Source of the DNA: Armatimonadota bacterium | GTDB taxonomy: Bacteria; Armatimonadota; Fimbriimonadia; Fimbriimonadales; Fimbriimonadaceae | Assembly: GCA_016125185.1 (NCBI GenBank) | Contig: WGMG01000006.1 | Span: 806,001-870,000, forward strand | Reading direction: 5' to 3' | Length of the DNA stretch: 64,000 nucleotides | Part shown: positions 1-64,000 of the stretch, in pieces | Position numbering within the stretch: the first letter of the stretch is position 1 | Layout: each line of letters begins with the position of its first letter | The notes under the pieces: model-generated | The model's database searches: none | Told to the model about the DNA's origin: nothing | What the model saw: only the letters and a program-made list of their open reading frames with translations | Made by a program: the position numbers and the translations under genes

Positions 1-135
1 GGGCGGCAGATGGATCCCGACGACACCTACACGGTTCGGTGGGTGTTTGTGATGAGCGAAAAGTCGAAGGCGACCGTGTTTCGGCTACGCGCCACGTCCG
101 AGGCCTACACCTGGGCATTCGACTTATCTAAGTAG
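1..135 (+). CDS. 3' end of an unknown protein (partial)
   Basis: The frame is open from the first base of the window to a TAG at 133-135, giving the last 44 residues (ends FDLSK). The alternation of charged and aromatic residues looks like beta strands, but no family is recognisable from so short a piece. It converges on kdpE, whose stop lies 42 bases further on. The start is outside the window. Confidence 0.5.
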   Translation, partial: GRQMDPDDTYTVRWVFVMSEKSKATVFRLRATSEAYTWAFDLSK

Positions 136-177
136 AACGCGGGCCCACGGTCGTTTGTTTGGGGTATCGACCAGGGC

Positions 178-870
178 TCAGCATTCATCGGGGCGGAGTC
201 GGTATCCGACTCCTGTCTCGGTTTGGATCAGGCGATGTTGGCCCGGTCCCGAGTCGATTTTTTGCCGCAGGTTGGCCATATGGACGCGAAGAGTATGGGT
301 CGAGTCTTCGAATGCAGGACCCCACACTTCGGTCAGGAGTTGCTTTTGGGTCACGACCTTACCGGCGTGTTGACAAAGAATCGACAGCAGTTTGTATTCG
401 ATCTGGGTCAGTCGAATCTCTTCGCCCGCAAGGGCGACGACGCGGGCGGCAAAGTCGACGCGAAGATCGCCGGCCTCGAAGACGGCGACATCGGGGGCGG
501 GTTTGGAATGTCGCAAGGCCACTCGCACACGCGCCATCAATTCACCGACTGAAAAGGGTTTCGTCAAGTAGTCGTCGGCACCCTGGTCGAGGGCTCCCAC
601 CTTGTCGTTCTCCTTCCCCCGAGCCGAAAGGACGATGATCGGTACAGTCGACCATTCGCGGATGCGGCGCAAGACCTCCAGGCCGTCGATATCCGGCAGG
701 CCGAGGTCCAGGAGAACGATTTCTGGATTCTTTTGCGCGACTAGTCGGATTCCCTCTTCGCCGGTGGCGGCCTCGTACCAGGTCGCCTCGTCGTCGCCCA
801 AGCTGGCGCGCAGGAACCGACGGATTGGCACCTCGTCTTCGATGACGACGAACCGGATCGGGTTATTCAC
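178..870 (-). CDS. kdpE: KdpE, potassium-response DNA-binding regulator
   Basis: OmpR-family response regulator of 230 residues, close to the usual 225. The receiver domain is residues 1-120, with the acidic pair E11/D12, phospho-acceptor D55 in LLDLGLP and the conserved K in LTKPF. The winged-helix DNA-binding domain occupies about 130-228 and ends RLRPDEC. I place the start at GTG 870, preceded by GGAGGG, so that it overlaps the kdpD stop by eight bases (GTGAATAA); the longer frame to 900 would run into kdpD. It is the last gene of the kdp operon and, by family knowledge, activates kdpFABC when phosphorylated by KdpD. Confidence 0.93.
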   Translation of the reverse strand: MNNPIRFVVIEDEVPIRRFLRASLGDDEATWYEAATGEEGIRLVAQKNPEIVLLDLGLPDIDGLEVLRRIREWSTVPIIVLSARGKENDKVGALDQGADDYLTKPFSVGELMARVRVALRHSKPAPDVAVFEAGDLRVDFAARVVALAGEEIRLTQIEYKLLSILCQHAGKVVTQKQLLTEVWGPAFEDSTHTLRVHMANLRQKIDSGPGQHRLIQTETGVGYRLRPDEC

Positions 871-3517
871 GGCCCTCCGATTTAGTGGGGGCAGGTTCAA
901 GAGGGAACTCGATGCGGAAATCGGCCCCGACCTTCGTGGGGACGATGGATATTCGGCCCTGATGGGCTTCGACCGCGGCTTTGCAAATCGCTAGCCCGAG
1001 GCCAAAGCCAGCCGAGGATCGCCCTCTGTACCGTTCGAAAACCTGCGCGCCAACTTCCTTAGGGATGCCTGGCCCATCGTCGATGACGTCGAGTTGGGCC
1101 GACCATCCGGCCTGACGAATCGTGACTTGAACGTGAGCGTCTCGTCCGGCGTGGCGGCTTGCGTTTTCGAGCAGGTTGACGATCACCTGCTCAAAAAGCA
1201 CGCCATCGGCTCGCACAAGCAATTGCCCACCCTCCACCTCGACCGAGACGGGATGGTCGAACAGGGATTCAGTGCGAAGAATGGCGGCGTTCACGATCTC
1301 TTCCAGATTATGCCAGTCGTAGTTGAGATCGATGGAGCCTCGAATCCTCGTCATGTCGAGAAGGTTTTGAACCAACCGGCTCATTCGCTCCGATTCTTCG
1401 ACGATCACCGATGCCAAGTCTTGCTGTTTGGCCGTCGCTTCGGCATTCGACTTTAAGATCGACGCCGCGCCAAGAATGGATGCCAGCGGAGTGCGCAGGT
1501 CGTGAGAGACCGAGCTGAGAAGGTCTCCGCGCAGTCGCTCCGTCTCGGCCTTCAGGGCGGCAACATGAGAGGCCTTGGCGAAGAACGCGCGCTCCAGCGC
1601 GGTCGAAAGCAGGCTTCCTACCGCTTCGATTAGGTGGCGACTCGACGTGTCGAGTTCGCGGTCGCTAAGTTGGACGGCGAATGCTCCGAAAGTCTCCTCC
1701 GATCCAGCGAGGGGAAGGTAGAAGCCTTCGGCACCGGAGAGCGTATCGGTCGATGCTCCGGCCGGCTTGCCGTGATCCACAACCCATCGTGCCACCGCCT
1801 GCTCCTTTTCCGTACTCTCAAACCCGTTTTCGGACGCAACCAAGGGCCCGAAGAGGCCCGCGCTTGAAATTCGTAAAACGGCAGAGTCGGCCCCAACGAG
1901 GGAGCGAATTTTGTCGATGGCGAGTTGCGCCATTTCGGTTTTGCTTCGCGTGCCCGCCAGCTTTTTGCTGAGATCGTACAGTGCGGCGGTGTTACGTTCG
2001 CGATCGGACGCCGCCCGCGAATGCTCCTTCAGACGCGATGTGAGCGAGCTAATCATCAGCGCCACCGCCAGCATGACGGCAAAAGTCAGAACATTCTGAA
2101 CGTCGCTGACCGCGAACGTGTGAATGGGCGGAACGAAGAAGAAGTTGAAGCAGGTTACGGCGAGAACGGCGCTCAGCATGGCCTCCCGGCGCGTGTGGCG
2201 AACCGAAACAATCGACGTTCCCAGCAGGTACAGCATGATGATGTTCGCGTGGCGAACTTCGTTGCCGATAAAGTGACCAATAACGGTTGCCAATGCGACG
2301 AGCAGGATGGTTTCGGCGATACCTTTGATGCTCCATGCACCTTCTCGTTGAGATCGTCGCAAGGGCGTGCCCGATGCTTCATCGCCGGTGATGATCAGAA
2401 CGTCGATATTGCCACTGCTCCGCACCGTATGGTCCACCACCGACCCGAAAACAATCTCCTTCCATCGCTGGCGAACCGGCTTGCCCATGACGATGGTCGT
2501 GACGTTCTCTTGTTGGGCGTAGGCGATGAGTTCGGAAACGATGTCGTCGCCGGCGAGGGTCGTGGTTTTGGCGCCTAGCTCCTCGGCTAGGCGCATGGCG
2601 GCATCCATTTCGGCTTGGGCTTGGGTGCCGATGCCTGCCTGTCTAGAGGAGGCGACGGTGACGGCTAAGAGATCGGCGTGGAGGCTGTTGGCGAGCCGCC
2701 GCGCGGCCCGGACGACTTTCGACGCCATTCGGCTGGGGGCGACACAAACGAGGATGCGCTCGCTAGCGTGCCACGGCTCGGTCGTTTTGGTGAGCGATCT
2801 AGTTTTGCGGAGTTCCTGATCGACCCGCTCGGCGGTTTGACGCAGGGCGAGTTCTCGAAGCGCGAGAAGATTTCCTTTCTTAAAGAAGCCCTGCAGAGCC
2901 TGCTCGATCTTCTCGGGCACATAGATTTTGCCGTCCTGTAGGCGTTGTTGGAGTTGCTCGGGCGGAATGTCGATCAGCTCGATCTCGTCAGCGCGTTCGA
3001 TGAATGAGTCTGGAACGGTTTCCTGGACGAAGATGCCGGTGACCTGGGCGACGACGTCGCGCAGACTCTCGATGTGCTGGATATTGACGGTGGTCCAAAC
3101 GCCAATTCCGGCATCCAGAAGCTCTTCGATGTCCTGAAAACGTTTGGCATGGCGCGATTCGGGCGCGTTGGTGTGGGCCAATTCGTCCACCAACACAATC
3201 TCTGGCTTGCGGGTTAGGGCCGAGTCAATATCGAACTCTTTGATCTCGATTCCACGATGCTCAATGACGCGCGGGGGCAGTGACTCAAGGTTCTGGGCGA
3301 GCGCTTCGGTCTCTTTGCGGCCGTGCATCTCCAGATAGCCGATAACGATCTCTTGCCCCCTCTCACGAGCCTCTTGGGCATTGGACAGCATGCTATAGGT
3401 TTTGCCTACGCCAGCGGCCATACCGAGGAAGATTTTGAGGCGTCCCTTGGCTCGCTGAACCTTGTGTTCGGCGACGATATCGAGCAATTCGTCGGCGTCA
3501 GGGCGAATGTCAGACAT
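863..3517 (-). CDS. kdpD: KdpD, potassium/turgor sensor histidine kinase
   Basis: 884 residues, near the E. coli length of 894. N-terminal KdpD domain with Walker A (AAGVGKT near residue 36-42) and the LVDELAHTNAPES motif; a universal-stress-protein-like domain about 250-370; four closely packed membrane segments about 395-500; a GAF-like region; then the kinase core with H672 in SHDLRTPL, N box NLLENASRHA, and G boxes DDGPGIP and GFGLGLAICK. All catalytic motifs look intact. It starts 45 bases after the kdpC stop and overlaps kdpE. By family knowledge it senses low potassium or ionic stress and phosphorylates KdpE. ATG 3517 is the only good start. Confidence 0.95.
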   Translation of the reverse strand: MSDIRPDADELLDIVAEHKVQRAKGRLKIFLGMAAGVGKTYSMLSNAQEARERGQEIVIGYLEMHGRKETEALAQNLESLPPRVIEHRGIEIKEFDIDSALTRKPEIVLVDELAHTNAPESRHAKRFQDIEELLDAGIGVWTTVNIQHIESLRDVVAQVTGIFVQETVPDSFIERADEIELIDIPPEQLQQRLQDGKIYVPEKIEQALQGFFKKGNLLALRELALRQTAERVDQELRKTRSLTKTTEPWHASERILVCVAPSRMASKVVRAARRLANSLHADLLAVTVASSRQAGIGTQAQAEMDAAMRLAEELGAKTTTLAGDDIVSELIAYAQQENVTTIVMGKPVRQRWKEIVFGSVVDHTVRSSGNIDVLIITGDEASGTPLRRSQREGAWSIKGIAETILLVALATVIGHFIGNEVRHANIIMLYLLGTSIVSVRHTRREAMLSAVLAVTCFNFFFVPPIHTFAVSDVQNVLTFAVMLAVALMISSLTSRLKEHSRAASDRERNTAALYDLSKKLAGTRSKTEMAQLAIDKIRSLVGADSAVLRISSAGLFGPLVASENGFESTEKEQAVARWVVDHGKPAGASTDTLSGAEGFYLPLAGSEETFGAFAVQLSDRELDTSSRHLIEAVGSLLSTALERAFFAKASHVAALKAETERLRGDLLSSVSHDLRTPLASILGAASILKSNAEATAKQQDLASVIVEESERMSRLVQNLLDMTRIRGSIDLNYDWHNLEEIVNAAILRTESLFDHPVSVEVEGGQLLVRADGVLFEQVIVNLLENASRHAGRDAHVQVTIRQAGWSAQLDVIDDGPGIPKEVGAQVFERYRGRSSAGFGLGLAICKAAVEAHQGRISIVPTKVGADFRIEFPLEPAPTKSEGRE

Positions 3518-3562
3518 GGATGGACCAGCAAGGTTTACTGCAGAAAGTTACCATTTTCTGGT

Positions 3563-4141
3563 TCATGAGCCAGACTTGAGATCGTCGAGGGCCAAATTGA
3601 ATTCGAGAACATTGACCACCGGCTCGCCGAGAACGCCGAGAGTCGGCGCAATCGTGTGATCCAGGACAAGCCGCTTGACGGTGGCATCAGGTAGACCGCG
3701 CGCCTTGGCGATGCGATGTACTTGGTACAGGGCTGCCTCGACGGAAATGTGCGGATCGAGCCCGCTTGCCGAGGAAGTCACCAATTCGGTTGGTACCAGA
3801 GCGGTGTTCGAGGGGTCCGCGTCGCGATAGGTCTTGACCGAAGCAGTCAGCCGGTCTTTCAGCGCTGGGTTCGTCGGGCCAAGATTGCTTCCGCTGGATG
3901 CCGCCGCGTTGTAGGGCGTCGGGGACGTGGCCGAAGGGCGTCCCCATAAGTATTTGGGCTCATCGAACGGCTGGCCGATGAGTCTGGAACCAACCACCTT
4001 TCCTCTGCTAACGATCAGCGAACCATTGGCTTGGCTCTTGAAAGCGGTTTGGGCGATGGCCGTGACCGCGAGGGGGTAGAGAACGCCAGTCAGAATCGTG
4101 AGAACAACGAAAATGCGAATCGCGATGATAAGGTCTTTCAT
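3563..4141 (-). CDS. kdpC: KdpC, potassium-transporting ATPase C subunit
   Basis: 192 residues, the usual size. A single N-terminal membrane segment (about residues 7-30, [18 protein letters not shown]) is followed by a periplasmic domain with family features such as [29 protein letters not shown] and the C-terminal [15 protein letters not shown]. The ATG overlaps the kdpB stop as ATGA, which points to translational coupling. KdpC assists assembly and ATP binding of the KdpFABC pump at the inner membrane. Confidence 0.94.
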
Positions 4142-6195
4142 TTGAAGAACAATCCGACGATGATGTCGATCAGCTTGATGCCGACGAACGGAACGACGAT
4201 GCCGCCAAGGCCATAAACGAGCAGGTTTTCTTTCAGCACTTTGTCGGCACCGGCCGGTTTGTACTTGAGGCCTCGCAAGGCGAGCGGAACCAGCCCGATA
4301 ATGACCAGAGCGTTGAAGATCACTGCGCTGAGGATGGCGCTCTCGGGCGATTTCAGGCCCATGATGTTCAGAACCCGCAACTGCGGATAGGTAACGGCGA
4401 AGGCGGCGGGAATGATGGCGAAGTACTTCGCAATGTCGTTAGCGATGCTGAAGGTGGTCAGTGAGCCACGAGTCATCAGAAGCTGTTTGCCTGTCTCAAC
4501 GATTTCGATGAGTTTGGTCGGATTACTGTCGAGGTCCACCATGTTTCCCGCCTCCTTGGCGGCCTGGGTTCCGGTGTTCATCGCTACCGCCACATCGGCT
4601 TGGGCGAGGGCGGGGGCATCGTTGGTGCCGTCCCCGGTCATCGCCACGAGTCGCCCGCCTTCCTGATATTCACGGATGAGCTTAAGCTTGGCTTCGGGAG
4701 TGGCCTCGGCAAGGAAGTCGTCGACGCCGGACTCAGCCGCGATGGCCGCCGCCGTCATCGGGTTGTCGCCGGTGATCATCACGGTCTTGATACCCATCTG
4801 GCGAAGCTCGGCAAATCGTTCTTTGATGCCACCTTTGACAATATCCTTCAGGTAAATCACACCGAGCACCCTGCCGTTTTCAGCCACCACCAGCGGGGTG
4901 CCGCCTGCCTTCGAAATCTCTTCCACCTTGGCCTGGATTTCGCTGGGGAAGGTGCCTCCAGACGATTCGACCCACTTTCGAATGGCATCCTGGGCACCTT
5001 TCCGGAGTTCGATCCCTTCGAAATTCACACCGGACATGCGGGTTTGGGCCGTGAAAGGTACGAAATGTTCGCCCGCGACCTCTCGGCCCCGGATTCCATA
5101 TTTCTCTTTGGCGAGCACGACGATGCTCCGTCCCTCGGGGGTTTCGTCGGCCAGGCTGGACAGTTGAGCCTTCTCGGCGAACTCTACTTCGGCGACACCT
5201 GGGGCCGGGATGAACTCGGATGCCTGCCGGTTTCCTAGCGTGATCGTGCCGGTTTTGTCGAGGAGGAGCACGTCCACGTCACCTGCCGCCTCGACCGCAC
5301 GCCCGCTGGTGGCGATGACGTTTTTGCGCAGGAGCCGGTCCATGCCGGCAATGCCGATCGCGCTCAAGAGTCCACCGATGGTGGTGGGGATGAGGCAGAC
5401 GAGCAGAGCGACGATGACGGTCACGCTCACGGGCTGACCCTGATTGGCCGACTGCACGGCGTAGAGCGAGAAGGGAATGAGGGTGGCACAAGCCAAGAGA
5501 AAGACGATCGTTAGCGCCGAGAGCAGGATGCTTAGGGCAATTTCGTTTGGTGTTTTCTGGCGTTTGGAGCCCTCCACCATCGCGATCATTCGGTCCAGGA
5601 AGCTCTCGCCGGGATTGGCCGAAATTCTGACCACGATCCAGTCGCTGAGAACCCGCGTGCCGCCGGTGACCGCGCTGCGGTCGCCGCCGGATTCGCGAAT
5701 GACCGGCGCGGATTCGCCGGTGATCGCGCTTTCGTCCACCGTTGCCACTCCTTCCGTGACATCGCCATCTCCGGGGATGAAGTCACCAGCTTCCACGAGT
5801 ACGTAGTCGTCTTTACGAAGGGCGCTGGCCGAAACCGATGTAAATTCCGATCGATCTTGGGGAGAGGAGAGTTTTTTCGCCGGAACATCTTTCTTGGCGC
5901 TCTTGAGGGCGTCGGCCTGTGCTTTTCCGCGACCTTCGGCCATGGCTTCGGCGAAGTTCGCGAAGAGAACCGTGAACCAGAGCCACAGGGCGATGGAAAG
6001 GATGAATGCAGGGGAGGCTTCGCCCTTTCCGACAAGCGACTGAATCCACAGACCAGTCGTGAGAATCGAGCCGACGAACACGACAAACATGACCGGGTTC
6101 TTCACTTGAAGGCGCGGATTTAATTTGCGAAGAGCGTCGATGACGGCTCGCTTGACCTGAGCGCCATCGAACATGGCTTGAGATTGATTGGACAT
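4138..6195 (-). CDS. kdpB: KdpB, P-type ATPase catalytic subunit
   Basis: P-type ATPase of 685 residues (E. coli 682). Visible motifs are TGES in the actuator domain, the phosphorylation site DKTGT, and the hinge motif [10 protein letters not shown], with membrane helices before, between and after them. The frame stays open upstream to 6417, but that part is the shadow of kdpA; the real ATG at 6195 overlaps the kdpA stop as TAATG and gives the expected MSNQSQ...[15 protein letters not shown] beginning. It hydrolyses ATP to drive high-affinity K+ uptake through KdpA. Confidence 0.95.
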
Positions 6196-7916
6196 TATTT
6201 GACACCAGCCATTTGAAGATGTTCGACGACTGGACCGAGAGCGAGTGCGGGTACGAAGGTGAGAGCCCCAACGAGGAGAACGGTTCCGCACAAGAGGATG
6301 ACGAAGAGGGGGGTGTGGGTTGGCAAAGTTCCCGGTCCGGTGGGCACAACCTTCTTCTTTGCCAACGATCCGGCGATAGCAAGGACGGGAATGATGATCC
6401 AGAATCGGCTGATCCACATGATGATGCCGCCAAGGAAATTGTGGAAAGGCACGTTGGCGTTAAAGCCAGCGAACGCCGAGCCATTGTTGTTACCCATGCT
6501 GGAGTAGGCGTACAGGACCTGGCTGAATCCGTGCGCGCCGGGGTTGCTCATGCTAGTCTGGGCCGCCCCGCTGACGAGGGGGATGGCCGTTCCCAACAGC
6601 ACGAGACAGCAGGGAATGAGGATGACGAGTGAAGCCATTTTCATCTCGTACGGCTCGATTTTCTTACCGATGTACTCGGGTGTGCGGCCAACCATGAGTC
6701 CGGCGATGAACACGGCAATGATGGCAAAGATCAGCATTCCGTAGAGACCGCAGCCGACGCCGCCAAAGACGACCTCGCCAAGCTGGATCATGGCTAGCGG
6801 CATCATGCCGCCGAGTGGCGTGAACGAGTCGTGCATCGAGTTCACCGAACCATTGCTGGCGGCGGTGGTGGCCACCGCCCACAGGGCCGAATTTTCGATG
6901 CCGAGCCGTGATTCCTTGCCTTCCCAGTTCGCGGTTGTTGTGAGGCCAACGTCCTTGAACATGGGGTTTCCACCATGCTCCGCGATGTTGCACGGAATGA
7001 GGAAAAGGGCAAAGAGGATCGTCATGGCGGCGAGAATGGCCCACCCTTGTCGGCGGTCCTTCAACATCTCGCCGAACGTGATACACAACGCGGCGGGAAT
7101 CAATAGGATGGCGAGGCATTCGAGAAAATTGGTAAGTGGGGTCGGATTCTCGAAGGGGTGGGCTGAGTTGACGTTGAAGAAGCCCCCGCCGTTCGTCCCT
7201 AACTGCTTGATCGCGATTTGCGATGCGGCGGGTCCAACCGCGATGGTCTGATCCGCAACCGTTTTGCCGTCGGCACCCTTGATTGGGTTGATTAGACTAG
7301 CGGTTTCGTACCGATGGAAGGTTTGAACCACGCCCTGGCTGGCCAACACGACGCCAAAGAGCAGGGAAAGAGGAAGCAGGATATAGAGCGTGCTTCGGGT
7401 TAAGTCGACCCAAAAGTTTCCAAGTTTGCTTGACTCGCGTGACCGTAAGCCACGGATCAGCGCGGCAAGAACGGCAATTCCGGTTGCGGCGCTGACGAAA
7501 TTCTGAACCCCAAGACCGACCATTTGGGTGAGGTAGCTCATCGTCGATTCTCCGCCGTAACCCTGCCAGTTGGTATTGGTGGCAAAGCTGGTGGCGGTAT
7601 TGAAGGACGAGTCCGCTGTGACGGCAGGCATTCCGGCTGGATTAAGCGGTAGGAATCCTTGGAGGCGCTGAAGAAGATAGACGACGACTGCACCGATGAG
7701 ATTGAATAGGACGACGGCGACCGCATACGACTTCCATGTCTGCTCCCGGTCGGGATCGACGCCGCTAAGCCGGTACAGAAGCCCCTCCAGCCATCCCAGC
7801 GGCTTGAGGAGAAAGTGTGGCTTTCCGTCGAGGACTCGGGCCATGAAAACCCCAAGAGGCTTGGCGCAAGCCAGGAGAACGGCCACGTAGAGGACAATTT
7901 GAATCCATCCCGACAT
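6195..7916 (-). CDS. kdpA: KdpA, potassium channel-like subunit
   Basis: 573 residues with about ten hydrophobic segments, slightly longer than E. coli KdpA (557). Selectivity-filter-type sequences can be seen, including [18 protein letters not shown] and [13 protein letters not shown]. It binds and passes K+ in the KdpFABC complex. The start codon overlaps the stop of the tiny kdpF gene (TGATG), and the stop overlaps the kdpB start. The operon order F-A-B-C-D-E is canonical. Confidence 0.95.
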
Positions 7917-8002
7917 CAGAATGCCTCCGGCTTCAGCATTGCGAAGAAGAGATAAATAAGGAGGAGCAAGCAGAGGACGCCTGCAACGAGGTACAGGCTC
8001 AT
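7916..8002 (-). CDS. kdpF: KdpF-like single-helix subunit
   Basis: 28 codons, too short for routine gene calling. The translation is a single hydrophobic helix beginning MSLYLVAGVLCLLLLIYL and ending with the MLKPEAF tail, which matches the known KdpF pattern (YL...A.L.PE.F). Its stop overlaps the kdpA start, and its start overlaps the stop of the next upstream small ORF. In E. coli KdpF stabilises the Kdp complex. Position, overlaps and C-terminal motif make this a confident call despite the size. Confidence 0.85.
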   Translation of the reverse strand: MSLYLVAGVLCLLLLIYLFFAMLKPEAF

Positions 8003-8097
8003 GGTTGTCCCTTTCCTAGACGCTCGCACCCCTTGATGAGGGCCAAAGATGCGAAGGCAAGCAGGATAAGTCCGCCGATTGCCGCGAGATCACTCAT
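7999..8097 (-). CDS. 32-residue membrane peptide heading the kdp operon
   Basis: A short frame starting MSDLAAIGGLILLAFASLAL and finishing KGCERLGKGQP, i.e. one hydrophobic helix followed by a basic tail with the signature GCERL. Its TGA overlaps the kdpF ATG (ATGA), which argues that it is translated. I recall similar one-helix ORFs with a G/F-C-D/E-R-L motif in front of kdpF in other phyla; that is memory, not a search. GAAGG lies just before the ATG. Function unknown; a second small accessory peptide of the Kdp pump is the natural inference. Confidence 0.65.
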   Translation of the reverse strand: MSDLAAIGGLILLAFASLALIKGCERLGKGQP

Positions 8098-8132
8098 GCC
8101 TTCAGAGTGGCGGCGGCGAACTGCAAGCCCGT

Positions 8133-8169
8133 GTCAAGGCCGAATGAGCGACGTCAAGATTTCGTCAAG
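8133..8169 (-). promoter_or_regulatory. Candidate KdpE-binding direct repeats
   Basis: On the minus strand the hexamer CTTGAC occurs three times in the same orientation, at 8133-8138, 8153-8158 and 8164-8169. The spacings of 11 and 20 bases are about one and two helical turns, and the array lies 36-72 bases before the first start codon of the kdp operon. OmpR-family regulators bind such tandem half-sites, so KdpE is the obvious candidate. No convincing -10 box was identified. Confidence 0.4.
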
Positions 8170-8177
8170 AAAGGTGA

Positions 8178-8214
8178 GAGCCCCGAGTTTGGAGTGGGAA
8201 ACAAACCGGGGCTC
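8178..8214 (-). terminator. Hairpin after the glycine-rich stress-protein gene
   Basis: Inverted repeat GAGCCCCG (8178-8185) / CGGGGCTC (8207-8214) with a 21-base loop, downstream of the minus-strand gene that ends at 8265. The minus-strand tail after the stem (TCACCTTTCTT) is only mildly T-rich, so it may act as a weak terminator or as an mRNA-stabilising hairpin in front of the kdp promoter region. Confidence 0.4.
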
Positions 8215-8264
8215 GTTTTGGAGTGTTAGTTGGGTCTTTGACTTGAGAGAGGGAGCCAAAGTCG

Positions 8265-8846
8265 TTATTGCTTGAGGGCTGGGCTGTACCGGCTGATATT
8301 TTCAGCGTGATATTTGGCCAGCAGGCTCTCAACCTCATAGTTGGTCAGCATGCCTTGGATGCCGATGGCGATGAGGGCACCGCCCTTCTCAACCGTTTCG
8401 TGGAATTCATAGGCGGCGTTTTCGGGGACACCTTGGTCTTTCAGGAAACCAACCACACCTCCCGCGATGACACCTGCTCCGGTGGTCGCCGCTGCGGCGG
8501 CAATGGCGATAGCCAATGCACCTCCACCAAGCACGATTCCGATTCCAGGAAGGAAGACGGCGGCGAGGGCCGCGACGACCCCGACCCCGAGGCCGACCCC
8601 TGCGCCCGCCAAGGCGCCCGATTCAGCGTCGGCTCCCGTGGTGGTCGTGATGCCGGTCTTGGCGTGAATCTCAAGGTCCCTGAGGTTCAGATTCTCGCCA
8701 GCCGAGTAATTTGAGAGGCGACCGGAATGGCTCTCGTTGGCGATGAGGCTGACATCTTTCGGTTTCACGCCGTGGTCCAAAAGGGCTCCAATCGCCCGCT
8801 CAGCGTCCGTCATATTGTGGAACGATGCGTAGATCGTATGGGTCAT
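8265..8846 (-). CDS. General-stress 17M/DUF1269-type glycine-zipper protein
   Basis: 193 residues. The first 40 residues (YASFHNMTDAERAIGALLDHG, VSLIAN) resemble the GSP17M/YflT-like heavy-metal-fold domain, in which two paired residues are separated by a small alpha/beta unit. Residues about 80-140 form a very Gly/Ala-rich stretch (GALAGAGVGLGVGVVAALAA) compatible with a glycine-zipper membrane-associating segment. A second alpha/beta part follows (YEFHETVEKGGALIAIG). AAGGAG precedes the ATG by six bases. Such proteins are commonly stress-induced; the precise role is unknown. It is monocistronic by spacing. Confidence 0.7.
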   Translation of the reverse strand: MTHTIYASFHNMTDAERAIGALLDHGVKPKDVSLIANESHSGRLSNYSAGENLNLRDLEIHAKTGITTTTGADAESGALAGAGVGLGVGVVAALAAVFLPGIGIVLGGGALAIAIAAAAATTGAGVIAGGVVGFLKDQGVPENAAYEFHETVEKGGALIAIGIQGMLTNYEVESLLAKYHAENISRYSPALKQ

Positions 8847-8978
8847 GGTTGTCTCCTTGGTGGGGCTGTAGCCCAGCCAGGTCTTTGTAACCTTATGGAC
8901 GTCATCCTAAACGCATGACACACGGACAGGACCGTTAGTCCCGGTTCCTGTGGTGGCGGGTGGCCAATGTGCGGCAAC

Positions 8979-11057
8979 TTACGAAGCGAGGCCGTGGAGT
9001 TTGCGAAATGCCTCGACGAAAACCTTGGCTAGATCAGGGTCGAACTGGGTTCCAGCGCCCTCTTCGATGGCATTCAGGGCCGTCTCGACGCTGAGCCCCT
9101 TTCGGTAAGGTCGGTCGCTGGTCATCGCATCGTAGGTGTCGGCGATGGCGAGAATTCGGGCAACAAGCGGGATGGTTTCGCCTGCGAGTTCGTCGGGATA
9201 GCCGCGACCGTCCCAGCGCTCATGGTGACCACGGATTCCCGGCAGGGCATCGGCCAGTTCGGGAATTTGGCGGACGATTTTCTCACCCAGCGCGGGGTGA
9301 AGCTTGATCATCTCGAACTCTTCGTCGGTCAGCCGTCCCGGTTTCTTGAGGGCGGCATCTGGTACGCCGATCTTACCAACGTCGTGCAGGGTTCCGGTGA
9401 GGAAGACGAGGTCGACGAACCCGGATTCGCTGCCGCAAGCCTCGGCGAGGCTCCGGGCGTATTCGGCGACACGCTGAGAGTGGCCACGCGTGTATTCGTC
9501 CTTGGCGTCAACGGCTTCTGCCAACGCCTTAACGGCGGCGTAGCTGGATTGGCGAAGGAATGAAAGGCTCTCCTCGTTGCCCTCAAAGCTGAAGCCCTCA
9601 AAGATTTTCACCTTGTTTCGACCCGAGTTCTTGGCTTGGCTGACCGCCATTTCAGCGGCTAGGAGTGCAGTTTCGACGCGGTTGGTGGAGTCGTTGATTT
9701 CGCAAAGGCCAACGCTTACCGTGATCGGTAGCTCTCGCTCGATTCGGTTACGAACCGCTTCGGCAAGAAAGGGCGTCGAGTCCTCGTCGCAAAGGGCAAA
9801 TTGGTTTCCGCTGTAGCGGGACAGGGGCGAACCATCGTTCGCCTCGTCACGGAGGATGTCGGAGACTTGAACCAGAAGCTCATCGCCTGCCTGAGTGCCG
9901 TGAGCCTGGTTATACGCCTCGAACTGATCGAGGTCGAAGAGGGCGACCCACTTCCGCGTGGGTTCCTCGGCCAAAAGCGATTCAAGGCTTCGGCGGAAAC
10001 TGCGGTAATTCAGAAGTTCGGTGAGGGGATCAACATCGAGCATCCGCACCAGTCGTTCGCGGCTGGTACGAATCGAAGTCGTCATCTCGTCGAAAGCGTG
10101 CTGAAGCACTCCGATTTCATCTTGTCGAGCGCTCGCGATCGGCTCGGGCCAATGCCCTCGCTCTAGGACGCGGAAAGAAGATACAAGTCGCTCGATCGGT
10201 CCGCTGAGTGAACCCGACAAGTAGATTCCGGCCCCGACGCCAAGCGAACAGCCCAGCAGAAGGAGGACCCAAAGGGTCGTTTTGAGCGGCTGGAATGGAC
10301 CCGTCACATTCGATTCCTTGACCAAGCTAGAAAGTGTGAGCTTGGCGTCGGCTCCGTTGGTCAGCACCGCGACGGGTTGAGATCGGGCAATGTACTTCTC
10401 GCCGTTCGTCGTCAGTTCGCCGTTGTGGAAACTCGACATGTCGATAGTTGAAACTACGACCCGACCGTTGTATGAGAGCACCGCTTCGCCACCGGAGAGT
10501 CCCGTGATGTTTTCGAGTAGTTGACGATCCAGCCGGCGGCCAAGGACCAGCGTAGCCTGTACGTATTGGCCGATGACGATCGGGTAGGCAGCGGCAACCG
10601 AGACCTTTTGCTGATCGAGATAGAGTCCGCCCTTCGGCTTGCGGTCCAGAGCAGAGGAGATCAGACTCGACTTGGCGGCATCGGTCCCCGGTTTTAGTGG
10701 GGCGGTATCGGTTGAACCGAGCACCTCGCCTTGTGAATCTGTCAACGCGATCCAATCGACATCGGCAGTGCCTTTCAACTCCTGCAGATGGTCATTAATG
10801 GTCCGCTCGTCGGCTTGGTAGACGTTGCGGGTGCCCTGCCGATCTGCAAGGAGGGAAGTCTCGACGAGCAACCGATTGGAGAACTCGTTAATGGCGGAGT
10901 CTAGCGCTCGGCTGGTGCGCTGGACCGTCGAGGTCGCAGTCGATTCGGCTTGTCGTTGCGTAATGACAGTGAGGATGAGAAGGGCGATACCGAGCGTCCC
11001 GACGATCAGACCGGTGATCGTCAGCAGGATTTTGTTTCGGTACGTTATTCCCTTCAT
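8979..11057 (-). CDS. Membrane HD-GYP phosphodiesterase with degenerate GGDEF
   Basis: 692 residues. Membrane helix about 10-30, a large extracytoplasmic CACHE-like sensor domain, a second helix about 263-283, a HAMP linker, a GGDEF domain and a C-terminal HD-GYP domain. The GGDEF active-site loop reads SGNQF, so diguanylate cyclase activity is unlikely and the domain is probably regulatory. The HD-GYP motifs look complete: HDVGKIG and HHERWDGRGYP. It should therefore hydrolyse c-di-GMP in response to an envelope signal. The ATG overlaps the stop of the cupredoxin-like gene (ATGA), placing it last in a three-gene operon. Confidence 0.85.
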   Translation of the reverse strand: MKGITYRNKILLTITGLIVGTLGIALLILTVITQRQAESTATSTVQRTSRALDSAINEFSNRLLVETSLLADRQGTRNVYQADERTINDHLQELKGTADVDWIALTDSQGEVLGSTDTAPLKPGTDAAKSSLISSALDRKPKGGLYLDQQKVSVAAAYPIVIGQYVQATLVLGRRLDRQLLENITGLSGGEAVLSYNGRVVVSTIDMSSFHNGELTTNGEKYIARSQPVAVLTNGADAKLTLSSLVKESNVTGPFQPLKTTLWVLLLLGCSLGVGAGIYLSGSLSGPIERLVSSFRVLERGHWPEPIASARQDEIGVLQHAFDEMTTSIRTSRERLVRMLDVDPLTELLNYRSFRRSLESLLAEEPTRKWVALFDLDQFEAYNQAHGTQAGDELLVQVSDILRDEANDGSPLSRYSGNQFALCDEDSTPFLAEAVRNRIERELPITVSVGLCEINDSTNRVETALLAAEMAVSQAKNSGRNKVKIFEGFSFEGNEESLSFLRQSSYAAVKALAEAVDAKDEYTRGHSQRVAEYARSLAEACGSESGFVDLVFLTGTLHDVGKIGVPDAALKKPGRLTDEEFEMIKLHPALGEKIVRQIPELADALPGIRGHHERWDGRGYPDELAGETIPLVARILAIADTYDAMTSDRPYRKGLSVETALNAIEEGAGTQFDPDLAKVFVEAFRKLHGLAS

Positions 11058-11599
11058 CGGCCCAGATTGAAGCTTAAGTTTGTCGGCCCCGCCGCGTTTA
11101 GGCTTCCCTGATAGGTCGCGCCAGACTCGTGCCAGCCTTCGACTTTGTAGGTGCCTTTCGGCACGTCGGCGATGCTGAAGTGGCCGTTCCTATCGGTCTT
11201 CGCGAAGAAAGGCGTGCCGACAACGATCACGTATGCGCTCATGTTCGAGTGAATATTGCAGAGGACCGAAACGACTCCGGTCTTGTCGAAGGTGACTTCG
11301 CGGGTTTGTCCCTTCGGGTACATGCCGAGGTCGAACTTCTTGGCGCGATATTCGGCAAAGACGTTATGAAAAATGTCGTCGCGGTTCGGAAAGCTAACCG
11401 TGCTGTCCGAGGTTACGACCAGTACGTGCGGAATGAACGCTTTGCCCTTCTGCTCGATCTTCGCCGCCATCGGCTTGCTGGCCACCGAGCCGGAAAGCCA
11501 GACCACGGCATCCCCAACGGGCTTGCCACGAAGCGTGAGAGTGCCGCTGACAGTCGAAGCTTGTCCGAGGACGATGAGGGGCAAAAGAGAAGTCATCAT
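11054..11599 (-). CDS. Exported cupredoxin-like (MauL-type) protein
   Basis: About 181 residues from ATG 11599 (an ATG three bases further is equally possible). A short signal peptide (MTSLLPLIVLGQAS) leads into a beta-sandwich with plausible type-1 copper ligands H78 (IFHNVF), C114 and H117 (VLCNIH) and M120 (SNMSA). The C-terminal 60 residues (KTDRNGHFSIADVPKGTYKVEGWHE) look like a carboxypeptidase-regulatory/transthyretin-like sandwich. The longer frame to 11638 would overlap the upstream gene. It lies between a barrel gene and a c-di-GMP phosphodiesterase gene, which suggests a redox or copper-linked sensing unit (inference). Confidence 0.7.
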   Translation of the reverse strand: MMTSLLPLIVLGQASTVSGTLTLRGKPVGDAVVWLSGSVASKPMAAKIEQKGKAFIPHVLVVTSDSTVSFPNRDDIFHNVFAEYRAKKFDLGMYPKGQTREVTFDKTGVVSVLCNIHSNMSAYVIVVGTPFFAKTDRNGHFSIADVPKGTYKVEGWHESGATYQGSLNAAGPTNLSFNLGR

Positions 11600-11601
11600 G
11601 G

Positions 11602-12552
11602 TTAGAATCGAATGGTCTTGTAGAGTCCGACTGTCCAAGGACCGCCGAGAGAGACTTGGTTCGTGCCGGGGCCGCCGGTGTAGTTGGTTAGGAGCGTCAT
11701 GTCCCAGGGAAGTCGGGTCTTGACCGCCGCCGTCCAGGTTTCTTGTCGCGAAGGGGAGGTCCCCATTGTCGATTTGCGCTCAAGTCGGAAGGCAAGCGTC
11801 ACGTCTTGCCAGTTCTTGGGTCGATGGTTGACATCGAGGACGTAGCCGGCCATTCGGGTGCCCGGAGCTTGGTAGGCCGCCATCTCGGTGGTAACGATCC
11901 AGTGGGGAATCGTCCACCGGTAATCGAACATCAGCATCTGCTCCTCAGAGCCGAGCGTGTCGGTGTCGAAGAAACCGGATAGGCCAACGATCGAACCGTC
12001 GTGGTAACGGCTCCACCGCAGGGAGACTCGGTTCAATTTGTCGGCAAAGAGGTGGCTAACGAGTTCGTTAGAACTTGTGACAGAGGCCTCATAGGTGTCG
12101 TTGCCTTGAATCGTTTGCACTTTTGCGCCAAGGGTGGTCCGTTCCAGAAGCTTTTGGTCGCCATAGGTATGGCTTTCGATGAGCGGAACGAAGACGAAGT
12201 TGGAATACCACTGGTTGTCCCATGTGACTTGGCCGACGGGCAGCAGAAATCGACCGACTTCGGCCGAGGTATTTCCGACCGAGTATCCGAGCGTCGTATT
12301 GTCGAGTTCGTGCCAGTGGCAAAAGCTATAGTTCCAGTAGCTAGCCTTGGCGGTCCAGTTGCCCGATGAAGCAGTCAGTTGAAAACGGTTGAATCGCTCG
12401 CCTTGGCGGTAGTCGCTTTTCTGACGTCCAGAAACAAACGCCTGTTGGATCGAACCGGACCAGTCAACGCCTTGGGCAGGACAGAGGGCGACGCCCAATG
12501 GACCCCAAGAAAGCACCCATGCCAACCGCATACCTGCACGTTTTGCCAGCAC
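11602..12552 (-). CDS. Outer-membrane beta-barrel-like protein
   Basis: 316 residues from GTG 12552. A signal-like N-terminus (MRLAWVLSWGPLGVALCPAQG) is followed by alternating polar/aromatic strands throughout (SGNWTAKASYWNYSF, RVSLRWSRYHDG) and a terminal phenylalanine (VGLYKTIRF), typical of barrels recognised by the BAM machinery. No porin subfamily is recognisable. A TACTAT box ends four bases before the GTG. It is the first gene of the operon with the cupredoxin-like and HD-GYP genes. It could be a specific porin or a structural partner of the cupredoxin. Confidence 0.6.
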   Translation of the reverse strand: MLAKRAGMRLAWVLSWGPLGVALCPAQGVDWSGSIQQAFVSGRQKSDYRQGERFNRFQLTASSGNWTAKASYWNYSFCHWHELDNTTLGYSVGNTSAEVGRFLLPVGQVTWDNQWYSNFVFVPLIESHTYGDQKLLERTTLGAKVQTIQGNDTYEASVTSSNELVSHLFADKLNRVSLRWSRYHDGSIVGLSGFFDTDTLGSEEQMLMFDYRWTIPHWIVTTEMAAYQAPGTRMAGYVLDVNHRPKNWQDVTLAFRLERKSTMGTSPSRQETWTAAVKTRLPWDMTLLTNYTGGPGTNQVSLGGPWTVGLYKTIRF

Positions 12553-12704
12553 GACTATAGTAATGATCGGGTTGTCCTTCGTCGTTGCTCAGGAGGCCGG
12601 TAAGGGACCCTGGAACATTCAGGCTTGTGACGCCCGAAGGTAGTCCCCAATTTGCCGGGTTTTGCGTTTAAGCTGACTGGGAATAACTTAGATAAGTCAT
12701 TGAT

Positions 12705-12710
12705 TATGCT
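12705..12710 (+). promoter_or_regulatory. Candidate -10 box of glnA
   Basis: TATGCT within TTGATTATGCTAAAATC, 14 bases before the glnA ATG. No Shine-Dalgarno is visible at the start codon, so the 5' leader would be only a few bases long. No clear -35 box. Confidence 0.35.
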
Positions 12711-12724
12711 AAAATCAGGCCCTA

Positions 12725-14164
12725 ATGTCCGAATTGCGAACATTTCTTGAGATTCCTTACGACGAACTGGAGGAGCGAAATCTAGAGGCCAAAAAGAAGC
12801 AGTTAGATCGCGTCTCGGCCTCTGATCTGGAAAGCTACTACCTGAAGTATTTGGAGAAGGAAAAGGGCATCAAAGCAGTCACCGTCTGCTTTAGCGACCT
12901 CGAGGGCCGGTTCCACATGCTGGACTACGACAAGAAGTTTCTCCTGAAGAGCCACGACAACCTCACGTTCGACGGCTCGAGCATCCGCGGCTTCAGCGTG
13001 GTCAGCGAGTCCGACCTCCGACTCGGAATCGACTGGGGCTCGTTCCGATGGCTCCCGAGCGACATCTTCGGCCCGGGCAAGGTCATCGTTTTCGGCCTGA
13101 TCCTGGATCGCGAAGGCAAGCCTTACCAGTCCGACTTCCGCGGACTTCTGAAGGAATACTCCGAAGAGCAGTTTAAGAAGAACGGCTACAACTTCAACCT
13201 CGCGGTCGAAGTCGAAGGCTTCCTCTTCGAAGGTCGCGGCGCCGAGCAGAATTTCCAATCGAGCGAAGGCTTCAAGATCGTGTCGAGCGGTGGCTACTAC
13301 CACTCGCTTCCCAACGACCCGCTTCGCCTTTTCATCGACCGACTTGCTGAGGCTCAGCGAGCCCTTGGCTTCGAGAATGAAAAGGACCACCCGGAAGTCG
13401 CCCCGAGCCAGTTCGAGTTGAACTACAAGTACAGCGACGCGATGATCGCGGCCGACCAGATTCAGCTTTACAAGCTGACGGCTCGACAGATCGCCGCCAA
13501 TATGGGATGCACCGCAAGCTTCCTTCCGAAGCCGATGGTTGGCATTAACGGTAGCGGCATGCACACGAACATGTCGATCTCCGACAAGTCCGGCAAGAAC
13601 CTGTTCTTCGACAAGAAGGGTGAAGATGGCATTAGCCCGATGGCGATCGACTTCATCGACCGAATTCTCAACAGCGCCAACGATATTTGTTTGATCCTCA
13701 ACCCGAGCGTCAACTCCTATCGACGTCTGGACCCGCACTACGAAGCTCCGAACCAGATCAAGTCGTCCGCTGTCGACCGAACGTCGATGATCCGAATTCC
13801 GTTGGGTAACGAGAAGTCTGCCCGTGTCGAGTGTCGAACGGTTGCTCCAGACGCGAATCCGTATCTGGCGTTTTACACACTCCTTCGAACCGGTCTGGAA
13901 GGCCCGATGACGGAGAAGATCACCAGCGAGACGCGACGAACGCGAACGCGGTTCCTGCCCGACAACATCTACGACGCAATCCGACTGATGAAGCAAAGCG
14001 ACTTCATGGCTAAGCTTCTCGGCGACGAGAACAAGGAGAAGTACCTCGAACGAAAGCTCTCCGCTGCCGAACGAAGCCCGAAGGAGCTCGGCACCCGCGT
14101 CAAGACCGGCGAGATCATCTACCACCACGAGGTCACCAACCAGTACCTCTGGGGCAAGTTCTAA
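12725..14164 (+). CDS. glnA: Glutamine synthetase
   Basis: 479 residues of the GS-I fold. The N-terminal beta-grasp domain contains TFDGSSIRGF; the catalytic domain has NLAVEVEGFLFEGR (metal-binding glutamates), NGSGMHTNMS, and the ATP/glutamate-binding region NSYRRLDPHYEAPN...RIPLGNEKSARVECRTVAPDANPYL. An extra N-terminal segment of about 45 residues precedes the grasp domain. The adenylylation loop NLYDLPP of GS-I-beta enzymes is absent at the C-terminus, so control by GlnE is unlikely. Arginine codons are strongly biased to CGA. It converts glutamate, ammonia and ATP to glutamine. A hairpin terminator follows. Confidence 0.93.
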   Translation: MSELRTFLEIPYDELEERNLEAKKKQLDRVSASDLESYYLKYLEKEKGIKAVTVCFSDLEGRFHMLDYDKKFLLKSHDNLTFDGSSIRGFSVVSESDLRLGIDWGSFRWLPSDIFGPGKVIVFGLILDREGKPYQSDFRGLLKEYSEEQFKKNGYNFNLAVEVEGFLFEGRGAEQNFQSSEGFKIVSSGGYYHSLPNDPLRLFIDRLAEAQRALGFENEKDHPEVAPSQFELNYKYSDAMIAADQIQLYKLTARQIAANMGCTASFLPKPMVGINGSGMHTNMSISDKSGKNLFFDKKGEDGISPMAIDFIDRILNSANDICLILNPSVNSYRRLDPHYEAPNQIKSSAVDRTSMIRIPLGNEKSARVECRTVAPDANPYLAFYTLLRTGLEGPMTEKITSETRRTRTRFLPDNIYDAIRLMKQSDFMAKLLGDENKEKYLERKLSAAERSPKELGTRVKTGEIIYHHEVTNQYLWGKF

Positions 14165-14183
14165 GCCGCTCGAATCTCAGTCT

Positions 14184-14230
14184 GCCCTTTGCCCCATTCG
14201 CACCGCGTTTGTAGCAAAGGGCTCTTTTTT
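14184..14230 (+). terminator. Intrinsic terminator of glnA
   Basis: Stem GCCCTTTGC (14184-14192) / GCAAAGGGC (14214-14222) followed by TCTTTTTTC. Classic rho-independent architecture 20 bases after the glnA stop. Confidence 0.85.
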
Positions 14231-14309
14231 CTTTACAATCAGGTTCCGAACGGTTATAGCCAATCGGGAATAATAATCATTCAAGGTTGAATTTTATGGT
14301 GAAAACAGG

Positions 14310-14315
14310 TACGGT
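14310..14315 (+). promoter_or_regulatory. TANNNT -10 box placed for a leaderless sugar-binding gene
   Basis: TACGGT ends six bases before ATG 14322, and no Shine-Dalgarno is present. It follows the same layout as several other genes in the window. Confidence 0.35.
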
Positions 14316-14321
14316 ACTCCC

Positions 14322-15335
14322 ATGAACAAAGGTCTGTTCTTAGCATTGTTAGCATCGTTAGCCATCGTTGGCTGTAACTCCGGTGGAACAGAAGGCACCT
14401 CTTCGTCCACAACGGCCAATACTTCGGCCGATGGCACGACGAAGCCTGCCGGTGAAGTCAAGAAACTGGCCTTTGTCACGAACAACGCCAGCGACTTCTG
14501 GACCATCGCCCGTAAGGGAACCGAGCAAGCCGTGAAGGAACTCAACGGCGCCGTTTCGGTCGATTTCCGCATTCCGCAGGACGGAACCGCCGCCCAGCAG
14601 AAGGAAATCCTCGACAGCCTCGTTGCGGACAAGGTCGATGGCATTGCCATTAGCTGTAAGGACCCAGCAAACCAGAAGGATCTTCTGAACTCGGTCGCGG
14701 CCAAAACCCTCCTCTTCTGCCAAGACAGCGATGCACCGGACAGCAACCGCGTTTGCTATGTCGGTACCGATAACGTTGCCGCTGGCAAGATGGCAGGCGA
14801 AGAACTGATGAAAGCGCTTCCGAACGGTGGCAAAGTCATGGTCTTCGTCGGATCGAAGGACGCCCAAAACGCTCAGGAGCGATACAAGGGTCTCGAAGAC
14901 GCCATCAAGGGTAGCAAGATTCAGATTCTCGACATTCGAACCGACGAAGCCGACCACGCCAAGGCAAAGACCAACGTGGCCGACACCATCGTCAGTACTC
15001 CAGACCTCGCCGCATGCGTAGGACTTTGGAGCTATAACGGTCCGGCCATCGTGAGCGCAATTCACGACGCGAAGAAGGAAGGCCAAATCAAGGTCGTCTG
15101 CTTTGACGAAGAAGCCGATACGCTGAAGGGCGTGAAGGACGGCGTGGTTTCCGCCACCATCGTTCAGCAGCCGTTCGAGTTTGGACGACAGAGCGTCCTG
15201 ATGATGTCGAAGTACCTTGGTGGCGACAAGTCGGTGGTTCCGGCTGACAAAAAGGTCATCATCGAAACCAAGGCTATCACGAAGGACAACGTGGACGATT
15301 TCTCGGCCAAGTTGAAAGAGCTGACAGGAAAGTAG
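14322..15335 (+). CDS. Sugar ABC transporter substrate-binding lipoprotein (RbsB-like)
   Basis: 337 residues. The lipobox is LAIVGC with C18 as the lipidated cysteine, followed by a Ser/Thr-rich linker and a type-I periplasmic-binding fold (KKLAFVTNNASDFWTIARKG..., DGIAISCKDP, VGTDNVAAGKMAGEEL). It resembles ribose/galactose/xylose-binding proteins of CUT2 systems. The ATPase gene begins inside its stop codon (TAGTG), so the genes form an operon. The actual sugar cannot be told from the sequence; a GH2 glycosidase gene 3 kb downstream suggests a plant-derived monosaccharide (inference). Confidence 0.88.
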   Translation: MNKGLFLALLASLAIVGCNSGGTEGTSSSTTANTSADGTTKPAGEVKKLAFVTNNASDFWTIARKGTEQAVKELNGAVSVDFRIPQDGTAAQQKEILDSLVADKVDGIAISCKDPANQKDLLNSVAAKTLLFCQDSDAPDSNRVCYVGTDNVAAGKMAGEELMKALPNGGKVMVFVGSKDAQNAQERYKGLEDAIKGSKIQILDIRTDEADHAKAKTNVADTIVSTPDLAACVGLWSYNGPAIVSAIHDAKKEGQIKVVCFDEEADTLKGVKDGVVSATIVQQPFEFGRQSVLMMSKYLGGDKSVVPADKKVIIETKAITKDNVDDFSAKLKELTGK

Positions 15336-16810
15336 TGCTTCTCCAACTAAAGGGAATTACGAAGCGGTTTCCTGGCGTCGTCGCTCTCGAAAATGTGAAC
15401 CTCGACCTCGCTGCTGGCGAGGTCGTGGCCATTATCGGCGAGAATGGCGCGGGGAAATCGACGCTGATGAAGATTCTCAGCGGCGTGTATCAGGCGGATG
15501 GCGGCTCGATTCAGTTCGAAGGCAAGCCTCTGACGCTGAGATCACCCAGCGATGCACTAGACAAGGGCATTCGCATCATTTACCAGGAACTGAGTGGTCT
15601 CGATAATCTTGATGTCGCATCCAATATCTTCTTGGGCCGCGAATACACGAAAGGGCCGTTCGTTGACCAGAAGAAACTGGTGGACCTCAGCAGGTCGATT
15701 CTCGAACGAGTGGGCCTGAAGGTTCTGCCCAGTACACTCCTGAGCCGACTTTCGATTGCCGAAAAGCAGCTTGTCGAAATCGCTCGGGCGCTCTCGCTGA
15801 AGGTGAAGGTCCTCATCCTCGACGAGCCGACCAGCAGTCTGACGCTGGAGGAAACCCATAACCTCCTCGCCCTGGTGAAGAGCCTCAAAGCCGAGGGCGT
15901 TTCGATTCTGTACATTACTCACCGGCTCGATGAGGTTCAGCAGATTGCCGATCGCGTCGTCGGTCTTCGCGATGGAAAGAACGCGGGCGGCCTTGCCCGC
16001 GAAGAGATCACGAAGGCGGCGATGGTGAAGATGATGGTGGGGCGAGACATCGAAAGGGCGAACTTCGAAGCCAAAGAAGGTGGAGAAGTCGTCATGCGAT
16101 TGGTGGACTTCCGCACGACGCGTTATCCGGATAAGGCGATCAACCTCGACATTCGAGCCGGAGAAATCCTCGGCATGGCAGGCTTGGTTGGTGCCGGACG
16201 CTCGGAACTGGTGCGAGCCATCTTCGGGATCGACCCCTTTCAGGGGCGGATCGAAATTGGTGGCAAGGCGGTTCGAATCCGAAGTCCCAAGGATGCCATC
16301 CAATACGGCGTGTTTCTTGCGCCCGAGGATCGGCGGGGATGCGGCCTCACCGTCCAGATGTCTGTAAAGGACAACGTGACCATGCCGAAATTGGCTTGGC
16401 TTTCGACTGCTGGGCTGGTGCGCCGCCGCGATGAAGAGGCTTACGCCCGCGATTCGGTGGGCAAAATGAGTGTGAAAACCGCCAGCATTCACACCGAGAT
16501 TTCGACGCTTTCGGGCGGCAACCAGCAGAAGGTCGTTCTTGGCCGCTGGATGGCCATGAATCCGAAGGTGTTGATCGTCGACGAGCCGACGCGAGGAATC
16601 GACGTGGGTTCGAAGGCAGAGATTTATGAAGAACTGAGGATGATCGCCTCAACGGGGACCGCGATCTGGATGATATCAAGCGACATGGAGGAAGTAATTA
16701 ATGTCAGCGACCGGGTGGCCGTCATGCACGAGGGCCAACTCGGCGGTATTTTGGATCGAACGAACGTGACCGAAGAGGCGATAATGAAGCTCGCGACGGG
16801 AGGACACTAG
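15335..16810 (+). CDS. Sugar ABC transporter ATPase, duplicated (RbsA/XylG-like)
   Basis: 491 residues with two ABC modules. The first has an intact Walker A (GENGAGKSTLMKIL), signature LSIAEKQLVEIARAL and Walker B LILDEPTSSL. The second has the degenerate P-loop GLVGAGRSELVRAI typical of CUT2 ATPases but a proper signature LSGGNQQKVVLGRW and VLIVDEPTRGIDVGSK. Translation starts at GTG 15335, whose G is the last base of the preceding stop. It energises uptake by the permease encoded directly downstream (1-base gap). Confidence 0.92.
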   Translation: MLLQLKGITKRFPGVVALENVNLDLAAGEVVAIIGENGAGKSTLMKILSGVYQADGGSIQFEGKPLTLRSPSDALDKGIRIIYQELSGLDNLDVASNIFLGREYTKGPFVDQKKLVDLSRSILERVGLKVLPSTLLSRLSIAEKQLVEIARALSLKVKVLILDEPTSSLTLEETHNLLALVKSLKAEGVSILYITHRLDEVQQIADRVVGLRDGKNAGGLAREEITKAAMVKMMVGRDIERANFEAKEGGEVVMRLVDFRTTRYPDKAINLDIRAGEILGMAGLVGAGRSELVRAIFGIDPFQGRIEIGGKAVRIRSPKDAIQYGVFLAPEDRRGCGLTVQMSVKDNVTMPKLAWLSTAGLVRRRDEEAYARDSVGKMSVKTASIHTEISTLSGGNQQKVVLGRWMAMNPKVLIVDEPTRGIDVGSKAEIYEELRMIASTGTAIWMISSDMEEVINVSDRVAVMHEGQLGGILDRTNVTEEAIMKLATGGH

Positions 16811-16811
16811 C

Positions 16812-17759
16812 ATGAAGCAAAGAGGAAAGGAACTCGGAATTTTCATCATCATCGTCGTGCTTCTGGCTTTCAGCTATTGGAAGAACCCCACCGTTCTCAG
16901 CTCCGATAACCTGATCAACACCAGCCGACTGATCGGCATCTACGGCATCATGAGCTTGGGGATGGCGTTCGTCATCATCACTGGCGGTATCGACCTCTCG
17001 GTCGGATCGGTGATCGCCTTGCTCGGCGTTATTTTGTCGATTCTGCTTGTGGACAAGAATGCGCCGCCATCCATCGCGCTCGGTGTCACTGTGCTTGTCG
17101 GCGCGCTTTTGGGTTGGCTGAACGGCTTTCTCGTCACGCGGATCAAGCTTCAGCCTTTCGTGGTGACACTTTGTGGACTCCTGCTCTTCCGGGGTTTGGC
17201 GCGGTTCATCAGCAACGACGAAACCAAAGGATTTGGCGACTCGCCCAGTCTAACGTGGCTGAAGACGCTGGCTACCGGCAACACGGTTTTCTCGATTCCG
17301 TGGCCGCTGGTTTTCATGCTGATTCTCAGCGTCGTGTTCTTCTTCCTGCTTCACAAAAGCACCTACGGCCGCTACCTATTCGCGAGCGGCTACAACGAAG
17401 AGTCGGCGCGGTACGCGGGCATCAATTCACGAAATATCATCTCGTGGGCGTATGTCATCTGCGGCATCACGACGGGCATCGCGGCGATTCTGTTTGCGTT
17501 CTACACCAACTCGATCAGCCCGTCGATGCACGGCAACTTTTACGAGCTGTACGCCATTGCGGCGGCGGTTCTCGGCGGTTGTTCACTTCGAGGCGGTGAG
17601 GGCTCGATTGTCGGCGTCATCCTTGGCACGACACTCCTGCTCGTCATTCGAAACTTGGTGACGATGCTTCACATTCCGTCGAGCCTCGAGTTCGCGGTCA
17701 TGGGAATCGTGATCTTCGTGGGCGTTTTGGCCGATACGCTGTTCCGCAAGAAAGCTTAA
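16812..17759 (+). CDS. Sugar ABC transporter permease (RbsC-like)
   Basis: 315 residues with eight to ten hydrophobic segments. It carries the family hallmarks GGIDLSVGSVIALLGV near residue 57 and the C-terminal AAAVLGGCSLRGGEGSIVGVILG loop region contacting the ATPase. It forms the transmembrane channel of the CUT2 importer with the two preceding genes. The ATG lies one base after the ATPase stop. Confidence 0.92.
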   Translation: MKQRGKELGIFIIIVVLLAFSYWKNPTVLSSDNLINTSRLIGIYGIMSLGMAFVIITGGIDLSVGSVIALLGVILSILLVDKNAPPSIALGVTVLVGALLGWLNGFLVTRIKLQPFVVTLCGLLLFRGLARFISNDETKGFGDSPSLTWLKTLATGNTVFSIPWPLVFMLILSVVFFFLLHKSTYGRYLFASGYNEESARYAGINSRNIISWAYVICGITTGIAAILFAFYTNSISPSMHGNFYELYAIAAAVLGGCSLRGGEGSIVGVILGTTLLLVIRNLVTMLHIPSSLEFAVMGIVIFVGVLADTLFRKKA

Positions 17760-17794
17760 CATCGGTTCTGGCGTATCCCTGAGATAGACTACAT

Positions 17795-17824
17795 ATCCTG
17801 CCCCGCAACTTTGCGAGGCGGGAT
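17795..17824 (+). terminator. Hairpin after the sugar transporter operon
   Basis: Imperfect inverted repeat ATCCTGCCCCGCAA / TTGCGAGGCGGGAT with mismatches in the stem, 35 bases after the permease stop. It is followed by ATTTGCG, so it is only weakly terminator-like. Confidence 0.45.
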
Positions 17825-17843
17825 ATTTGCGTAGGACAACCAA

Positions 17844-18119
17844 ATGGACATTACCGATAAGGCAAAAGAAGCGCTGGAGAAGGGAAAAGATGTGGCGGAG
17901 CACGCTGCCGACAAAGCCAAGGAACTAGGCGGAGAAGCCCTCGATAAGGCAAAAGAGATCGGCGGAAAAGTTGCCGATAAGACGAAGGAGGTCGCAAGCG
18001 AGGCGACGAAGGAAGGCAGCTTCCTTGACAAGCTGAAGGACAAGGCCGAAGAACTGACTGGCATCGATATCAATCGAGACGGCAAAATCGGCGACACGCC
18101 GATCGAGAAGAAAGACTGA
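17844..18119 (+). CDS. LEA-like amphipathic protein with EF-hand-like loop
   Basis: 91 residues. Residues 4-75 are a near-continuous amphipathic helix with repeated D/E-K-A-K-E units (DKAKEALEKG, DKAKELGGEA, DKAKEIGG, DKTKEVAS), as in group-3 LEA or YtxH/apolipoprotein-like stress proteins. The C-terminus contains DINRDGKIGD, which places Asp/Asn/Asp/Gly/Ile at calcium-loop positions 1, 3, 5, 6 and 8, as in a single EF-hand or dockerin repeat. No signal peptide. A near-TANNNT box (TAGGAC) ends six bases upstream. Function is unknown; desiccation or stress protection is only an analogy. Confidence 0.65.
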   Translation: MDITDKAKEALEKGKDVAEHAADKAKELGGEALDKAKEIGGKVADKTKEVASEATKEGSFLDKLKDKAEELTGIDINRDGKIGDTPIEKKD

Positions 18120-18125
18120 TTTTAT

Positions 18126-18145
18126 GGCCCTCTGTCCAGAGGGCC
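18126..18145 (+). terminator. Perfect inverted repeat after the LEA-like gene
   Basis: GGCCCTCT (18126-18133) / AGAGGGCC (18138-18145) with loop GTCC, seven bases after the stop codon. No T-run follows, so termination is plausible but not certain. Confidence 0.5.
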
Positions 18146-18170
18146 AACACCTTCCACGGAATGAATTGGA

Positions 18171-18176
18171 TATGCT
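18171..18176 (+). promoter_or_regulatory. TANNNT -10 box supporting the GTG start of the GH2 gene
   Basis: TATGCT ends six bases before GTG 18183, with no Shine-Dalgarno in between. The distance equals that seen at several other leaderless-looking genes. Confidence 0.35.
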
Positions 18177-18182
18177 TATTCC

Positions 18183-20981
18183 GTGGTCTCCATAGCCCTC
18201 CTTCTCGCCGGTGTCGCCGGTCAAACTGACCTTCCTGCATACCAATCGATCAACTTTGACGACAACTGGCGGTTTGCCCTTGGCAACGCCGCCGACCCGG
18301 TCAAGGATTTTGGCTTTGGAAAAACAGGGATGGGCTACCTGGCCAAAGCGGGCTCGGGCGAGGGACCGGTCAACGCTGGGTTTGGCGACAGCAAGTGGCG
18401 GCTCATCGACTTGCCCCACGACTGGGCGATCGAACTTCCGTTCGACCAAAACGCCGAGGGTGGCCACGGCTACAAGGCGATTGGGCGCGACTACCCGCAG
18501 AACTCGATCGGGTGGTATCGCAAGACATTCGAGGTACCGGCCGACCTACTGGGCAAGCGCGTTTCGCTTCACTTCGACGGCATTTACCGAGATGCCCGCG
18601 TCTGGTGCAATGGCACGTTCATCAAGCGCAACGAGTCGGGATACATCGGCTTTGACTGCGACCTGACCAACATGCTTCGCTACGGTGGGAAGAACGTCGT
18701 CACTGTGCGCGTTGATGCGAGCGAATTTGAGGGCTGGTTCTACGAGGGAGCCGGCATCTATCGCCATACCTACTTGAATATCAACGATACGGCAAGCTTG
18801 GTGAAGGACGGCCAATTCCTGATTCCATCGGTGCGGGACAAGAATGGAATCGTCGATTCCAAGCTAGAAGTGCGCAACATCGGCGACAAATCGCGACGAC
18901 TGCGAACAGTGCTCTCCGTCGATGACCCAGAAGGGAAGCGGCTGGCCAACATCACGACGGAATTCGACATTAAAGCAGGCGAAACGAGGCTCCTAAACCC
19001 GGAGATTGCGTTACGTGCGCCCAAGCTATGGTCAATCGAAGAGCCAAATCTGTACGTCGGTCGCGTCGAGCTTTTCGATGGCGACAAGAAGATCGATGAG
19101 TATCAGAGCAAAATCGGATTCCGGACGGTGGTTTGGGACGCCAACAAGGGCCTGACGATCAACGGAAAGTACGTCAAGATCCAGGGCACCTGCAATCACC
19201 AAGACGCGGCCGGGGTCGGCATTGCCCTACCGGATCGCCTGAGCTATTGGCGCATCGAGCAACTGAAGAAGATGGGTTGCAATGCATACCGAACCAGCCA
19301 TAATCCACCGACACCGGAACTACTCGACGCCTGCGACAAACTAGGAATGATCGTCCTCGACGAGACCCGTGCGTTCGGTGACTCTGAGGAAGCAAGGAGT
19401 CAGCTCACTCGGATGATCCGACGAGACCGCAACCACCCTTCGGTCATCTTCTGGTCCATTGGCAACGAAGAGTTTGCCTTGAACGGAACCGATGAGGGCG
19501 AGCGCATGGCCAAGGACACGACCAAGCTTTGCCACGAACTCGACCCGACACGCCCCACGACCTATGCGGGCAACAACGGAGCCGAATATCACGGCATCAA
19601 CGCCGGAGTCGACATCCGCGGATTCAATTACGGCCTGCCGCAGGCGGATCGCTACCACGCCGAGCACCCGACTCAACCGGTCCACGGAAGCGAAACGGCC
19701 AGCACGACCACCACGCGCGGAACCTATATCGACGACTACAAGAACGGGCGAGTGAGCGCCTACGACGGCCGCAAGGTCGGTTGGGGCTCTGGTGCCGAAG
19801 AGTGGTGGTCTTGGGCCGCTCAGCGCGAGTGGTTCATGGGTGGTTTCGTTTGGACCGGCTTTGACTATCGCGGCGAACCGACGCCGACCGGCTGGCCGAC
19901 GATCAACAGTCACTTCGGCATCATGGACACCTGCGGCTTCCCGAAGGATATCTACTACTACTATCAGTCGTGGTGGACCAACCAGCCCGTGCTCCACATC
20001 CTTCCGCACTGGAATTGGCCGGGCGATGAGGGTAAGGAAAAGAACGTTTGGGTGTTCTCAAACGCGGATGAGGTGGAACTGTTCCTAAATGGCAAGTCGA
20101 TGGGACGGCAGAAGATGCCCTACACCAGCCACTTGGAGTGGAAGGTGACCTATCAGCCCGGAAAGCTGGAGGCGGTGGCGTACCGCAAAGGGAAGGAAGC
20201 CGAGCACGAGGTTGTGGAAACGACCGGTGACACGGACTCGATCAAGATTTCCGCCGACCGCACGGCCATCGCGGGCGACGGGAAGGATCTCTCGGTTGTC
20301 GATCTGTACGGGCTCGATGCGAAGGGGCATGTAGTCCCAACCGCTGATGACAAGCTGGAGTTCTCAGTCGAAGGTCCAGGCAAGATCATTGGCGTCGGAA
20401 ACGGAAATCCGACGTGCCTGGAGCCCGACGTCTACACGCCGACGACCTACAGCGAAGACCTCTCGACCGGTTGGCGATACTCGAAAGTGACCGGCTCGCC
20501 TGAAGGAAGAGCCGACGTGGCTCCGGGCTTCGACGACTCCAAGTGGGAGTTGATCGATACGTGGGAGAACCAGCACATGGCCCCGAACTCTCTGGCCATC
20601 GTCCGCAAGTCGTTTGAGGTCTCCGATCCGGCCAAGTGGAAGTACATCGACATCGGCGCGATCGACGACGAAGGGTGGATCTACATCAACGGCAAGCTGG
20701 TGAAGACTACGAACGTTTGGAACGAAACGTACCAGTTGCAGACCGAAGGTCTCCTGAAGCCAGGTACCAACCATATTGCCATCGTCATCAAAAACAATGG
20801 CGGTGACGGCGGCTTTAGCAAGGGAGTCTCGCTCAGCGGAGTCACGATGCCGGCGTCTTGGAGCCGAAGCTTGTTCAACGGTTGCGCGCAGGTGATCGTC
20901 CAGTCGACGGGCAAGGGAGCGATCATCTTGCATGTAAATTGGAAAGGAAAGACCTACAATCAGACGATCCAAGCCAACTAG
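18183..20981 (+). CDS. Glycoside hydrolase family 2 (beta-galactosidase type)
   Basis: 932 residues. A short hydrophobic leader (MVSIALLLAGVAGQ) lacks the usual positive n-region but suggests export. It is followed by the GH2 sugar-binding sandwich (LPHDWAIELPF, SIGWYRKTFEVP), the immunoglobulin-like domain, and a TIM barrel with the acid/base glutamate in IFWSIGNEEF and the likely nucleophile in PVHGSETAS. C-terminal DUF4982-like and Big-type domains and a second galactose-binding-like sandwich (GWRYSKVTGSPEG...) follow. Beta-galactosidase or a related exo-activity is likely; the substrate is unproven. GTG is the only in-frame start after a stop at 18162. Confidence 0.85.
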   Translation: MVSIALLLAGVAGQTDLPAYQSINFDDNWRFALGNAADPVKDFGFGKTGMGYLAKAGSGEGPVNAGFGDSKWRLIDLPHDWAIELPFDQNAEGGHGYKAIGRDYPQNSIGWYRKTFEVPADLLGKRVSLHFDGIYRDARVWCNGTFIKRNESGYIGFDCDLTNMLRYGGKNVVTVRVDASEFEGWFYEGAGIYRHTYLNINDTASLVKDGQFLIPSVRDKNGIVDSKLEVRNIGDKSRRLRTVLSVDDPEGKRLANITTEFDIKAGETRLLNPEIALRAPKLWSIEEPNLYVGRVELFDGDKKIDEYQSKIGFRTVVWDANKGLTINGKYVKIQGTCNHQDAAGVGIALPDRLSYWRIEQLKKMGCNAYRTSHNPPTPELLDACDKLGMIVLDETRAFGDSEEARSQLTRMIRRDRNHPSVIFWSIGNEEFALNGTDEGERMAKDTTKLCHELDPTRPTTYAGNNGAEYHGINAGVDIRGFNYGLPQADRYHAEHPTQPVHGSETASTTTTRGTYIDDYKNGRVSAYDGRKVGWGSGAEEWWSWAAQREWFMGGFVWTGFDYRGEPTPTGWPTINSHFGIMDTCGFPKDIYYYYQSWWTNQPVLHILPHWNWPGDEGKEKNVWVFSNADEVELFLNGKSMGRQKMPYTSHLEWKVTYQPGKLEAVAYRKGKEAEHEVVETTGDTDSIKISADRTAIAGDGKDLSVVDLYGLDAKGHVVPTADDKLEFSVEGPGKIIGVGNGNPTCLEPDVYTPTTYSEDLSTGWRYSKVTGSPEGRADVAPGFDDSKWELIDTWENQHMAPNSLAIVRKSFEVSDPAKWKYIDIGAIDDEGWIYINGKLVKTTNVWNETYQLQTEGLLKPGTNHIAIVIKNNGGDGGFSKGVSLSGVTMPASWSRSLFNGCAQVIVQSTGKGAIILHVNWKGKTYNQTIQAN

Positions 20982-21028
20982 CGCCGGAACGGCTTGTAAT
21001 TTTGCCGGGAAGGGGTAATACTTTCGTC

Positions 21029-22045
21029 ATGAATCTCTCAAGGCGAGACGTTCTGGTGGGAGCGTCGGCGATGACGCTATCAGGAATTGTAATGGGACAA
21101 AATAATCCGCAGAAGCGACTGGTCGTTGGCTCGGGTGAGCACACGTACGAGGTCTACCATGACTGGATCCAGCCACCGATGAACCTAGCGTGGGGCGACA
21201 CCCACGGCGTCACCACCGACGCCCACGGGCACATTTACATCGCTCACACGGTCGGCTCTGGCAGTATTAGCAAAGACACGATTTGCGTGTATGACCAGAA
21301 AGGGAAGTTCATCCGATCTTTTGGCTCGGAGTTCGCCGGCGGTGCGCACGGTCTCGACCTGAGAAAGGAGGGCTCAGAGGAGTACCTCTACATCTGCGAT
21401 GTGAATCGCCACGTAGTGGCCAAATCGGACCTGAACGGCCGCATCCTGTGGGAGTTCGGCGCTCCGAAGGAATCCGGTAAGTACGACAAGGGCGAAGCTT
21501 GGAATCCGACCAACGTGGCCTTTGCGCCCAATGGCGACTTCTTTGTCGGCGATGGCTACGGCTCTAGCTATATCCATCGCTACAACAAGGACGGGCAATA
21601 CCTGAGAACCATCATCGGTCCGGGTTCGGACCCTGGTCAGGTGAAGTGCCCGCACGGGCTTTGGGTCGACGATCGCGACAAGGACAACAAGATGCTGGTC
21701 GTGGCAGACCGAAGCAACAATCGCCTGCAGTACTTCACGCTCGAAGGGACGCACATCAAGTTCGTGAAGGACCCAGTGCGCCAGCCGTGCCACATCCACT
21801 TTAACCACGACCTCATGCTCGTTCCCGACCTTGCGTGCCGCGTGACGATTCTCGATGGCAAGAACGAGGCTGTGGCCCAACTGGGCGATGGTCAGGGTGA
21901 CGGCGAACTACGCGGCGCTCCGCGCGAGAAGTTTGTGCCGGGGCACTTCGTCCACCCGCATGGTGCGGCTTGGATCAACAAGCGCGACATTGTGGTTGTT
22001 GAGTGGGTCCCTCAGGGACGAATCACGCTCCTCAAGAGGGTTTGA
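21029..22045 (+). CDS. Tat-exported NHL-repeat beta-propeller protein
   Basis: 338 residues from ATG 21029. The N-terminus has a twin-arginine signal (SRRDVLVGASAMTLSG). The mature part shows repeated NHL-type blades (GDTHGVTTDAHGHIYIAHT, GAHGLDLR, NPTNVAFAPNGDFFVGDGYGSSYIHRYNKDG, CPHGLWVDDRD), resembling the lyase-like propeller of peptidylglycine alpha-amidating enzymes and related proteins. It contains His-rich motifs (CHIHFNHD, HFVHPHG) that could bind metal. The longer frame to 20858 overlaps the GH2 gene and is rejected. Role unknown; co-location suggests periplasmic carbohydrate metabolism. Confidence 0.75.
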   Translation: MNLSRRDVLVGASAMTLSGIVMGQNNPQKRLVVGSGEHTYEVYHDWIQPPMNLAWGDTHGVTTDAHGHIYIAHTVGSGSISKDTICVYDQKGKFIRSFGSEFAGGAHGLDLRKEGSEEYLYICDVNRHVVAKSDLNGRILWEFGAPKESGKYDKGEAWNPTNVAFAPNGDFFVGDGYGSSYIHRYNKDGQYLRTIIGPGSDPGQVKCPHGLWVDDRDKDNKMLVVADRSNNRLQYFTLEGTHIKFVKDPVRQPCHIHFNHDLMLVPDLACRVTILDGKNEAVAQLGDGQGDGELRGAPREKFVPGHFVHPHGAAWINKRDIVVVEWVPQGRITLLKRV

Positions 22046-22054
22046 GGCCACAAC

Positions 22055-22089
22055 AAAAAAGCCCCATCCAAATCGGATGGGGCTTTTTT
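22055..22089. terminator. Bidirectional intrinsic terminator
   Basis: AAAAAA, stem GCCCCATCC (22061-22069) / GGATGGGGC (22075-22083), then TTTTTT. It is symmetrical, so it serves both the NHL gene on the plus strand and the cytochrome-like gene on the minus strand, whose stop is 11 bases away. Confidence 0.93.
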
Positions 22090-22099
22090 GTATTGAATC

Positions 22100-22384
22100 T
22101 TACTTGCCGGTGTACGGCTTGGTGGGCTTGCTGGCCTTACCCGTCGCGCTGGCCTTGACTCCGGCCTTGGCGGCTTCCTTCTTCTCGTCGAAGCCCTTGA
22201 ACGAGAGCTTGTGTGCGCCGTAGTACATGCCTCGGAATCCTCGCGGTCCGCCCCCTCGGTCAACGGCGTGGCAGTAACTACAATTCTTCTTTTCTTTCTT
22301 GGCGTAGGCGGGCCGAGCTTCGACCTGGATGGTCGAGACGGCGAACGCAGCGGTGATGCAGATTGCGACGATCAAGCTCTTCAT
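22100..22384 (-). CDS. Small exported c-type cytochrome-like protein
   Basis: 94 residues. A signal peptide (MKSLIVAICITAAFAVSTIQVEA) is followed by a single haem-attachment motif C35-S-Y-C38-H39, with M53 in FRGMYYGAH as a possible sixth ligand. The C-terminal 30 residues are Lys/Ala-rich and probably disordered. At about 70 mature residues it is short for a cytochrome c, so it may be a minimal electron carrier or a truncated relative. It ends at a shared terminator and seems to be a single-gene unit. Confidence 0.65.
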   Translation of the reverse strand: MKSLIVAICITAAFAVSTIQVEARPAYAKKEKKNCSYCHAVDRGGGPRGFRGMYYGAHKLSFKGFDEKKEAAKAGVKASATGKASKPTKPYTGK

Positions 22385-22530
22385 GTTGCTTCCGTTTCCG
22401 GTCCTCCATTGTAACCGAAGATCATTATTATTGGACGGTAATCAGCAAAAAAGAGATGTAAATTGGACAATCGCAGAAAGTGACACTTTTGCCTGGAAGT
22501 TTCCCGCGCGCGTACGGAACAACAAGATTA

Positions 22531-22854
22531 ATGAGCGCTCTCCCGATCCATCAGTTGCCGGTGCAGGAACAGCAGGATGCCGAAGTTATCTACTTGGTCG
22601 TCCCGCCTACTGTTGAGGCTCCGATGGCCGCGCCTCGGCCGTTCTCCCTGGCTGAGCGCGCGTCGCTGTGGATGATGGATTTTCAGGCCCGATCACGAAG
22701 CGCTTCCGACAAAGCGCTGGCGATTTCGTTCGCCGTCTTTGCCACATTGGTGATTGGGCTGTGGGCGTACAACGTCAAGTCGGCGTTTGGGATCGACATC
22801 TTCCCGCATCAGCATCTTGAGAACTTCGCTCCGTTGCCCGGTTGGCAACGGTAG
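22531..22854 (+). CDS. Hypothetical single-pass membrane protein
   Basis: 107 residues from ATG 22531; the frame is open to 22480 but the extra part looks unlike protein. Residues about 67-87 form one hydrophobic helix (ALAISFAVFATLVIGLWAY), with a proline-rich soluble part before it and a short His-containing tail (DIFPHQHLENFAPLPGW). The stop codon abuts the stop of the convergent kdpD-like gene with no bases between. I do not recognise the family. Confidence 0.5.
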   Translation: MSALPIHQLPVQEQQDAEVIYLVVPPTVEAPMAAPRPFSLAERASLWMMDFQARSRSASDKALAISFAVFATLVIGLWAYNVKSAFGIDIFPHQHLENFAPLPGWQR

Positions 22855-23928
22855 CTACATCCGCTGGTCGATCGCGACGACGAGAATGTCGACGGTCTTG
22901 AGCTGTTTCGCGATTTCGAGCATCAGTGAGCCCTTCAGGAACTCCTGAATCTTGGTTCGCTCGCTATGACCAAGGATGATCTGCGAGACGTTGTTCTCTT
23001 GGACGTACTTGATGATGGCGTCGGCTGGTTCGCCTTGCAAGATTTCGGTCGGAATGCCGAGCCGCTCGCACAGTTTGAAATCGTCTTCGAGGATTTTCTT
23101 TGAGGTCTCCGGCAGTTTTGGCTCTTCGACGTAGACGGCACGGACTTCGCCCTGCATTTTGCGGCCGATCCGCCAGCCGCGGCGAATAACGCGCAGGGAC
23201 GACTGGGTGGGAGAAATGCAGATGAGAATCTTGTCGCTGGTTTGCCACGGTCGCGCAATGCGCTGTTGTCGCCGCCAGGCGATCAAATCTTCGTCCACCC
23301 GGCGAGCAACCTCGCGCATGGCCATTTCGCGGAGGGCATTGAGAACGGCTTCGCTGAAGTATCCCAATAGGGCCTTGTCGATCTGCTCAGTTGGCACGAT
23401 TTCGCCGCGCTTGACCCGATTGCGTAGAGCCTGCGGCGTGAGGTCCACCAATTCGACTTCGTCGGCTTGGTGGAACATGCGATCGGGAACAACGTCCTTG
23501 ACTTCCTTCCCGGTGATTTCAAAAATGTCATCGTTGAGGCTCTCCAGGCTCTCAACGTTCATGGTGGCGATGACGTTGATGCCGCTGTGGAGAATCTCTT
23601 CGGCGTCCTGCCAGCGATAGGCGTGGGCCGAGCCGGGCACGTTTGCGTGACCAAGGTTGTCGATCAGGACCGTGTTCGGATGCCGCTGAAGAATCGCTGG
23701 AATATTGATTTCGCTTCGCGTCTTGCCACCGTATTCGAACGAGAGTGGCTGAACGTAATCCAAGCCGGAATTAAGGTCCGCATTGACGATTAAACGGTCT
23801 TCTTCGGAGAGGATGGCGACGATACAGTCCTCACCTCGCGCCTTCCGGCGTCTGGCCTCTTCGACCATGACCTTGGCTTTGCCAACGCCAGGCGCGTAAC
23901 CAAGGAAAATCTTAAGTTTGCCGGGCAT
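22855..23928 (-). CDS. Stand-alone KdpD N-terminal/USP protein
   Basis: 357 residues matching only the first ~370 residues of KdpD: the KdpD domain (KIFLGYAPGVGK, VLIDNLGHANVPGSAHAYRW, INVIATMNVESLESLND) and a universal-stress-protein domain (DKILICISPTQSSLRVIRRG... IILGHSERTKIQEFLKGS). It has no membrane helices, GAF or kinase core. The P-loop ends GK17-A18 instead of GKT and the Walker B pair DE is DN, so ATP hydrolysis is doubtful. Truncated KdpDs are known in cyanobacteria. It starts three bases after a response-regulator stop and is 15 kb from the true kdp operon. Confidence 0.85.
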   Translation of the reverse strand: MPGKLKIFLGYAPGVGKAKVMVEEARRRKARGEDCIVAILSEEDRLIVNADLNSGLDYVQPLSFEYGGKTRSEINIPAILQRHPNTVLIDNLGHANVPGSAHAYRWQDAEEILHSGINVIATMNVESLESLNDDIFEITGKEVKDVVPDRMFHQADEVELVDLTPQALRNRVKRGEIVPTEQIDKALLGYFSEAVLNALREMAMREVARRVDEDLIAWRRQQRIARPWQTSDKILICISPTQSSLRVIRRGWRIGRKMQGEVRAVYVEEPKLPETSKKILEDDFKLCERLGIPTEILQGEPADAIIKYVQENNVSQIILGHSERTKIQEFLKGSLMLEIAKQLKTVDILVVAIDQRM

Positions 23929-23931
23929 GCC

Positions 23932-24681
23932 TTACTGCGCGACCGCCACGCTGACCATCGAGTCGATCCATTTCTGGATGTCCTTCGTCAAGTTGTCGAT
24001 CACGATCTTGGAGGTTCGCGGAACCCCGCCACTAGTCTTCAATTCATTAGCCACGGTTTCCTCACAGATCGCCTCGAAGAAGCGCCCGCCACAGGGCACG
24101 TCCTCGCTGTCGATGTAGGCACGAATCAATTCTTGAATGTAGGCGGGCATGACCACGGTGAGGGTCTTCATACCGCCGGGGGTGGAGACTTCGAACTTGC
24201 AGGTGAGGTCGCCAAACTGCTCATCAACCTCTTTCTCCTTGAGCTCGAAGGAGGTCCCGTTCACACTTTGACGGCTGAATTCCCGGCACACAGTGGTAAC
24301 CGGTGAAAGCTTGCGGTCGCGCTCCAAGGCGGATCGGACAGCATTGCGCAGGGCGTCGGGAGTGAAAGGCTTGCGCAGAAAGTCGGTTGCGCCCTTATTG
24401 ATGGCTTCCAGGGCGGTTTCGATGCCGCCGTAGCCGGAAACGATCAGGACCTTGGCCGAAGGATCTCGGCGCAGAATCTCAGCCTCTAACTCGATGCCGG
24501 TCATTTCAGGCATCTTGTAATCGGTGATGACTAGGTCGTAGTTGGCGCCGTTGCCGTAAATACCGAGAGCTTCGCGGGGATTATCCGCGGTTTCGACGGA
24601 ATAGCCTGCGTTTGCAAGCACCAATTCCATCATTTTCAGAATACAGGCTTCGTCGTCAACGACGAGAATCTTGGAGCTCAA
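23932..24681 (-). CDS. Response regulator with unrecognised output domain
   Basis: 249 residues from TTG 24681, which has GGAGG five bases upstream. The receiver domain (1-122) has the acidic pocket VVDDEA, phospho-acceptor in LVITDYKMPEMTG, the T/S in LIVSGYGG and K in LRKPF. The remaining ~125 residues (LTCKFEVSTPGGMKTLTVVMP..., KIVIDNLTKDIQKWIDSM) match no helix-turn-helix, GGDEF or HD domain that I know. It sits between a histidine-kinase-like gene and the KdpD-like gene, so all three probably act together. Confidence 0.8.
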   Translation of the reverse strand: MSSKILVVDDEACILKMMELVLANAGYSVETADNPREALGIYGNGANYDLVITDYKMPEMTGIELEAEILRRDPSAKVLIVSGYGGIETALEAINKGATDFLRKPFTPDALRNAVRSALERDRKLSPVTTVCREFSRQSVNGTSFELKEKEVDEQFGDLTCKFEVSTPGGMKTLTVVMPAYIQELIRAYIDSEDVPCGGRFFEAICEETVANELKTSGGVPRTSKIVIDNLTKDIQKWIDSMVSVAVAQ

Positions 24682-24859
24682 CTATCCTCCGTGCGGTACC
24701 CATACATTTTGGTTGCTGCCAAGTTTATTTACGCCAGACAGACCCCAAAGGTGATGGCCTCCAAAGGGTTATTATGGTCCAACGCGTCCCGGATATAGAT
24801 AGGGATACACCGATAAATTACCCCCGGTGGGAAATTTGACCGACATCGGAGACCTGGCA

Positions 24860-26071
24860 TTATTGCGGGGTAAAGGTCATCACCAGGTTCAAATTTCCAT
24901 TCTCGCTCGTGACGACGGTCTTCTTGGTGTGCCGACGTAAAACTGCGCGCACAAAGTCCATTTCGTCGTAGTGCTTAGCGTCGATTCCGGCTTTTTTGGC
25001 CAAAACCGAGCTGTACGCGTCAGCTATTTCGGGCCGCAATTCGACGCCTCGGGAGGAGAGCGTCACGACCCAGTCTTGGTCGATCTTTTCGTAGTTCAGA
25101 TCGAAGGTGGTGACATCTTGTTTTCGGCTGAGTTCCGACATCCAGTTGATGAGCGCCAAGCCTAAGTCGTCGGGCCAACCTTTGAGTTGGATCATGGAGC
25201 CGGGAAAGCTGGCGATGGTCGAGTCGCCATCGCCGATTAGTCTTGCGAAGGCGACTACGTCTTTCAGTTCGCTTGCCAGGTCAATGTCGAGTTCGACCAG
25301 AGAGCGCTTATTGCCCGTTATGTACTCCTGCGTGTGGGGCCGGTGAAGCGAGGCCACCGTCATCCGGGCAACTGCCTTGCTCAATTCCTCAAGCTCCTCT
25401 TTGCCCTTGAGCTCTTTTTGAAAGCGTCCTGCTATCGCCATCGCAGTCGGCATTGCCAGTGAGTGCTGAAGCAGGCTGTGGAAGGAATCTTCTTTGTCCA
25501 TGCCAAAGAGGTCTCTGAATAAGATGGGAATGAAGAGGATGCAGATACATCCAAAGACGAGGAACAGAATCCGAAACATTTTTCGGATTTGGGCCTGACT
25601 GTCGATGTTTTCATCGAGCGACGATTCTGCTTTGTCGAGTACCTGTTTCAGACCCGTGTCAGTTGGAACAACCTGACCCACCAAGATGCCGCGAGCCATA
25701 GTCGCATCACCTTTTTCGAGCGCACTCGAATACGCAACGATGGCTTGGTGGAGAGGGTCGAGGAAGACCAAGATTCGAGCTTTCTCGTTCAGCGTTTTGA
25801 TCTTGGGGATTGCATCAGTGATCATAGCGTCGGCGTCGGCCAAGCGGGGCAGGGGAGTCGAGGGGAAAGTCTTGGCGATGTTTGCCGCTTCTGAGATCTG
25901 TTTCGAGGCGGCGGACAATTTGCCGAATAGAATTCCCAATTTCGTCGCTTCGCTCTTTTCTTGAGGCTGAAGGGCAGTCATGATCCCATACAAAATGAGA
26001 AAAATTACGAAGCAGCCGATGGCGGCAAATCGCAAAGTCCTGGCATTGAGGAAGGCTTGAACGTATTTCAT
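24860..26071 (-). CDS. Histidine-kinase-like membrane protein with decayed CA domain
   Basis: 403 residues. A membrane helix (14-33), a helical extracytoplasmic sensor (35-165) and a second helix (166-184) lead to a cytoplasmic part that aligns by eye with a histidine kinase: H203-SLAM-P208 has the HxxxxP spacing of an H box, and the C-terminus TVVTSENGNLNLVMTFTP mirrors the end of HATPase domains. The N box lacks its asparagine (DDLGLALINWMSEL) and the DxGxG box is replaced by SSRGVELRP. ATP binding therefore looks lost or altered. The response regulator gene starts 178 bases downstream. Confidence 0.55.
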   Translation of the reverse strand: MKYVQAFLNARTLRFAAIGCFVIFLILYGIMTALQPQEKSEATKLGILFGKLSAASKQISEAANIAKTFPSTPLPRLADADAMITDAIPKIKTLNEKARILVFLDPLHQAIVAYSSALEKGDATMARGILVGQVVPTDTGLKQVLDKAESSLDENIDSQAQIRKMFRILFLVFGCICILFIPILFRDLFGMDKEDSFHSLLQHSLAMPTAMAIAGRFQKELKGKEELEELSKAVARMTVASLHRPHTQEYITGNKRSLVELDIDLASELKDVVAFARLIGDGDSTIASFPGSMIQLKGWPDDLGLALINWMSELSRKQDVTTFDLNYEKIDQDWVVTLSSRGVELRPEIADAYSSVLAKKAGIDAKHYDEMDFVRAVLRRHTKKTVVTSENGNLNLVMTFTPQ

Positions 26072-26141
26072 GAATATAAATTCCGGTCGTCTATTCTAAG
26101 GACTGCGGGAACCTTCCTACAAGGGATACACTGAAGCAGAC

Positions 26142-26810
26142 GTGAAAGTGATTCGAATTCTCGTCCTGTGCTCCACATCTGCGTTGGCGTTGTGTGGGCT
26201 CGCCATGGTTTACATGGCGTCAGTCAGGGGAACGTATGTCCCAGGGGTCAACCTCATTCAGACCCGGCATGCGGTCACCCCCGAAATGGCTGAGCAGGTC
26301 AAGAAGCTGGATCGCAAGATCGGCAAGTTCTTTCAACTGCCCGATACTTCGGGCAAGCCGGTCGCCATCGGCGGCCAAGGGCCGAAGCCGCAGTTCATCT
26401 ACTTCGTGAAGAAGGGATGCCCATGTAGCTACGATGCCGAACCGATTTTCCACAAACTGTACGACCAGTTTGCGGGCAAAATCGACTTCATTTCGGTGAC
26501 CGATGCCGACATGGCCTCGGCTAAGCAGTGGGCGAAGGACCTTGAGGTTCCGTATCCGGTGGTGGCCGACCCGAAGATCGATGTAATGGAAGCCTACGAG
26601 GCTCCGGCGGCGACGTACATCTCTCTGCTCGACCAGAACGGCCTCATCGTGAAGCGATGGGCCGGGTATTCGCAGGACTACCTGAAGGAAATGAATGAGG
26701 ACATGTCGAAGCTGATCGGCGAGCCCGCTCGACCGTTCGACGCGCAGTATGCCCCCAAGATCAAGACAACGGGCTGTGCGTTCGATAACTACCAGGAAAC
26801 CAAGCAGTAA
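26142..26810 (+). CDS. Membrane-anchored redoxin (thioredoxin-fold)
   Basis: 222 residues from GTG 26142. An N-terminal anchor or signal helix (ILVLCSTSALALCGLAMVYM) is followed by a peroxiredoxin/TlpA-type fold: LDRKIGKFFQLPDTSGKPV, active-site region FVKKGCPCSYDAEP (C93, C95, a CxC rather than CxxC), and the cis-Pro-region equivalents PYPVVADP and AATYISLLDQNG. An additional Cys near the end (TTGCAF) could be resolving. A TACACT box lies nine bases before the start. Extracytoplasmic thiol redox is likely; the substrate is unknown. It converges with tRNA-Arg. Confidence 0.65.
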   Translation: MKVIRILVLCSTSALALCGLAMVYMASVRGTYVPGVNLIQTRHAVTPEMAEQVKKLDRKIGKFFQLPDTSGKPVAIGGQGPKPQFIYFVKKGCPCSYDAEPIFHKLYDQFAGKIDFISVTDADMASAKQWAKDLEVPYPVVADPKIDVMEAYEAPAATYISLLDQNGLIVKRWAGYSQDYLKEMNEDMSKLIGEPARPFDAQYAPKIKTTGCAFDNYQETKQ

Positions 26811-26819
26811 GAAAAGATT

Positions 26820-26895
26820 TGGCCCGGACGAAGGGATTCGAACCCCCAACCCTCAGTTCCGAAGACTGATGCTCTATCCGTTGAGCTACGTCCGG
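26820..26895 (-). tRNA. tRNA-Arg (anticodon TCG)
   Basis: The complement folds as a full cloverleaf: acceptor CCGGACG/CGTCCGG, T8-A9, D arm GCTC/GAGC, anticodon arm TCAGT-CTTCGGA-ACTGA with anticodon TCG, T arm GGGGG-TTCGAAT-CCCTT, discriminator G, and an encoded CCA at 26822-26820. It reads CGA (and possibly other CGN) codons, which are abundant in the neighbouring genes. Confidence 0.96.
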
Positions 26896-26907
26896 GTGCG
26901 GTAAGAA

Positions 26908-26913
26908 AATATA
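26908..26913 (-). promoter_or_regulatory. -10 box of the tRNA-Arg gene
   Basis: TATATT on the minus strand, 12 bases before the mature 5' end. No good -35 hexamer is visible at the expected distance. Confidence 0.5.
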
Positions 26914-27042
26914 CCCAGTCGGCGGCCCTGATTTCTACAGGGCTGTGTCGTTAGAAACTCGCTGGAATACCAGAGATTTTCCCAAATCACTAAAGAACCT
27001 TACGGGTTTTCCGATATCTGTTTCTGTAAGGGGAATACGGAA

Positions 27043-27348
27043 ATGCAAACGTTACTGAATCCAATTTTGGGGCTTGACAGCGAGTTTCCGGACAGCGTTT
27101 ACGTGCTCCATCATGTTTCGAGCAAGCGCTACGGATGCTATTGCCACCAAAACGTTCATGGCTTGGCATGCTTTAGCACGGAAAGCGGAGCGGCTAAGTT
27201 CGGCCAGTTTATCGACCTGGACGGCCTAAAGATCGTCGAACTCACTTTCGACGAAGCGCGCGAAGTCGCAAAGGATCGACCGATGCCGGTTACGGCGGTC
27301 ATGTTGCTCGACAATATGAGCGATCCTAAGATTCACTACATCCGCTAA
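27043..27348 (+). CDS. Small alpha/beta protein of unknown function
   Basis: 101 residues with a strong ribosome-binding site (AAGGGGAATACGG before ATG). The composition is soluble and cytoplasmic: SVYVLHHVSSKRYGCYCHQ, LACFSTESGAAKFGQFI, LKIVELTFDEAREVAKDR, VTAVMLLDN. The pattern of a strand, an 'S/T-E-S-G-A' helix cap and a second strand recalls SseB or DUF3110-type folds, but I cannot assign it. Two cysteines (YGCYCH) could bind a metal. It has its own terminator and so is likely monocistronic. Confidence 0.65.
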   Translation: MQTLLNPILGLDSEFPDSVYVLHHVSSKRYGCYCHQNVHGLACFSTESGAAKFGQFIDLDGLKIVELTFDEAREVAKDRPMPVTAVMLLDNMSDPKIHYIR

Positions 27349-27373
27349 GAGACGACGTTTTTAGACCGTCAGG

Positions 27374-27410
27374 AAGCTCCCGGGCCTAGCCAAGGCATCG
27401 GGAGCTTTCT
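27374..27410 (+). terminator. Intrinsic terminator
   Basis: Stem AAGCTCCCG (27374-27382) / CGGGAGCTT (27399-27407) followed by TCTTGCTTTT, 26 bases after the stop of the small unknown gene. Confidence 0.75.
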
Positions 27411-27510
27411 TGCTTTTGAATCCAAAGACCCAGGTTTGCTCGTCTGACTAATAATTCCAGCATATTTTAGGTATATGGTTACTCAAACCTAAACTAAACT
27501 TAGGAGAATC

Positions 27511-28455
27511 GTGGAGAAGCGGATATCCCTGATTGCGTATATTCCTGTCGGCACGTCCGACCGGCTTGACTACGTCGGCGATACGATCGAGAGCATTTAT
27601 CATAACTCGCCGGACGACGTGGTCGTGATCCTGATGGACGATTCAGGAGCGGCCAATCACGGCGAAGCACTGAAGGTCCGCTATCCCAAAGTGCACATTT
27701 TCAAGACTGAGCCTCGGTACCAAGGGAAGGGACTCTCGGGTCGGCACGCGTACGAGACGGTGCGTCTGTTGAAGTACGCGTGTGAGAACTTTTGGTTCGA
27801 TACGATTCTTCGAGTGGACAGCGATGCGCTGATCACGGGGCATAACATTCACCTTTGCCTGCAGGAGATTTTTGAGCGATATCCCAACGTTGGAATGCTG
27901 GGACGGTATTGGATCAATACAGAGGGATATCGGATTCACCGCGGTGAGAGCGCCTTTTTGATTCGCCGTCTTCAGCGGCTTCCGTTGCGGCTGGCGTTCT
28001 TCCGAGGCGTCACATGTATGAACCGGATCATTCGGCGGGCGGAGCAGAACGGGTACGTTTTCGGCGAGTTGGTGCTGGGCTGCGCGACGGCCTACAGCTA
28101 CGAGTGCGCGTTTAGGATGGCCAAGTTCATCGACCATTTCAAGGGTTTGCGAGGTTTGCGCGGGTTGGCGGAGGACTACTTTACGACGATGTTTGTGAAG
28201 TACGTCAACATGGATTTGGGAAATGCGGGGCATCCCGAAGGGCCGATGGCGGTCGATTTGAAAGGGATTCCGTTTACGCTGGAAGAGATCGTCGCAAAGG
28301 ATAAGAAGATCATCCATTCGATCAAGAACGATGATCGGTATACGCAGGATGAGATCCGGGCGTTCTTTCGAGCGGTTCGGGAACGGGAGCGATTTGATAT
28401 TGTTGCGCATCGTGTGGTGGCGTCTTCGTTTGGCGATGAAGTCTCACTAAATTAA
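27511..28455 (+). CDS. Glycosyltransferase-like protein (GT-A fold)
   Basis: 314 residues from GTG 27511 (GGAG six bases upstream). The N-terminal half looks like a family-2-type nucleotide-sugar-binding fold: ISLIAYIPVGTSDRLDYVGDTIESIYHN, VVILMDDSG, and a DxD-like motif VD103-S-D105 in TILRVDSDALITG. A Trp-containing acceptor region (LGRYWINTEGYRIHRG) follows. No membrane segment. An inverted repeat CCTAA/TTAGG (27488-27504) just upstream may be regulatory. It is the gene before argR and ends 72 bases from it; no link to arginine metabolism is apparent. Confidence 0.65.
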   Translation: MEKRISLIAYIPVGTSDRLDYVGDTIESIYHNSPDDVVVILMDDSGAANHGEALKVRYPKVHIFKTEPRYQGKGLSGRHAYETVRLLKYACENFWFDTILRVDSDALITGHNIHLCLQEIFERYPNVGMLGRYWINTEGYRIHRGESAFLIRRLQRLPLRLAFFRGVTCMNRIIRRAEQNGYVFGELVLGCATAYSYECAFRMAKFIDHFKGLRGLRGLAEDYFTTMFVKYVNMDLGNAGHPEGPMAVDLKGIPFTLEEIVAKDKKIIHSIKNDDRYTQDEIRAFFRAVRERERFDIVAHRVVASSFGDEVSLN

Positions 28456-28468
28456 GATTTGGCACGTT

Positions 28469-28485
28469 TTGGCACAGCTTTTGCA
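28469..28485 (+). promoter_or_regulatory. Sigma54-type -24/-12 promoter of the arg operon
   Basis: TTGGCAC, five bases, TTGCA: a full match in sequence and spacing to the sigma54 consensus YTGGCAC-N5-TTGCW. Its -12 element overlaps the first ARG box. Whether this organism has RpoN is not visible in the window. Confidence 0.4.
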
Positions 28486-28515
28486 TAAATATGCAATTTC
28501 GTGCATGAGTATGCA
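28481..28515 (+). promoter_or_regulatory. Tandem ARG boxes (ArgR operator)
   Basis: Two palindromes, TGCATAAATATGCA (28482-28495) and TGCATGAGTATGCA (28502-28515), with centres 20 bases apart. ArgR hexamers bind paired ~18-bp boxes about two helical turns apart, so these fit. They end 11 bases before the argR GTG, implying autoregulation and arginine repression of the whole operon. Confidence 0.75.
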
Positions 28516-28526
28516 ATAATGTTTCG

Positions 28527-28961
28527 GTGAGCCCTACGCCACCGAGAAACTCGAAGAGTTTGCGCCAGCAGAGCCTGCGGCAAATCCTCGAGGAGAACGA
28601 GATACTTAGCCAGGAAGAGGTCGTCGAACGGATGACCGGCCTGGGCTTCTCGGTGACTCAGTCCTCTATTTCCCGCGACTTTAAGGAGTTGAGTGTTTCG
28701 AAGATCGATGGCCGCTATGTGGTGCCTTCGGCTGTCAATCGCTTCTCGTTGTCGCGCTATGTTTCCGATACCGGTTCGGCGGGCGCCAATCTGTTCGTCA
28801 TCAAGACGCAGAGCGGTTGGGCGTCGGTGGTTTCGGAAACGATGGACCGGGAGGGAGTCGAGGGCGTGGTCGGAACGGTGGCGGGAGACAATACGATCTT
28901 CGTCGCGACGGCCGATGCGATGGTTCACGCTAGGATCAAGGAGTTCCTCGAAAAACTTTGA
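28527..28961 (+). CDS. argR: ArgR, arginine repressor
   Basis: 144 residues from GTG 28527, the usual size being about 150. N-terminal winged helix (LRQILEENEILSQEEVVERMTGLGFSVTQSSISRDFKEL, with the SSISRD recognition helix) and C-terminal oligomerisation/arginine-binding domain including the GTVAGDNTIFVAT motif, whose aspartates contact arginine. ARG boxes lie immediately upstream. Its stop overlaps the next start (TTGA). It represses or activates arginine genes depending on arginine level. Confidence 0.92.
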   Translation: MSPTPPRNSKSLRQQSLRQILEENEILSQEEVVERMTGLGFSVTQSSISRDFKELSVSKIDGRYVVPSAVNRFSLSRYVSDTGSAGANLFVIKTQSGWASVVSETMDREGVEGVVGTVAGDNTIFVATADAMVHARIKEFLEKL

Positions 28962-30007
28962 AGAGAGTCGTCGTCGATAAGATTGGATCATCGTCCAAAA
29001 ACGTTCCGCTGAGAAAGGAAATTCGCGTTTCCGAAGACGTGATCGCCAAGGAAGGCTATCTCGTATGTGGACGGGTCATTGGTCAGAAAACCAGCTACAA
29101 CACGCTGGAAGGCACCGACGGCCGGATGATGGCGCTTCATGACGGCGACATTGTCGTGGGTGTACTGGGACACCGAAATGCGCTCCACGGCTATTCGGGC
29201 GTGGTTCCAGACGCGATCAAGGTCGGCGACCGGCTGAACATCCTTAATTTAGGCGGCGTTATCGGCAAATGCACGTCGGCTAACCCGCAGATTGGCGCTC
29301 CATTCGAGGTCGAGATTCTGGGTTCTGTGCTCGTTTTCCCCGAACTGGCTCAACGCAAGGGCATCCCCGCGCACATCGGTATGAACTCTATTGCACCGGC
29401 GGGGACGTTGGAGGATTCGAAGAGCACGCCGATCGTGATCATCGCGGGTACCTGCATGAACTCGGGCAAGACGTTTGCGGCGTCGGAGATCATCCGACAC
29501 TTTCACACTGCCGGGCTCCGGGTGGCGGGCTGTAAGCTCAGTGGCGTTTCGCTTTTGCGCGATACGCTCAACATGTTCGACCACGGCGCGGAATATACGG
29601 CGTCGTTCAACGATGCGGGCATCGTGACGACGAATTCGGAGAACTCGAACGTCGGGGCGCGAAAGGTTTTGCAGAGCCTGTTGGAGACGGACGCGCAGGT
29701 GATCGTGGCTGAGCTTGGCGACGGCATTATGGGCACTTACGGCGTGCAGGACATTCTTAGCGATAAGGCGATTCAAGCGCGAACGAAGGCGATCGTTTTG
29801 TGCGCCAACGACCCGGTGGGGGCGTGGGGCGGACAAATCTTTTTGGAAGAGCAGTTTAAGATCAAAGCCGACGTGGTGTCGGGCCCGGTGACGGACCACG
29901 ACGCGGGGGCGGGCTTTATTAGCGAGAAGCTAGGCGTGCCGGGGATCAACGCGGTTTCGAGCGGCAAGAAGCTCGCGGAGTTTCTGAAGAAGAAGGTGGG
30001 CCTATGA
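28958..30007 (+). CDS. P-loop NTPase of unknown function inside the arginine operon
   Basis: 349 residues from a TTG start that overlaps the argR stop. The first ~155 residues are beta-rich (GYLVCGRVIGQKTSYNTLEG, VVGVLGHRNALHGY, ILGSVLVFPELAQRKG). The second half begins with Walker A G164-TCMNSG-K171-T172 and continues as a dethiobiotin-synthetase/MobB-like fold (GLRVAGCKLSGV..., DHGAEYTASFNDAGIVTT, VIVAELGDGIMGTYGV). I recall DUF1611-like proteins of similar shape, but cannot name a function. Tight coupling to argC (ATGA overlap) suggests a role in N-acyl-arginine synthesis or its control. Confidence 0.8.
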   Translation: MKRVVVDKIGSSSKNVPLRKEIRVSEDVIAKEGYLVCGRVIGQKTSYNTLEGTDGRMMALHDGDIVVGVLGHRNALHGYSGVVPDAIKVGDRLNILNLGGVIGKCTSANPQIGAPFEVEILGSVLVFPELAQRKGIPAHIGMNSIAPAGTLEDSKSTPIVIIAGTCMNSGKTFAASEIIRHFHTAGLRVAGCKLSGVSLLRDTLNMFDHGAEYTASFNDAGIVTTNSENSNVGARKVLQSLLETDAQVIVAELGDGIMGTYGVQDILSDKAIQARTKAIVLCANDPVGAWGGQIFLEEQFKIKADVVSGPVTDHDAGAGFISEKLGVPGINAVSSGKKLAEFLKKKVGL

Positions 30008-31041
30008 TCAGCGTCGGCATTCTGGGCGGAACGGGATTTGGCGCGGGTGAGCTTCTGCGTCTTTTGGCCAACCACCCAGTAGCAAAGGTGGTGGCGGCGA
30101 CGTCGCGATCTAGCGCCGGATCGGGCTACGATTCGGTTCATCCGCATCTGACGAGCATTTACGACGCGGCGTTTGTGGCCAGCTTGGAGGACGCCGGATT
30201 TGGCGATCAGGCGAACCAATGCGTTTTTTCGGCCCTGCCGCACGGCGAGAGCGGGAAGGCGGTCGAAGAGGTTTTGGCTAAGTTCCCCGAGGCGAAGGTC
30301 ATCGACCTTAGCGGCGATCTGCGGCTTCGCGATCTGGACCAGCATCGCGAGCACTACGGGCATTCGCCAGACCTTGAAGCGATTCGTCGGGAGGCGGTTT
30401 ATGGTCTTGCGGAGGTGAATTCGGAAGCCGTTGTTGGGGCACGAGTGGTCGCCAATCCCGGATGCTTGGCGACGGCTTCGGCTCTGGCTCTGTTACCGTT
30501 CGAGAACCGCGACCTGAAGTCGGTTCACCAGCATTTGGCGACGGGATCGTCGGGTTCGGGTAAGGATCCGAAGGCTTCGACGCATCACCCGGTCCGCCAC
30601 GCGAATTTCCTTGCTTATAAGGCGTTGGAGCATCAGCACGTGCCGGAAGTGGTTCAGGTGCTTCAGGATCACCACGTAAAGGTCGATAACTTGCCGTTCG
30701 TCGCGCATAGCTTGCCGATCAGCCGGGGAATCTTAGCCACGACTTTTGTCGAACTGAATGCTCCGAGCACACAGGAGAACATTGAGTACCTGTTTGCCGA
30801 GTACTATGTCGGCAAACCATTCATCCGACTGCGTGGGGCGAAGGCAGCAGAGATCGAAAACGTGGTAGGGTCCAACTTCTGCGATATTTCGATCAAGGTG
30901 AAAGGGAACCAGGTGGTGATTCACACCGCCATCGACAACCTGGTGAAGGGAATGGCGGGGCAAGCAATCCACAATATGAACCTGATGTTTGGACTGCCGG
31001 AGACGACCGGCCTGTGGTTTGGAGGATGGAGACCGGTATGA
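30004..31041 (+). CDS. argC: ArgC, N-acyl-gamma-glutamyl-phosphate reductase
   Basis: 345 residues. N-terminal Rossmann motif GILGGTGFGAGELLRLL, catalytic cysteine in VANPGCLATAS, and the region HSLPISRGILATTF with the conserved histidine. The substrate loop reads SGSGKDPKASTHHPVRHANFLAYK. It reduces the acyl-glutamyl phosphate to the semialdehyde. Start and stop overlap the neighbours by four bases (ATGA) on both sides, so the operon is translationally coupled. Confidence 0.93.
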   Translation: MISVGILGGTGFGAGELLRLLANHPVAKVVAATSRSSAGSGYDSVHPHLTSIYDAAFVASLEDAGFGDQANQCVFSALPHGESGKAVEEVLAKFPEAKVIDLSGDLRLRDLDQHREHYGHSPDLEAIRREAVYGLAEVNSEAVVGARVVANPGCLATASALALLPFENRDLKSVHQHLATGSSGSGKDPKASTHHPVRHANFLAYKALEHQHVPEVVQVLQDHHVKVDNLPFVAHSLPISRGILATTFVELNAPSTQENIEYLFAEYYVGKPFIRLRGAKAAEIENVVGSNFCDISIKVKGNQVVIHTAIDNLVKGMAGQAIHNMNLMFGLPETTGLWFGGWRPV

Positions 31042-32171
31042 GCCGCCACTTGATCAAGACCTTTGATCCGTTGCCGTTTCCGATCGAGCGGGGCGAAGGC
31101 GCCTATGTTTACGACGACCAAGGCAACCGGTATCTCGACTTGTACGGCGGGCATGCGGTTTCGTTGATGGGGCACAACCCGAAAGCGATCGTCGAGGCGA
31201 TCACGGCGCAAGCCAACAAGCTGTTCTTCTACTCGAATGCGGCGGACACGTCGATTCGCGACCAGGCGGCGGACGCCTTGGCGGAGATCGTTCATCCGAC
31301 GCTTGGCAACTTCTTCTTCTGCAACTCGGGAGCCGAGGCGAACGAGAATGCGCTGAAGCTGGCAATCCGGTTGACGGGGCGCGCTAAGTTGGCGGCCTAT
31401 AGCGGGTCGTTCCACGGCCGGTCGCTTTTGTGCACCTCGGTTTCGGACAACCCGAAGACCAACGACGAGTTAGGCGAGTGGACAGGGGGGCGCGTGACGT
31501 TCTTGGAGCCGAACGACGAGGCGGGCCTTGAGCTTTTGAGCGAGGAGTTTGCGGCGGTGATTCTGGAGCCGATCCAGAGCATGGCTGGCATGACGCAGTT
31601 CACGCACGAATACCTTTGCAAACTGCGCGAGCTTTGTTCGCGGTTTGGCATTGTGCTGATCTTCGACGAGGTGCAGACCGGGTTTGGCCGCACGGGACAG
31701 AATTTTGTATCGGGTTTCTCCGGCGTCGAGCCGGACATGATGACGAGCGCAAAGGGCATTGCCAGCGGGTATCCGGTCGGATTGCTTGCCGTGCACGACA
31801 GCCTCGTCAGCCGCGTCAAAATGGGTGACCTGGGCTCCACTTATGGTGGAGGGCCGGTCGCAATGGCGGCGGTAAAGGCCACAGCCGAAATGCTGAAAGA
31901 TGGCCGCATGGTGGAGCGAGTCCGCCAACTTGGCTCTGAATTTGAGAGCCTGATTCAAGTAAACGGGGTCGAGGAGGTGCGTGGGCAGGGGTGCCTGATT
32001 GGTCTCAAGACGGTCTTACCCGCCAAACAACTCCGCGACAAACTATTGGAGCATCGGATCATTACTGGAACCAGCAAAGATCCGTATGTGCTGAGGCTCT
32101 TGCCTCCGATCGTTTTGGAAGACGAGCACATCGCCGCCTTCCGAGTCGCCCTTGGCGCTTGTTTGCTATGA
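31038..32171 (+). CDS. argD: ArgD, N-acyl-ornithine aminotransferase
   Basis: 377 residues from ATG 31038 (ATGA overlap with argC); the frame opens earlier at 31014 but that part lies in argC. Class-III PLP aminotransferase with SNAADTSIRDQAA, NSGAEANENALKLA, IFDEVQTGFGRTG and the Schiff-base lysine in MTSAKGIASGYP. It transfers an amino group from glutamate to the acyl-glutamate semialdehyde. The stop overlaps the transcarbamylase start. Confidence 0.93.
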   Translation: MSRHLIKTFDPLPFPIERGEGAYVYDDQGNRYLDLYGGHAVSLMGHNPKAIVEAITAQANKLFFYSNAADTSIRDQAADALAEIVHPTLGNFFFCNSGAEANENALKLAIRLTGRAKLAAYSGSFHGRSLLCTSVSDNPKTNDELGEWTGGRVTFLEPNDEAGLELLSEEFAAVILEPIQSMAGMTQFTHEYLCKLRELCSRFGIVLIFDEVQTGFGRTGQNFVSGFSGVEPDMMTSAKGIASGYPVGLLAVHDSLVSRVKMGDLGSTYGGGPVAMAAVKATAEMLKDGRMVERVRQLGSEFESLIQVNGVEEVRGQGCLIGLKTVLPAKQLRDKLLEHRIITGTSKDPYVLRLLPPIVLEDEHIAAFRVALGACLL

Positions 32172-33160
32172 AAAACTTTGTTTCATTTCTCGATCATTCT
32201 CCCGAGCTAGTCCGGCAAATAGTGGAAGACGGCTTGGCGATTAAGAAGGGCGCGAAGGTGCCCAAAAACATCCTTGGAAAAACATTGGGCATGATGTTTT
32301 TCAACCCGTCCCTGCGTACGCGCGTATCGTTTGAACTCGCGATGAAGCAGTTTGGAGGCGAGGCGATCTCGCTTTCGGCCAGCGGGGACGTGTGGAATCT
32401 CGAATTTGGTGAGGGCGCGGTGATGAACGGCGCGACCGTCGAGCACGTGAAGGACGCGGCCAAGGTCTTGAGCCGGTATGTGGACGGCCTGGCGATCCGC
32501 AGTTTCGGCGAACTGAAGGACCTGACGGACGACCTGAGCGAGCGGGTTTTGAAGAGCTTTGCGAAGTACGCAGATATTCCGGTGGTGAGCATGGAATCGG
32601 CGACCGAGCACCCGGCGCAGGCGTTGGCGGACATGATGACGATTCGCGAGCGACACGGCGAGGACCGAGTGAAGTTCGTTTTGAGCTGGGCTCCCCACGT
32701 GAAGGCTCTGCCGATGGCGGTTCCGCATTCGGCGATTCTGGCAGCGGCGCATCTGGGGCTCGATATTACGATTGCGCATCCGCAGGGCTTTGATCTTGCG
32801 CCGAAGTTTGTGGACTACTCGCGCAACGTCGCGAACCAGTTGGGTGGCTCACTGTCGATCAATCATTCGCAAGAGGATGCGTTGGTGGGAGCGAAGGTGG
32901 TTTATGCCAAGAACTGGGCTCCATCTTCGGCTTATGGCAACCCAGACAAGCTGGCGCACATGCTGGGTGAGCACAGCGACTGGTTGATGACCGGCGACAA
33001 GATCGCGGGGGCAGATACGCTTCTGCACTGTCTACCGGTGCGACGAAATTTGGAGGTCGCGGACAGCGCGCTGGACAACCCGCGTAGTGCGATCTATGAC
33101 GAAGCCGAGAACCGGCTTTGGGCTCAGGTAGCCTTGCTAGACACGATTTTTGCCCCTTAG
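32168..33160 (+). CDS. argF': N-acyl-ornithine (probably N-succinylornithine) carbamoyltransferase
   Basis: 330 residues from ATG 32168. It is not an ordinary ornithine carbamoyltransferase: the phosphate loop is FFNPSLRTRVSFE, and the stretches WNLEFGEGAVMNG, SMEATEHP-like (SMESATEHPAQALADMMTI), WAPHVKALPMAVPHS, AKNWAP and HCLPVRRN are diagnostic of the acetyl/succinyl-ornithine branch. By ungapped eye alignment with Bacteroides fragilis succinylornithine enzyme, the specificity residue Pro90 corresponds to V91 here. Published mutants of the acetyl enzyme with Val at this site use succinylornithine. It would make N-acyl-citrulline, so deacylation occurs later. Confidence 0.88.
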   Translation: MKNFVSFLDHSPELVRQIVEDGLAIKKGAKVPKNILGKTLGMMFFNPSLRTRVSFELAMKQFGGEAISLSASGDVWNLEFGEGAVMNGATVEHVKDAAKVLSRYVDGLAIRSFGELKDLTDDLSERVLKSFAKYADIPVVSMESATEHPAQALADMMTIRERHGEDRVKFVLSWAPHVKALPMAVPHSAILAAAHLGLDITIAHPQGFDLAPKFVDYSRNVANQLGGSLSINHSQEDALVGAKVVYAKNWAPSSAYGNPDKLAHMLGEHSDWLMTGDKIAGADTLLHCLPVRRNLEVADSALDNPRSAIYDEAENRLWAQVALLDTIFAP

Positions 33161-33167
33161 AACCCTT

Positions 33168-34073
33168 ATGACATCCCCTCAAATCTCATCCGTTGTCGAC
33201 TTCTCCAGTATTCGAAGCGCGTTTCCGTACATCAAGACGTTTCGCGGGAAGCGGTTCGTGTTCAAGCTGGGCGGCGAGCTTTGCGAGAACAAAGCCACGC
33301 TCAAGCAGATCATGGAGCAGATCGCGCTCCTCAGCATGTTCGGGATCAAGGTTTTGATCGTGCACGGTGGGGGCAAGCACGCGACCGAGCTTGGCGAGCG
33401 TCTGGGCTACCGAAGCGCGTTCGTTTCGGGTCGGCGGGTGACGTCGGAAGAGATGATCGAGGTGGCGAAGATGAGCTTTGCTGGGGTGCTGAACTCGGAC
33501 TTGGTGGCTTCGATGAACTCGCTCGGGATTCCGGCGCTGGGCATCAGCGGGGTGGATTTCAACCTGGTGCAGGCACACCGGCGTCCGCCGGTGAAGATTC
33601 ACGACGATCGAGTGGGCGAGGAGCGGGAAGTCGACTTTGGTTTTGTGGCAGACGTGGACGGGATCAATTCGGCGGCTTTAGAGACGCTATTGAGTCTGGA
33701 GGCGGTGCCGATCGTGGCTTCGCTGGTGGCGGAGGACGACGGGACGATTTTGAACATCAACGCGGACACGCTGGCGACCGAGCTTGCGAAAGCGATGGGC
33801 GCTTCGAAGCTGATTCAGTTGACGGCGGTGGACGGGGTCATGAGCGACCTGAAGGACCCGGGTTCGCTGATCAGTGTGTTGACGGCGAAGGAAGCAGAGG
33901 CGATGATGAGCGATCCGTCGGTTTCGGGCGGGATGATTCCGAAGCTGAAGAACGCGGTGGCGGCGTTGGAAGGTGGTGTTGATCAGGTGCACATCATCAG
34001 CGGGACGAAGCAGGACGCGATTTTGCAGGAAATTTTTACGAACGAAGGTTCGGGCACGATGATCATGGGTTAG
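33168..34073 (+). CDS. argB: ArgB, N-acyl-glutamate kinase
   Basis: 301 residues from ATG 33168, seven bases after the transcarbamylase stop; the longer frame from 33150 overlaps that gene. Amino-acid kinase fold: FVFKLGGELCENK, IVHGGGKHATELGERLG, NINADTLATELAKAMGASKLIQLTAVDGVM and the C-terminal SGGMIPKLKNAVAALEGGVDQVHIISG. It phosphorylates the N-acyl-glutamate and is the usual point of arginine feedback. It is the last gene of the arg operon. Confidence 0.92.
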   Translation: MTSPQISSVVDFSSIRSAFPYIKTFRGKRFVFKLGGELCENKATLKQIMEQIALLSMFGIKVLIVHGGGKHATELGERLGYRSAFVSGRRVTSEEMIEVAKMSFAGVLNSDLVASMNSLGIPALGISGVDFNLVQAHRRPPVKIHDDRVGEEREVDFGFVADVDGINSAALETLLSLEAVPIVASLVAEDDGTILNINADTLATELAKAMGASKLIQLTAVDGVMSDLKDPGSLISVLTAKEAEAMMSDPSVSGGMIPKLKNAVAALEGGVDQVHIISGTKQDAILQEIFTNEGSGTMIMG

Positions 34074-34126
34074 GGCACCCTTGACGAGGCAAGCGGTTGG
34101 TCCCTCGACATTGGTAGCATGGCCAT

Positions 34127-34570
34127 ATGGCCACCAAAAAGAAGGTGCCCTTTCTTCATGACTGCGTGCACAAGGGTGACGGCTCTGAACTCTTCGTAGT
34201 TCAGCCGGGCGAGTTTTACGACGCTCTTTTGCTTAACCGGGATCGGTTTCAGCAGGCAGTTGTTGTTTTGGGAGACGACATTTATGGCATCGCTAAGGAG
34301 CCTCATGTAGATGTGCTCGACTGCTCTAGCTTTCGGTACCTTGTCATGGCGCTAGGAACTGGTGTTAGCTTTGTAAAGGGCGTTCAATTACCTGAACCTC
34401 GGTATCAGAAGATCATCGTTGTTGCCGACGGGACTGACAACGCTGAGCAGTTTAGCAAGTCAGTTTTGGATGTTATGAGACTTTACTTTGAATCGCTCCT
34501 TCGATCCGGGCATGTTTTCTCGACCAAATACGTGGGATCGTTTGAATTCGAATTAGTTCGTGAGCCTTGA
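34127..34570 (+). CDS. Hypothetical soluble protein
   Basis: 147 residues, no signal or membrane segment. It begins MATKKKVPFLHDCVHKGDG and has mixed alpha/beta character (QAVVVLGDDIYGIAKE, YQKIIVVADGTDNAEQFSKSVLDVM, FSTKYVGSFEFELV). Base composition is more AT-rich than the arg genes, with many T-ending codons. A TAGCAT box ends six bases before the ATG and no Shine-Dalgarno is seen. I do not recognise the family. Confidence 0.6.
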   Translation: MATKKKVPFLHDCVHKGDGSELFVVQPGEFYDALLLNRDRFQQAVVVLGDDIYGIAKEPHVDVLDCSSFRYLVMALGTGVSFVKGVQLPEPRYQKIIVVADGTDNAEQFSKSVLDVMRLYFESLLRSGHVFSTKYVGSFEFELVREP

Positions 34571-34594
34571 GGAGTGGTTCTGGGCGAAAAGTTT

Positions 34595-34613
34595 GGTGGG
34601 CAAGATGCCCACC
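34595..34613. terminator. Perfect hairpin between convergent genes
   Basis: GGTGGGCA (34595-34602) / TGCCCACC (34606-34613) with loop AGA, in the gap between the hypothetical gene and the convergent RNA methyltransferase. No T-run on either side. Confidence 0.45.
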
Positions 34614-34689
34614 TTCCCAGGAGGTCTGATATCCACCCGTGAGGGCAAATCAAAGAATTGGGAGAGGGAAGTGGGGTTTGCGTGGAACC

Positions 34690-35820
34690 TTATTTCCGGC
34701 GTTTGCGGGGCTTTTTGACCTGAGGTTTACGGGGTCGGTCGGCGTTCATCTTTTTCACGATGTCGCGGATCGATGTTGGCTGAGGTGGTCGAGCGGCTTC
34801 TTTGGCGGCTTTCTTCTCGGCTTCGATTTCTTCTCGCGGTCGCGGTTTGATGACCTCATCACCATAGCGCCACATGGCGGGCATGTCGCCTAGCGGTTCG
34901 TAATGTTCTGGCGTTTCGCCTTTGCGGCGGACCAGGCAGGCGAAGGCGCCTGCGCCAAGTCCCTGGTGTGGGTAGAGGCGGTAGGCGGGGAAGTCGGAGA
35001 AGCGAGAGCGGAATTCGGCCAAGTGCGGGACTTCGACAGCTTCCATATCCGGGTGGGTTTTGAGGAACCACTCGATGACCTTTTCGTTCTCCTTGGGGCT
35101 GAACGTGCAGGTGGCGTAGAGGATGGAGCCGCCGGGGCGGAGGCAGTGATAGCAGTTGCCAATGATGCGTCGTTGGCGACCGACGTTCATGTCGATCATG
35201 TTCGGCGCGAAGGCACCGAGGGCTTCGTCGCCTTTGGCGATCAGCGATTGTCCCGAGCAGGGGGCGTCGCAGATGACGAGATCGAAGCATTCTTTGTAGC
35301 GTCGGGCGAAAACAGAAGGGTCGGCGGACCAGACGAGGCTTCCTTCGCACTTGCACCGGTCGAGGTTGCCGATGAGGGTTGAGACGCGCTTGCGGATGAT
35401 CTCATTGCAGAGCAGGACCTCGGGGTGGAAGGCTCGATAGGCGAAGACGGCTTTGCCGCCGGGCGACGAGCACATGTCGAGAACTCGCTTGGGCGGGGCA
35501 GCGACGGCGAGCATTGCCGACGCGGAGAAGACGGACGAGAAATCGAGCGAATAGTAGGCGCCTTTGGCGTACAACGGGTGCTTCGCGGCTTTGAATTCGG
35601 GGTCGCTGATGCGCTCGACGAAGGGCGGTTGCCATTTGAGGTGGCGGTCGCGGGGGAAGGACTTTATCTCGGGGCGATCCTGGAGGATGATCATCGCCAT
35701 CTCTTTGGAATCGCCAGCGAGCATGGCCTCCAAGAACTCTTCCCGCTCGTCCTCCGACTCGAATAAGTCGTGGGCGGCTTTGAGCAACAGTCGGGAAGCG
35801 TCCTTGGCGGGCTTGGCCAT
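34690..35820 (-). CDS. RNA cytosine-5 methyltransferase (RsmB/NOP2 family)
   Basis: 376 residues. SAM-binding motif I VLDMCSSPGGKA, motif IV DAPCSGQ with the release cysteine, and motif VI YATCTFSPKENE with the nucleophilic cysteine identify an m5C RNA methyltransferase of the RsmB/RsmF/NOP2 group. The target (rRNA or tRNA) cannot be told. The N-terminal ~100 residues are helical and the C-terminal 40 are very basic (RPRKPQVKKPRKRRK), suited to RNA binding. The ATG lies five bases after the asd stop, so the two are co-transcribed. Confidence 0.87.
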   Translation of the reverse strand: MAKPAKDASRLLLKAAHDLFESEDEREEFLEAMLAGDSKEMAMIILQDRPEIKSFPRDRHLKWQPPFVERISDPEFKAAKHPLYAKGAYYSLDFSSVFSASAMLAVAAPPKRVLDMCSSPGGKAVFAYRAFHPEVLLCNEIIRKRVSTLIGNLDRCKCEGSLVWSADPSVFARRYKECFDLVICDAPCSGQSLIAKGDEALGAFAPNMIDMNVGRQRRIIGNCYHCLRPGGSILYATCTFSPKENEKVIEWFLKTHPDMEAVEVPHLAEFRSRFSDFPAYRLYPHQGLGAGAFACLVRRKGETPEHYEPLGDMPAMWRYGDEVIKPRPREEIEAEKKAAKEAARPPQPTSIRDIVKKMNADRPRKPQVKKPRKRRK

Positions 35821-35825
35821 GAGAA

Positions 35826-36860
35826 TTAGAGTCCTAGCACGAGTTCGGCGACTTGAACCGCGTTGAGGGCCGCACCTTTCAGCAGTTGGTCGCCCGACAG
35901 CATGAGGCAGAGGGCGTTCGGATTGCTAAGGTCGTGGCGAAGGCGGCCGACGAGCACGTCGTCTTGGCCGCTGGCTTCTAGCGGGGTCGGGAAGTGGTTT
36001 TTCTCGCGATCATCGATGAGGCGAACGCCGGGAGCTTTCGACAGAGCTTCCCGGGCGTCCTCGATAGACGGCGCGGGACCATCGAATTCCATCGTCACGG
36101 TCTCGGTGTGAGCGCGAAGAATGGGAACGCGAACGCAGGTGACATTGATCTTGAGATCGGGCATTCCGAGGATTTTCTTGGTTTCCTCGACGACTTTCAT
36201 TTCTTCTTCGTTGTAGCCGGTTTCGCCGACGGCGGTGTTGTGGCTGAAGAGGTTGAACGCGTAGGTTTGGCTCAGCGTGGTCGGCGGGAGTTCTTCGCCA
36301 AGCACTACGGCCTTCGTCTCACCTTCGAGTTGGCGCATCATACCGGCGCCGCCGCCGCTTGCGCTTTGGTAGGTGCTGACGATCAATCGCTGGAGCTTGC
36401 CGAGCTTGAGGATCGGGTTGATGGCGGTGCAGAGCAGGATTGCGGTGCAGTTGCCGACAGCGAAAAGGCGATTGTCGGGCGAGTAGGTCGACGGGTTGAC
36501 CTCGGGCACGATGAGCGGCACGGCGGGGTCCATGCGGAATGCGCTGGAGTTATCGACCACCAACGAGCCGGCGGCGATGGCGTCGGGGACCAAAGCCTTA
36601 GATCGGGTTGCACCCGCAGAAAAAAATGCGACGTCGATGCCCGCAAAAGCACCGGGTTTGGCCTCTTCGATCGCGATGGATTCTCCCTTGAACGAAAGAT
36701 GTTTACCGACCGATCGCTCGCTAGCAAGGAGCTTGAGAGATCGAATGGGGAAGTTTCTTTGTTCGAAGAGCCTGAGGAATTCTCCGCCAACGGCTCCGGT
36801 CGCACCAACTATTGCGACACTATAGGATTGAGACACTCCTAGTGTTGTACCGCAAATCAT
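35826..36860 (-). CDS. asd: Aspartate-semialdehyde dehydrogenase
   Basis: About 344 residues from ATG 36860; GTG 36836 (giving VSQSYSVAIVGATGAVG) is an equally likely start. NADP-binding motif VAIVGATGAVGGEF, catalytic cysteine in AVGNCTAI, and substrate residues in RVPILRAHTETV (catalytic His). It reduces aspartyl phosphate to the semialdehyde for lysine, threonine and methionine synthesis; metX, in the methionine branch, is elsewhere in the window. It is divergent from the AraC-type regulator gene. Confidence 0.92.
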   Translation of the reverse strand: MICGTTLGVSQSYSVAIVGATGAVGGEFLRLFEQRNFPIRSLKLLASERSVGKHLSFKGESIAIEEAKPGAFAGIDVAFFSAGATRSKALVPDAIAAGSLVVDNSSAFRMDPAVPLIVPEVNPSTYSPDNRLFAVGNCTAILLCTAINPILKLGKLQRLIVSTYQSASGGGAGMMRQLEGETKAVVLGEELPPTTLSQTYAFNLFSHNTAVGETGYNEEEMKVVEETKKILGMPDLKINVTCVRVPILRAHTETVTMEFDGPAPSIEDAREALSKAPGVRLIDDREKNHFPTPLEASGQDDVLVGRLRHDLSNPNALCLMLSGDQLLKGAALNAVQVAELVLGL

Positions 36861-36902
36861 GGTAAAACCTGAGTCAATCATTGACCTCTTCGACTATATA
36901 AA

Positions 36903-37799
36903 GTGACTCGTGGTGCTTGGACAAAGAAAGATTTTGTGGTGGATTTCCCCTTGGGAACCACGACGCAACTTTTCCGGGAAGTAAATTATCCGGGCCCATC
37001 GGGCTGCTTCAAGGTTCTTAATTTCGATCAGGTCGTTCCTGAGAGCGTTGACGGTACTTCGGACTTTGGGTCGGAGACGTGGGGCCTGCTGATCAAACGG
37101 CAGGGCACGACGATTTTTAAGGCGGACGAGCACCAGAACCCGATGATCGTTCCGGCGGGGACGGTGATGCTGACCCGGGCGCGAAACCTGCGGATGCGGA
37201 TCACGAAGGGGGTTCACGAATCGACGATCGTTTTGTGGAAGGCGTCTTCCTTGCCTCGGTTGGCGGCGAGCCTTGAGAAGTCGAAGCGATTTGTGATGGT
37301 GCAGAGCGTTCTGCCGCACCACCGGCATACGGTTTCGATCCTGCAGGGGTTGGTGGACGACCCGCATCGGCACTTTGAGTTGATGATGGTGGGATTGTTG
37401 TACACGACCATCGGAGTGATGATTTCGGGGAGGGATGAGTTGAACCTGTCGGCGATCGACCAGGGGTATCCAGATTCGATGAAGCCGCTGATCGATATGG
37501 TTCGGAAGGAACCGGCGCGGTACTGGCCGGTGCCGGAGGCGGCGAACATCGTCGGGTATTCGGACCATCATTTCTCGCGGATGTTCAAGCAGGCGACGGG
37601 GATGAAGTTCCAGTCGTTTGTGGAGCGGTGCCGGACGGCGTATGCGGTCGAGCTTTTGATCACGACAAAGCTGTCGGTGGACACGATTGCCAATAAGACG
37701 GGGTTCGGGGCTCCTCAGGCTCTGCGTGAGGCGTTTAAGAATGTGCTGGGGATTATTCCGAGCGATCTGCGGGGTTTCAACCACGTTTCGAAACCGTAA
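36903..37799 (+). CDS. AraC-family transcriptional regulator
   Basis: 298 residues from GTG 36903. A ligand/oligomerisation domain of unknown specificity (1-195) is followed by the double helix-turn-helix of AraC proteins: YWPVPEAANIVGYSDHHFSRMFKQATGMKFQSFVERCRTAYAVELLITTKLSVDTIANKTGFGAPQALREAFKNVLGIIPSDLR (described by position about 210-290). It is divergent from asd with 42 bases between starts, and 42 bases precede the SdpI-like gene, which could be its target. Confidence 0.85.
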   Translation: MTRGAWTKKDFVVDFPLGTTTQLFREVNYPGPSGCFKVLNFDQVVPESVDGTSDFGSETWGLLIKRQGTTIFKADEHQNPMIVPAGTVMLTRARNLRMRITKGVHESTIVLWKASSLPRLAASLEKSKRFVMVQSVLPHHRHTVSILQGLVDDPHRHFELMMVGLLYTTIGVMISGRDELNLSAIDQGYPDSMKPLIDMVRKEPARYWPVPEAANIVGYSDHHFSRMFKQATGMKFQSFVERCRTAYAVELLITTKLSVDTIANKTGFGAPQALREAFKNVLGIIPSDLRGFNHVSKP

Positions 37800-37841
37800 T
37801 CCGCAACCTTTTTTCGGGCTTGTCGGTACTTCTAGAAAACA

Positions 37842-38459
37842 GTGAAAAATCGTTCGGGCTTGATTCTTTTCGTTGGCTCGCTGATTGCCGGGCTAATGAG
37901 CCTTTTGCGGGCGGGTTCCATTCCTGATCGGGTTCCGATGCATTGGAACTTGGCGGGTCAGGTAGACCGGTACGGCAGCCGATGGGAAGGGCTTTTGTTC
38001 ATCCCGATCATGTCGCTGGTGTTGAGCTTTGTGTTCATGCTGATCGGCGCGGTTAGCGGGAGCCGGTTGCGCCAGAACACAGTGAAGGCGCTGAACATCA
38101 TTTCGGCGGCGATGATGACGTTTTTCTTGGTCATCCACAACTTCATGTTGTCGGCTCAGCCGGATCGGATCCCGGGGATGATTCCGGGCGGATTGGCGTG
38201 TTTGATGGTCGTGATGGGGTTTGCGATCAAGGATGTGGAGCCGAATCCGTTTGTGGGGATTCGGGTGCCATGGACGATGAACAATCCGCTGGTGTGGCGC
38301 AAGACGCACGATCGGGCGAGCCGATTGTGGATTGTCGGCGGGGCGGTGGCGTTGGTGTTGGCGTTGTTGCATGCGCCGACGATATTGCCGATTGCGGTGT
38401 TCGTGGGGTTGATTTTGTATCCGATGTTGGATTCGTATCGGATTTCGAAGACGGGTTAG
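37842..38459 (+). CDS. SdpI/DUF1648 family membrane protein
   Basis: 205 residues, six or so membrane segments. The N-terminal DUF1648 signature IPDRVPMHWNLAGQVDRYGSR and the SdpI signature NPFVGIRVPWTMNNPLVWRKTHD are both clear. In Bacillus SdpI gives immunity to the SdpC toxin and signals to the repressor SdpR; no sdpABC-like toxin genes are seen here, and the adjacent regulator is AraC-type. GTG start at 37842. A housekeeping membrane role is as likely as immunity. Confidence 0.82.
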   Translation: MKNRSGLILFVGSLIAGLMSLLRAGSIPDRVPMHWNLAGQVDRYGSRWEGLLFIPIMSLVLSFVFMLIGAVSGSRLRQNTVKALNIISAAMMTFFLVIHNFMLSAQPDRIPGMIPGGLACLMVVMGFAIKDVEPNPFVGIRVPWTMNNPLVWRKTHDRASRLWIVGGAVALVLALLHAPTILPIAVFVGLILYPMLDSYRISKTG

Positions 38460-38527
38460 TTTTTCGGGGCGAGGGCAAGGGCGAGGGCATATTCACATTG
38501 GGGCGGGCAGGTACCCTATAGGCATCA

Positions 38528-39577
38528 ATGCCCATCCGCGAAAGTGACGTCCTTGAAGCCCTCAAGAGCGTCATGGACCCCGACCTCCATCGTGACATCG
38601 TCACCCTTGGGTTTGTCAAAGACATCGTCCTTCAGCTTCCTCGCGTCGCGTTCAAAATCGACCTGACGACGCCGGCGTGCCCGGTCAAGGACCTTCTCAA
38701 ATCGCAGGCGGAAGAGGCCGTTCTCGCCCTTGAGGGCGTCGAGACGGTTGAAATCGAGATGACGGCGACGGTTCGTCAGCGAAACCAGAAGCCGGAGGAC
38801 CTGATCACGGGCGTCAAGCATGTAATTGCGATCGCGAGCGGTAAGGGTGGAGTCGGAAAATCCACCGTGACGGTGAACTTGGCGTTGGCGCTGGCGGCGA
38901 CGGGGGCGAAGGTGGGAATTCTCGACGCCGACGTGTATGGGCCATCGATTCCGTTGATGTTGGGCGCGCAGAACGACAAGCCGTTTACGGAGGCGCAAAA
39001 GATTCTGCCCGTCCTGAAGTACGGGGTGCAGACGATGTCGCTGGGGTACCTGCTGGACGAAGACAGTGCGGTGCTGTGGCGCGGGCCGATGGTGGCGGGC
39101 ACGGTGCGACAGCTTTTGGCCGATGTGGAGTGGGGCGAACTCGACTACCTTTTGGTCGATTTGCCGCCTGGAACCGGCGATGCCCCGATGTCGCTGGCTC
39201 AATTGGTGCCATTGACGGGCGTGGTGATCGTTTCGACGCCGCACAACGTGGCGGCGAACATTGCCGGCAAGGCGGTGCAACTGTTTAAGCGGCTGAACTC
39301 GCCGATTCTTGGCGTGATTGAGAACATGGGGCCGTACGTGGACGCGGCGACGGGCGAGACGCGAAAGATGTTTTCGGGGATGACAGGCGAGGAGCTTGCC
39401 CAGCATTTGGCGGTGCCTTATCTGGGTTCGATTCCGTTCGATCCGATCGTGTCGGAGTCGGGCGATGCAGGAACTCCGGCGGTGGTGGCGTACCCGGACA
39501 CGGTTCAGGCGACGGCGTTTAAAGATTTGGCGGGCTCGGTGGCGCGCCAGGCATCGATTCGGACGATCAACGGCTAA
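38528..39577 (+). CDS. mrp: Mrp/ApbC-type P-loop ATPase with MIP18 domain
   Basis: 349 residues. An N-terminal MIP18/DUF59 domain (ESDVLEALKSVMDPDLHRDIVTLGFVKDI) is followed by the deviant Walker A GKGGVGKST at about 101-110, ILDADVYGPSIP and DLPPGTGDA. Members carry Fe-S clusters and donate them to apoproteins. The CxxC pair usually found after 'IENM' is missing: here ENMGPYVDAATGETRKMFSG has no cysteine. A TACCCT box lies ten bases before the ATG. Confidence 0.88.
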   Translation: MPIRESDVLEALKSVMDPDLHRDIVTLGFVKDIVLQLPRVAFKIDLTTPACPVKDLLKSQAEEAVLALEGVETVEIEMTATVRQRNQKPEDLITGVKHVIAIASGKGGVGKSTVTVNLALALAATGAKVGILDADVYGPSIPLMLGAQNDKPFTEAQKILPVLKYGVQTMSLGYLLDEDSAVLWRGPMVAGTVRQLLADVEWGELDYLLVDLPPGTGDAPMSLAQLVPLTGVVIVSTPHNVAANIAGKAVQLFKRLNSPILGVIENMGPYVDAATGETRKMFSGMTGEELAQHLAVPYLGSIPFDPIVSESGDAGTPAVVAYPDTVQATAFKDLAGSVARQASIRTING

Positions 39578-39578
39578 G

Positions 39579-40040
39579 TCAGAGCTGGTTCAGCCACTGG
39601 ACGAGGGGGCTGTTGCGGTTTTGGTGGAGGAAGACCGAGGGGTATTCCTCCTTGTTGATCCAGCGAAGAACCTGGAATTTTTGGCCGTCGAGAGTTTGCG
39701 GTTGGTCGCTGGAGGGGTCCCACCAACGGTTGGCAGGCACATCGAAGACGGGCATCTGGCGGGCCATGACGGGATCGAGCGGCTCTTCGCTACAAACCAC
39801 CAGACCCTGGGCGGATTGGAGGGCAGCAGCCTTGGATTCACGATTGTAAATGATGTGGGGGATGCGGTTGACGCGGAGGAAGATGCGCAGGACGCGGCAC
39901 ATGGCATCGCACCGCTCTGGGTTTTCGTCCCAGGCGTGAATTTCGATTTGGCGCTCTCCGTAAAAGTTGGCGATGGAGGCCGCTACGTACGTCGCGGACA
40001 TGAAATCGCCGAACCCGATAATTGCAAGTCTCTCAAACAC
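39579..40040 (-). CDS. Hypothetical Rossmann-like protein
   Basis: 153 residues from GTG 40040. The N-terminus AIIGFGDFMSATYVAASI followed by IEIHAWDENPERCDAMCRVL resembles the NAD-binding beta-alpha-beta unit of family-4 glycosidases or dehydrogenases (glycine motif, acidic end of strand 2). The rest (LVVCSEEPLDP, NRWWDPSSDQPQ, VFLHQNRNSPLVQWLNQL) is not recognised. It abuts the mrp stop by one base on the opposite strand and is divergent from the large gene starting at 40081. Confidence 0.6.
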   Translation of the reverse strand: MFERLAIIGFGDFMSATYVAASIANFYGERQIEIHAWDENPERCDAMCRVLRIFLRVNRIPHIIYNRESKAAALQSAQGLVVCSEEPLDPVMARQMPVFDVPANRWWDPSSDQPQTLDGQKFQVLRWINKEEYPSVFLHQNRNSPLVQWLNQL

Positions 40041-40068
40041 CCGTGCGTTTCGTTTCCCGTTTCAAAGA

Positions 40069-40074
40069 TAATGT
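40069..40074 (+). promoter_or_regulatory. TANNNT -10 box of the large unknown gene
   Basis: TAATGT ends six bases before ATG 40081; no Shine-Dalgarno is present. Confidence 0.3.
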
Positions 40075-40080
40075 TAGCTG

Positions 40081-42597
40081 ATGGATGACTTTGATTTCGG
40101 AATGGAACCTGCCGAACTGAGTACGTCCGCAATGAATTTCAGCTTTGGCGCGGCGGGCAAGATTTCCAGTTTATGGGTTGCCGAATCCGGCGGAGCCTAC
40201 GGCGGCGATCAACAATTCATTTCCGGTCCAATCGTTATTGGAGACGAAACTTCGGACGAATACGTTCCAGGGACGATTCTGCTTGGGACCCGGACGGATA
40301 TCGAGGATCCATGGATCGTGAGCCGCAATACCGGCGGCGATCCCCAGGTGAGCGAGACGCAGGTCGATATCGACTACGACTTTTCGCTCCTCAGCGACCT
40401 GACGGTGAAAGGGAAGTTCTATGAGGACACCGAGCGGCCGGGAGTGGTCATTTGGGAGATCACGATTCGGAATAAGAGTCGGCAGAGCGTCGAAATTGGC
40501 GAACTTGGGTTTCCTCTGGCGCTGAATACGTCGCTGGAGGGCTTTCCGATCTCGGATGAGGGGATGAACTCGCTGTTGACCGAGCGGCTGATCGTGCAGA
40601 AGCATATCGGCGGGGCAGGAAGCTATTTGGTGGCGAAGAAGGTGTGTGGCGATCCGCCCGGGCTTCTGGTTTTTCCGGGGAAGGACACGTCGTTTGAGTT
40701 TTTCCATTCGGCGCCGCTTTCGATGCGGTTGTCGCCGGGTTGGTCGGGGATTCCGATCTTGTACGTACACTCGCAGGCAACGATCGAGCGGGAGGACTGG
40801 GGGGAGTGGTTCTTCGACCATACATCGCTCGTGATGGAGCCGAAGGAAGAGAAGACGTTTCAAATCTGCTTTGCGCCGGTTCTGGCGCGGCATGGCTACG
40901 ATGTGCCGCTGGCCTTGGCGGAGTACGGTGTGCCGACATTTCGTCCGATTCCGGGTGCGGTCGTGCCGACCGACGTCACGTTGGCGGTCGAGGTTTCGGG
41001 CACGCGTCCGGCTGAATTTCTCTCCGACGACGAAGCGGCGGAGCTGGATTCTGAAAGCGACGAGTTTGGTGGCACAGTGCTGGTGCGGAGCCCAAACACC
41101 GGCCAGAACCGGATTGTGGTGAAGGACATGGACGGGCGGGAGGCGTGGGCGCATATCTACGTCGTCAAACCGATCAAGGACTTGATTGAGTCGCGGGCGT
41201 CGTGGATTTGTCGCAACCAGGTGATGAAGGACGGACCGTTTGAGCACGCGATCGTGCCGGCGGATTTATCCGAAGAGACGAAGGCAGTTGCCGAGTTCGA
41301 CAACAGTTGGGCGATCATTTCCAGCTTGGCGGACGCAACGTTTTTGGCAGAGAAGAATCGAATTTACTTCGACCCCGACCAGGTGAAGGTCCTGGATGAC
41401 TACATCGAGAAGTTTCTGCTTCAACGGTTCCACAAGCCGGGGCAGGGGACTTTTGGGGCGATCTGCCCACCCTGGAAGGATTCGATCGCGATGGATGGGA
41501 GCCGGGCCCAGCTTTATGTGTTGGCGGCGAAGTTCTATGTGTCGTGCGCGGACTTGGCGACGGGGGCTAGGCTGTCGCGGGTGGCGAACGACTATCTGGA
41601 GTTGGCGCGTGAGCTTTTGGTTGGGATGCTGAAGTTTGCCGACCGGGAAGGGTACGTGGCGCAGACGCTTTATGGGGCGAACGAATTGTTTCGGTTCGAC
41701 GAATGGGCGGATTTGCGCGAAGGCTTCTTGGAGAAGACGCGGCTCCCGTTCTGGAACGGACGGTATTTCTCGCTGACGACTCTGAGCGAGGTGAGCGTGA
41801 TGGCGGAGCTGACGAATTCCATGAGCGCGACCGGCTCGGTCGAGCAGTTGTGTCTGGCCCACAAATCGTCATCGCCTAACTGGTGGTCGTTTGGGGCAGA
41901 GCCGCGGCCGAGCGTGGATTACGAGGCGCATCCGTACCTGCCGGACTACGCCGAAGTGTTCCCCTCGTACACGAGCGTGAGTTCGTCGATGGCGATGACG
42001 ACGTGGCTGAAGCGCGACTATACGCGGCTGGACGAAGCAGGTTTGCGGTTGGCGACTGGCGGAATGCTGGCTCCCTGGAGTTTGGTCCGGGAGGATGGAG
42101 CGTTGACGATGGGCTTTTGCCCGGATTTGGGATCGTCGCAAAGGGGCATCGTCAACTTTACGGGCGACGCTGGCTTTGCGCTGGCGGACTACCTTCGGTA
42201 CTCGACGGGCTACTTGCTGTCGAGTTTCGACCGAGGTTTTGTGCCGCTTGGCGTGCATTTCGAGTCTTATCCGCGCGATGGGATGACGATCATCCGCTTG
42301 GAGCCGTGGGACGGCGTGGGTCGGCGAATCATGGTGCGGCACCTGAACCTTTCGGTCGAGGTCGAAGGTGCGAAGATCGACGTGATTGAGTTTGATGTGA
42401 ACCTGCGATGGGCAAAGGTGACGCTGGACAACCCGACGGAGACGATGAAGCGGAAGACGCGCGTGCTGGTGGACGGGCTGTGGGGGACGAAGTTCGTGGT
42501 AACGGATGCGGATAGTAAGGTCGAGGACGGGGTTTTGGTTTTGGATACGGTGGTGGATGCGGGTCGGCTGAAGGAGATCGAGATTCGGGTGGTTTGA
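40081..42597 (+). CDS. Large protein of unknown function, possibly glycosidase-like
   Basis: 838 residues, cytoplasmic (no signal). Residues 1-300 are beta-sandwich-like (FSFGAAGKISSLWV, VIWEITIRNKSRQSVEIGELGFPL), about 330-370 form another small sandwich, and 370-700 are helical with Trp/Tyr/Asp-rich loops (YGANELFRFDEWADLREGF, FPSYTSVSSSMAMTTWLKRDY). The C-terminal part is again beta. The order sandwich, helical toroid, sandwich resembles six-hairpin glycosidases and DUF5695 proteins, but no catalytic signature is recognisable. The last 39 codons are duplicated 249 bases downstream. Confidence 0.7.
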   Translation: MDDFDFGMEPAELSTSAMNFSFGAAGKISSLWVAESGGAYGGDQQFISGPIVIGDETSDEYVPGTILLGTRTDIEDPWIVSRNTGGDPQVSETQVDIDYDFSLLSDLTVKGKFYEDTERPGVVIWEITIRNKSRQSVEIGELGFPLALNTSLEGFPISDEGMNSLLTERLIVQKHIGGAGSYLVAKKVCGDPPGLLVFPGKDTSFEFFHSAPLSMRLSPGWSGIPILYVHSQATIEREDWGEWFFDHTSLVMEPKEEKTFQICFAPVLARHGYDVPLALAEYGVPTFRPIPGAVVPTDVTLAVEVSGTRPAEFLSDDEAAELDSESDEFGGTVLVRSPNTGQNRIVVKDMDGREAWAHIYVVKPIKDLIESRASWICRNQVMKDGPFEHAIVPADLSEETKAVAEFDNSWAIISSLADATFLAEKNRIYFDPDQVKVLDDYIEKFLLQRFHKPGQGTFGAICPPWKDSIAMDGSRAQLYVLAAKFYVSCADLATGARLSRVANDYLELARELLVGMLKFADREGYVAQTLYGANELFRFDEWADLREGFLEKTRLPFWNGRYFSLTTLSEVSVMAELTNSMSATGSVEQLCLAHKSSSPNWWSFGAEPRPSVDYEAHPYLPDYAEVFPSYTSVSSSMAMTTWLKRDYTRLDEAGLRLATGGMLAPWSLVREDGALTMGFCPDLGSSQRGIVNFTGDAGFALADYLRYSTGYLLSSFDRGFVPLGVHFESYPRDGMTIIRLEPWDGVGRRIMVRHLNLSVEVEGAKIDVIEFDVNLRWAKVTLDNPTETMKRKTRVLVDGLWGTKFVVTDADSKVEDGVLVLDTVVDAGRLKEIEIRVV

Positions 42598-42613
42598 GGC
42601 TTGTCCTCGCTTC
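42481..42613 (+). repeat. Direct repeat copy A (3' end of the large gene)
   Basis: 133 bases covering the last ~39 codons and 16 bases beyond the stop. It is nearly identical (three differences) to 42730-42862 at a constant offset of 249 bases. Confidence 0.95.
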
Positions 42614-42729
42614 CCTTGCTCGACTCACCCGGTTCGCCAACACAGCGTTGTGAAAATTGGTTATTGGTGTTGGCTCACCGACCTCTCTATCCAAAGAGGT
42701 ATCTCGGTTTGGTAGCCGGAGTGAAATCT

Positions 42730-42862
42730 TGGGAGACGAAGTTCGTGGTAACGGATGCGGATAGTAAGGTCGAGGACGGGGTTTTGGTTTTGGATACGGT
42801 GGTGGATGCAGGTCGGCTGAAGGAGATTGAGATTCGGGTGGTTTGAGGCTTGTCCTCGCTTC
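42730..42862 (+). pseudogene. Duplicated 3' fragment of the large gene (repeat copy B)
   Basis: It repeats 42481-42613 with three substitutions and keeps the frame and stop, encoding the same tail (ends LKEIEIRVV). No start codon or body of the gene precedes it; the 116-base spacer is unrelated. It looks like a recent 249-bp-offset partial duplication and is probably not expressed as a protein. Confidence 0.85.
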
Positions 42863-42917
42863 GATCTGGTAGTCCCGGCGGACGAGCTTACTCTGGCTCT
42901 TTTTGAATCTGCTTCGA

Positions 42918-42969
42918 TTGGACCCCCATCCCAACCCTTCCCCCTTTTCGGGAAAAAGGGGAAGGGCTC
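42918..42969. repeat. Dispersed palindromic repeat, copy 1
   Basis: 52 bases from TTGGACCCCCATCCC to GGGGAAGGGCTC, forming a hairpin CCCTTCCCCCTTTTC / GAAAAAGGGGAAGGG. It recurs at 43342-43393 with two changes in the loop. Confidence 0.9.
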
Positions 42970-43025
42970 AGGGCTTCGCCTGGGTCGTCCCTAAGACCGG
43001 GACCTGTCGGTTTTTTGGCAAGGAT

Positions 43026-43301
43026 TTACCAGGGCGGGAGTGGGGGAAGGCGGAAGGGTTCGCGGCTCAACGTAAGCACGTAAAACTCGATCGGTAAGTG
43101 CCGACATGAGTCGGCGAGGGTGTCGCCAAGAATTGGATCCCAAACAAGGACTTGGTCAGGAGTTTCTTTCGATAGCTCGGCGAGGAACGTCGGTGCGTCG
43201 GGTAGCGCTTTGGGTTTGATGCCTCGAATCTCGAACCAAAGGTTGACCAAACGGGTTTGGAGGTCGTCGGGGCCGATGATGACAACCTTTTGACGATCCA
43301 C
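43026..43301 (-). CDS. Small receiver-like protein lacking the phospho-acceptor
   Basis: 91 residues from GTG 43301. It starts like a response-regulator receiver (KVVIIGPDDLQTRLVNLWFEIRGIKPKAL) and has the strand-3 region DQVLVWDPILGDT, but the C-terminus is short and proline-rich. The start is supported by a TAAACT box ending six bases upstream. It lies between two copies of a dispersed palindrome, so it may be a shortened or mobilised gene. Function unknown. Confidence 0.5.
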   Translation of the reverse strand: MDRQKVVIIGPDDLQTRLVNLWFEIRGIKPKALPDAPTFLAELSKETPDQVLVWDPILGDTLADSCRHLPIEFYVLTLSREPFRLPPLPPW

Positions 43302-43307
43302 CGTCTG

Positions 43308-43313
43308 AGTTTA
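43308..43313 (-). promoter_or_regulatory. TANNNT -10 box of the receiver-like gene
   Basis: TAAACT on the minus strand, six bases before GTG 43301; identical hexamer to those before carB, dtd and the sugar isomerase. Confidence 0.4.
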
Positions 43314-43341
43314 GCAAAGTCGCTCTACGTGACTGGTTTCC

Positions 43342-43393
43342 TTGGACCCCCATCCCAACCCTTCCCCCTTTTCAAGAAAAAGGGGAAGGGCTC
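43342..43393. repeat. Dispersed palindromic repeat, copy 2
   Basis: Same 52-base palindrome as 42918-42969 in the same orientation; the loop differs (CAA for CGG region). Confidence 0.9.
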
Positions 43394-43443
43394 TTTGCCT
43401 ATCTGCATCTTCGAAGTATTGCTTACGGAGATTAGGCACAAAT

Positions 43444-43483
43444 GGAATGAGGCCGTCATGCAAGAGCATGACGGCCTCATTCC
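43444..43483 (-). terminator. Strong 17-bp hairpin after the PEP-CTERM gene
   Basis: GGAATGAGGCCGTCATG (43444-43460) and its exact complement (43467-43483) with loop CAAGAG, 22 bases past the stop on the minus strand. The following minus-strand bases (ATTTGTG) are only weakly T-rich. Confidence 0.75.
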
Positions 43484-43505
43484 AAGTGAATTGGCTTTGG
43501 TTAGC

Positions 43506-44126
43506 TTACTTGGCAGTGCGTCGTCGTCGAACAAGTGCCAGAGCGCCGAGGCCGAGGACGGCCATGGAAGCCGGCTCAGGAACGGTCGTCGATGTACCCA
43601 TGACTCGAACAGCCACGTCGGTGCTGTTGAAGTTGTTCCAGCTAGCGCCACCGTCGGTGCTGAACTGCTGGTCGCCAGTGTTGTTGGCGTTGTTCCAGCC
43701 CCAACCACCATTCAGGTTCGCATCCGTCGTGGTAGCCGTGACGTAGTACGTGCCGGTCGTCAGCAACGGATTCAGGGACGAGTTGAGCAGGTAGCTGTTC
43801 ACGACGCCATTGGCGGTCGTCACGTTGACCGCAAACGATTCGAGAACGGTGCCAGGAACGCCAGCGTTGTCGGCGCAGATGCTAACATCGTAGACGCCCG
43901 TATTGTCGTTGAAGTTGCCGAGCGGGAGCTCAATGCTGTCCAACGTGTAGGAACCGGTGACCGAGAACGGTCGGGACATGAATTGCCAGGTCGCAACGAT
44001 CCAACCATTAGCTTGGAAACCAGGTGCATCGCCCGCATACGTGTCAAGAAGCACGTCTGCATTTGCCGAAACGGCGCCGCCCACGACGAGAAGAGCGATG
44101 AGCGCTCTACTTACAGTATTTTTCAT
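43506..44126 (-). CDS. PEP-CTERM sorting-signal protein
   Basis: 206 residues from ATG 44126, with GGAGGG eight bases upstream; the longer frame to 44174 is rejected. A signal peptide (MKNTVSRALIALLVVGGAVSANA) leads a Thr/Asn/Gly-rich beta domain, and the C-terminus has the PEP-CTERM signal: VPEPAS, hydrophobic MAVLGLGALAL, then VRRRRTAK. Such proteins are processed by exosortase and exported to the surface, often in exopolysaccharide-producing bacteria. No exosortase is in the window. Confidence 0.9.
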   Translation of the reverse strand: MKNTVSRALIALLVVGGAVSANADVLLDTYAGDAPGFQANGWIVATWQFMSRPFSVTGSYTLDSIELPLGNFNDNTGVYDVSICADNAGVPGTVLESFAVNVTTANGVVNSYLLNSSLNPLLTTGTYYVTATTTDANLNGGWGWNNANNTGDQQFSTDGGASWNNFNSTDVAVRVMGTSTTVPEPASMAVLGLGALALVRRRRTAK

Positions 44127-44513
44127 ATTAGTACCCTCCAAGTCCATCCCCATTCGGTGAGGACCAAGAAACAAACGGTAACGTGTACCGGCGGCAAAGA
44201 GTTTGCCCTTCCTGCCGCAATGATAGGTATAGCATGTCTTTGCGAAAAGTAGAAGAGTATAAGAATCGAATTAGCAAAATTACTAGCCGCACTAGTTTCG
44301 ACCCCGTTTTGGAGTTCGGGAGACCCGTTTGTTTAGGAAATCGTTCTCACGAAAAATATCATGCCAAAGGTGATATCTTTGCGTTGAATAAGTACCTGAA
44401 AGTAAGCGAAGTAGGTAGGCGAAACGGATGGGCATTCTCGACTTTGGTACTTAGCCGGATTTCAGGCTCCTAGGCCCTCGGTCCCGGCGCCGGGCGGGTA
44501 AACTGGCTTTTTA
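44127..44513. other. Intergenic region between PEP-CTERM gene and carB
   Basis: 387 bases, noticeably more AT-rich than its surroundings up to about 44450. It should hold the divergent promoters. I see no convincing gene, riboswitch or tRNA in it; a frame at 44183-44473 lacks protein-like composition. Confidence 0.5.
44499..44504 (+). promoter_or_regulatory. TANNNT -10 box of carB
   Basis: TAAACT ends nine bases before ATG 44514; no Shine-Dalgarno lies between. Confidence 0.4.
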
Positions 44514-46184
44514 ATGAGTGAAACGGTTCTCGTTCTCGGCTCGGGACCGATTCGCATCGGCCAAGGCATCGAATTCGACTATTCCTGCGTTCATTGTGTT
44601 TGGTCTTTGCGAGACATGGGCTATCGAGCCATTCTCGTCAATAACAACCCCGAAACCGTTTCGACCGACTTCGATACGTCCAACGGACTGTACTTCGAGC
44701 CGGTGACCTTGGAGGACGTCATGGACGTCATCAGCCACGAAGAGCCCATGGGCGTGGTGTGCCAGTTCGGTGGCCAAACGGCGATCAACCTGGCGATGGG
44801 GCTACAGGAGCGAGGGATTCAGGTTCTGGGCACGACACCCGAGGCGATCGCCGAGGCCGAGGACCGCGAGCAATTCGACGCTTTGTTGGAGAAGCTGGGG
44901 TTTCAGCGGCCGAAGGGAAGAGCCGTTCGCTCTCTGGAGGACGCGGTGAAGGTTGCCGAAGAGGTCGGTTATCCGGTTCTCGTTCGCCCAAGTTTCGTTC
45001 TCGGAGGCCGGGCGATGGAGATCGTTTTCAACGAAGAGCATCTGCGGGCGTTCTACGGAGAGGCAGAATCCGCCAACCCCGGGCAGCCGGTGCTGGTCGA
45101 CAAATATCTGCTGGGCAAGGAAGCGGAAGTCGACCTGATTTCGGACGGCGAAAACGTTTTGATACCTGGGATCATGGAGCATATCGAGCGGGCCGGCGTG
45201 CATAGCGGCGACTCGATGGCGATCTATCCTCCGGTAGCGCTGACGAGCGACGAAATTACATCGATGTGCCGAATGGGCATCGAGATTGGCCGGGCTTTGA
45301 AGGCTAAGGGGCTGGTCAATATTCAGTTTGTGATTGTGGATGGGGTGGCGTACATCCTTGAGGTGAACCCGCGGGCGAGTCGCACGGTACCGTTCTTGAG
45401 CAAGGTGACGGGCATTCCGATGGTCGATCTGGCGACGCGGTGCATGATGGGTGAGAAGCTCGCTGAGCTAGGCTACGAGACCGGGCTTTGGACTTTGGAG
45501 ACGACGGCCGGGACAGAGTACTCGGGTCCGAAAGGCACGAAGTACGCGCCGATCTATAAAGGGCGGATTTTGGACGTTTCGAACCAGGATGCGCCGGTAG
45601 GGAAGTCGCAGGTTTATGCGGTGAAGGCTCCGGTGTTCTCGTTCCTCAAACTGCGGTTGGTCGAGCCTTCGCTTGGGCCGGAGATGAAGTCGACGGGCGA
45701 AATTATGGGGGTCGATTCGACCTACGAGGCGGCTTTATATAAGGCGTTTTTGGCGGCGGGAATTGGTTTTAAGGGAGATGGCGCGGTGTGCATCACGGTT
45801 CGCGACCAGGACAAGGAGCAGGCGGTGGACATCGGTCGGCGGCTGAATGCGAACGGACTGAAGCTGGTGGCGACGCCGGGAACGGCGGCACACCTGCAGG
45901 CGCAGGGCATTGCTTGCGAGAAGGTGAACAAGATTCAAGCGGGTTCGCCGAACTTGCTAGACCTGATCATGGAAGGCGGGTTAAGTATGATGATCAATAC
46001 GGCCAGCCTGACGGAAACGAGCGAGAGCGAAGCGGCGCGGATTCGGCGTGCGTGTATCGAGACGGGTGTCCCTTGTGTGACGGCGATCGACACGGCGAGC
46101 GCGTTGGTTCGGGCTTTGGAGATTTATTCGGATCCGTCGCAGAGCGAGTGCAAGCGGCTAGACGAGTACTTCCAGTTGGCGTAG
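44514..46184 (+). CDS. carB: Carbamoyl-phosphate synthase large subunit, C-terminal half (split carB)
   Basis: 556 residues that correspond only to the second half of the ~1070-residue CarB. It opens with the preATP-grasp sequence VLVLGSGPIRIGQGIEFDYS, continues with an ATP-grasp domain (VLVRPSFVLGGRAMEIV, EAEVDLISDGENVLIPGIMEHIE, LEVNPRASRTVPF) and the allosteric MGS-like domain (GFKGDGAVCITVRDQDKEQ..., VNKIQAGSPNLLDLI). This half phosphorylates carbamate. Split carB genes are known in Methanocaldococcus and Aquifex. A ~35-residue insert (TAGTEYSGPKGTKYAPIYKG...) precedes VKAPVFSF. The partner half is outside the window. Confidence 0.92.
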   Translation: MSETVLVLGSGPIRIGQGIEFDYSCVHCVWSLRDMGYRAILVNNNPETVSTDFDTSNGLYFEPVTLEDVMDVISHEEPMGVVCQFGGQTAINLAMGLQERGIQVLGTTPEAIAEAEDREQFDALLEKLGFQRPKGRAVRSLEDAVKVAEEVGYPVLVRPSFVLGGRAMEIVFNEEHLRAFYGEAESANPGQPVLVDKYLLGKEAEVDLISDGENVLIPGIMEHIERAGVHSGDSMAIYPPVALTSDEITSMCRMGIEIGRALKAKGLVNIQFVIVDGVAYILEVNPRASRTVPFLSKVTGIPMVDLATRCMMGEKLAELGYETGLWTLETTAGTEYSGPKGTKYAPIYKGRILDVSNQDAPVGKSQVYAVKAPVFSFLKLRLVEPSLGPEMKSTGEIMGVDSTYEAALYKAFLAAGIGFKGDGAVCITVRDQDKEQAVDIGRRLNANGLKLVATPGTAAHLQAQGIACEKVNKIQAGSPNLLDLIMEGGLSMMINTASLTETSESEAARIRRACIETGVPCVTAIDTASALVRALEIYSDPSQSECKRLDEYFQLA

Positions 46185-46230
46185 GTTTTCGGAAGCGCTT
46201 GTTCTTTTCTTGTGCGATGAAGCCTCCTCC

Positions 46231-46295
46231 CCACCGCTTCGCCTAGGGCCCGCTTAGCGACTCCCCCCGGGAAGTAGCGTGGTTGGTAGGCTCCG
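46231..46295 (+). repeat. Degenerate dispersed repeat, copy 1
   Basis: Starts CCACCGCTTCGCCTAGGG. It aligns without gaps to 50371-50435 at about 50 of 65 bases. It lies just downstream of carB. Confidence 0.6.
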
Positions 46296-46429
46296 TTGGA
46301 ACTTCGTCACGCTGATTTCCCGAAGTGGTTTCAAGATTCGGCACGAAATAGGGCGCCCACCCTCTATGCTTGCCCCTTCGAGGAGATTGGTCGAATCTTC
46401 TCAGGCTTGGCGACCGTAACCGAACTCAT

Positions 46430-46624
46430 ATGGCGGGTGGACGTCGTAGGAGCAAGGTGAAGCGGACTCTGCGAGTCTACGGATTTCCGCTTGAGTTCTG
46501 TGCTTTGGGACTCATCACCGGTTCCCTTGGAGCGTTTTTGGTTGCAGTAATCATCGCCCTCTTTGTCGCCATGTTAGTCAAGGCTGGCTGGTACCGAGAT
46601 GAATTAGAACCAGAGAGTTCCTGA
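46430..46624 (+). CDS. Small single-helix membrane protein
   Basis: 64 residues from ATG 46430: a basic start (AGGRRRSKVKRTLRVYG), one or two hydrophobic segments (FCALGLITGSLGAFLVAVIIALFVAMLVK) and an acidic tail. No ribosome-binding site is evident, and the frame continues back to 46370, so the start is uncertain. I do not recognise it; the topology is at least protein-like. Confidence 0.4.
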   Translation: MAGGRRRSKVKRTLRVYGFPLEFCALGLITGSLGAFLVAVIIALFVAMLVKAGWYRDELEPESS

Positions 46625-46654
46625 ACCTCTTGGTCTATGCGCAATAATATTCCG

Positions 46655-47128
46655 ATGGCTCTTTCCGCTGGAACCAAGGCTCCTCTTTTCACCCTTCGAC
46701 AGAAGACCGCTGATGGCATGAGGGATGTGAGTTTGGCCGACCATGCGGGCCAAGATGTTGTCGTTCTCCTTTTCGTGCCGGGGGCGTTTACGCATGTTTG
46801 CACGGGCCAATTTTGCGACCTCAGCAAGGGTGTGACGGCAATTCCGGGGGCGGTGACCTATGGCGTGTCGGTCGACTCTGCCTATTGCCAAGAAGCCTGG
46901 GGCAAGATGGATGGCATTACGCTTCCGATGATCAGCGACTTTACGCACCAAGTAACGAAGGACTACGATGTGGTTTTGGAGTCGTTGAGTGGCATGGGAC
47001 CAGCCTCTAAGCGGGCGGCGTTTGTCATCGACCGTGATGGCATGATCGTCTATTCTGAGGAGACCCCTACCACGCTGGACATGGTCAACTATGAAGCCAT
47101 CAACGCGGCGGTATCGGCCGCGAAATAA
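46655..47128 (+). CDS. Peroxiredoxin (AhpC/TSA, Prx5/AhpE-like)
   Basis: 157 residues from ATG 46655, chosen over 46637 because a TAATAT box ends four bases before it and it gives the usual MALSAGTKAPLFTL start. Peroxidatic cysteine C49 in PGAFTHVCTGQFC with C54 five residues on; conserved Arg in the R-A-A-F-V-I-D region (KRAAFVIDRDGMI). It reduces peroxides in the cytoplasm. The 'PGAFTxxC' form is that of the Prx5 branch. Confidence 0.85.
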   Translation: MALSAGTKAPLFTLRQKTADGMRDVSLADHAGQDVVVLLFVPGAFTHVCTGQFCDLSKGVTAIPGAVTYGVSVDSAYCQEAWGKMDGITLPMISDFTHQVTKDYDVVLESLSGMGPASKRAAFVIDRDGMIVYSEETPTTLDMVNYEAINAAVSAAK

Positions 47129-47204
47129 AATTAATTCGTAAGATTGGCACCAAAATTGACTTGGTCATGACTACCTCGGCTTAGACTGTAATGGTGAGCG
47201 AGCG

Positions 47205-48317
47205 ATGGATATGAGAAATCGACCTCTTTTTTGGATTTTAGCTTTGGGGATTTCGGTGGCGGCAAACGCCCAGACGAAATTCAATTTTCAGACGATCGAC
47301 GTCCTGCAGGACGCGAGGGTCGTGGCAGTCAACAATAAGGGCGCGATTCTCTGTCACTTTGTTGACCCGAGATATCAGATTTGGACTCCGCAAGGCGGAC
47401 TATCCCACGTCACTTATAAGCCGTTCGACAATTACCGACCAGCAATCAGTGATTCGGGCAAGCTGTATGGCGAGTCGCGGGGAAGCATCATCCAGTTCGA
47501 TATGGCGAGGGGGCAGAGCGTGCTCTTCTCACGAAGCGCCTATACCTATGCGATCGTGGATGCGAGCGAAGACAACCTTCTGATTAGCGCGAAACGTGGT
47601 TCGCAGACTCGATACTATACGGTCAAGTCGGGTGTGAAAGCGGGCCCACTTTCGATGCCTAGCGGATTTGTACCGGTAAGCATCGGCGGTGACGGAGTCA
47701 TTCGAGGAACCGAAACTGCGGACGGTGGTACCTTCGCCTCTCAGGTCCGTAGAATTGTTCGCCTCAACAGCAACGGAACGACATCTCAAGACCCTTTGGC
47801 CGTTGACCAAGTCAGTTCATACGATGGATACAATTCCTCTTGGAACACGCAGACGATCCAATCCATGAGTGACGGCACGGTTGTTGTTCGACAGAGTTCC
47901 AATACTAGCGGCTACCACTCATCTGGAGGAACCGTGTGGGTCGATACCTATTTTCCTTCCGGCAAACACCTTCAAACCATTGCTGGCTATAGTCAGTCAT
48001 TTGAGGGATCCGGCTACTATGGGTCGCTGTTTGGGTTGGCGTTGTCCGATGAACGCATCCTCATCCGTCCGATGACCAGTCCATTCGACTTTGTTCTCAC
48101 CGATTGGGTGCTGCCAAATTACGTGGCAGATAGTCAAAGCTCGCTTCCCATCAGCGATCCAAGCATTCTTGAAAGCGGATCCGTGATTCCAGACCGCCTT
48201 GCGGCTGGTTCTCATGGTGGAGTGTTGGTTGGCGTGAACTACGGTAGTCATTGGACGATTTCGGTTTCAATACCGCCCAGTACGCCCGCGTCACGGCTTC
48301 TTAAGATTCTGCCTTAA
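47205..48317 (+). CDS. Exported protein of unknown function
   Basis: 370 residues. A signal peptide (MRNRPLFWILALGISVAANAQ) is followed by beta-rich repeats with short Asn/Gly turns (VVAVNNKGAILCHFVDPRYQIW, AISDSGKLYGESRG, VSIGGDGVIRGTE, GVLVGVNYGSHW). The alternation is like the extracellular 'HAF'/propeller repeats found in planctomycete-type secretomes. There is no sorting signal at the C-terminus. Function unknown. Confidence 0.6.
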   Translation: MDMRNRPLFWILALGISVAANAQTKFNFQTIDVLQDARVVAVNNKGAILCHFVDPRYQIWTPQGGLSHVTYKPFDNYRPAISDSGKLYGESRGSIIQFDMARGQSVLFSRSAYTYAIVDASEDNLLISAKRGSQTRYYTVKSGVKAGPLSMPSGFVPVSIGGDGVIRGTETADGGTFASQVRRIVRLNSNGTTSQDPLAVDQVSSYDGYNSSWNTQTIQSMSDGTVVVRQSSNTSGYHSSGGTVWVDTYFPSGKHLQTIAGYSQSFEGSGYYGSLFGLALSDERILIRPMTSPFDFVLTDWVLPNYVADSQSSLPISDPSILESGSVIPDRLAAGSHGGVLVGVNYGSHWTISVSIPPSTPASRLLKILP

Positions 48318-48353
48318 TCGCACGGTTTCATGACTTTCTGGTTCCGGCTTGGT

Positions 48354-48359
48354 TAAACT
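48354..48359 (+). promoter_or_regulatory. TANNNT -10 box of the sugar isomerase gene
   Basis: TAAACT ends nine bases before ATG 48369. Confidence 0.4.
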
Positions 48360-48368
48360 CAAGCCGGA

Positions 48369-49352
48369 ATGAAGATTGGTTTGTTCATCGCTCTCTTTGG
48401 AGACAAGTCGCTCGATGATGCGCTCGACACCTGTGTTGCGGAGGGCATTCAAGCCGTTGAGATTGGCTGTGGCGCGTACCCGGGGGCGGCTCACCTCGAC
48501 GTCGACGCTCTGCTGGAATCTAAGTCCAAGCGCGACGAACTAATGAAGAAGATCGAGAGCCGAGGGCTGATGCTTTCGGCGCTTTCGTGCCACGGCAATC
48601 CGATCCACCCGGTCAAGTCGATCGCCGAAGACCATCACAAGGCGTTTGTGAACGGCGTGAAGCTGGCGTCGGCGCTAGGTATTCCGGTCGTGAACGGCTT
48701 TAGCGGGTGTCCGGGCGATGGCCCCGAGGCGAAGAATCCGAACTGGGTGACCTGCGCGTGGCCGGACGAGTTCCGCGATATTTTAGAGTGGCAATGGAAT
48801 TCAGTCGTGATTCCTTATTGGAAGGAGCAGGCGTCGTTCCTGAAGGCGCACAACGTGAAGTTTGCGATCGAGATGCACCCCGGTTTTGTGTGCTATTCGA
48901 ACGATACGCTTTTGAAGCTGCGCGACGGTATTGGCGCGGACGGCGATGCGGTAGGTGCGAACTTTGACCCATCGCACCTTTGGTGGCAGGGTATCGACCC
49001 GATTGCGGCGGTTCGCCAGTTAGGTCAGGAAGGCGCTTTGTACCATGTGCATGCGAAGGACACGAAGATCAATCCGTATACGTCGTCGTTGAACGGCAAT
49101 CTGGATGCGAAGTCGTACGGCAACATCGCGGGTCGGTCATGGGTGTTCCGCTCGGTTGGATACGGGCATGGTGTGGAGTGGTGGAAGGACTTCTGTTCAA
49201 CCCTGCGCACGGTTGGCTACGACTATGTGCTGAGCATCGAGCATGAGGATGGCCTGATGAGCCCGATGGAAGGTCTGCGCAAGGCGCTGGACGTTCTGAA
49301 GCAGAGCGTGATCCAGGAGAGCGCGGGCGAGATGTTCTGGGCGCGCGACTAG
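48369..49352 (+). CDS. Sugar phosphate isomerase/epimerase (xylose-isomerase-like TIM barrel)
   Basis: 327 residues of the AP-endonuclease-2/IolE-type family. It starts MKIGLFIALFGDKSLDDAL and has the metal ligands expected of the barrel: FAIEMHPGF (Glu), NFDPSHLWWQG (Asp/His), YHVHAKDT (His), LSIEHED (Glu). Substrate specificity cannot be read from sequence. Very similar proteins accompany sugar oxidoreductases in related phyla. It is apparently a single-gene unit. Confidence 0.87.
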   Translation: MKIGLFIALFGDKSLDDALDTCVAEGIQAVEIGCGAYPGAAHLDVDALLESKSKRDELMKKIESRGLMLSALSCHGNPIHPVKSIAEDHHKAFVNGVKLASALGIPVVNGFSGCPGDGPEAKNPNWVTCAWPDEFRDILEWQWNSVVIPYWKEQASFLKAHNVKFAIEMHPGFVCYSNDTLLKLRDGIGADGDAVGANFDPSHLWWQGIDPIAAVRQLGQEGALYHVHAKDTKINPYTSSLNGNLDAKSYGNIAGRSWVFRSVGYGHGVEWWKDFCSTLRTVGYDYVLSIEHEDGLMSPMEGLRKALDVLKQSVIQESAGEMFWARD

Positions 49353-49501
49353 GTTAGCTTTTAGTTGAGAGTTGGCCCCGATACATCGGGGTCTCCGCTT
49401 CGTTGCAGCAGTTGGCGGGAGTTTTTCACCGATCCCAGCAAAAGTGAGGGAGAATAAGTTGGGGTGGAACTCTTGGACGCTGGCGCGCCGGAGGACGGCG
49501 G

Positions 49502-50353
49502 ATGATTTTGGCCCTCGTTGCCTTGCGGGTGGTGACGGCCTACGAATTCTTTTCGGCGCCGAACGTGACGTACGATAAGGAGCAGTCGAGAATCCTCACT
49601 GAGAGGAACTTCCGTCAGGTCGATTTTTACACGGTCAACTGGCCCTACAAGCGCGTCTTGGTGGGTGCTGAACAGGAGTTGAGCGACGACCAATGGACGA
49701 AAGTCGATCACTCGGTTGCGGGTGTCGATTCACTCTTCTTCGACAAAGGAGATTGGGAAATCTCGTACTACAAGCCGGAGAACGCGCCGTTGGCGAAGCT
49801 GAGCGTCTATCCGAGTACGCCTTGGGGGCGGGCGATGGCGGATGCGAGGCTGGAGTTTGTTTCGTGGCTGGAGGATCATGCTAGGGAGAACGGATTTCGG
49901 GTTCTCGGTCTCGATAAGGACGATAACACGATCCTCTTTCCGTTCGGAGTGTCGGACACGCTGTTCTACATCGGCGGCGGTCACGTGGCGCCGTTTCGGC
50001 TGTACCGGTTCGACAAAGGGCATTCGGAGCCGACTTGGTCAGTCGATTTGGGACCTTACAAGGGCGGAAAGAAGTCGGAATTGGTGGGTACCTTGCGTCG
50101 GTACTTGGCAAATGCGAACGGGGCGCACAATACGGGGCGAAAAGAGATGATCGTCTCGCCGGTTTCGGCGACGGCGAAGCGGGATTTGGATTCATCGTTT
50201 CGGTTGGTGCACGTGTATCACCACCACATGGGAGACACGATTCAGGGTGGTTACATCGAGCCGAATGGACTGGCGCACTACATCAATTTCTGGGTTGTAG
50301 GGCGGGAATATCAGTCGCCTTGGGAAGAAGAGAAGAAGTACGGGGGGCAGTAG
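49502..50353 (+). CDS. Hypothetical protein
   Basis: 283 residues with GGAGG upstream of the ATG. The first 15 residues (MILALVALRVVTAYE) are weakly signal-like. The rest has alternating strands and aromatic clusters (FYTVNWPYKRVLVG, ISYYKPENAPLAKLSVYPSTPWGRAM, HVYHHHMGDTIQGGYIEPNGLAHYINFW), with a His cluster that could bind metal. I do not recognise the family. Confidence 0.6.
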   Translation: MILALVALRVVTAYEFFSAPNVTYDKEQSRILTERNFRQVDFYTVNWPYKRVLVGAEQELSDDQWTKVDHSVAGVDSLFFDKGDWEISYYKPENAPLAKLSVYPSTPWGRAMADARLEFVSWLEDHARENGFRVLGLDKDDNTILFPFGVSDTLFYIGGGHVAPFRLYRFDKGHSEPTWSVDLGPYKGGKKSELVGTLRRYLANANGAHNTGRKEMIVSPVSATAKRDLDSSFRLVHVYHHHMGDTIQGGYIEPNGLAHYINFWVVGREYQSPWEEEKKYGGQ

Positions 50354-50370
50354 GGTTCACAATCTTCCCC

Positions 50371-50435
50371 CCTCCGCTTCGCCTAAGGTCTGCTCAGCGA
50401 CTTCCCGTGGGGCGTAGCGTGGCTGTCCGGCTCGG
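50371..50435 (+). repeat. Degenerate dispersed repeat, copy 2
   Basis: Starts CCTCCGCTTCGCCTAAGG; ungapped partner of 46231-46295. Both copies lie 3' of a plus-strand gene. Confidence 0.6.
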
Positions 50436-50539
50436 TCGTCATGTTGGACTTAGCCTTTTTAGGCAGATGGGCCTTGGATTTGTAAAGAAGTGTCAGCGCG
50501 ACTGAACGGCATTGGGCAGGTTCCGTTCTTCCACACAAC

Positions 50540-51505
50540 ATGATTCTTGTTTCCCTCATCGCAACTACTCTTCTTCGCGCCGATGCGTCCGGTTTGAACC
50601 TGGACAAAGCGGCGCAATACGCTCAAGAGCATACGAGCCAGGCCTTGGTGGTAGCCCAGAATGGCAAGATCGTGTACGAACAGTATTGGGGTCGTGGGGC
50701 GGCGGATTCGCCGCACATGTTGGCGAGCGGATCGAAGACGTTTGTTGGTTTGGGGGCAGTGGCAGCGGCGGAGGACGGTCTTTTGAAGATCGACGATCTG
50801 GCGTGCAAGTACCTGACGGAGTGGAAGAACGATCCGGTGAAGTCGACGATCACGGTTCGCGAGCTGTTGACGATGAGCAGTGGCATCGATGCCGGGAAGT
50901 TCTTGGAGAACGGCAAGGGGCAGCCAGGGTGGGATGAGCTTTTGAATAAGCGAATGGAGGCCAAACCGAACACGCTGTACCATTACGGGCCGGTGCACAT
51001 GAACCTGGGGGCGTACGTGGTCGAGCGGGCCCTACATGGCGAGAGCTTTGAGAAGTACCTCGATCGGCGGATTTTGCGGCCGCTGGGAATCACGGTTCGG
51101 TGGGAGATGCGGTACCAGGACGGGCATCCTCAAGTGGCGGGCGGCGCGTTTATGACGGCTCGGGACTGGCTCCAGTTGGGCGAGATGCTTCGGCAGAAGG
51201 GCGTTTACAAGGGTAAGCGGATTCTGCAGGAGCGATCGGTGGATGCGTTGGTCCAGCCGAGCAAGACGAACGCGAACTATGGTCTCACGTGTTGGCTCGT
51301 GCCGGATGGAGAGGGCGTGATGAAGAATACGGACACGCGGGCGTTGCCGGATTGGATGCCGAAGGATTTCTTCATGGCGGCGGGAATGGGCAAGCAGCGG
51401 TTGTACATTATTCCGTCGCAGGGGATCGTGGCGGTTCGGTTTGGGGCGGGTTTGTCGCGGGATTATCGCGATGTGGGGGTGTTGGAGCCGTTGTTACGGC
51501 GGTAG
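50540..51505 (+). CDS. Serine hydrolase, beta-lactamase/DD-peptidase superfamily
   Basis: 321 residues with a short hydrophobic start (MILVSLIATTLLRADAS), probably exported. The class-C-type SxxK motif is S-G-S-K in MLASGSKTFVG. The second motif position is YHYGPVHMN (Tyr retained, Asn not obvious). C-terminal regions (YGLTCWLVPDGEGVM, FFMAAGMGKQRLYIIPSQGIVAVRFG) match the general family, with GMG replacing the usual KTG/HTG-type box. Esterase, peptidase or beta-lactamase activity cannot be separated from sequence. Confidence 0.82.
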   Translation: MILVSLIATTLLRADASGLNLDKAAQYAQEHTSQALVVAQNGKIVYEQYWGRGAADSPHMLASGSKTFVGLGAVAAAEDGLLKIDDLACKYLTEWKNDPVKSTITVRELLTMSSGIDAGKFLENGKGQPGWDELLNKRMEAKPNTLYHYGPVHMNLGAYVVERALHGESFEKYLDRRILRPLGITVRWEMRYQDGHPQVAGGAFMTARDWLQLGEMLRQKGVYKGKRILQERSVDALVQPSKTNANYGLTCWLVPDGEGVMKNTDTRALPDWMPKDFFMAAGMGKQRLYIIPSQGIVAVRFGAGLSRDYRDVGVLEPLLRR

Positions 51506-51553
51506 GCGGATTTGTTGAGCGAGGCGCTCACCGCTCCCAGTGGAGTCATCAGC

Positions 51554-51559
51554 TAAACT
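51554..51559 (+). promoter_or_regulatory. TANNNT -10 box of dtd
   Basis: TAAACT ends seven bases before ATG 51567. Confidence 0.4.
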
Positions 51560-51566
51560 TTTCCTA

Positions 51567-52028
51567 ATGAGAGCTATTGTTCAGCGGGTCCTTTCGGCTT
51601 CGGTTGCAGTGGAGGGAGAAACGATTGGGCAGTGTGGGCGAGGGCTTCTCTTGCTTGTCGGGGTGCACAAGGGCGACACGGAGGCGGAGGCGAAGAAGCT
51701 GGCCGATAAAATTGCCGGTTTACGCATTTTCAACGATCCCGAAGGGAAGATGAATCTCAGCCTTCAGGACTTCGATCCGAACCTCGAAATTCTGGCGATC
51801 TCCAACTTTACGGTCTATGGCGATGTGCGAAAACAACGCCGTCCGAGCTTCATGGACTCTGCCTCATTTGAACTTGGAAACGAGCTTTTTCACCGCTTCG
51901 TGGATGAAATGAAGGCGTTAGGAATTAAAATTGAAACGGGAGAGTTCGGCGCCGACATGCAGGTATCCCTTGTCAACGATGGACCGGTCACGCTCGTCGT
52001 AGATATCGAAGCCCCGAAAAACTCATGA
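51567..52028 (+). CDS. dtd: D-aminoacyl-tRNA deacylase
   Basis: 153 residues from ATG 51567 (MRAIVQRVLSASVAVEGE), the canonical Dtd start; the extra nine codons upstream are not conserved-looking. The Gly-cisPro motif region is NDGPVTLV, and the other motif reads SNFTVYGDVRKQRRPSF, where most Dtds have SQFTL. It removes D-amino acids (and glycine mis-charged on tRNA-Ala) from tRNA. It stands alone before the sigma factor gene. Confidence 0.92.
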   Translation: MRAIVQRVLSASVAVEGETIGQCGRGLLLLVGVHKGDTEAEAKKLADKIAGLRIFNDPEGKMNLSLQDFDPNLEILAISNFTVYGDVRKQRRPSFMDSASFELGNELFHRFVDEMKALGIKIETGEFGADMQVSLVNDGPVTLVVDIEAPKNS

Positions 52029-52114
52029 GTTGCGAGTAACGCGGAGGCGGATTGTTCGTCCTATTTTCAGAGTCGACTGAACGGGACAGAACGAGGATGG
52101 TACGTGGATTAACG

Positions 52115-52723
52115 ATGAGTTTGAAAGCAACGGTTGCGGCCAGATTGGACTTGGATTCCGATGAGTCTCTGGTGCGCCGTGCTCGCGAAGGCGATTTTGC
52201 CGCCTTTGAGGTGCTTTTCGACCGGCATCGGCTATTGGTGTACCGGTTTGCCTACCAAATGGTTCAGCGTCGAGACGATGCTGAAGACATGGTTCAGGAG
52301 GCTTTCGTCCGCGCGTATCAGAACCTGCACCGATACCGCGACGAAGCGAAATTTACGACTTGGCTGTTGAGGATCGTTTCGAACCTCTGCACCGACCAGG
52401 CGAGGATGTCTCAGCGACGTTCGAACCTGGAACAAAAGGAAGCGGTTGGCGCGCTCGACTGGATGACCATCGGCAATTTTGAGAATCCTATCGATAATCT
52501 CGAAGAGGATCGCCGAAGATTAGCATTGAGGAAAGCCATCGCCGCGTTGCCGGAGCATCACCGGCAAATGATTGTAATGAGAGACATCGAAGAAAGGGAA
52601 TATAGCGAAATCGCCGAAGTGCTCGGTTGCACGATCGGCGGCGCAAAACTCCGCGTTCTTCGAGCCCGGCGCGCTCTGCGCGACCGTATTGCTCCGCTGT
52701 TAGGAGATGAAGCGAATGTTTGA
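52115..52723 (+). CDS. ECF-type RNA polymerase sigma factor
   Basis: About 202 residues from ATG 52115 (MSLKATVAARLDLDSDESLV); the frame extends to 52052 but that part is not sigma-like. Region 2 is clear (VRRAREGDFAAFEVLFDRHRLLVYRFAYQMVQRRDDAEDMVQEAFVRAYQ, described here by its DAEDMVQEAF core) and region 4 too (ALPEHHRQMIVMRDIEEREYSEIAEVLGCTIGGAKLRVLRARRALR). Its stop overlaps the downstream anti-sigma-like start by eight bases, a typical sigma/anti-sigma pair arrangement. Confidence 0.9.
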   Translation: MSLKATVAARLDLDSDESLVRRAREGDFAAFEVLFDRHRLLVYRFAYQMVQRRDDAEDMVQEAFVRAYQNLHRYRDEAKFTTWLLRIVSNLCTDQARMSQRRSNLEQKEAVGALDWMTIGNFENPIDNLEEDRRRLALRKAIAALPEHHRQMIVMRDIEEREYSEIAEVLGCTIGGAKLRVLRARRALRDRIAPLLGDEANV

Positions 52724-53612
52724 CAAGAAGGAAGATAAGTTGTTCGATTACGCCTTTGGCGAATTGGATGCGCACGATGCGCAGTTGTTTGAAGCCGACC
52801 TCCTGAACGATAAGGGTTTGAAGTCGGAAGTCGATTTTCTCAAGACGATGAAAGAGGATCTGGCTTCGTTCCGCGACGTGCCCGAAATGCAGTTTTCCAA
52901 GGAGCGTTTGCGCTCGGCCATCCTCGAGCAGGGATTGAAGCCCAAGAAGCCGGTTTCGTGGTTGAACTGGGTGCTGGCTCCGTCAGCGCTCGCGGGCGTT
53001 TTTGCGCTTGGCTTTGTGCTGATGAACGGGGTGAACCACCCTGAACCGAAGTTTATTTCTGGTCCTGAAACGCTGGCGACGAAGATCGATCCGCAGTTCG
53101 ACATCAAGAATCCGAACCAGGTGGATACGAGTCTGCCGAAGAAGGAAGTGAAAACGACTCCTTCGAACCCGGCTCCGACGGTGGCCATGAAGAAGGCTGA
53201 TCGGTCGGCTTCGTTTGGCGAAACTCACCCGATTATTCGATCTCATCGCTCCGATAGCGAGGGACATGGCCGACGCACGTTTGGCGGTGGAGGCAGATCG
53301 GCTCCGGCACCTACGACGAACGACGGCGGAGGCGTGGTTGTGGCTTCGGTCAACAGCGACGTGAAGCATGATGCAGAGGCTTTCAAGGCGACGATCCAAG
53401 ATGCCGCCCAGATCGACAAGAACATCATGGCGCTCACTTCTGGTGAGATGAATAACGACGCGGTCCGGGTTGCTTTTGGCGATTCGCGACCGATGTTGGA
53501 CAGCGAAACGGGCACGAAGTTGATCGTGATCGATAAGGAACAGGACTCAGGTGTTGGCGCACCGGTGGCAACCGAGGTAAATAATACGGCAAATGTTGTT
53601 ATTGGCGGCTAG
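52716..53612 (+). CDS. Anti-sigma-factor-like membrane protein
   Basis: 298 residues from ATG 52716, which has TAGGAG nine bases upstream (ATG 52707 has no spacing). The cytoplasmic N-terminus (KEDKLFDYAFGELDAHDAQLFEADLLND...VDFLKTMKEDL) has the helical shape of an anti-sigma domain but no HxxxCxxC zinc site. One membrane helix follows (about 79-100, WLNWVLAPSALAGVFALGFVLM), then a long low-complexity periplasmic region with Lys/Pro/Gly/Ser runs. By position it should bind the preceding sigma factor. It overlaps the next gene by 20 bases. Confidence 0.7.
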   Translation: MFDKKEDKLFDYAFGELDAHDAQLFEADLLNDKGLKSEVDFLKTMKEDLASFRDVPEMQFSKERLRSAILEQGLKPKKPVSWLNWVLAPSALAGVFALGFVLMNGVNHPEPKFISGPETLATKIDPQFDIKNPNQVDTSLPKKEVKTTPSNPAPTVAMKKADRSASFGETHPIIRSHRSDSEGHGRRTFGGGGRSAPAPTTNDGGGVVVASVNSDVKHDAEAFKATIQDAAQIDKNIMALTSGEMNNDAVRVAFGDSRPMLDSETGTKLIVIDKEQDSGVGAPVATEVNNTANVVIGG

Positions 53613-54669
53613 TTTAGTATTGGCGGGCGCGCAGAGCGGCGTCAAGTCGCTTCCTCCTTCGGAGTCGGCGCTTTGGGCGCGACTGCGGCCCTCTCTAGCG
53701 GTGATCTCACAGAACGGTCAAGCGTTAGGACCAGCCGTCTTTATCTCTCAGGACGGGTATGCCGTGGCCAACTCGCTGGTGGTCCAGCGGGGGGCGGAGG
53801 ACATTATCACCTCCAACGGCCTCACCTACAAGTTTAAGGTCGAAGCGAACGACGGAGCTTCTCAGCTCTGCCTCGTGAAGACGACAACCCTACCGGCGGG
53901 TATTACAACGGTGAGTCCGGCGGATGCTTCAGATGGAGTATCGGGGCCTATCATCGCGGTCATGCCGTCAGGCGTGCTTCGGGCAGAGTTGACGGGCGGC
54001 GAGAAGATCGGCGTCGACCAGCAGACGAAGCGAACGTTTCCGATTTCCGAAGTTCGGGTCGAGCAATCGGCCCTGCAAATGGGCGGCGCGTTGCTGTTCA
54101 GTCAGAACGGACACCTGATCGGCGCTCTGTTTGCAGCTTTGGCGCAAGGCAACGCTCAGAAAGACGGTCCGAGCGCGCAGGGGCAGGTTTACCAAAACAA
54201 TTCGCGAGGTCAGCAATTTCCCGTTACCAATCAAGCGGCCAACCGTAACGTCTTGGGCCCCCAGAGCATGGTGGTGGCCTATACGCCAACCTGGGAAGTG
54301 ACGAGCAAGGCGATTTCGGGCTTTTTGAGTCCGGAGAAGAAGCCGCACTACGGCGTGCTGGGCGTGTTCGTTGTAGACAGCAAAACGACGGGTGTGGAGA
54401 TTACGTCCGTTCAGAAGGGAACTGGCGCGGATGCCGCGGGCCTACAAGTGGGCGACGTGATCATCGGAATCGACGGGACACCGATCCGCAACCAGATCGA
54501 CTTTTCGCGAGCCATCTATCGGCTCCAGCCGGGAAGCGTGGTGATCGTTTCGATCCAGCGCCAGGGATTGACGCAAACCAAGACGGTTACAGTAGGAGCT
54601 CAGCTTGCTGAAGAGGTCTTACGTCAGCAATCCGCCATTGGATCGTCCGATTCCCCTGATATTCATTGA
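53593..54669 (+). CDS. HtrA-like pseudoprotease with PDZ domain
   Basis: 358 residues. A signal peptide (MLLLAASLVLAGAQS) is followed by a trypsin-fold domain like HtrA/DegP in strand order, but all triad positions appear changed: GYAVANSLVV where the His would be, SQLCLVK where the Asp motif would be, and LQMGGALLF in place of GNSGGPL. A good PDZ domain follows (about 240-345: GVLGVFVVDSKTTGVEITSVQKGTGADAAGLQVGDVIIGIDGTPI, described by its GLQVGDVI core). It probably binds peptides in the periplasm without cutting them. The 3' end overlaps recJ by 83 bases. Confidence 0.75.
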   Translation: MLLLAASLVLAGAQSGVKSLPPSESALWARLRPSLAVISQNGQALGPAVFISQDGYAVANSLVVQRGAEDIITSNGLTYKFKVEANDGASQLCLVKTTTLPAGITTVSPADASDGVSGPIIAVMPSGVLRAELTGGEKIGVDQQTKRTFPISEVRVEQSALQMGGALLFSQNGHLIGALFAALAQGNAQKDGPSAQGQVYQNNSRGQQFPVTNQAANRNVLGPQSMVVAYTPTWEVTSKAISGFLSPEKKPHYGVLGVFVVDSKTTGVEITSVQKGTGADAAGLQVGDVIIGIDGTPIRNQIDFSRAIYRLQPGSVVIVSIQRQGLTQTKTVTVGAQLAEEVLRQQSAIGSSDSPDIH

Positions 54670-56323
54670 TCTGAGGCTCGAACACGAGGTCGGTCTTGGC
54701 ACCTTGCTGGAGACCGCTGAACGTGTCGTACATGCCAAAGGCAACGCCGCGATAGGTTCGTTTGGAATCGGTCAGCAAGGTGAGGTTGGCATGGCTGCCA
54801 TCTCCCATCGCGCGAACTGAATTGAGCGTGACCCCAGAAGCGTAGAACACCGGCTTTGGGTTGGCCATGCCGAATGGCTGAAGCTTTTCCAACTCTTCGA
54901 GGATGCCGAAGTCGATTTCTTCGTTGTCCACATCAGCGGTGAGCTCGATGGCGGGCACGAAATCTTCCGGCTTGAGGAGTTGAGCTACGTACTGATTGAA
55001 GGCCTGGCTGATGACATCGACATTGTTAAGGTCGAAGGCGATCCCTGCGGCCATGGCGTGGCCTCCACCGGAGACGATCGCCGGGTAGTTTTGGATCATC
55101 GCCGCGAGGTTGAGACCGGGAATAGAGCGGCCGGAGGCTTTGCCTTTGCCTGATTCGGGTTCGATGCAACCGACGAAGGCGGGGCGATTGAACTTCTCTT
55201 TGAGTTTGCCGGCGACTATGCCTACGACGCCGGGGTGCCAATCCTCCTTGAAGATGAGCAGGGCGTTGGGAAGGGAAGGCAGGGATTCGACGAGGGCGAC
55301 GGCCTCTTCGATCATCTGGTCCTGGACCATTCGGCGATCGGTGTTGTGGCGGTCGAGTTCGAGGGCCAGATCGCGGGCGACTTTGTCGTCTTCGGCGAGG
55401 AGAAGCTGGAGGGCGAGGGCGGCGTCGTCGATTCGACCGGCGGCATTGAGGCGCGGGCCGAGCTTGAAGCCAACATCGTAGGATGCCACGCGCCCCTTGA
55501 TCTCGGAAACCTCTTTGAGCGCCATGAGCCCTTTCTTTTTGGATTCGGATAGCCGTTCAAGGCCGAACTTGGCAATGATGCGGTTGTCGCCGATGAGAGG
55601 CATGACGTCGGCGATGGTGCCGAGGGCGGCGAGATCAAGATAGTTTCGGCGGTAGCTGTCCACCGACTTGGGGTCGAGTTCCCGCGCAATGCCCTCGCAG
55701 AGTCGGAAGACGACGCCGGCGCCGCTGAGGTCGCTGAAAGGATAGCGCGAATCGGATCGGTGGGGGTTGACGACGGCTTGAGCGTTGGGGAGGGTTTCTT
55801 TGAGTTCGTGGTGGTCGGTGACGACAACCCGCATGCCGTGGGCAAGGGCGGCTTCGACCTGGTCGTGGGCACCGATACCGCAGTCACACGTGAGGAAGAC
55901 CTTCGCGCCGCGCTCTTTGGCTTCGTGGACCAGCGCCATGTTGATGCCGTAGCCTTCTTTGGTGCGGTGGGGGACGTGGGTGTGGGCATTGCAACCGATC
56001 TTCTTGAGGAATCGGTCGAATATGGCGGCGGAGGTGACCCCATCGACGTCGTAGTCGCCGTGGACGAAGATCAGATCGCCGGATTCCTTGGCGCGGAGGA
56101 TTTCATCGACGGCCTTGCGGTAGTCGGGAAGGAGTTCGGGTTCGCCGAGGTCGTCGAGGGACGGATTCAGGAATCGCTCGGCCTGGGCGGGACTCGTGTA
56201 GCCACGCTGAACCAAGACTTTGGCGGTGAGGCGATGGATTCCGAGGTCCTTCACCAACTTTTCGACGGCAACCGGATCGATATCCGGGAGAACCCATCTT
56301 TTGCCAGTGGAGGAAGTCAACAT
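54587..56323 (-). CDS. recJ: RecJ, single-strand-specific exonuclease
   Basis: 578 residues. DHH phosphoesterase motifs: GDYDVDG, TCDCGIGAHD, VVTDHHELKE, NPHRSDSRYPF, and the DHHA1 region SGGGHAMAAGIAF. An OB-fold C-terminus ends QQAELLL. It degrades 5'-ended single strands in recombination and repair. The start ATG 56323 is 37 bases downstream of the nusG stop, so the gene is probably in the secE-nusG transcript. Its last 83 bases are antisense to the 3' end of the HtrA-like gene. Confidence 0.93.
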   Translation of the reverse strand: MLTSSTGKRWVLPDIDPVAVEKLVKDLGIHRLTAKVLVQRGYTSPAQAERFLNPSLDDLGEPELLPDYRKAVDEILRAKESGDLIFVHGDYDVDGVTSAAIFDRFLKKIGCNAHTHVPHRTKEGYGINMALVHEAKERGAKVFLTCDCGIGAHDQVEAALAHGMRVVVTDHHELKETLPNAQAVVNPHRSDSRYPFSDLSGAGVVFRLCEGIARELDPKSVDSYRRNYLDLAALGTIADVMPLIGDNRIIAKFGLERLSESKKKGLMALKEVSEIKGRVASYDVGFKLGPRLNAAGRIDDAALALQLLLAEDDKVARDLALELDRHNTDRRMVQDQMIEEAVALVESLPSLPNALLIFKEDWHPGVVGIVAGKLKEKFNRPAFVGCIEPESGKGKASGRSIPGLNLAAMIQNYPAIVSGGGHAMAAGIAFDLNNVDVISQAFNQYVAQLLKPEDFVPAIELTADVDNEEIDFGILEELEKLQPFGMANPKPVFYASGVTLNSVRAMGDGSHANLTLLTDSKRTYRGVAFGMYDTFSGLQQGAKTDLVFEPQINEYQGNRTIQWRIADVRPLQQAELLL

Positions 56324-56362
56324 TCAAATATGGAGTCTCCCTCGATGGCGAGGGAGACGAAA

Positions 56363-56890
56363 CTAAAGTTTTTCGACTTGGTCGAAGTCGAGTTCGACGG
56401 GGGTGTCGCGTCCGAAGATGTTGATGAGAACCTTCAGCTTCTCCTTTTCGGTGCTGACTTCTTCGATCTTGCCGCTGAAATCGCTGAACGGTCCCGCTAC
56501 GACGCGAATATTCTCGCCCTTGTTCCACGCAACCTTCGGCGCCTCTTGGCTGGCCTCAAGGTTGGACATGATGCGGGTGACTTCGTAGTTCTCCAGCGGG
56601 ATCGGCTTGTTGCCGGACTGGACGAACCCAGTGACGCCGCTGGTAGATTTGACCAGCTTGAAAGCGTCGTCGGTGAGCATCATGTTGACGAGGATGTAGC
56701 CGGGGAAGACCTTTCGATCCTTTTCGACTCGCTTTCCGTTTCTCGTGTGAAGTTCCTTTTCCGTGGGGATCAGGATTTCGAAAATGTCATAGTCCCACAG
56801 CCCTTCGACCTGAGCTCGTCGCGTCAGAACGTCGCGAACCTTATTCTCATGTCCGGCAATGGTGTGAACTGCGTACCAAGATTTTGGCAT
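56363..56890 (-). CDS. nusG: NusG transcription elongation/termination factor
   Basis: 175 residues, standard NusG size. The NGN domain (SWYAVHTIAGHENKVRDVL, KVFPGYILVNMMLTDDAFKLVKSTSGVTGFV) is followed by the KOW domain (GENIRVVAGPFSDFSGKIEEV, DFDQVEKL). It binds RNA polymerase and Rho. It follows secE by two bases; in most bacteria rplK comes next, here recJ does. Confidence 0.95.
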   Translation of the reverse strand: MPKSWYAVHTIAGHENKVRDVLTRRAQVEGLWDYDIFEILIPTEKELHTRNGKRVEKDRKVFPGYILVNMMLTDDAFKLVKSTSGVTGFVQSGNKPIPLENYEVTRIMSNLEASQEAPKVAWNKGENIRVVAGPFSDFSGKIEEVSTEKEKLKVLINIFGRDTPVELDFDQVEKL

Positions 56891-56892
56891 GG

Positions 56893-57129
56893 TTATTTGC
56901 CCCCGGTTTTGATGATAAGGCCGATCAAGGTATCAAAGACGTAACCGAGTCCGGTCATCATCACGATAAGCAGAAGACAAACCACAACGACGACGCCAAA
57001 CAGACGGTTGGTTTCCTGGTAGGTAGGCCACGTTACCTTCCGCATTTCGCGCTTGACACCCTCGAAAAAGGATTTCACGCCCCGCTTCGCCTTTGGAATG
57101 GGTAACGACCTAGAAGTTTGTTCCGACAT
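56893..57129 (-). CDS. secE: SecE, protein translocase subunit
   Basis: 78 residues, the short single-helix form of most bacteria. It has the conserved FFEGVKREMRKVTWPTYQET amphipathic region and a C-terminal membrane helix (RLFGVVVVVCLLLIVMMTGLGYVFDTLIGLII). It is part of SecYEG at the inner membrane. The nusG ATG follows immediately. Confidence 0.94.
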   Translation of the reverse strand: MSEQTSRSLPIPKAKRGVKSFFEGVKREMRKVTWPTYQETNRLFGVVVVVCLLLIVMMTGLGYVFDTLIGLIIKTGGK

Positions 57130-57193
57130 ATACAGTTTTGCCCGCTTCTTTTTAGGGGGAATTGATAGATTACCTTTAGTAGGACGCCAAAGG

Positions 57194-57697
57194 CTAGCGG
57201 GTTATCGCGTGGATTTTGAACTTCTTGATGCCGTCAGGAGCTTCGAAGCTGACGGTTTCGCCCGGTTGGCCGCCAAAGAGGGCAGTTCCCATGGGCGATT
57301 CGGAGCTGAGATAGTCCTTATCGGGGTCGGCTTCGATCGACGAAACGACCCGTACCTCGAAGGTGTCGCCATATTCGAGGTCTTCGATTTTGACGACGGA
57401 TCCGATTCCGACGTGGTCGACGGGGATGTTATCCGGCACCAGTTCAGCCGCGTGGCTGAGAATGGACTTCAACTCCGCGATCCGATTTTCGACGAAAGCC
57501 TGCTCGGTCTTGACTTGGTCCAGCTCGGAGTTGTCCTCGCTGAACTCGCCGTGCTGCTGACTTTCTCGGATGCGCTCGGCAATTTCGGCTCGGGTCTCAC
57601 CGGTCAAACGTGCTAGCTCCGTGCGCAAGGAGGCGTATCCTTCTGAGGTTAGAAAGATCGTTGAACCCTGGTCTAGAATTAGTTCCGCTTCACTCAT
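57194..57697 (-). CDS. greA: GreA-type transcript cleavage factor
   Basis: 167 residues. N-terminal coiled coil (YASLRTELARLTGETRAEIAERIRESQQHGEFSEDNSELDQVKTEQAFVENRIAELKSIL in part; the tip residues are EDNSE) and a C-terminal FKBP-like domain (HVGIGSVVKIEDLEYGDTFEVRVVSS, ESPMGTALFGGQPGETVSFEAPDG). GreA rescues backtracked RNA polymerase. A TATACT -10-like box lies about 30 bases upstream. It is divergent from the membrane protein gene at 57852 and precedes secE. Confidence 0.9.
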   Translation of the reverse strand: MSEAELILDQGSTIFLTSEGYASLRTELARLTGETRAEIAERIRESQQHGEFSEDNSELDQVKTEQAFVENRIAELKSILSHAAELVPDNIPVDHVGIGSVVKIEDLEYGDTFEVRVVSSIEADPDKDYLSSESPMGTALFGGQPGETVSFEAPDGIKKFKIHAITR

Positions 57698-57851
57698 ATG
57701 TTTGTGTTCCGCACCCCGAGGGCGAGAGTATAGCCCAAATGCAGTTATGGTCTATACGAATTCTTTGTATCAGACGTTCAAAACTTGAGGAAAATTCCAC
57801 CTTTTTCCCAAAGTAGTGTCATCATGACAGGAGTCTCTACGTAACTTCACG

Positions 57852-58556
57852 ATGAAAAGACTCCAAATTATGAAGAAGATTGTGGCGGCCATGTTGGGTC
57901 TTTTTGCCTGCATCGCCTTTGGCCAACCGAAAGGACCCTCCAACTTCTTCAAAACCCTCAAAATCGAAGCGACCATCGTGGTGAAAAAGCACCCGATGGG
58001 ATCCGACCTTGTCGAGCTGACGATCTTAGGGACGAAATTTCCAGCGGAAGGCGTGCAGGAGAAACTGGACGCACTGGCCAAGGAATTGGGAGACCAGCCG
58101 CGCGGGGTGCAGACCTCGATCGTGGACGGTCAATTCGTGAAGTCTTCGTTCGCGATCAACGGAATCATTCAGACGAACCCTTTGAGGTTCAACTTGGTGG
58201 CGTTGGCGCGGGCAATGGCGTTTGGGCAATATCCGATCAAATCCTTTAGCGTTCTCTTCGACGGTTGCAGCCCGGGCGGCAAGACGGTTGCGGCGTTCGA
58301 CCCGGTCGATGGGTCGTGGAAATTCGAAGGGGTAGCGACGCGGAGTCCCCTAGCGATCGAGTACCGAGTGCAGGTCAATGCCGACAAGCCAGAGGCGATC
58401 ACGCTACCGGATGAGAACACCCGGCCAAAGGCACCGGCCCCCGAACAGAAAAATCCTGCACAATTCTATATCTGGGCGGGGATTATTGTGGGTGCGTTGG
58501 CTATTGGGCTGTTGGTATACTCCGCGCTATTGCGACCACGCCCACGGGGCCGCTGA
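57852..58556 (+). CDS. Exported or membrane-anchored protein of unknown function
   Basis: 234 residues from ATG 57852 (TAACTT ends four bases upstream); ATG 57870 is also possible. A signal peptide (MKKIVAAMLGLFACIAFGQ) precedes a beta-rich domain (FKTLKIEATIVVKKHPMGSDLVELTILG, VKSSFAINGIIQTNPLRFNLVALARAMAFGQYPIKSFSVLFDG), a Pro/Lys linker, and a C-terminal membrane helix (FYIWAGIIVGALAIGLLVYSAL) with a basic end. It directly precedes three PilT genes, so a role near the pilus machinery is possible but unsupported. Confidence 0.65.
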   Translation: MKRLQIMKKIVAAMLGLFACIAFGQPKGPSNFFKTLKIEATIVVKKHPMGSDLVELTILGTKFPAEGVQEKLDALAKELGDQPRGVQTSIVDGQFVKSSFAINGIIQTNPLRFNLVALARAMAFGQYPIKSFSVLFDGCSPGGKTVAAFDPVDGSWKFEGVATRSPLAIEYRVQVNADKPEAITLPDENTRPKAPAPEQKNPAQFYIWAGIIVGALAIGLLVYSALLRPRPRGR

Positions 58557-58590
58557 TTTCGGGTAATTTTTTCGAGGAAAGGTTCACTAA

Positions 58591-59670
58591 ATGTTTGACG
58601 CAAATTCTCTCACGCTAGTACAGCTCTGCGAAATGGGCTTCGAAAAGGGCTCATCGGACGTTATGGTTAAGGGCGAACGAAAACCAGCTATGAAGCTTCA
58701 TAGCTCGGTCTACGAACTTCACCCTGATCTACCAGCTATCGACCCGGTTAATGCGAAGAGAATGATCTATGACGTGATGAACGAGCGTCAGAAGAAGATT
58801 TTCGAAGAATGCTTTGAAATGGACCTCGCGTTCGAAGTTCCGGGCAAGTGCCGCGTTCGCTGCAATATCTATATGGCGAAGGGTTGTCCGGCCGTCGTTA
58901 TGCGAACGATTCCGTTTAAGATCCGAAGTCTCGAAGAATTGGGCATGCCGAGCGTTCTCGGCGAACTGACCCGCCACAAGATGGGCCTGATTCTCGTTAC
59001 GGGTCCTACGGGTTCCGGTAAGACAACGACGCTGGCGGCGATGTTGGACATCGTCAACCGCGAGCGACCCTGCCACCTGGTCACCATCGAAGACCCGCTC
59101 GAGTACGTCCACTTCGACAAGCAGGCGTACGTCAGCCAGCGCGAAGTCGGCATCGATACCATGGACTTCCAGCCGGCGCTTCGTGCCGCTCTTCGTGAAG
59201 CTCCCGACGTCATCCTCGTTGGTGAAATGCGCGATACCACGACCATGGGCGCGGCCCTCCAGGCCGGTGAAACGGGCCACTTGGTTTTCTCCACGGTTCA
59301 CACGTCCAGCGCCTATGAGACGATGGACCGAATCATCAACATGTTCCCGCCGCACGAAAAGCAGCACCTCTGCCAACGAATGGCGAACTCCCTCCGCGCA
59401 ATCATTGCCCAGAAGCTGGTTCCGACGGCCGATGGAAACGGACGCGTTTGCGCGGCTGAAATTCTGATTTGTACTCCGACGGTTACGAAGGCTATTGAAG
59501 ACGGCCACTTCAGCGACCTGTATCAGCACATGAACGAAGGCACCTATTGGGGCATGCAGACCATGAACCAAAGCCTTCTGAAGTATGTGCGTGCGGGCAT
59601 CATTACTGAAGAAGTTGCTATCCATAATGCCGGTGTTGCTTCTGAATTGAAGCAAATGCTTCGAAGATAA
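58591..59670 (+). CDS. PilT/PilU-family ATPase 1 (divergent)
   Basis: 359 residues with GAGGAAAGG before the ATG. Secretion-superfamily ATPase: Walker A GPTGSGKTTTLAAM, Asp box ITIEDPLEYV, Walker B region EAPDVILVGEMRD, His box TGHLVFSTVHTSSA. The usual retraction motif (A-I-R-N-L-I-R) is replaced by TVTKAIEDGHFSDL, so its function may differ from classical PilT (perhaps accessory, as in PilU). It is separated by 58 bases from the next PilT gene. Confidence 0.85.
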   Translation: MFDANSLTLVQLCEMGFEKGSSDVMVKGERKPAMKLHSSVYELHPDLPAIDPVNAKRMIYDVMNERQKKIFEECFEMDLAFEVPGKCRVRCNIYMAKGCPAVVMRTIPFKIRSLEELGMPSVLGELTRHKMGLILVTGPTGSGKTTTLAAMLDIVNRERPCHLVTIEDPLEYVHFDKQAYVSQREVGIDTMDFQPALRAALREAPDVILVGEMRDTTTMGAALQAGETGHLVFSTVHTSSAYETMDRIINMFPPHEKQHLCQRMANSLRAIIAQKLVPTADGNGRVCAAEILICTPTVTKAIEDGHFSDLYQHMNEGTYWGMQTMNQSLLKYVRAGIITEEVAIHNAGVASELKQMLRR

Positions 59671-59728
59671 CTAGTAAGGTTGGGACATTGGTGTTATGCT
59701 AATTTCACCTGTCCCATGAGGAGGAATT

Positions 59729-60826
59729 TTGGCGTTACCCATCGATGATCTGTTGCGCGATCTGGTCGAGAAGGATGCTTCGGATCTGCATCTGAAGGCG
59801 GGGGCAGCCCCGTACATGCGGATACGAGGCAATCTCGTCCGTTTGGACGTGCCTCCGGTCAGCGCCGAAGAACATAATAACCGCCTCTACAGCATCCTTA
59901 ATGAGGAACGACGGCACCGCCTTGAGACCATTAAGGAAGTTGATCTCAGCTACAACGTTCCGGGGCTGGCTCGGTTCCGCGTCAACATGTTTTGGCAGCG
60001 GGGCAACATCGGCGCGGTCTTCCGCGTGATCCCGTTCAACATTCGCACCATCGATGAGTTGGGTCTGCCGCAGATTTGTAAGCAGATCGCGCTCCTCCAA
60101 CGCGGCTTGGTGTTGGTGACGGGCCCAACCGGCTCGGGTAAATCGACTTCTTTGGCGGCGATGATCAACCATGTGAACCACGCAAAGCGGTGCCACATCA
60201 TGACCATCGAGGACCCAATCGAGTATGTCCACAAGGACAATATTTCGATCATCAACCAGCGAGAACTCTCAACCGACACCCATTCGTTCTCGCACGCGCT
60301 GAAGCACGTTTTGCGGCAGAATCCGGACATCATCCTCGTTGGTGAAATGCGCGATCTGGAGACGATTCAACTCGCAATTACGGCGGCGGAGACCGGTCAC
60401 CTTGTGCTTTCAACACTCCACACGGTGGACGCGGCGCAGACCATCGACCGAATTGTGGATGTGTTTGAGCCGGACCAACAGTCCCAGGTACGCACTCAGC
60501 TTTCGGTTACACTTCAGGCGGTGATCTCGCAGACGCTGATACCGCATAAGAAGGGCGCGGGGCGGGTTGCCGCTTTCGAGGTGATGATCGCAACGCCATC
60601 GATCCGAAATATGATTCGGGACGGAAAGACACACCAGCTTCCGACCGATATTCAGACGGGCACACAATACGGGATGCAGTCCCTTGACGGGCACCTTCTC
60701 AAGCTTGTCGAACAAGGCGAAATCGAATATGAAGATGCGTTGGCGAAGTCTTCCAACGTCTTCGAATTCCAACATCGCGCCCAACAACACGGCTTGATCG
60801 GAGGTGGCTCGCTTGCAGTCCGTTGA
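59729..60826 (+). CDS. pilT: PilT-type pilus retraction ATPase 2
   Basis: 365 residues from TTG 59729 with AGGAGG four bases upstream. Walker A GPTGSGKSTSLAAM, Asp box MTIEDPIEYVHKD, Walker B NPDIILVGEMRDLETI, His box TGHLVLSTLHTVDA, and the retraction motif SIRNMIRDGKTHQL. It powers depolymerisation of type IV pili at the inner membrane. The downstream PilT gene starts inside its last codons. Confidence 0.9.
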   Translation: MALPIDDLLRDLVEKDASDLHLKAGAAPYMRIRGNLVRLDVPPVSAEEHNNRLYSILNEERRHRLETIKEVDLSYNVPGLARFRVNMFWQRGNIGAVFRVIPFNIRTIDELGLPQICKQIALLQRGLVLVTGPTGSGKSTSLAAMINHVNHAKRCHIMTIEDPIEYVHKDNISIINQRELSTDTHSFSHALKHVLRQNPDIILVGEMRDLETIQLAITAAETGHLVLSTLHTVDAAQTIDRIVDVFEPDQQSQVRTQLSVTLQAVISQTLIPHKKGAGRVAAFEVMIATPSIRNMIRDGKTHQLPTDIQTGTQYGMQSLDGHLLKLVEQGEIEYEDALAKSSNVFEFQHRAQQHGLIGGGSLAVR

Positions 60827-61991
60827 GTTTTACTTACGGCGATGCGTCGAGATCGGCGGGTCCGACGTCCATTTCAAGACCGACTCCGGGCACGTTTACA
60901 TTCGCGTGAACGGCGACTTGCAGTTGGTTGAAGCAGACCCTTTTCATAACCGCGAGTTTCGGAGCGAGCTTTTCAAGCTCCTGAAGCCGGAGCAGCGAGA
61001 GCTTTACGAAAACGATCTGGAGCTTGACTTTGCGATCGAGGTGGAAGGGGTTTCTCGCTTCCGCGGCAACGTGTACCAACAACGTGGTTATACGCAGGCG
61101 GCGTTCCGAGTGATTCCTTACGAAATCCAGACGATGGAGGACTTGCGACTGCCAGGGGCGGCGTACGACTTTATCGAACGGCCGCGAGGTCTGGTGTTGA
61201 TGACGGGACCGGCGGGTTCGGGTAAATCGACTTCGTTGGCGGCGATGATCGACAAGATCAACCGTACTCACCAGCTTCACATCGTAACCGTCGAGGACCC
61301 GATCGAATTTGTCCACTCCGATATTCAGGCGCTCGTAAACCAGCGCGAACTGGGCAACGATACGAATTCGTTTGCGAATGCGCTGAAATACGTTCTGCGT
61401 CAGGACCCGGACGTGATCCTCGTTGGTGAGATGCGCGACCTTGAGACGATCCACCTGGCGATTACGGCGGCGGAAACCGGACACTTGGTGTTCGGCACCC
61501 TGCATACGGTCGATGCGGTTCAAACCGTCGATCGAATCGTCGATGTGTTCCCGACGCACCAGCAACAGCAGGTGCGAATGCAGCTTTCGGTCAACTTGGT
61601 CGGCGTGATTTCGCAGACGCTCTTGCGGCGGTCGGATGGCCGAGGCCGCGTGGCGGCGTTTGAGACGCTGGTGGCGACCGGTGCGGTGCGAAACCTTATC
61701 CGCGAAAACAAGACTTTCCAAATCAGCTCGCTGATCCAAACCGGTGGGCGAGCCAAAATGCAGTCGCTGGACCAGAACATGGCGAAGCTGGTCGAAATGG
61801 GCATCGTCACGTACGAAGAAGCGAAGTCCCGAGCGAAGGACCCAGCCGAGTTTGAGCGACTGGTGAACCTGGCGACCCCGGCAGGGCCGAGCACGACCCC
61901 AGCCAATAAAGATTCGCAACAAGTCAAGGCGCCGCCCGCGCCGCCCGGAGTCCGAGGCGCACAATTTCGGCCAGGTTATCAATCTAAATGA
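60813..61991 (+). CDS. pilT: PilT-type pilus retraction ATPase 3
   Basis: 392 residues from TTG 60813, chosen because GGAGG lies eight bases upstream; GTG 60804 overlaps that site. It overlaps the previous gene by 14 bases. Walker A GPAGSGKSTSLAAM, Asp box VTVEDPIEFVHSD, Walker B DPDVILVGEMRDLETI, His box TGHLVFGTLHTVDA, retraction motif AVRNLIRENKTFQI (the most canonical of the three). A disordered Pro-rich tail of ~35 residues (STTPANKDSQQVKAPPAPPG) is unusual. Its stop overlaps metX by four bases. Confidence 0.9.
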   Translation: MQSVEFYLRRCVEIGGSDVHFKTDSGHVYIRVNGDLQLVEADPFHNREFRSELFKLLKPEQRELYENDLELDFAIEVEGVSRFRGNVYQQRGYTQAAFRVIPYEIQTMEDLRLPGAAYDFIERPRGLVLMTGPAGSGKSTSLAAMIDKINRTHQLHIVTVEDPIEFVHSDIQALVNQRELGNDTNSFANALKYVLRQDPDVILVGEMRDLETIHLAITAAETGHLVFGTLHTVDAVQTVDRIVDVFPTHQQQQVRMQLSVNLVGVISQTLLRRSDGRGRVAAFETLVATGAVRNLIRENKTFQISSLIQTGGRAKMQSLDQNMAKLVEMGIVTYEEAKSRAKDPAEFERLVNLATPAGPSTTPANKDSQQVKAPPAPPGVRGAQFRPGYQSK

Positions 61992-63067
61992 TTGATCCAG
62001 CCCTCTTCCAAGAAAACGAACGTACCGCCCCATCCGCCGACGAAAGGATGTTTGCCGATGTTGGTGCGTTGGACTGCGAGTGCGGCCAACGCCTGGAGTC
62101 GGTGACCGTTGCCTACGAGACGTGGGGAAGCCTTAATGCCGACCGAAGCAATGCGGTGCTGATCTGCCACGCCTTGAGCGGGGACGCGCACGCGATCGGG
62201 TGGTGGGATCGGCTCATCGGGCCCGGGAAGGCGTTTGACACAGATCGGTATTTCGTCATAGGTACCAATGCGCTCGGCGGCTGCCAGGGCACGACCGGTC
62301 CGGCTTCATTGGCTCCCGACGGAAAGCCGTACGGCTCGCGATTTCCCATGATCACCATTGGCGACATGGTGGACGTGCAGGCGCGGCTCATGGACCAACT
62401 CGGCATTTCGCAACTGCTGTGTGTGGCGGGCGGGTCGATGGGTGGCATGCAGGCGCTGGAGTGGACGGTGCGCTATCCTGAGCGGGTTCGAAAGGCCTTT
62501 GTGACGGCGTCGTGTGCACGGCATTCGCCGATGCAGATCGCCATCAACGAGGTTGGGCGGCAGGCGATCCTGCGTGATCCTCACTATCGAGGCGGGGATT
62601 ATTACGACGGAGAGCCTCCAGCGAATGGCCTGAGCGTGGCGCGGATGATCGGGCACATTTCGTTTTTAAGCAACGCGGCGTTCGAGTCCAAGTTTTCTCG
62701 GCGACTGCAGGACAAGGCGGCGTTCGACATGACGTTTGGTGTCGAGTTTCAGGTGGAGAGCTACCTCAGCTATCAGGGCGACAAGTTTACGAAGCGGTTC
62801 GACCCAAATTCACTCCTGCACCTGACGCGGGCGATCGATTATTACGACTGGACGGGTGTGGATCGGGCGAAGGCGGAGTTCCTGTTCGTTTCGTACACGT
62901 CGGACTGGTTGTATACACCGGAACAGTCGAGCGAACTGTATCGCATGACGAGGGGGGCGGGCAAGCGGGCTTCGTACTATGACATTGACCTTCCTTACGG
63001 GCATGATGCTTTCCTCTTGGACGGTGAGCTTCAAGCGGCGCACCTGCGGGAATTTCTGGCGAGCTAA
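61988..63067 (+). CDS. metX: Homoserine O-acyltransferase (MetX)
   Basis: 359 residues of the alpha/beta-hydrolase fold. N-terminal YETWGSLNADRSNAVLICHALSGDAHAIGWW, nucleophile Ser in GGSMGGMQALEW, acid/base Asp/His in the C-terminal LPYGHDAFLLD. It acylates homoserine for methionine synthesis; whether acetyl or succinyl is used cannot be read off reliably. The ATG overlaps the preceding pilT stop (ATGA), an unexpected coupling of a metabolic gene to pilus genes. Confidence 0.92.
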   Translation: MIDPALFQENERTAPSADERMFADVGALDCECGQRLESVTVAYETWGSLNADRSNAVLICHALSGDAHAIGWWDRLIGPGKAFDTDRYFVIGTNALGGCQGTTGPASLAPDGKPYGSRFPMITIGDMVDVQARLMDQLGISQLLCVAGGSMGGMQALEWTVRYPERVRKAFVTASCARHSPMQIAINEVGRQAILRDPHYRGGDYYDGEPPANGLSVARMIGHISFLSNAAFESKFSRRLQDKAAFDMTFGVEFQVESYLSYQGDKFTKRFDPNSLLHLTRAIDYYDWTGVDRAKAEFLFVSYTSDWLYTPEQSSELYRMTRGAGKRASYYDIDLPYGHDAFLLDGELQAAHLREFLAS

Positions 63068-63372
63068 GGGGTGTTTTCCATGCGATGCGGCTTGGGGGTG
63101 TAGTTCCGGCTTTCGAGAGCATCGATCACTCGGTCGACGATGGGGCTGATCCAATCGATGTGCGAGAGTGGGCGCAGGATGAGGATGACAAGGGAGACCA
63201 GCACAGTTGCGCCGAGAACGGTGCCAAGTCCGGTCCAGAGTCCGGCCGTCATGCGGCTTCGGAAAGAACTTTGATTTTTGAGGAAGGCGGCCAACAGTTG
63301 GTTTTGGCGTTCGATCCTTTCGCTCAGTGTGTCTAGCGATTTGATGAGGCTCTTTTCCTGTTCGTCGGTCAC
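63064..63372 (-). CDS. Small membrane protein (DUF5665-like)
   Basis: 102 residues from GTG 63372. A charged helical N-terminus (EQEKSLIKSLDTLSERIERQNQLLAAFLKNQ) precedes one membrane segment (LWTGLGTVLGATVLVSLVILIL) and a short tail. The layout matches the small DUF5665-type proteins, a guess from shape. It overlaps the metX stop by four bases on the opposite strand. Confidence 0.6.
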   Translation of the reverse strand: MTDEQEKSLIKSLDTLSERIERQNQLLAAFLKNQSSFRSRMTAGLWTGLGTVLGATVLVSLVILILRPLSHIDWISPIVDRVIDALESRNYTPKPHRMENTP

Positions 63373-63419
63373 ATTGGTGTTGACGGTCCCGAAGCCATAT
63401 TCGGTTGCGCAAATCGTGA

Positions 63420-63425
63420 TAGGAT
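63420..63425 (+). promoter_or_regulatory. TANNNT -10 box of the VOC gene
   Basis: TAGGAT ends six bases before ATG 63432; no Shine-Dalgarno. Confidence 0.35.
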
Positions 63426-63431
63426 GCAGTT

Positions 63432-63866
63432 ATGGCTGGAAAATCTATTGCTCCATATCTCGTCGTCGACGATGCCAATGCGGCCATTGCCTGGTACGAG
63501 AAAGCTCTCGGCGCGACGAAAATCGACGTATCGTATGTTCCCGACAGCGAGAAAGTTATGAACGCCCAACTCATGTTGGGTTCGACTTTGTTCATGCTCA
63601 ATGATGAATTTCCTGACTACGGTTCGGTTGGGCCGAAGAAGATGGGTGGTTCTTGTGTGACCATGCACATCAATTCCGACGACGTGGACGTGGATTGGAA
63701 TCGAATTGTCGATGCGGGCGGGGAAGTCGTGATGCCGCTGGACGACATGTTTTGGGGCATGCGCTACGGCATGTTCAAGGACCCGTTCGGACACAAATGG
63801 TCCATCGGCCAGCAAACATCGAATCCGACCAAAGAAGAGATGGTGGCAGCTATGAAGTCGATGTAG
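63432..63866 (+). CDS. VOC-superfamily (glyoxalase/PhnB-like) protein
   Basis: 144 residues of paired beta-alpha-beta-beta-beta modules: SIAPYLVVDDANAAIAWYEKALGATKI and the second module VVMPLDDMFWGMRYGMFKDPFGHKWSIGQ. This is the PhnB/'bleomycin resistance-like' branch of VOC proteins, often non-enzymatic or of unknown substrate. The 3' end overlaps the convergent acetyltransferase gene by 17 bases. Confidence 0.85.
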   Translation: MAGKSIAPYLVVDDANAAIAWYEKALGATKIDVSYVPDSEKVMNAQLMLGSTLFMLNDEFPDYGSVGPKKMGGSCVTMHINSDDVDVDWNRIVDAGGEVVMPLDDMFWGMRYGMFKDPFGHKWSIGQQTSNPTKEEMVAAMKSM

Positions 63867-64000
63867 CGAGATCGATGAGGGCTTGTCCGGTGACACGTTG
63901 GACGGTCCATTCGTCCAACGGCACGGCTCCGATTTTTCGATAGAAGGCGATGGATGGTTCGTTCCAATCGAGGACGGACCATTCGAACCGGCCGCAGCCG
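63850..64000 (-). CDS. GNAT-family N-acetyltransferase, C-terminal part (partial)
   Basis: The minus strand is open from the window edge to TAG at 63852-63850, in the frame starting at 63999. It encodes FEWSVLDWNEPSIAFYRKIGA, the typical GNAT motif-B end (WN.P...FY.K.GA), then VPLDEWTVQRVTGQALIDLA. The N-terminal part is beyond the window. It transfers acetyl from acetyl-CoA to an unknown amine. Confidence 0.75.
   Translation of the reverse strand, partial: GCGRFEWSVLDWNEPSIAFYRKIGAVPLDEWTVQRVTGQALIDLATSTS

What the first reader, a model, noticed from the sequence alone, without database searches (positions are those of the whole stretch)
22855..26071. Dismantled Kdp-like signalling module: KdpD-N, orphan-output regulator and decayed kinase
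Seen: three minus-strand genes in a row. One is KdpD cut after the USP domain, with GKA instead of GKT and DN instead of DE; one is a response regulator with a 125-residue output domain that I cannot place; one is a membrane sensor whose H box spacing (H203...P208) and C-terminal CA strand survive while the N box and DxGxG motif are gone. Inference: a split, possibly ATP-independent relay in which the soluble KdpD-N senses a ligand (c-di-AMP or ions via the USP domain) and modulates the regulator or the true KdpD 15 kb away.
Basis: partly seen in the sequence, partly recalled or inferred. Interest (0 to 1): 0.72.

Follow-up and report, generated by a model that had tools for sequence, protein, structure and literature searches.

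The report
Stripped-down potassium sensor module
In one branch of Fimbriimonas bacteria, a potassium-transport control module has lost its sensor kinase and its transporter and carries a KdpD fragment with a broken active site, yet the regulator and that fragment are still kept intact as a pair, so they probably do a new, kinase-free job.

Summary
A stand-alone KdpD-N/USP protein (22855-23928) has GKA for GKT and DN for D[E/D]. It follows an intact receiver with an unclassified 125-aa output domain (23932-24681), which follows a fast-evolving membrane protein (24860-26071).

Relatives show what it came from. The output domain occurs in 53 of 291 genomes of the phylum (Armatimonadota; nearest named relative Fimbriimonas), usually as histidine kinase - regulator - KdpD-N, often next to KdpABC or the K+ transporter KimA. 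In the window's clade (8 genomes, one origin) the kinase is lost genome-wide, KimA is absent, KdpD-N has lost residues essential for serine kinase activity, and the receiver has lost conserved residues on its kinase-docking helix. Regulator and KdpD-N remain paired under strong purifying selection (dN/dS up to 0.10). The membrane protein is probably a decayed kinase (weak evidence).

So "dismantled" is supported. Control of the KdpD 15 kb away is not: five of the eight genomes lack full-length KdpD and KdpA yet keep the pair. Likeliest now (inferred): KdpD-N is a pseudokinase ligand sensor acting on the regulator without ATP chemistry. New variant of a known kind; I found no description of the regulator family.

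The parts
22855..23928 (-). KdpD-N: stand-alone KdpD sensor domain plus USP domain, 357 aa; predicted dead atypical serine kinase
   Evidence: Pfam KdpD 1.5e-70 and Usp 3.4e-10; PDB 2r8r 3.5e-48; dN/dS 0.02-0.08 in clade
23875..23901 (-). altered Walker A, GYAPGVGKA (residues 10-18; T to A at 18)
   Evidence: A in 8/8 kinase-less relatives, T in 17/18 with kinase
23656..23661 (-). altered Walker B, D90-N91 instead of D-D/E
   Evidence: N in 8/8 kinase-less relatives, D or E in those with kinase; E to A at this place kills KdpD serine kinase activity in E. coli (PMC11018627)
23932..24681 (-). response regulator, receiver plus unclassified output domain, 249 aa, TTG start after GGAGGA
   Evidence: Response_reg 6e-28; D9, D10, D54, K104 invariant in 26 aligned relatives
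23944..24270 (-). output domain (about residues 138-246): three-strand meander plus three helices
   Evidence: AlphaFold2 pLDDT 82, pTM 0.76; 53 of 291 genomes of the phylum; nearest solved fold 2gpi, DUF1488, Z 6.8
24682..24859 (-). intergenic stretch before the regulator with blocks shared by three species (CATAAT.ACC, TCTGGCGTA, CGGAGGAT): probable promoter/RBS region
   Evidence: three-way alignment
24860..26071 (-). membrane protein, 403 aa, in the place of the lost histidine kinase; probably its decayed remnant (H203, P208 kept)
   Evidence: no family; 27% identity to the G019 protein at the same place; profile score vs the intact kinases 20.95 against shuffled mean 14.1, 2/100 as high
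25463..25465 (-). H203, candidate remnant of the DHp phospho-acceptor histidine
   Evidence: conserved in both family members
27043..27348 (+). small 101-aa protein of unknown function, possible further member; relatives lie directly after KimA or KdpD-N in several intact modules
   Evidence: cluster cl4, 8 neighbourhoods; no Pfam match for a relative

Best explanation
This is the remnant of an Armatimonadota K+-transport control module. In its intact form a membrane histidine kinase (HAMP-PAS-HisKA-HATPase) phosphorylates a regulator with a special output domain, which controls a nearby KdpABC or KimA K+ importer, while KdpD-N acts as a serine kinase that shuts the importer at high K+ (shown for KdpB in other bacteria; inferred for KimA). 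In one Fimbriimonas clade the kinase and KimA were lost, KdpD-N lost residues needed for catalysis, and the receiver lost its conserved kinase-facing residues. The regulator and KdpD-N were kept together under strong selection. I infer that KdpD-N is now a pseudokinase ligand sensor (K+ status through c-di-AMP or another nucleotide at the USP domain) that binds the co-translated regulator and sets its activity without a dedicated kinase. The membrane protein is most likely a kinase-dead leftover of the old sensor.
For: Shown: kinase orthologues at E about 1e-265 to 1e-281 in the 3 kinase-bearing genomes tested, best genome-wide hit only 1e-63 to 1e-70 (a shared paralogue) in all 8 of the clade. 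KimA in 18/19 kinase-bearing genomes and 0/8 of the clade (the exception is 77% complete). GKA and DN in 8/8 of the clade. One origin, 100/100 support. dN/dS 0.02-0.10 for both retained genes. Regulator keeps D9, D10, D54, K104 but loses N13, R15 and H24 on helix alpha1, and Q55; alpha1 carries kinase-specificity residues (PMC2991266). Kdp- or KimA-linked intact modules across the phylum. KdpD-N serine kinase chemistry: PMC11018627.
Against: All losses map to one clade, so the correlation is one evolutionary event. No binding or activity was measured. The receiver's phospho-acceptor is intact, so another kinase may still drive it. The link of the membrane protein to the kinase is weak. Three genomes of the clade, including the window's, still have KdpABC and KdpD, so some cross-talk there is not excluded.
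Confidence: 0.58

Rival explanations
1. The regulator is still an ordinary phospho-regulator, now served by a non-cognate kinase elsewhere in the genome; KdpD-N only stabilises or titrates it.
For: Receiver catalytic residues intact in all relatives; the genome has at least a dozen strong histidine kinases.
Against: Kinase-facing residues on alpha1 (13, 15, 24) and the residue after D54 have shifted together in the clade; no orphan kinase is linked to the locus.
Confidence: 0.28
2. One reading: the soluble KdpD-N senses a ligand and modulates the true KdpD/KdpE 15 kb away.
For: KdpD, KdpE and KdpABC are in the window; short KdpD forms acting on KdpFABC are known (PMC11018627).
Against: Five of eight genomes of the clade lack full-length KdpD and KdpA but keep the pair; stand-alone KdpD-N tracks the special regulator, not KdpD, across the order.
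Confidence: 0.07
3. The pair is a relic on its way to loss, without function.
For: Kinase and transporter gone; membrane protein evolving very fast, dN about 0.9, and clearly present in only two genomes of the clade.
Against: Regulator and KdpD-N have dN/dS 0.02-0.10, open frames and unchanged order in 8/8 genomes, and conserved upstream blocks.
Confidence: 0.05
4. Sub-question: the membrane protein is not a decayed kinase but an unrelated inserted protein.
For: No Pfam or NCBIfam hit; profile comparison with the kinases only borderline; present in only two genomes.
Against: Same place and strand as the kinase, same two-TM layout, H-box H and P kept, and a permissive alignment with HisKA-HATPase is collinear from H box to last strand.
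Confidence: 0.35

Closest known systems
Short KdpD (KdpD/USP-only) atypical serine kinases, e.g. Deinococcus geothermalis DgKdpD (PMC11018627)
   Same: Same domain make-up (KdpD sensor domain plus USP), no histidine kinase domains; in many Armatimonadota also beside kdpBC with intact GKT and DE
   Different: Window protein lacks the Walker A Thr and the Walker B acidic residue; KimA and the cognate kinase are lost; sits behind a regulator with an unclassified output domain
Split Kdp two-component systems of Deinococcus radiodurans (PMC5716572) and Allomeiothermus silvanus (L164/L165)
   Same: KdpD-N separated from a distinct sensor kinase and regulator near kdpABC
   Different: The A. silvanus regulator has a LuxR-type HTH (GerE 2.6e-21) and no match to the Armatimonadota output domain; there the kinase is intact
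Canonical KdpD-KdpE of the window (178-3517)
   Same: Shares the KdpD sensor domain (35% identity) and the K+ context
   Different: Full kinase with GKT and DE; co-occurrence shows an independent system
Repurposed pseudo-histidine kinase DivL of Caulobacter (PMC4211667)
   Same: Works-like precedent only: a kinase-derived protein that binds and reads a regulator without kinase activity
   Different: DivL is a pseudo histidine kinase; here the retained pseudokinase is of the KdpD-N serine-kinase type
DUF1488 (PDB 2gpi)
   Same: Nearest solved fold to the output domain, Z 6.8, rmsd 3.6, 80 of 91 residues
   Different: Z under 8 can be a common arrangement; no sequence match

Membership tests
KdpD-N / KdpD non-kinase proteins | KdpD sensor domain followed by USP, no TM/GAF/DHp/CA | tested here: met
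   NF038185 7.4e-89, though 298.6 bits against a curated cut-off of 550
Atypical serine kinase of the KdpD type | Walker A G-K-T | tested here: not met
   GKA in the window and all 8 of the clade
Atypical serine kinase of the KdpD type | Walker B Asp plus acidic catalytic residue (D109/E110 in E. coli) | tested here: not met
   D90-N91; both acids essential in PMC11018627
c-di-AMP-binding KdpD-USP | motif (A/G/C)xSxSx2N...(Y/F) | tested here: inconclusive
   C, S, T (for S), S (for N), Y: three of five strict positions
KdpDE two-component system | Regulator of OmpR/KdpE type with winged-helix output | tested here: not met
   no DNA-binding Pfam domain reaches its cut-off in the window regulator
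KdpDE two-component system | Sensor with functional HisKA and HATPase domains | tested here: not met
   no HisKA/HATPase match in the 403-aa protein
Armatimonadota K+-linked kinase-regulator-KdpD-N module | Regulator output domain as in alignment A3 | tested here: met
   1.2e-50 for the window genome (the window is itself in A3), 27 of 113 genomes with the window sequence alone
Armatimonadota K+-linked kinase-regulator-KdpD-N module | Cognate histidine kinase present | tested here: not met
   absent genome-wide
Armatimonadota K+-linked kinase-regulator-KdpD-N module | Regulates the adjacent K+ transporter | not testable with these tools
   inferred from linkage only
DUF1488 | Same fold and family profile | tested here: inconclusive
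   Z 6.8, no Pfam match

The most novel reading that the evidence does not exclude
A KdpD-N pseudo-serine-kinase has replaced the histidine kinase as the direct input to a response regulator: ligand binding to its USP domain, not phosphorylation, switches a regulator whose output domain is of an undescribed type used across a phylum for K+ transport control.
Probability: 0.3. Interest if true: 0.78.

Novelty: new variant of a known kind. Interest (0 to 1): 0.56.

Why it matters
It gives a natural before-and-after experiment. The intact module (kinase, regulator, KdpD-N, with KdpABC or KimA) and the stripped one (regulator plus a catalytically dead KdpD-N) exist in species of one genus. Comparing them would show whether KdpD-N serine kinases also control KimA, and whether a two-component regulator can be rewired from a kinase to a ligand-binding pseudokinase. 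The regulator family, with its unclassified output domain linked to K+ importers across a phylum, is not described in any paper found here.

Tried and rejected
(1) Link to KdpD/KdpE: rejected on co-occurrence. (2) The kinase moved elsewhere in the genome: rejected. (3) A ydaO/c-di-AMP riboswitch near these genes: none in the window or in five relative loci; only a tRNA was found. (4) LrgB or other membrane-family reading of the 403-aa protein: Pfam hits only at E 0.03 and above. (5) RHH, DUF6672 and other Pfam hits for the output domain: weak, in one or two members only. (6) Foldseek on the output domain: nothing at E below 0.001; PX-domain and RNase H rows look like common arrangements. (7) Direct BLASTP of the membrane protein with an intact kinase: no meaningful match; a global profile alignment failed. 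(9) TrkH/KtrB as the transporter of the stripped genomes: none in 27 genomes. Kup: the five hits are weak, in kinase-bearing genomes only, and lie on their KimA-family genes. So the five genomes without KdpA, KimA, TrkH or Kup import K+ by a route not identified here. (10) The output domain could not be searched genome-wide in another phylum; it has no match on plasmids.

Full report
OBSERVATION. The three ORFs exist as described. The last is KdpD-N plus USP, with residue 18 Ala where KdpD has the Walker A Thr and residue 91 Asn where it has the Walker B acid. The middle one is a receiver with D9, D10, D54 and K104 in place, plus a C-terminal domain with no significant sequence match. The first has two hydrophobic stretches and no family match. 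Regulator and KdpD-N are separated by three bases, so they are probably co-translated.

WHAT RELATIVES SHOW. The window is contig C6 of a 4.5-Mb genome; its nearest named relative is a Fimbriimonas MAG. A search with the output domain found it in 27 of 113 genomes of the order, and every neighbourhood not cut by a contig end has a KdpD-N directly after it. Stand-alone KdpD-N of about 360-410 aa occurs in the order in those genomes; full-length KdpD of about 890 aa is distributed separately. In most relatives a histidine kinase of about 615 aa (HAMP, PAS, HisKA, HATPase) lies directly before the regulator, and in nine of them a transporter matching the solved K+ importer KimA (2e-127 to 6s3k) lies directly after KdpD-N. 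Outside the family the order kdpB-kdpC-kinase-regulator-KdpD-N is common (kdpB and kdpC in 12 of 24 loci), with KimA in 8 of 24, sometimes as kinase-regulator-KimA without a detected KdpD-N. Phylum-wide, 53 of 291 genomes have the output domain. The KdpD-N proteins of these other families whose motifs could be read keep GKT and DE.

THE STRIPPED CLADE. Eight genomes, the window's included, lack the kinase. The loss is genome-wide: the kinase-bearing genomes tested give 1e-265 or better, stripped ones only 1e-63 to 1e-70, which is the level of a paralogue they share. KimA is absent from all eight and present in 18 of 19 others. All eight have GKA and DN. Their KdpD-N form one group with 100/100 support on a long stem (0.62 changes per column), so this is one evolutionary event and the counts are not independent. 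Within the clade both retained genes are under strong purifying selection: dN/dS 0.016-0.079 for KdpD-N and 0.034-0.103 for the regulator in pairs where synonymous sites are not fully saturated (several dS values are above 1 and rough). The receivers have also changed: N13, R15 and H24 on helix alpha1, Q55 next to the phospho-acceptor, and T82 to S. Helix alpha1 holds residues that set kinase specificity (PMC2991266).

THE MEMBRANE PROTEIN. It is found clearly in only one relative, G019, at 27% identity, while the neighbouring genes are 78-82% identical; a third close species (G032) has nothing there. Both copies keep H203, S204 and P208. Its profile against the intact kinases scores 20.95 against a shuffled mean of 14.1 with SD 2.8, and 2 of 100 shuffles are as high; a permissive alignment runs collinear from H box to last strand. 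I take it as probably a decayed kinase, not proven.

MECHANISM. Shown elsewhere: KdpD's N-terminal domain is an atypical serine kinase that inhibits KdpFABC by phosphorylating KdpB. It needs the Walker A motif and both Walker B acids, and the short form is stimulated by c-di-AMP (PMC11018627). Inferred here: the intact Armatimonadota module couples transcriptional control by the kinase-regulator pair with post-translational shut-off by KdpD-N, of KdpB or, where KimA is the partner, of KimA. When KimA and the kinase were lost in the stripped clade, catalysis by KdpD-N was no longer under selection, but a binding role, most simply toward the regulator, was. All 27 genomes encode a diadenylate cyclase, so c-di-AMP remains a candidate ligand, though the USP motif from PMC8214093 is met at only three of five strict positions.

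WHY NOT KDPD. The window genome does have KdpABC, KdpD and KdpE, but G021, G022, G024, G026 and G031 keep the regulator/KdpD-N pair without KdpA or full-length KdpD.

OUTPUT DOMAIN. AlphaFold2 gives a confident small domain (pLDDT 82.5, pTM 0.76; three-strand meander, two helices, short strand, helix). The best solved neighbour is 2gpi, a DUF1488 protein (Z 6.8 over 80 residues, next 4.8). Foldseek finds nothing significant. Whether it binds DNA, protein or a ligand is unknown; its linkage to K+ importers suggests transcriptional control. A split Kdp system in Deinococcota (A. silvanus) uses an ordinary LuxR-type regulator instead.

VERDICT. The KdpD link is not supported. This is a new variant of a known kind, with an apparently undescribed regulator family as its most novel piece.

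Noticed in passing
window 27043-27348 (+); L048:10579-10920; L050:4011-4352; L049:10652-10993; L042:7582-7929; L043:5767-6108: A 101-115 aa protein without a Pfam match lies directly after KimA (or KdpD-N) in several intact modules and about 1 kb from the stripped module in the window; it may be a further module member.
   Followed up: partly
G021, G022, G024, G026, G031 (whole genomes): No KdpA, KimA, TrkH/KtrB or Kup detected; how these Fimbriimonas relatives import K+ is unexplained.
   Followed up: partly
L039:6048-8657: In G018 the histidine kinase and the regulator read as one 869-aa open frame across a stretch with an ambiguous codon (X); either a natural fusion or an assembly fault.
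   Followed up: no
window 44514-46184 (+): A 556-aa ORF that reads like the second half of carbamoyl-phosphate synthase large subunit (from memory), suggesting a split carB.
   Followed up: no
window about 42330-42930: Repeated proline/arginine-rich reading on the minus strand (PYPKPKPRPRPYYPHPLPRTSSP twice), probably an intergenic DNA repeat rather than a protein.
   Followed up: no
window 26142-26810 (+) and relatives (cluster cl2): A 222-aa redoxin-like gene sits near the module in 17 neighbourhoods, next to the regulator where the kinase is lost; probably conserved synteny only.
   Followed up: no
window 24682-24859: Blocks CATAAT.ACC, TCTGGCGTA and CGGAGGAT are conserved upstream of the regulator in three species; candidate promoter or operator.
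   Followed up: partly
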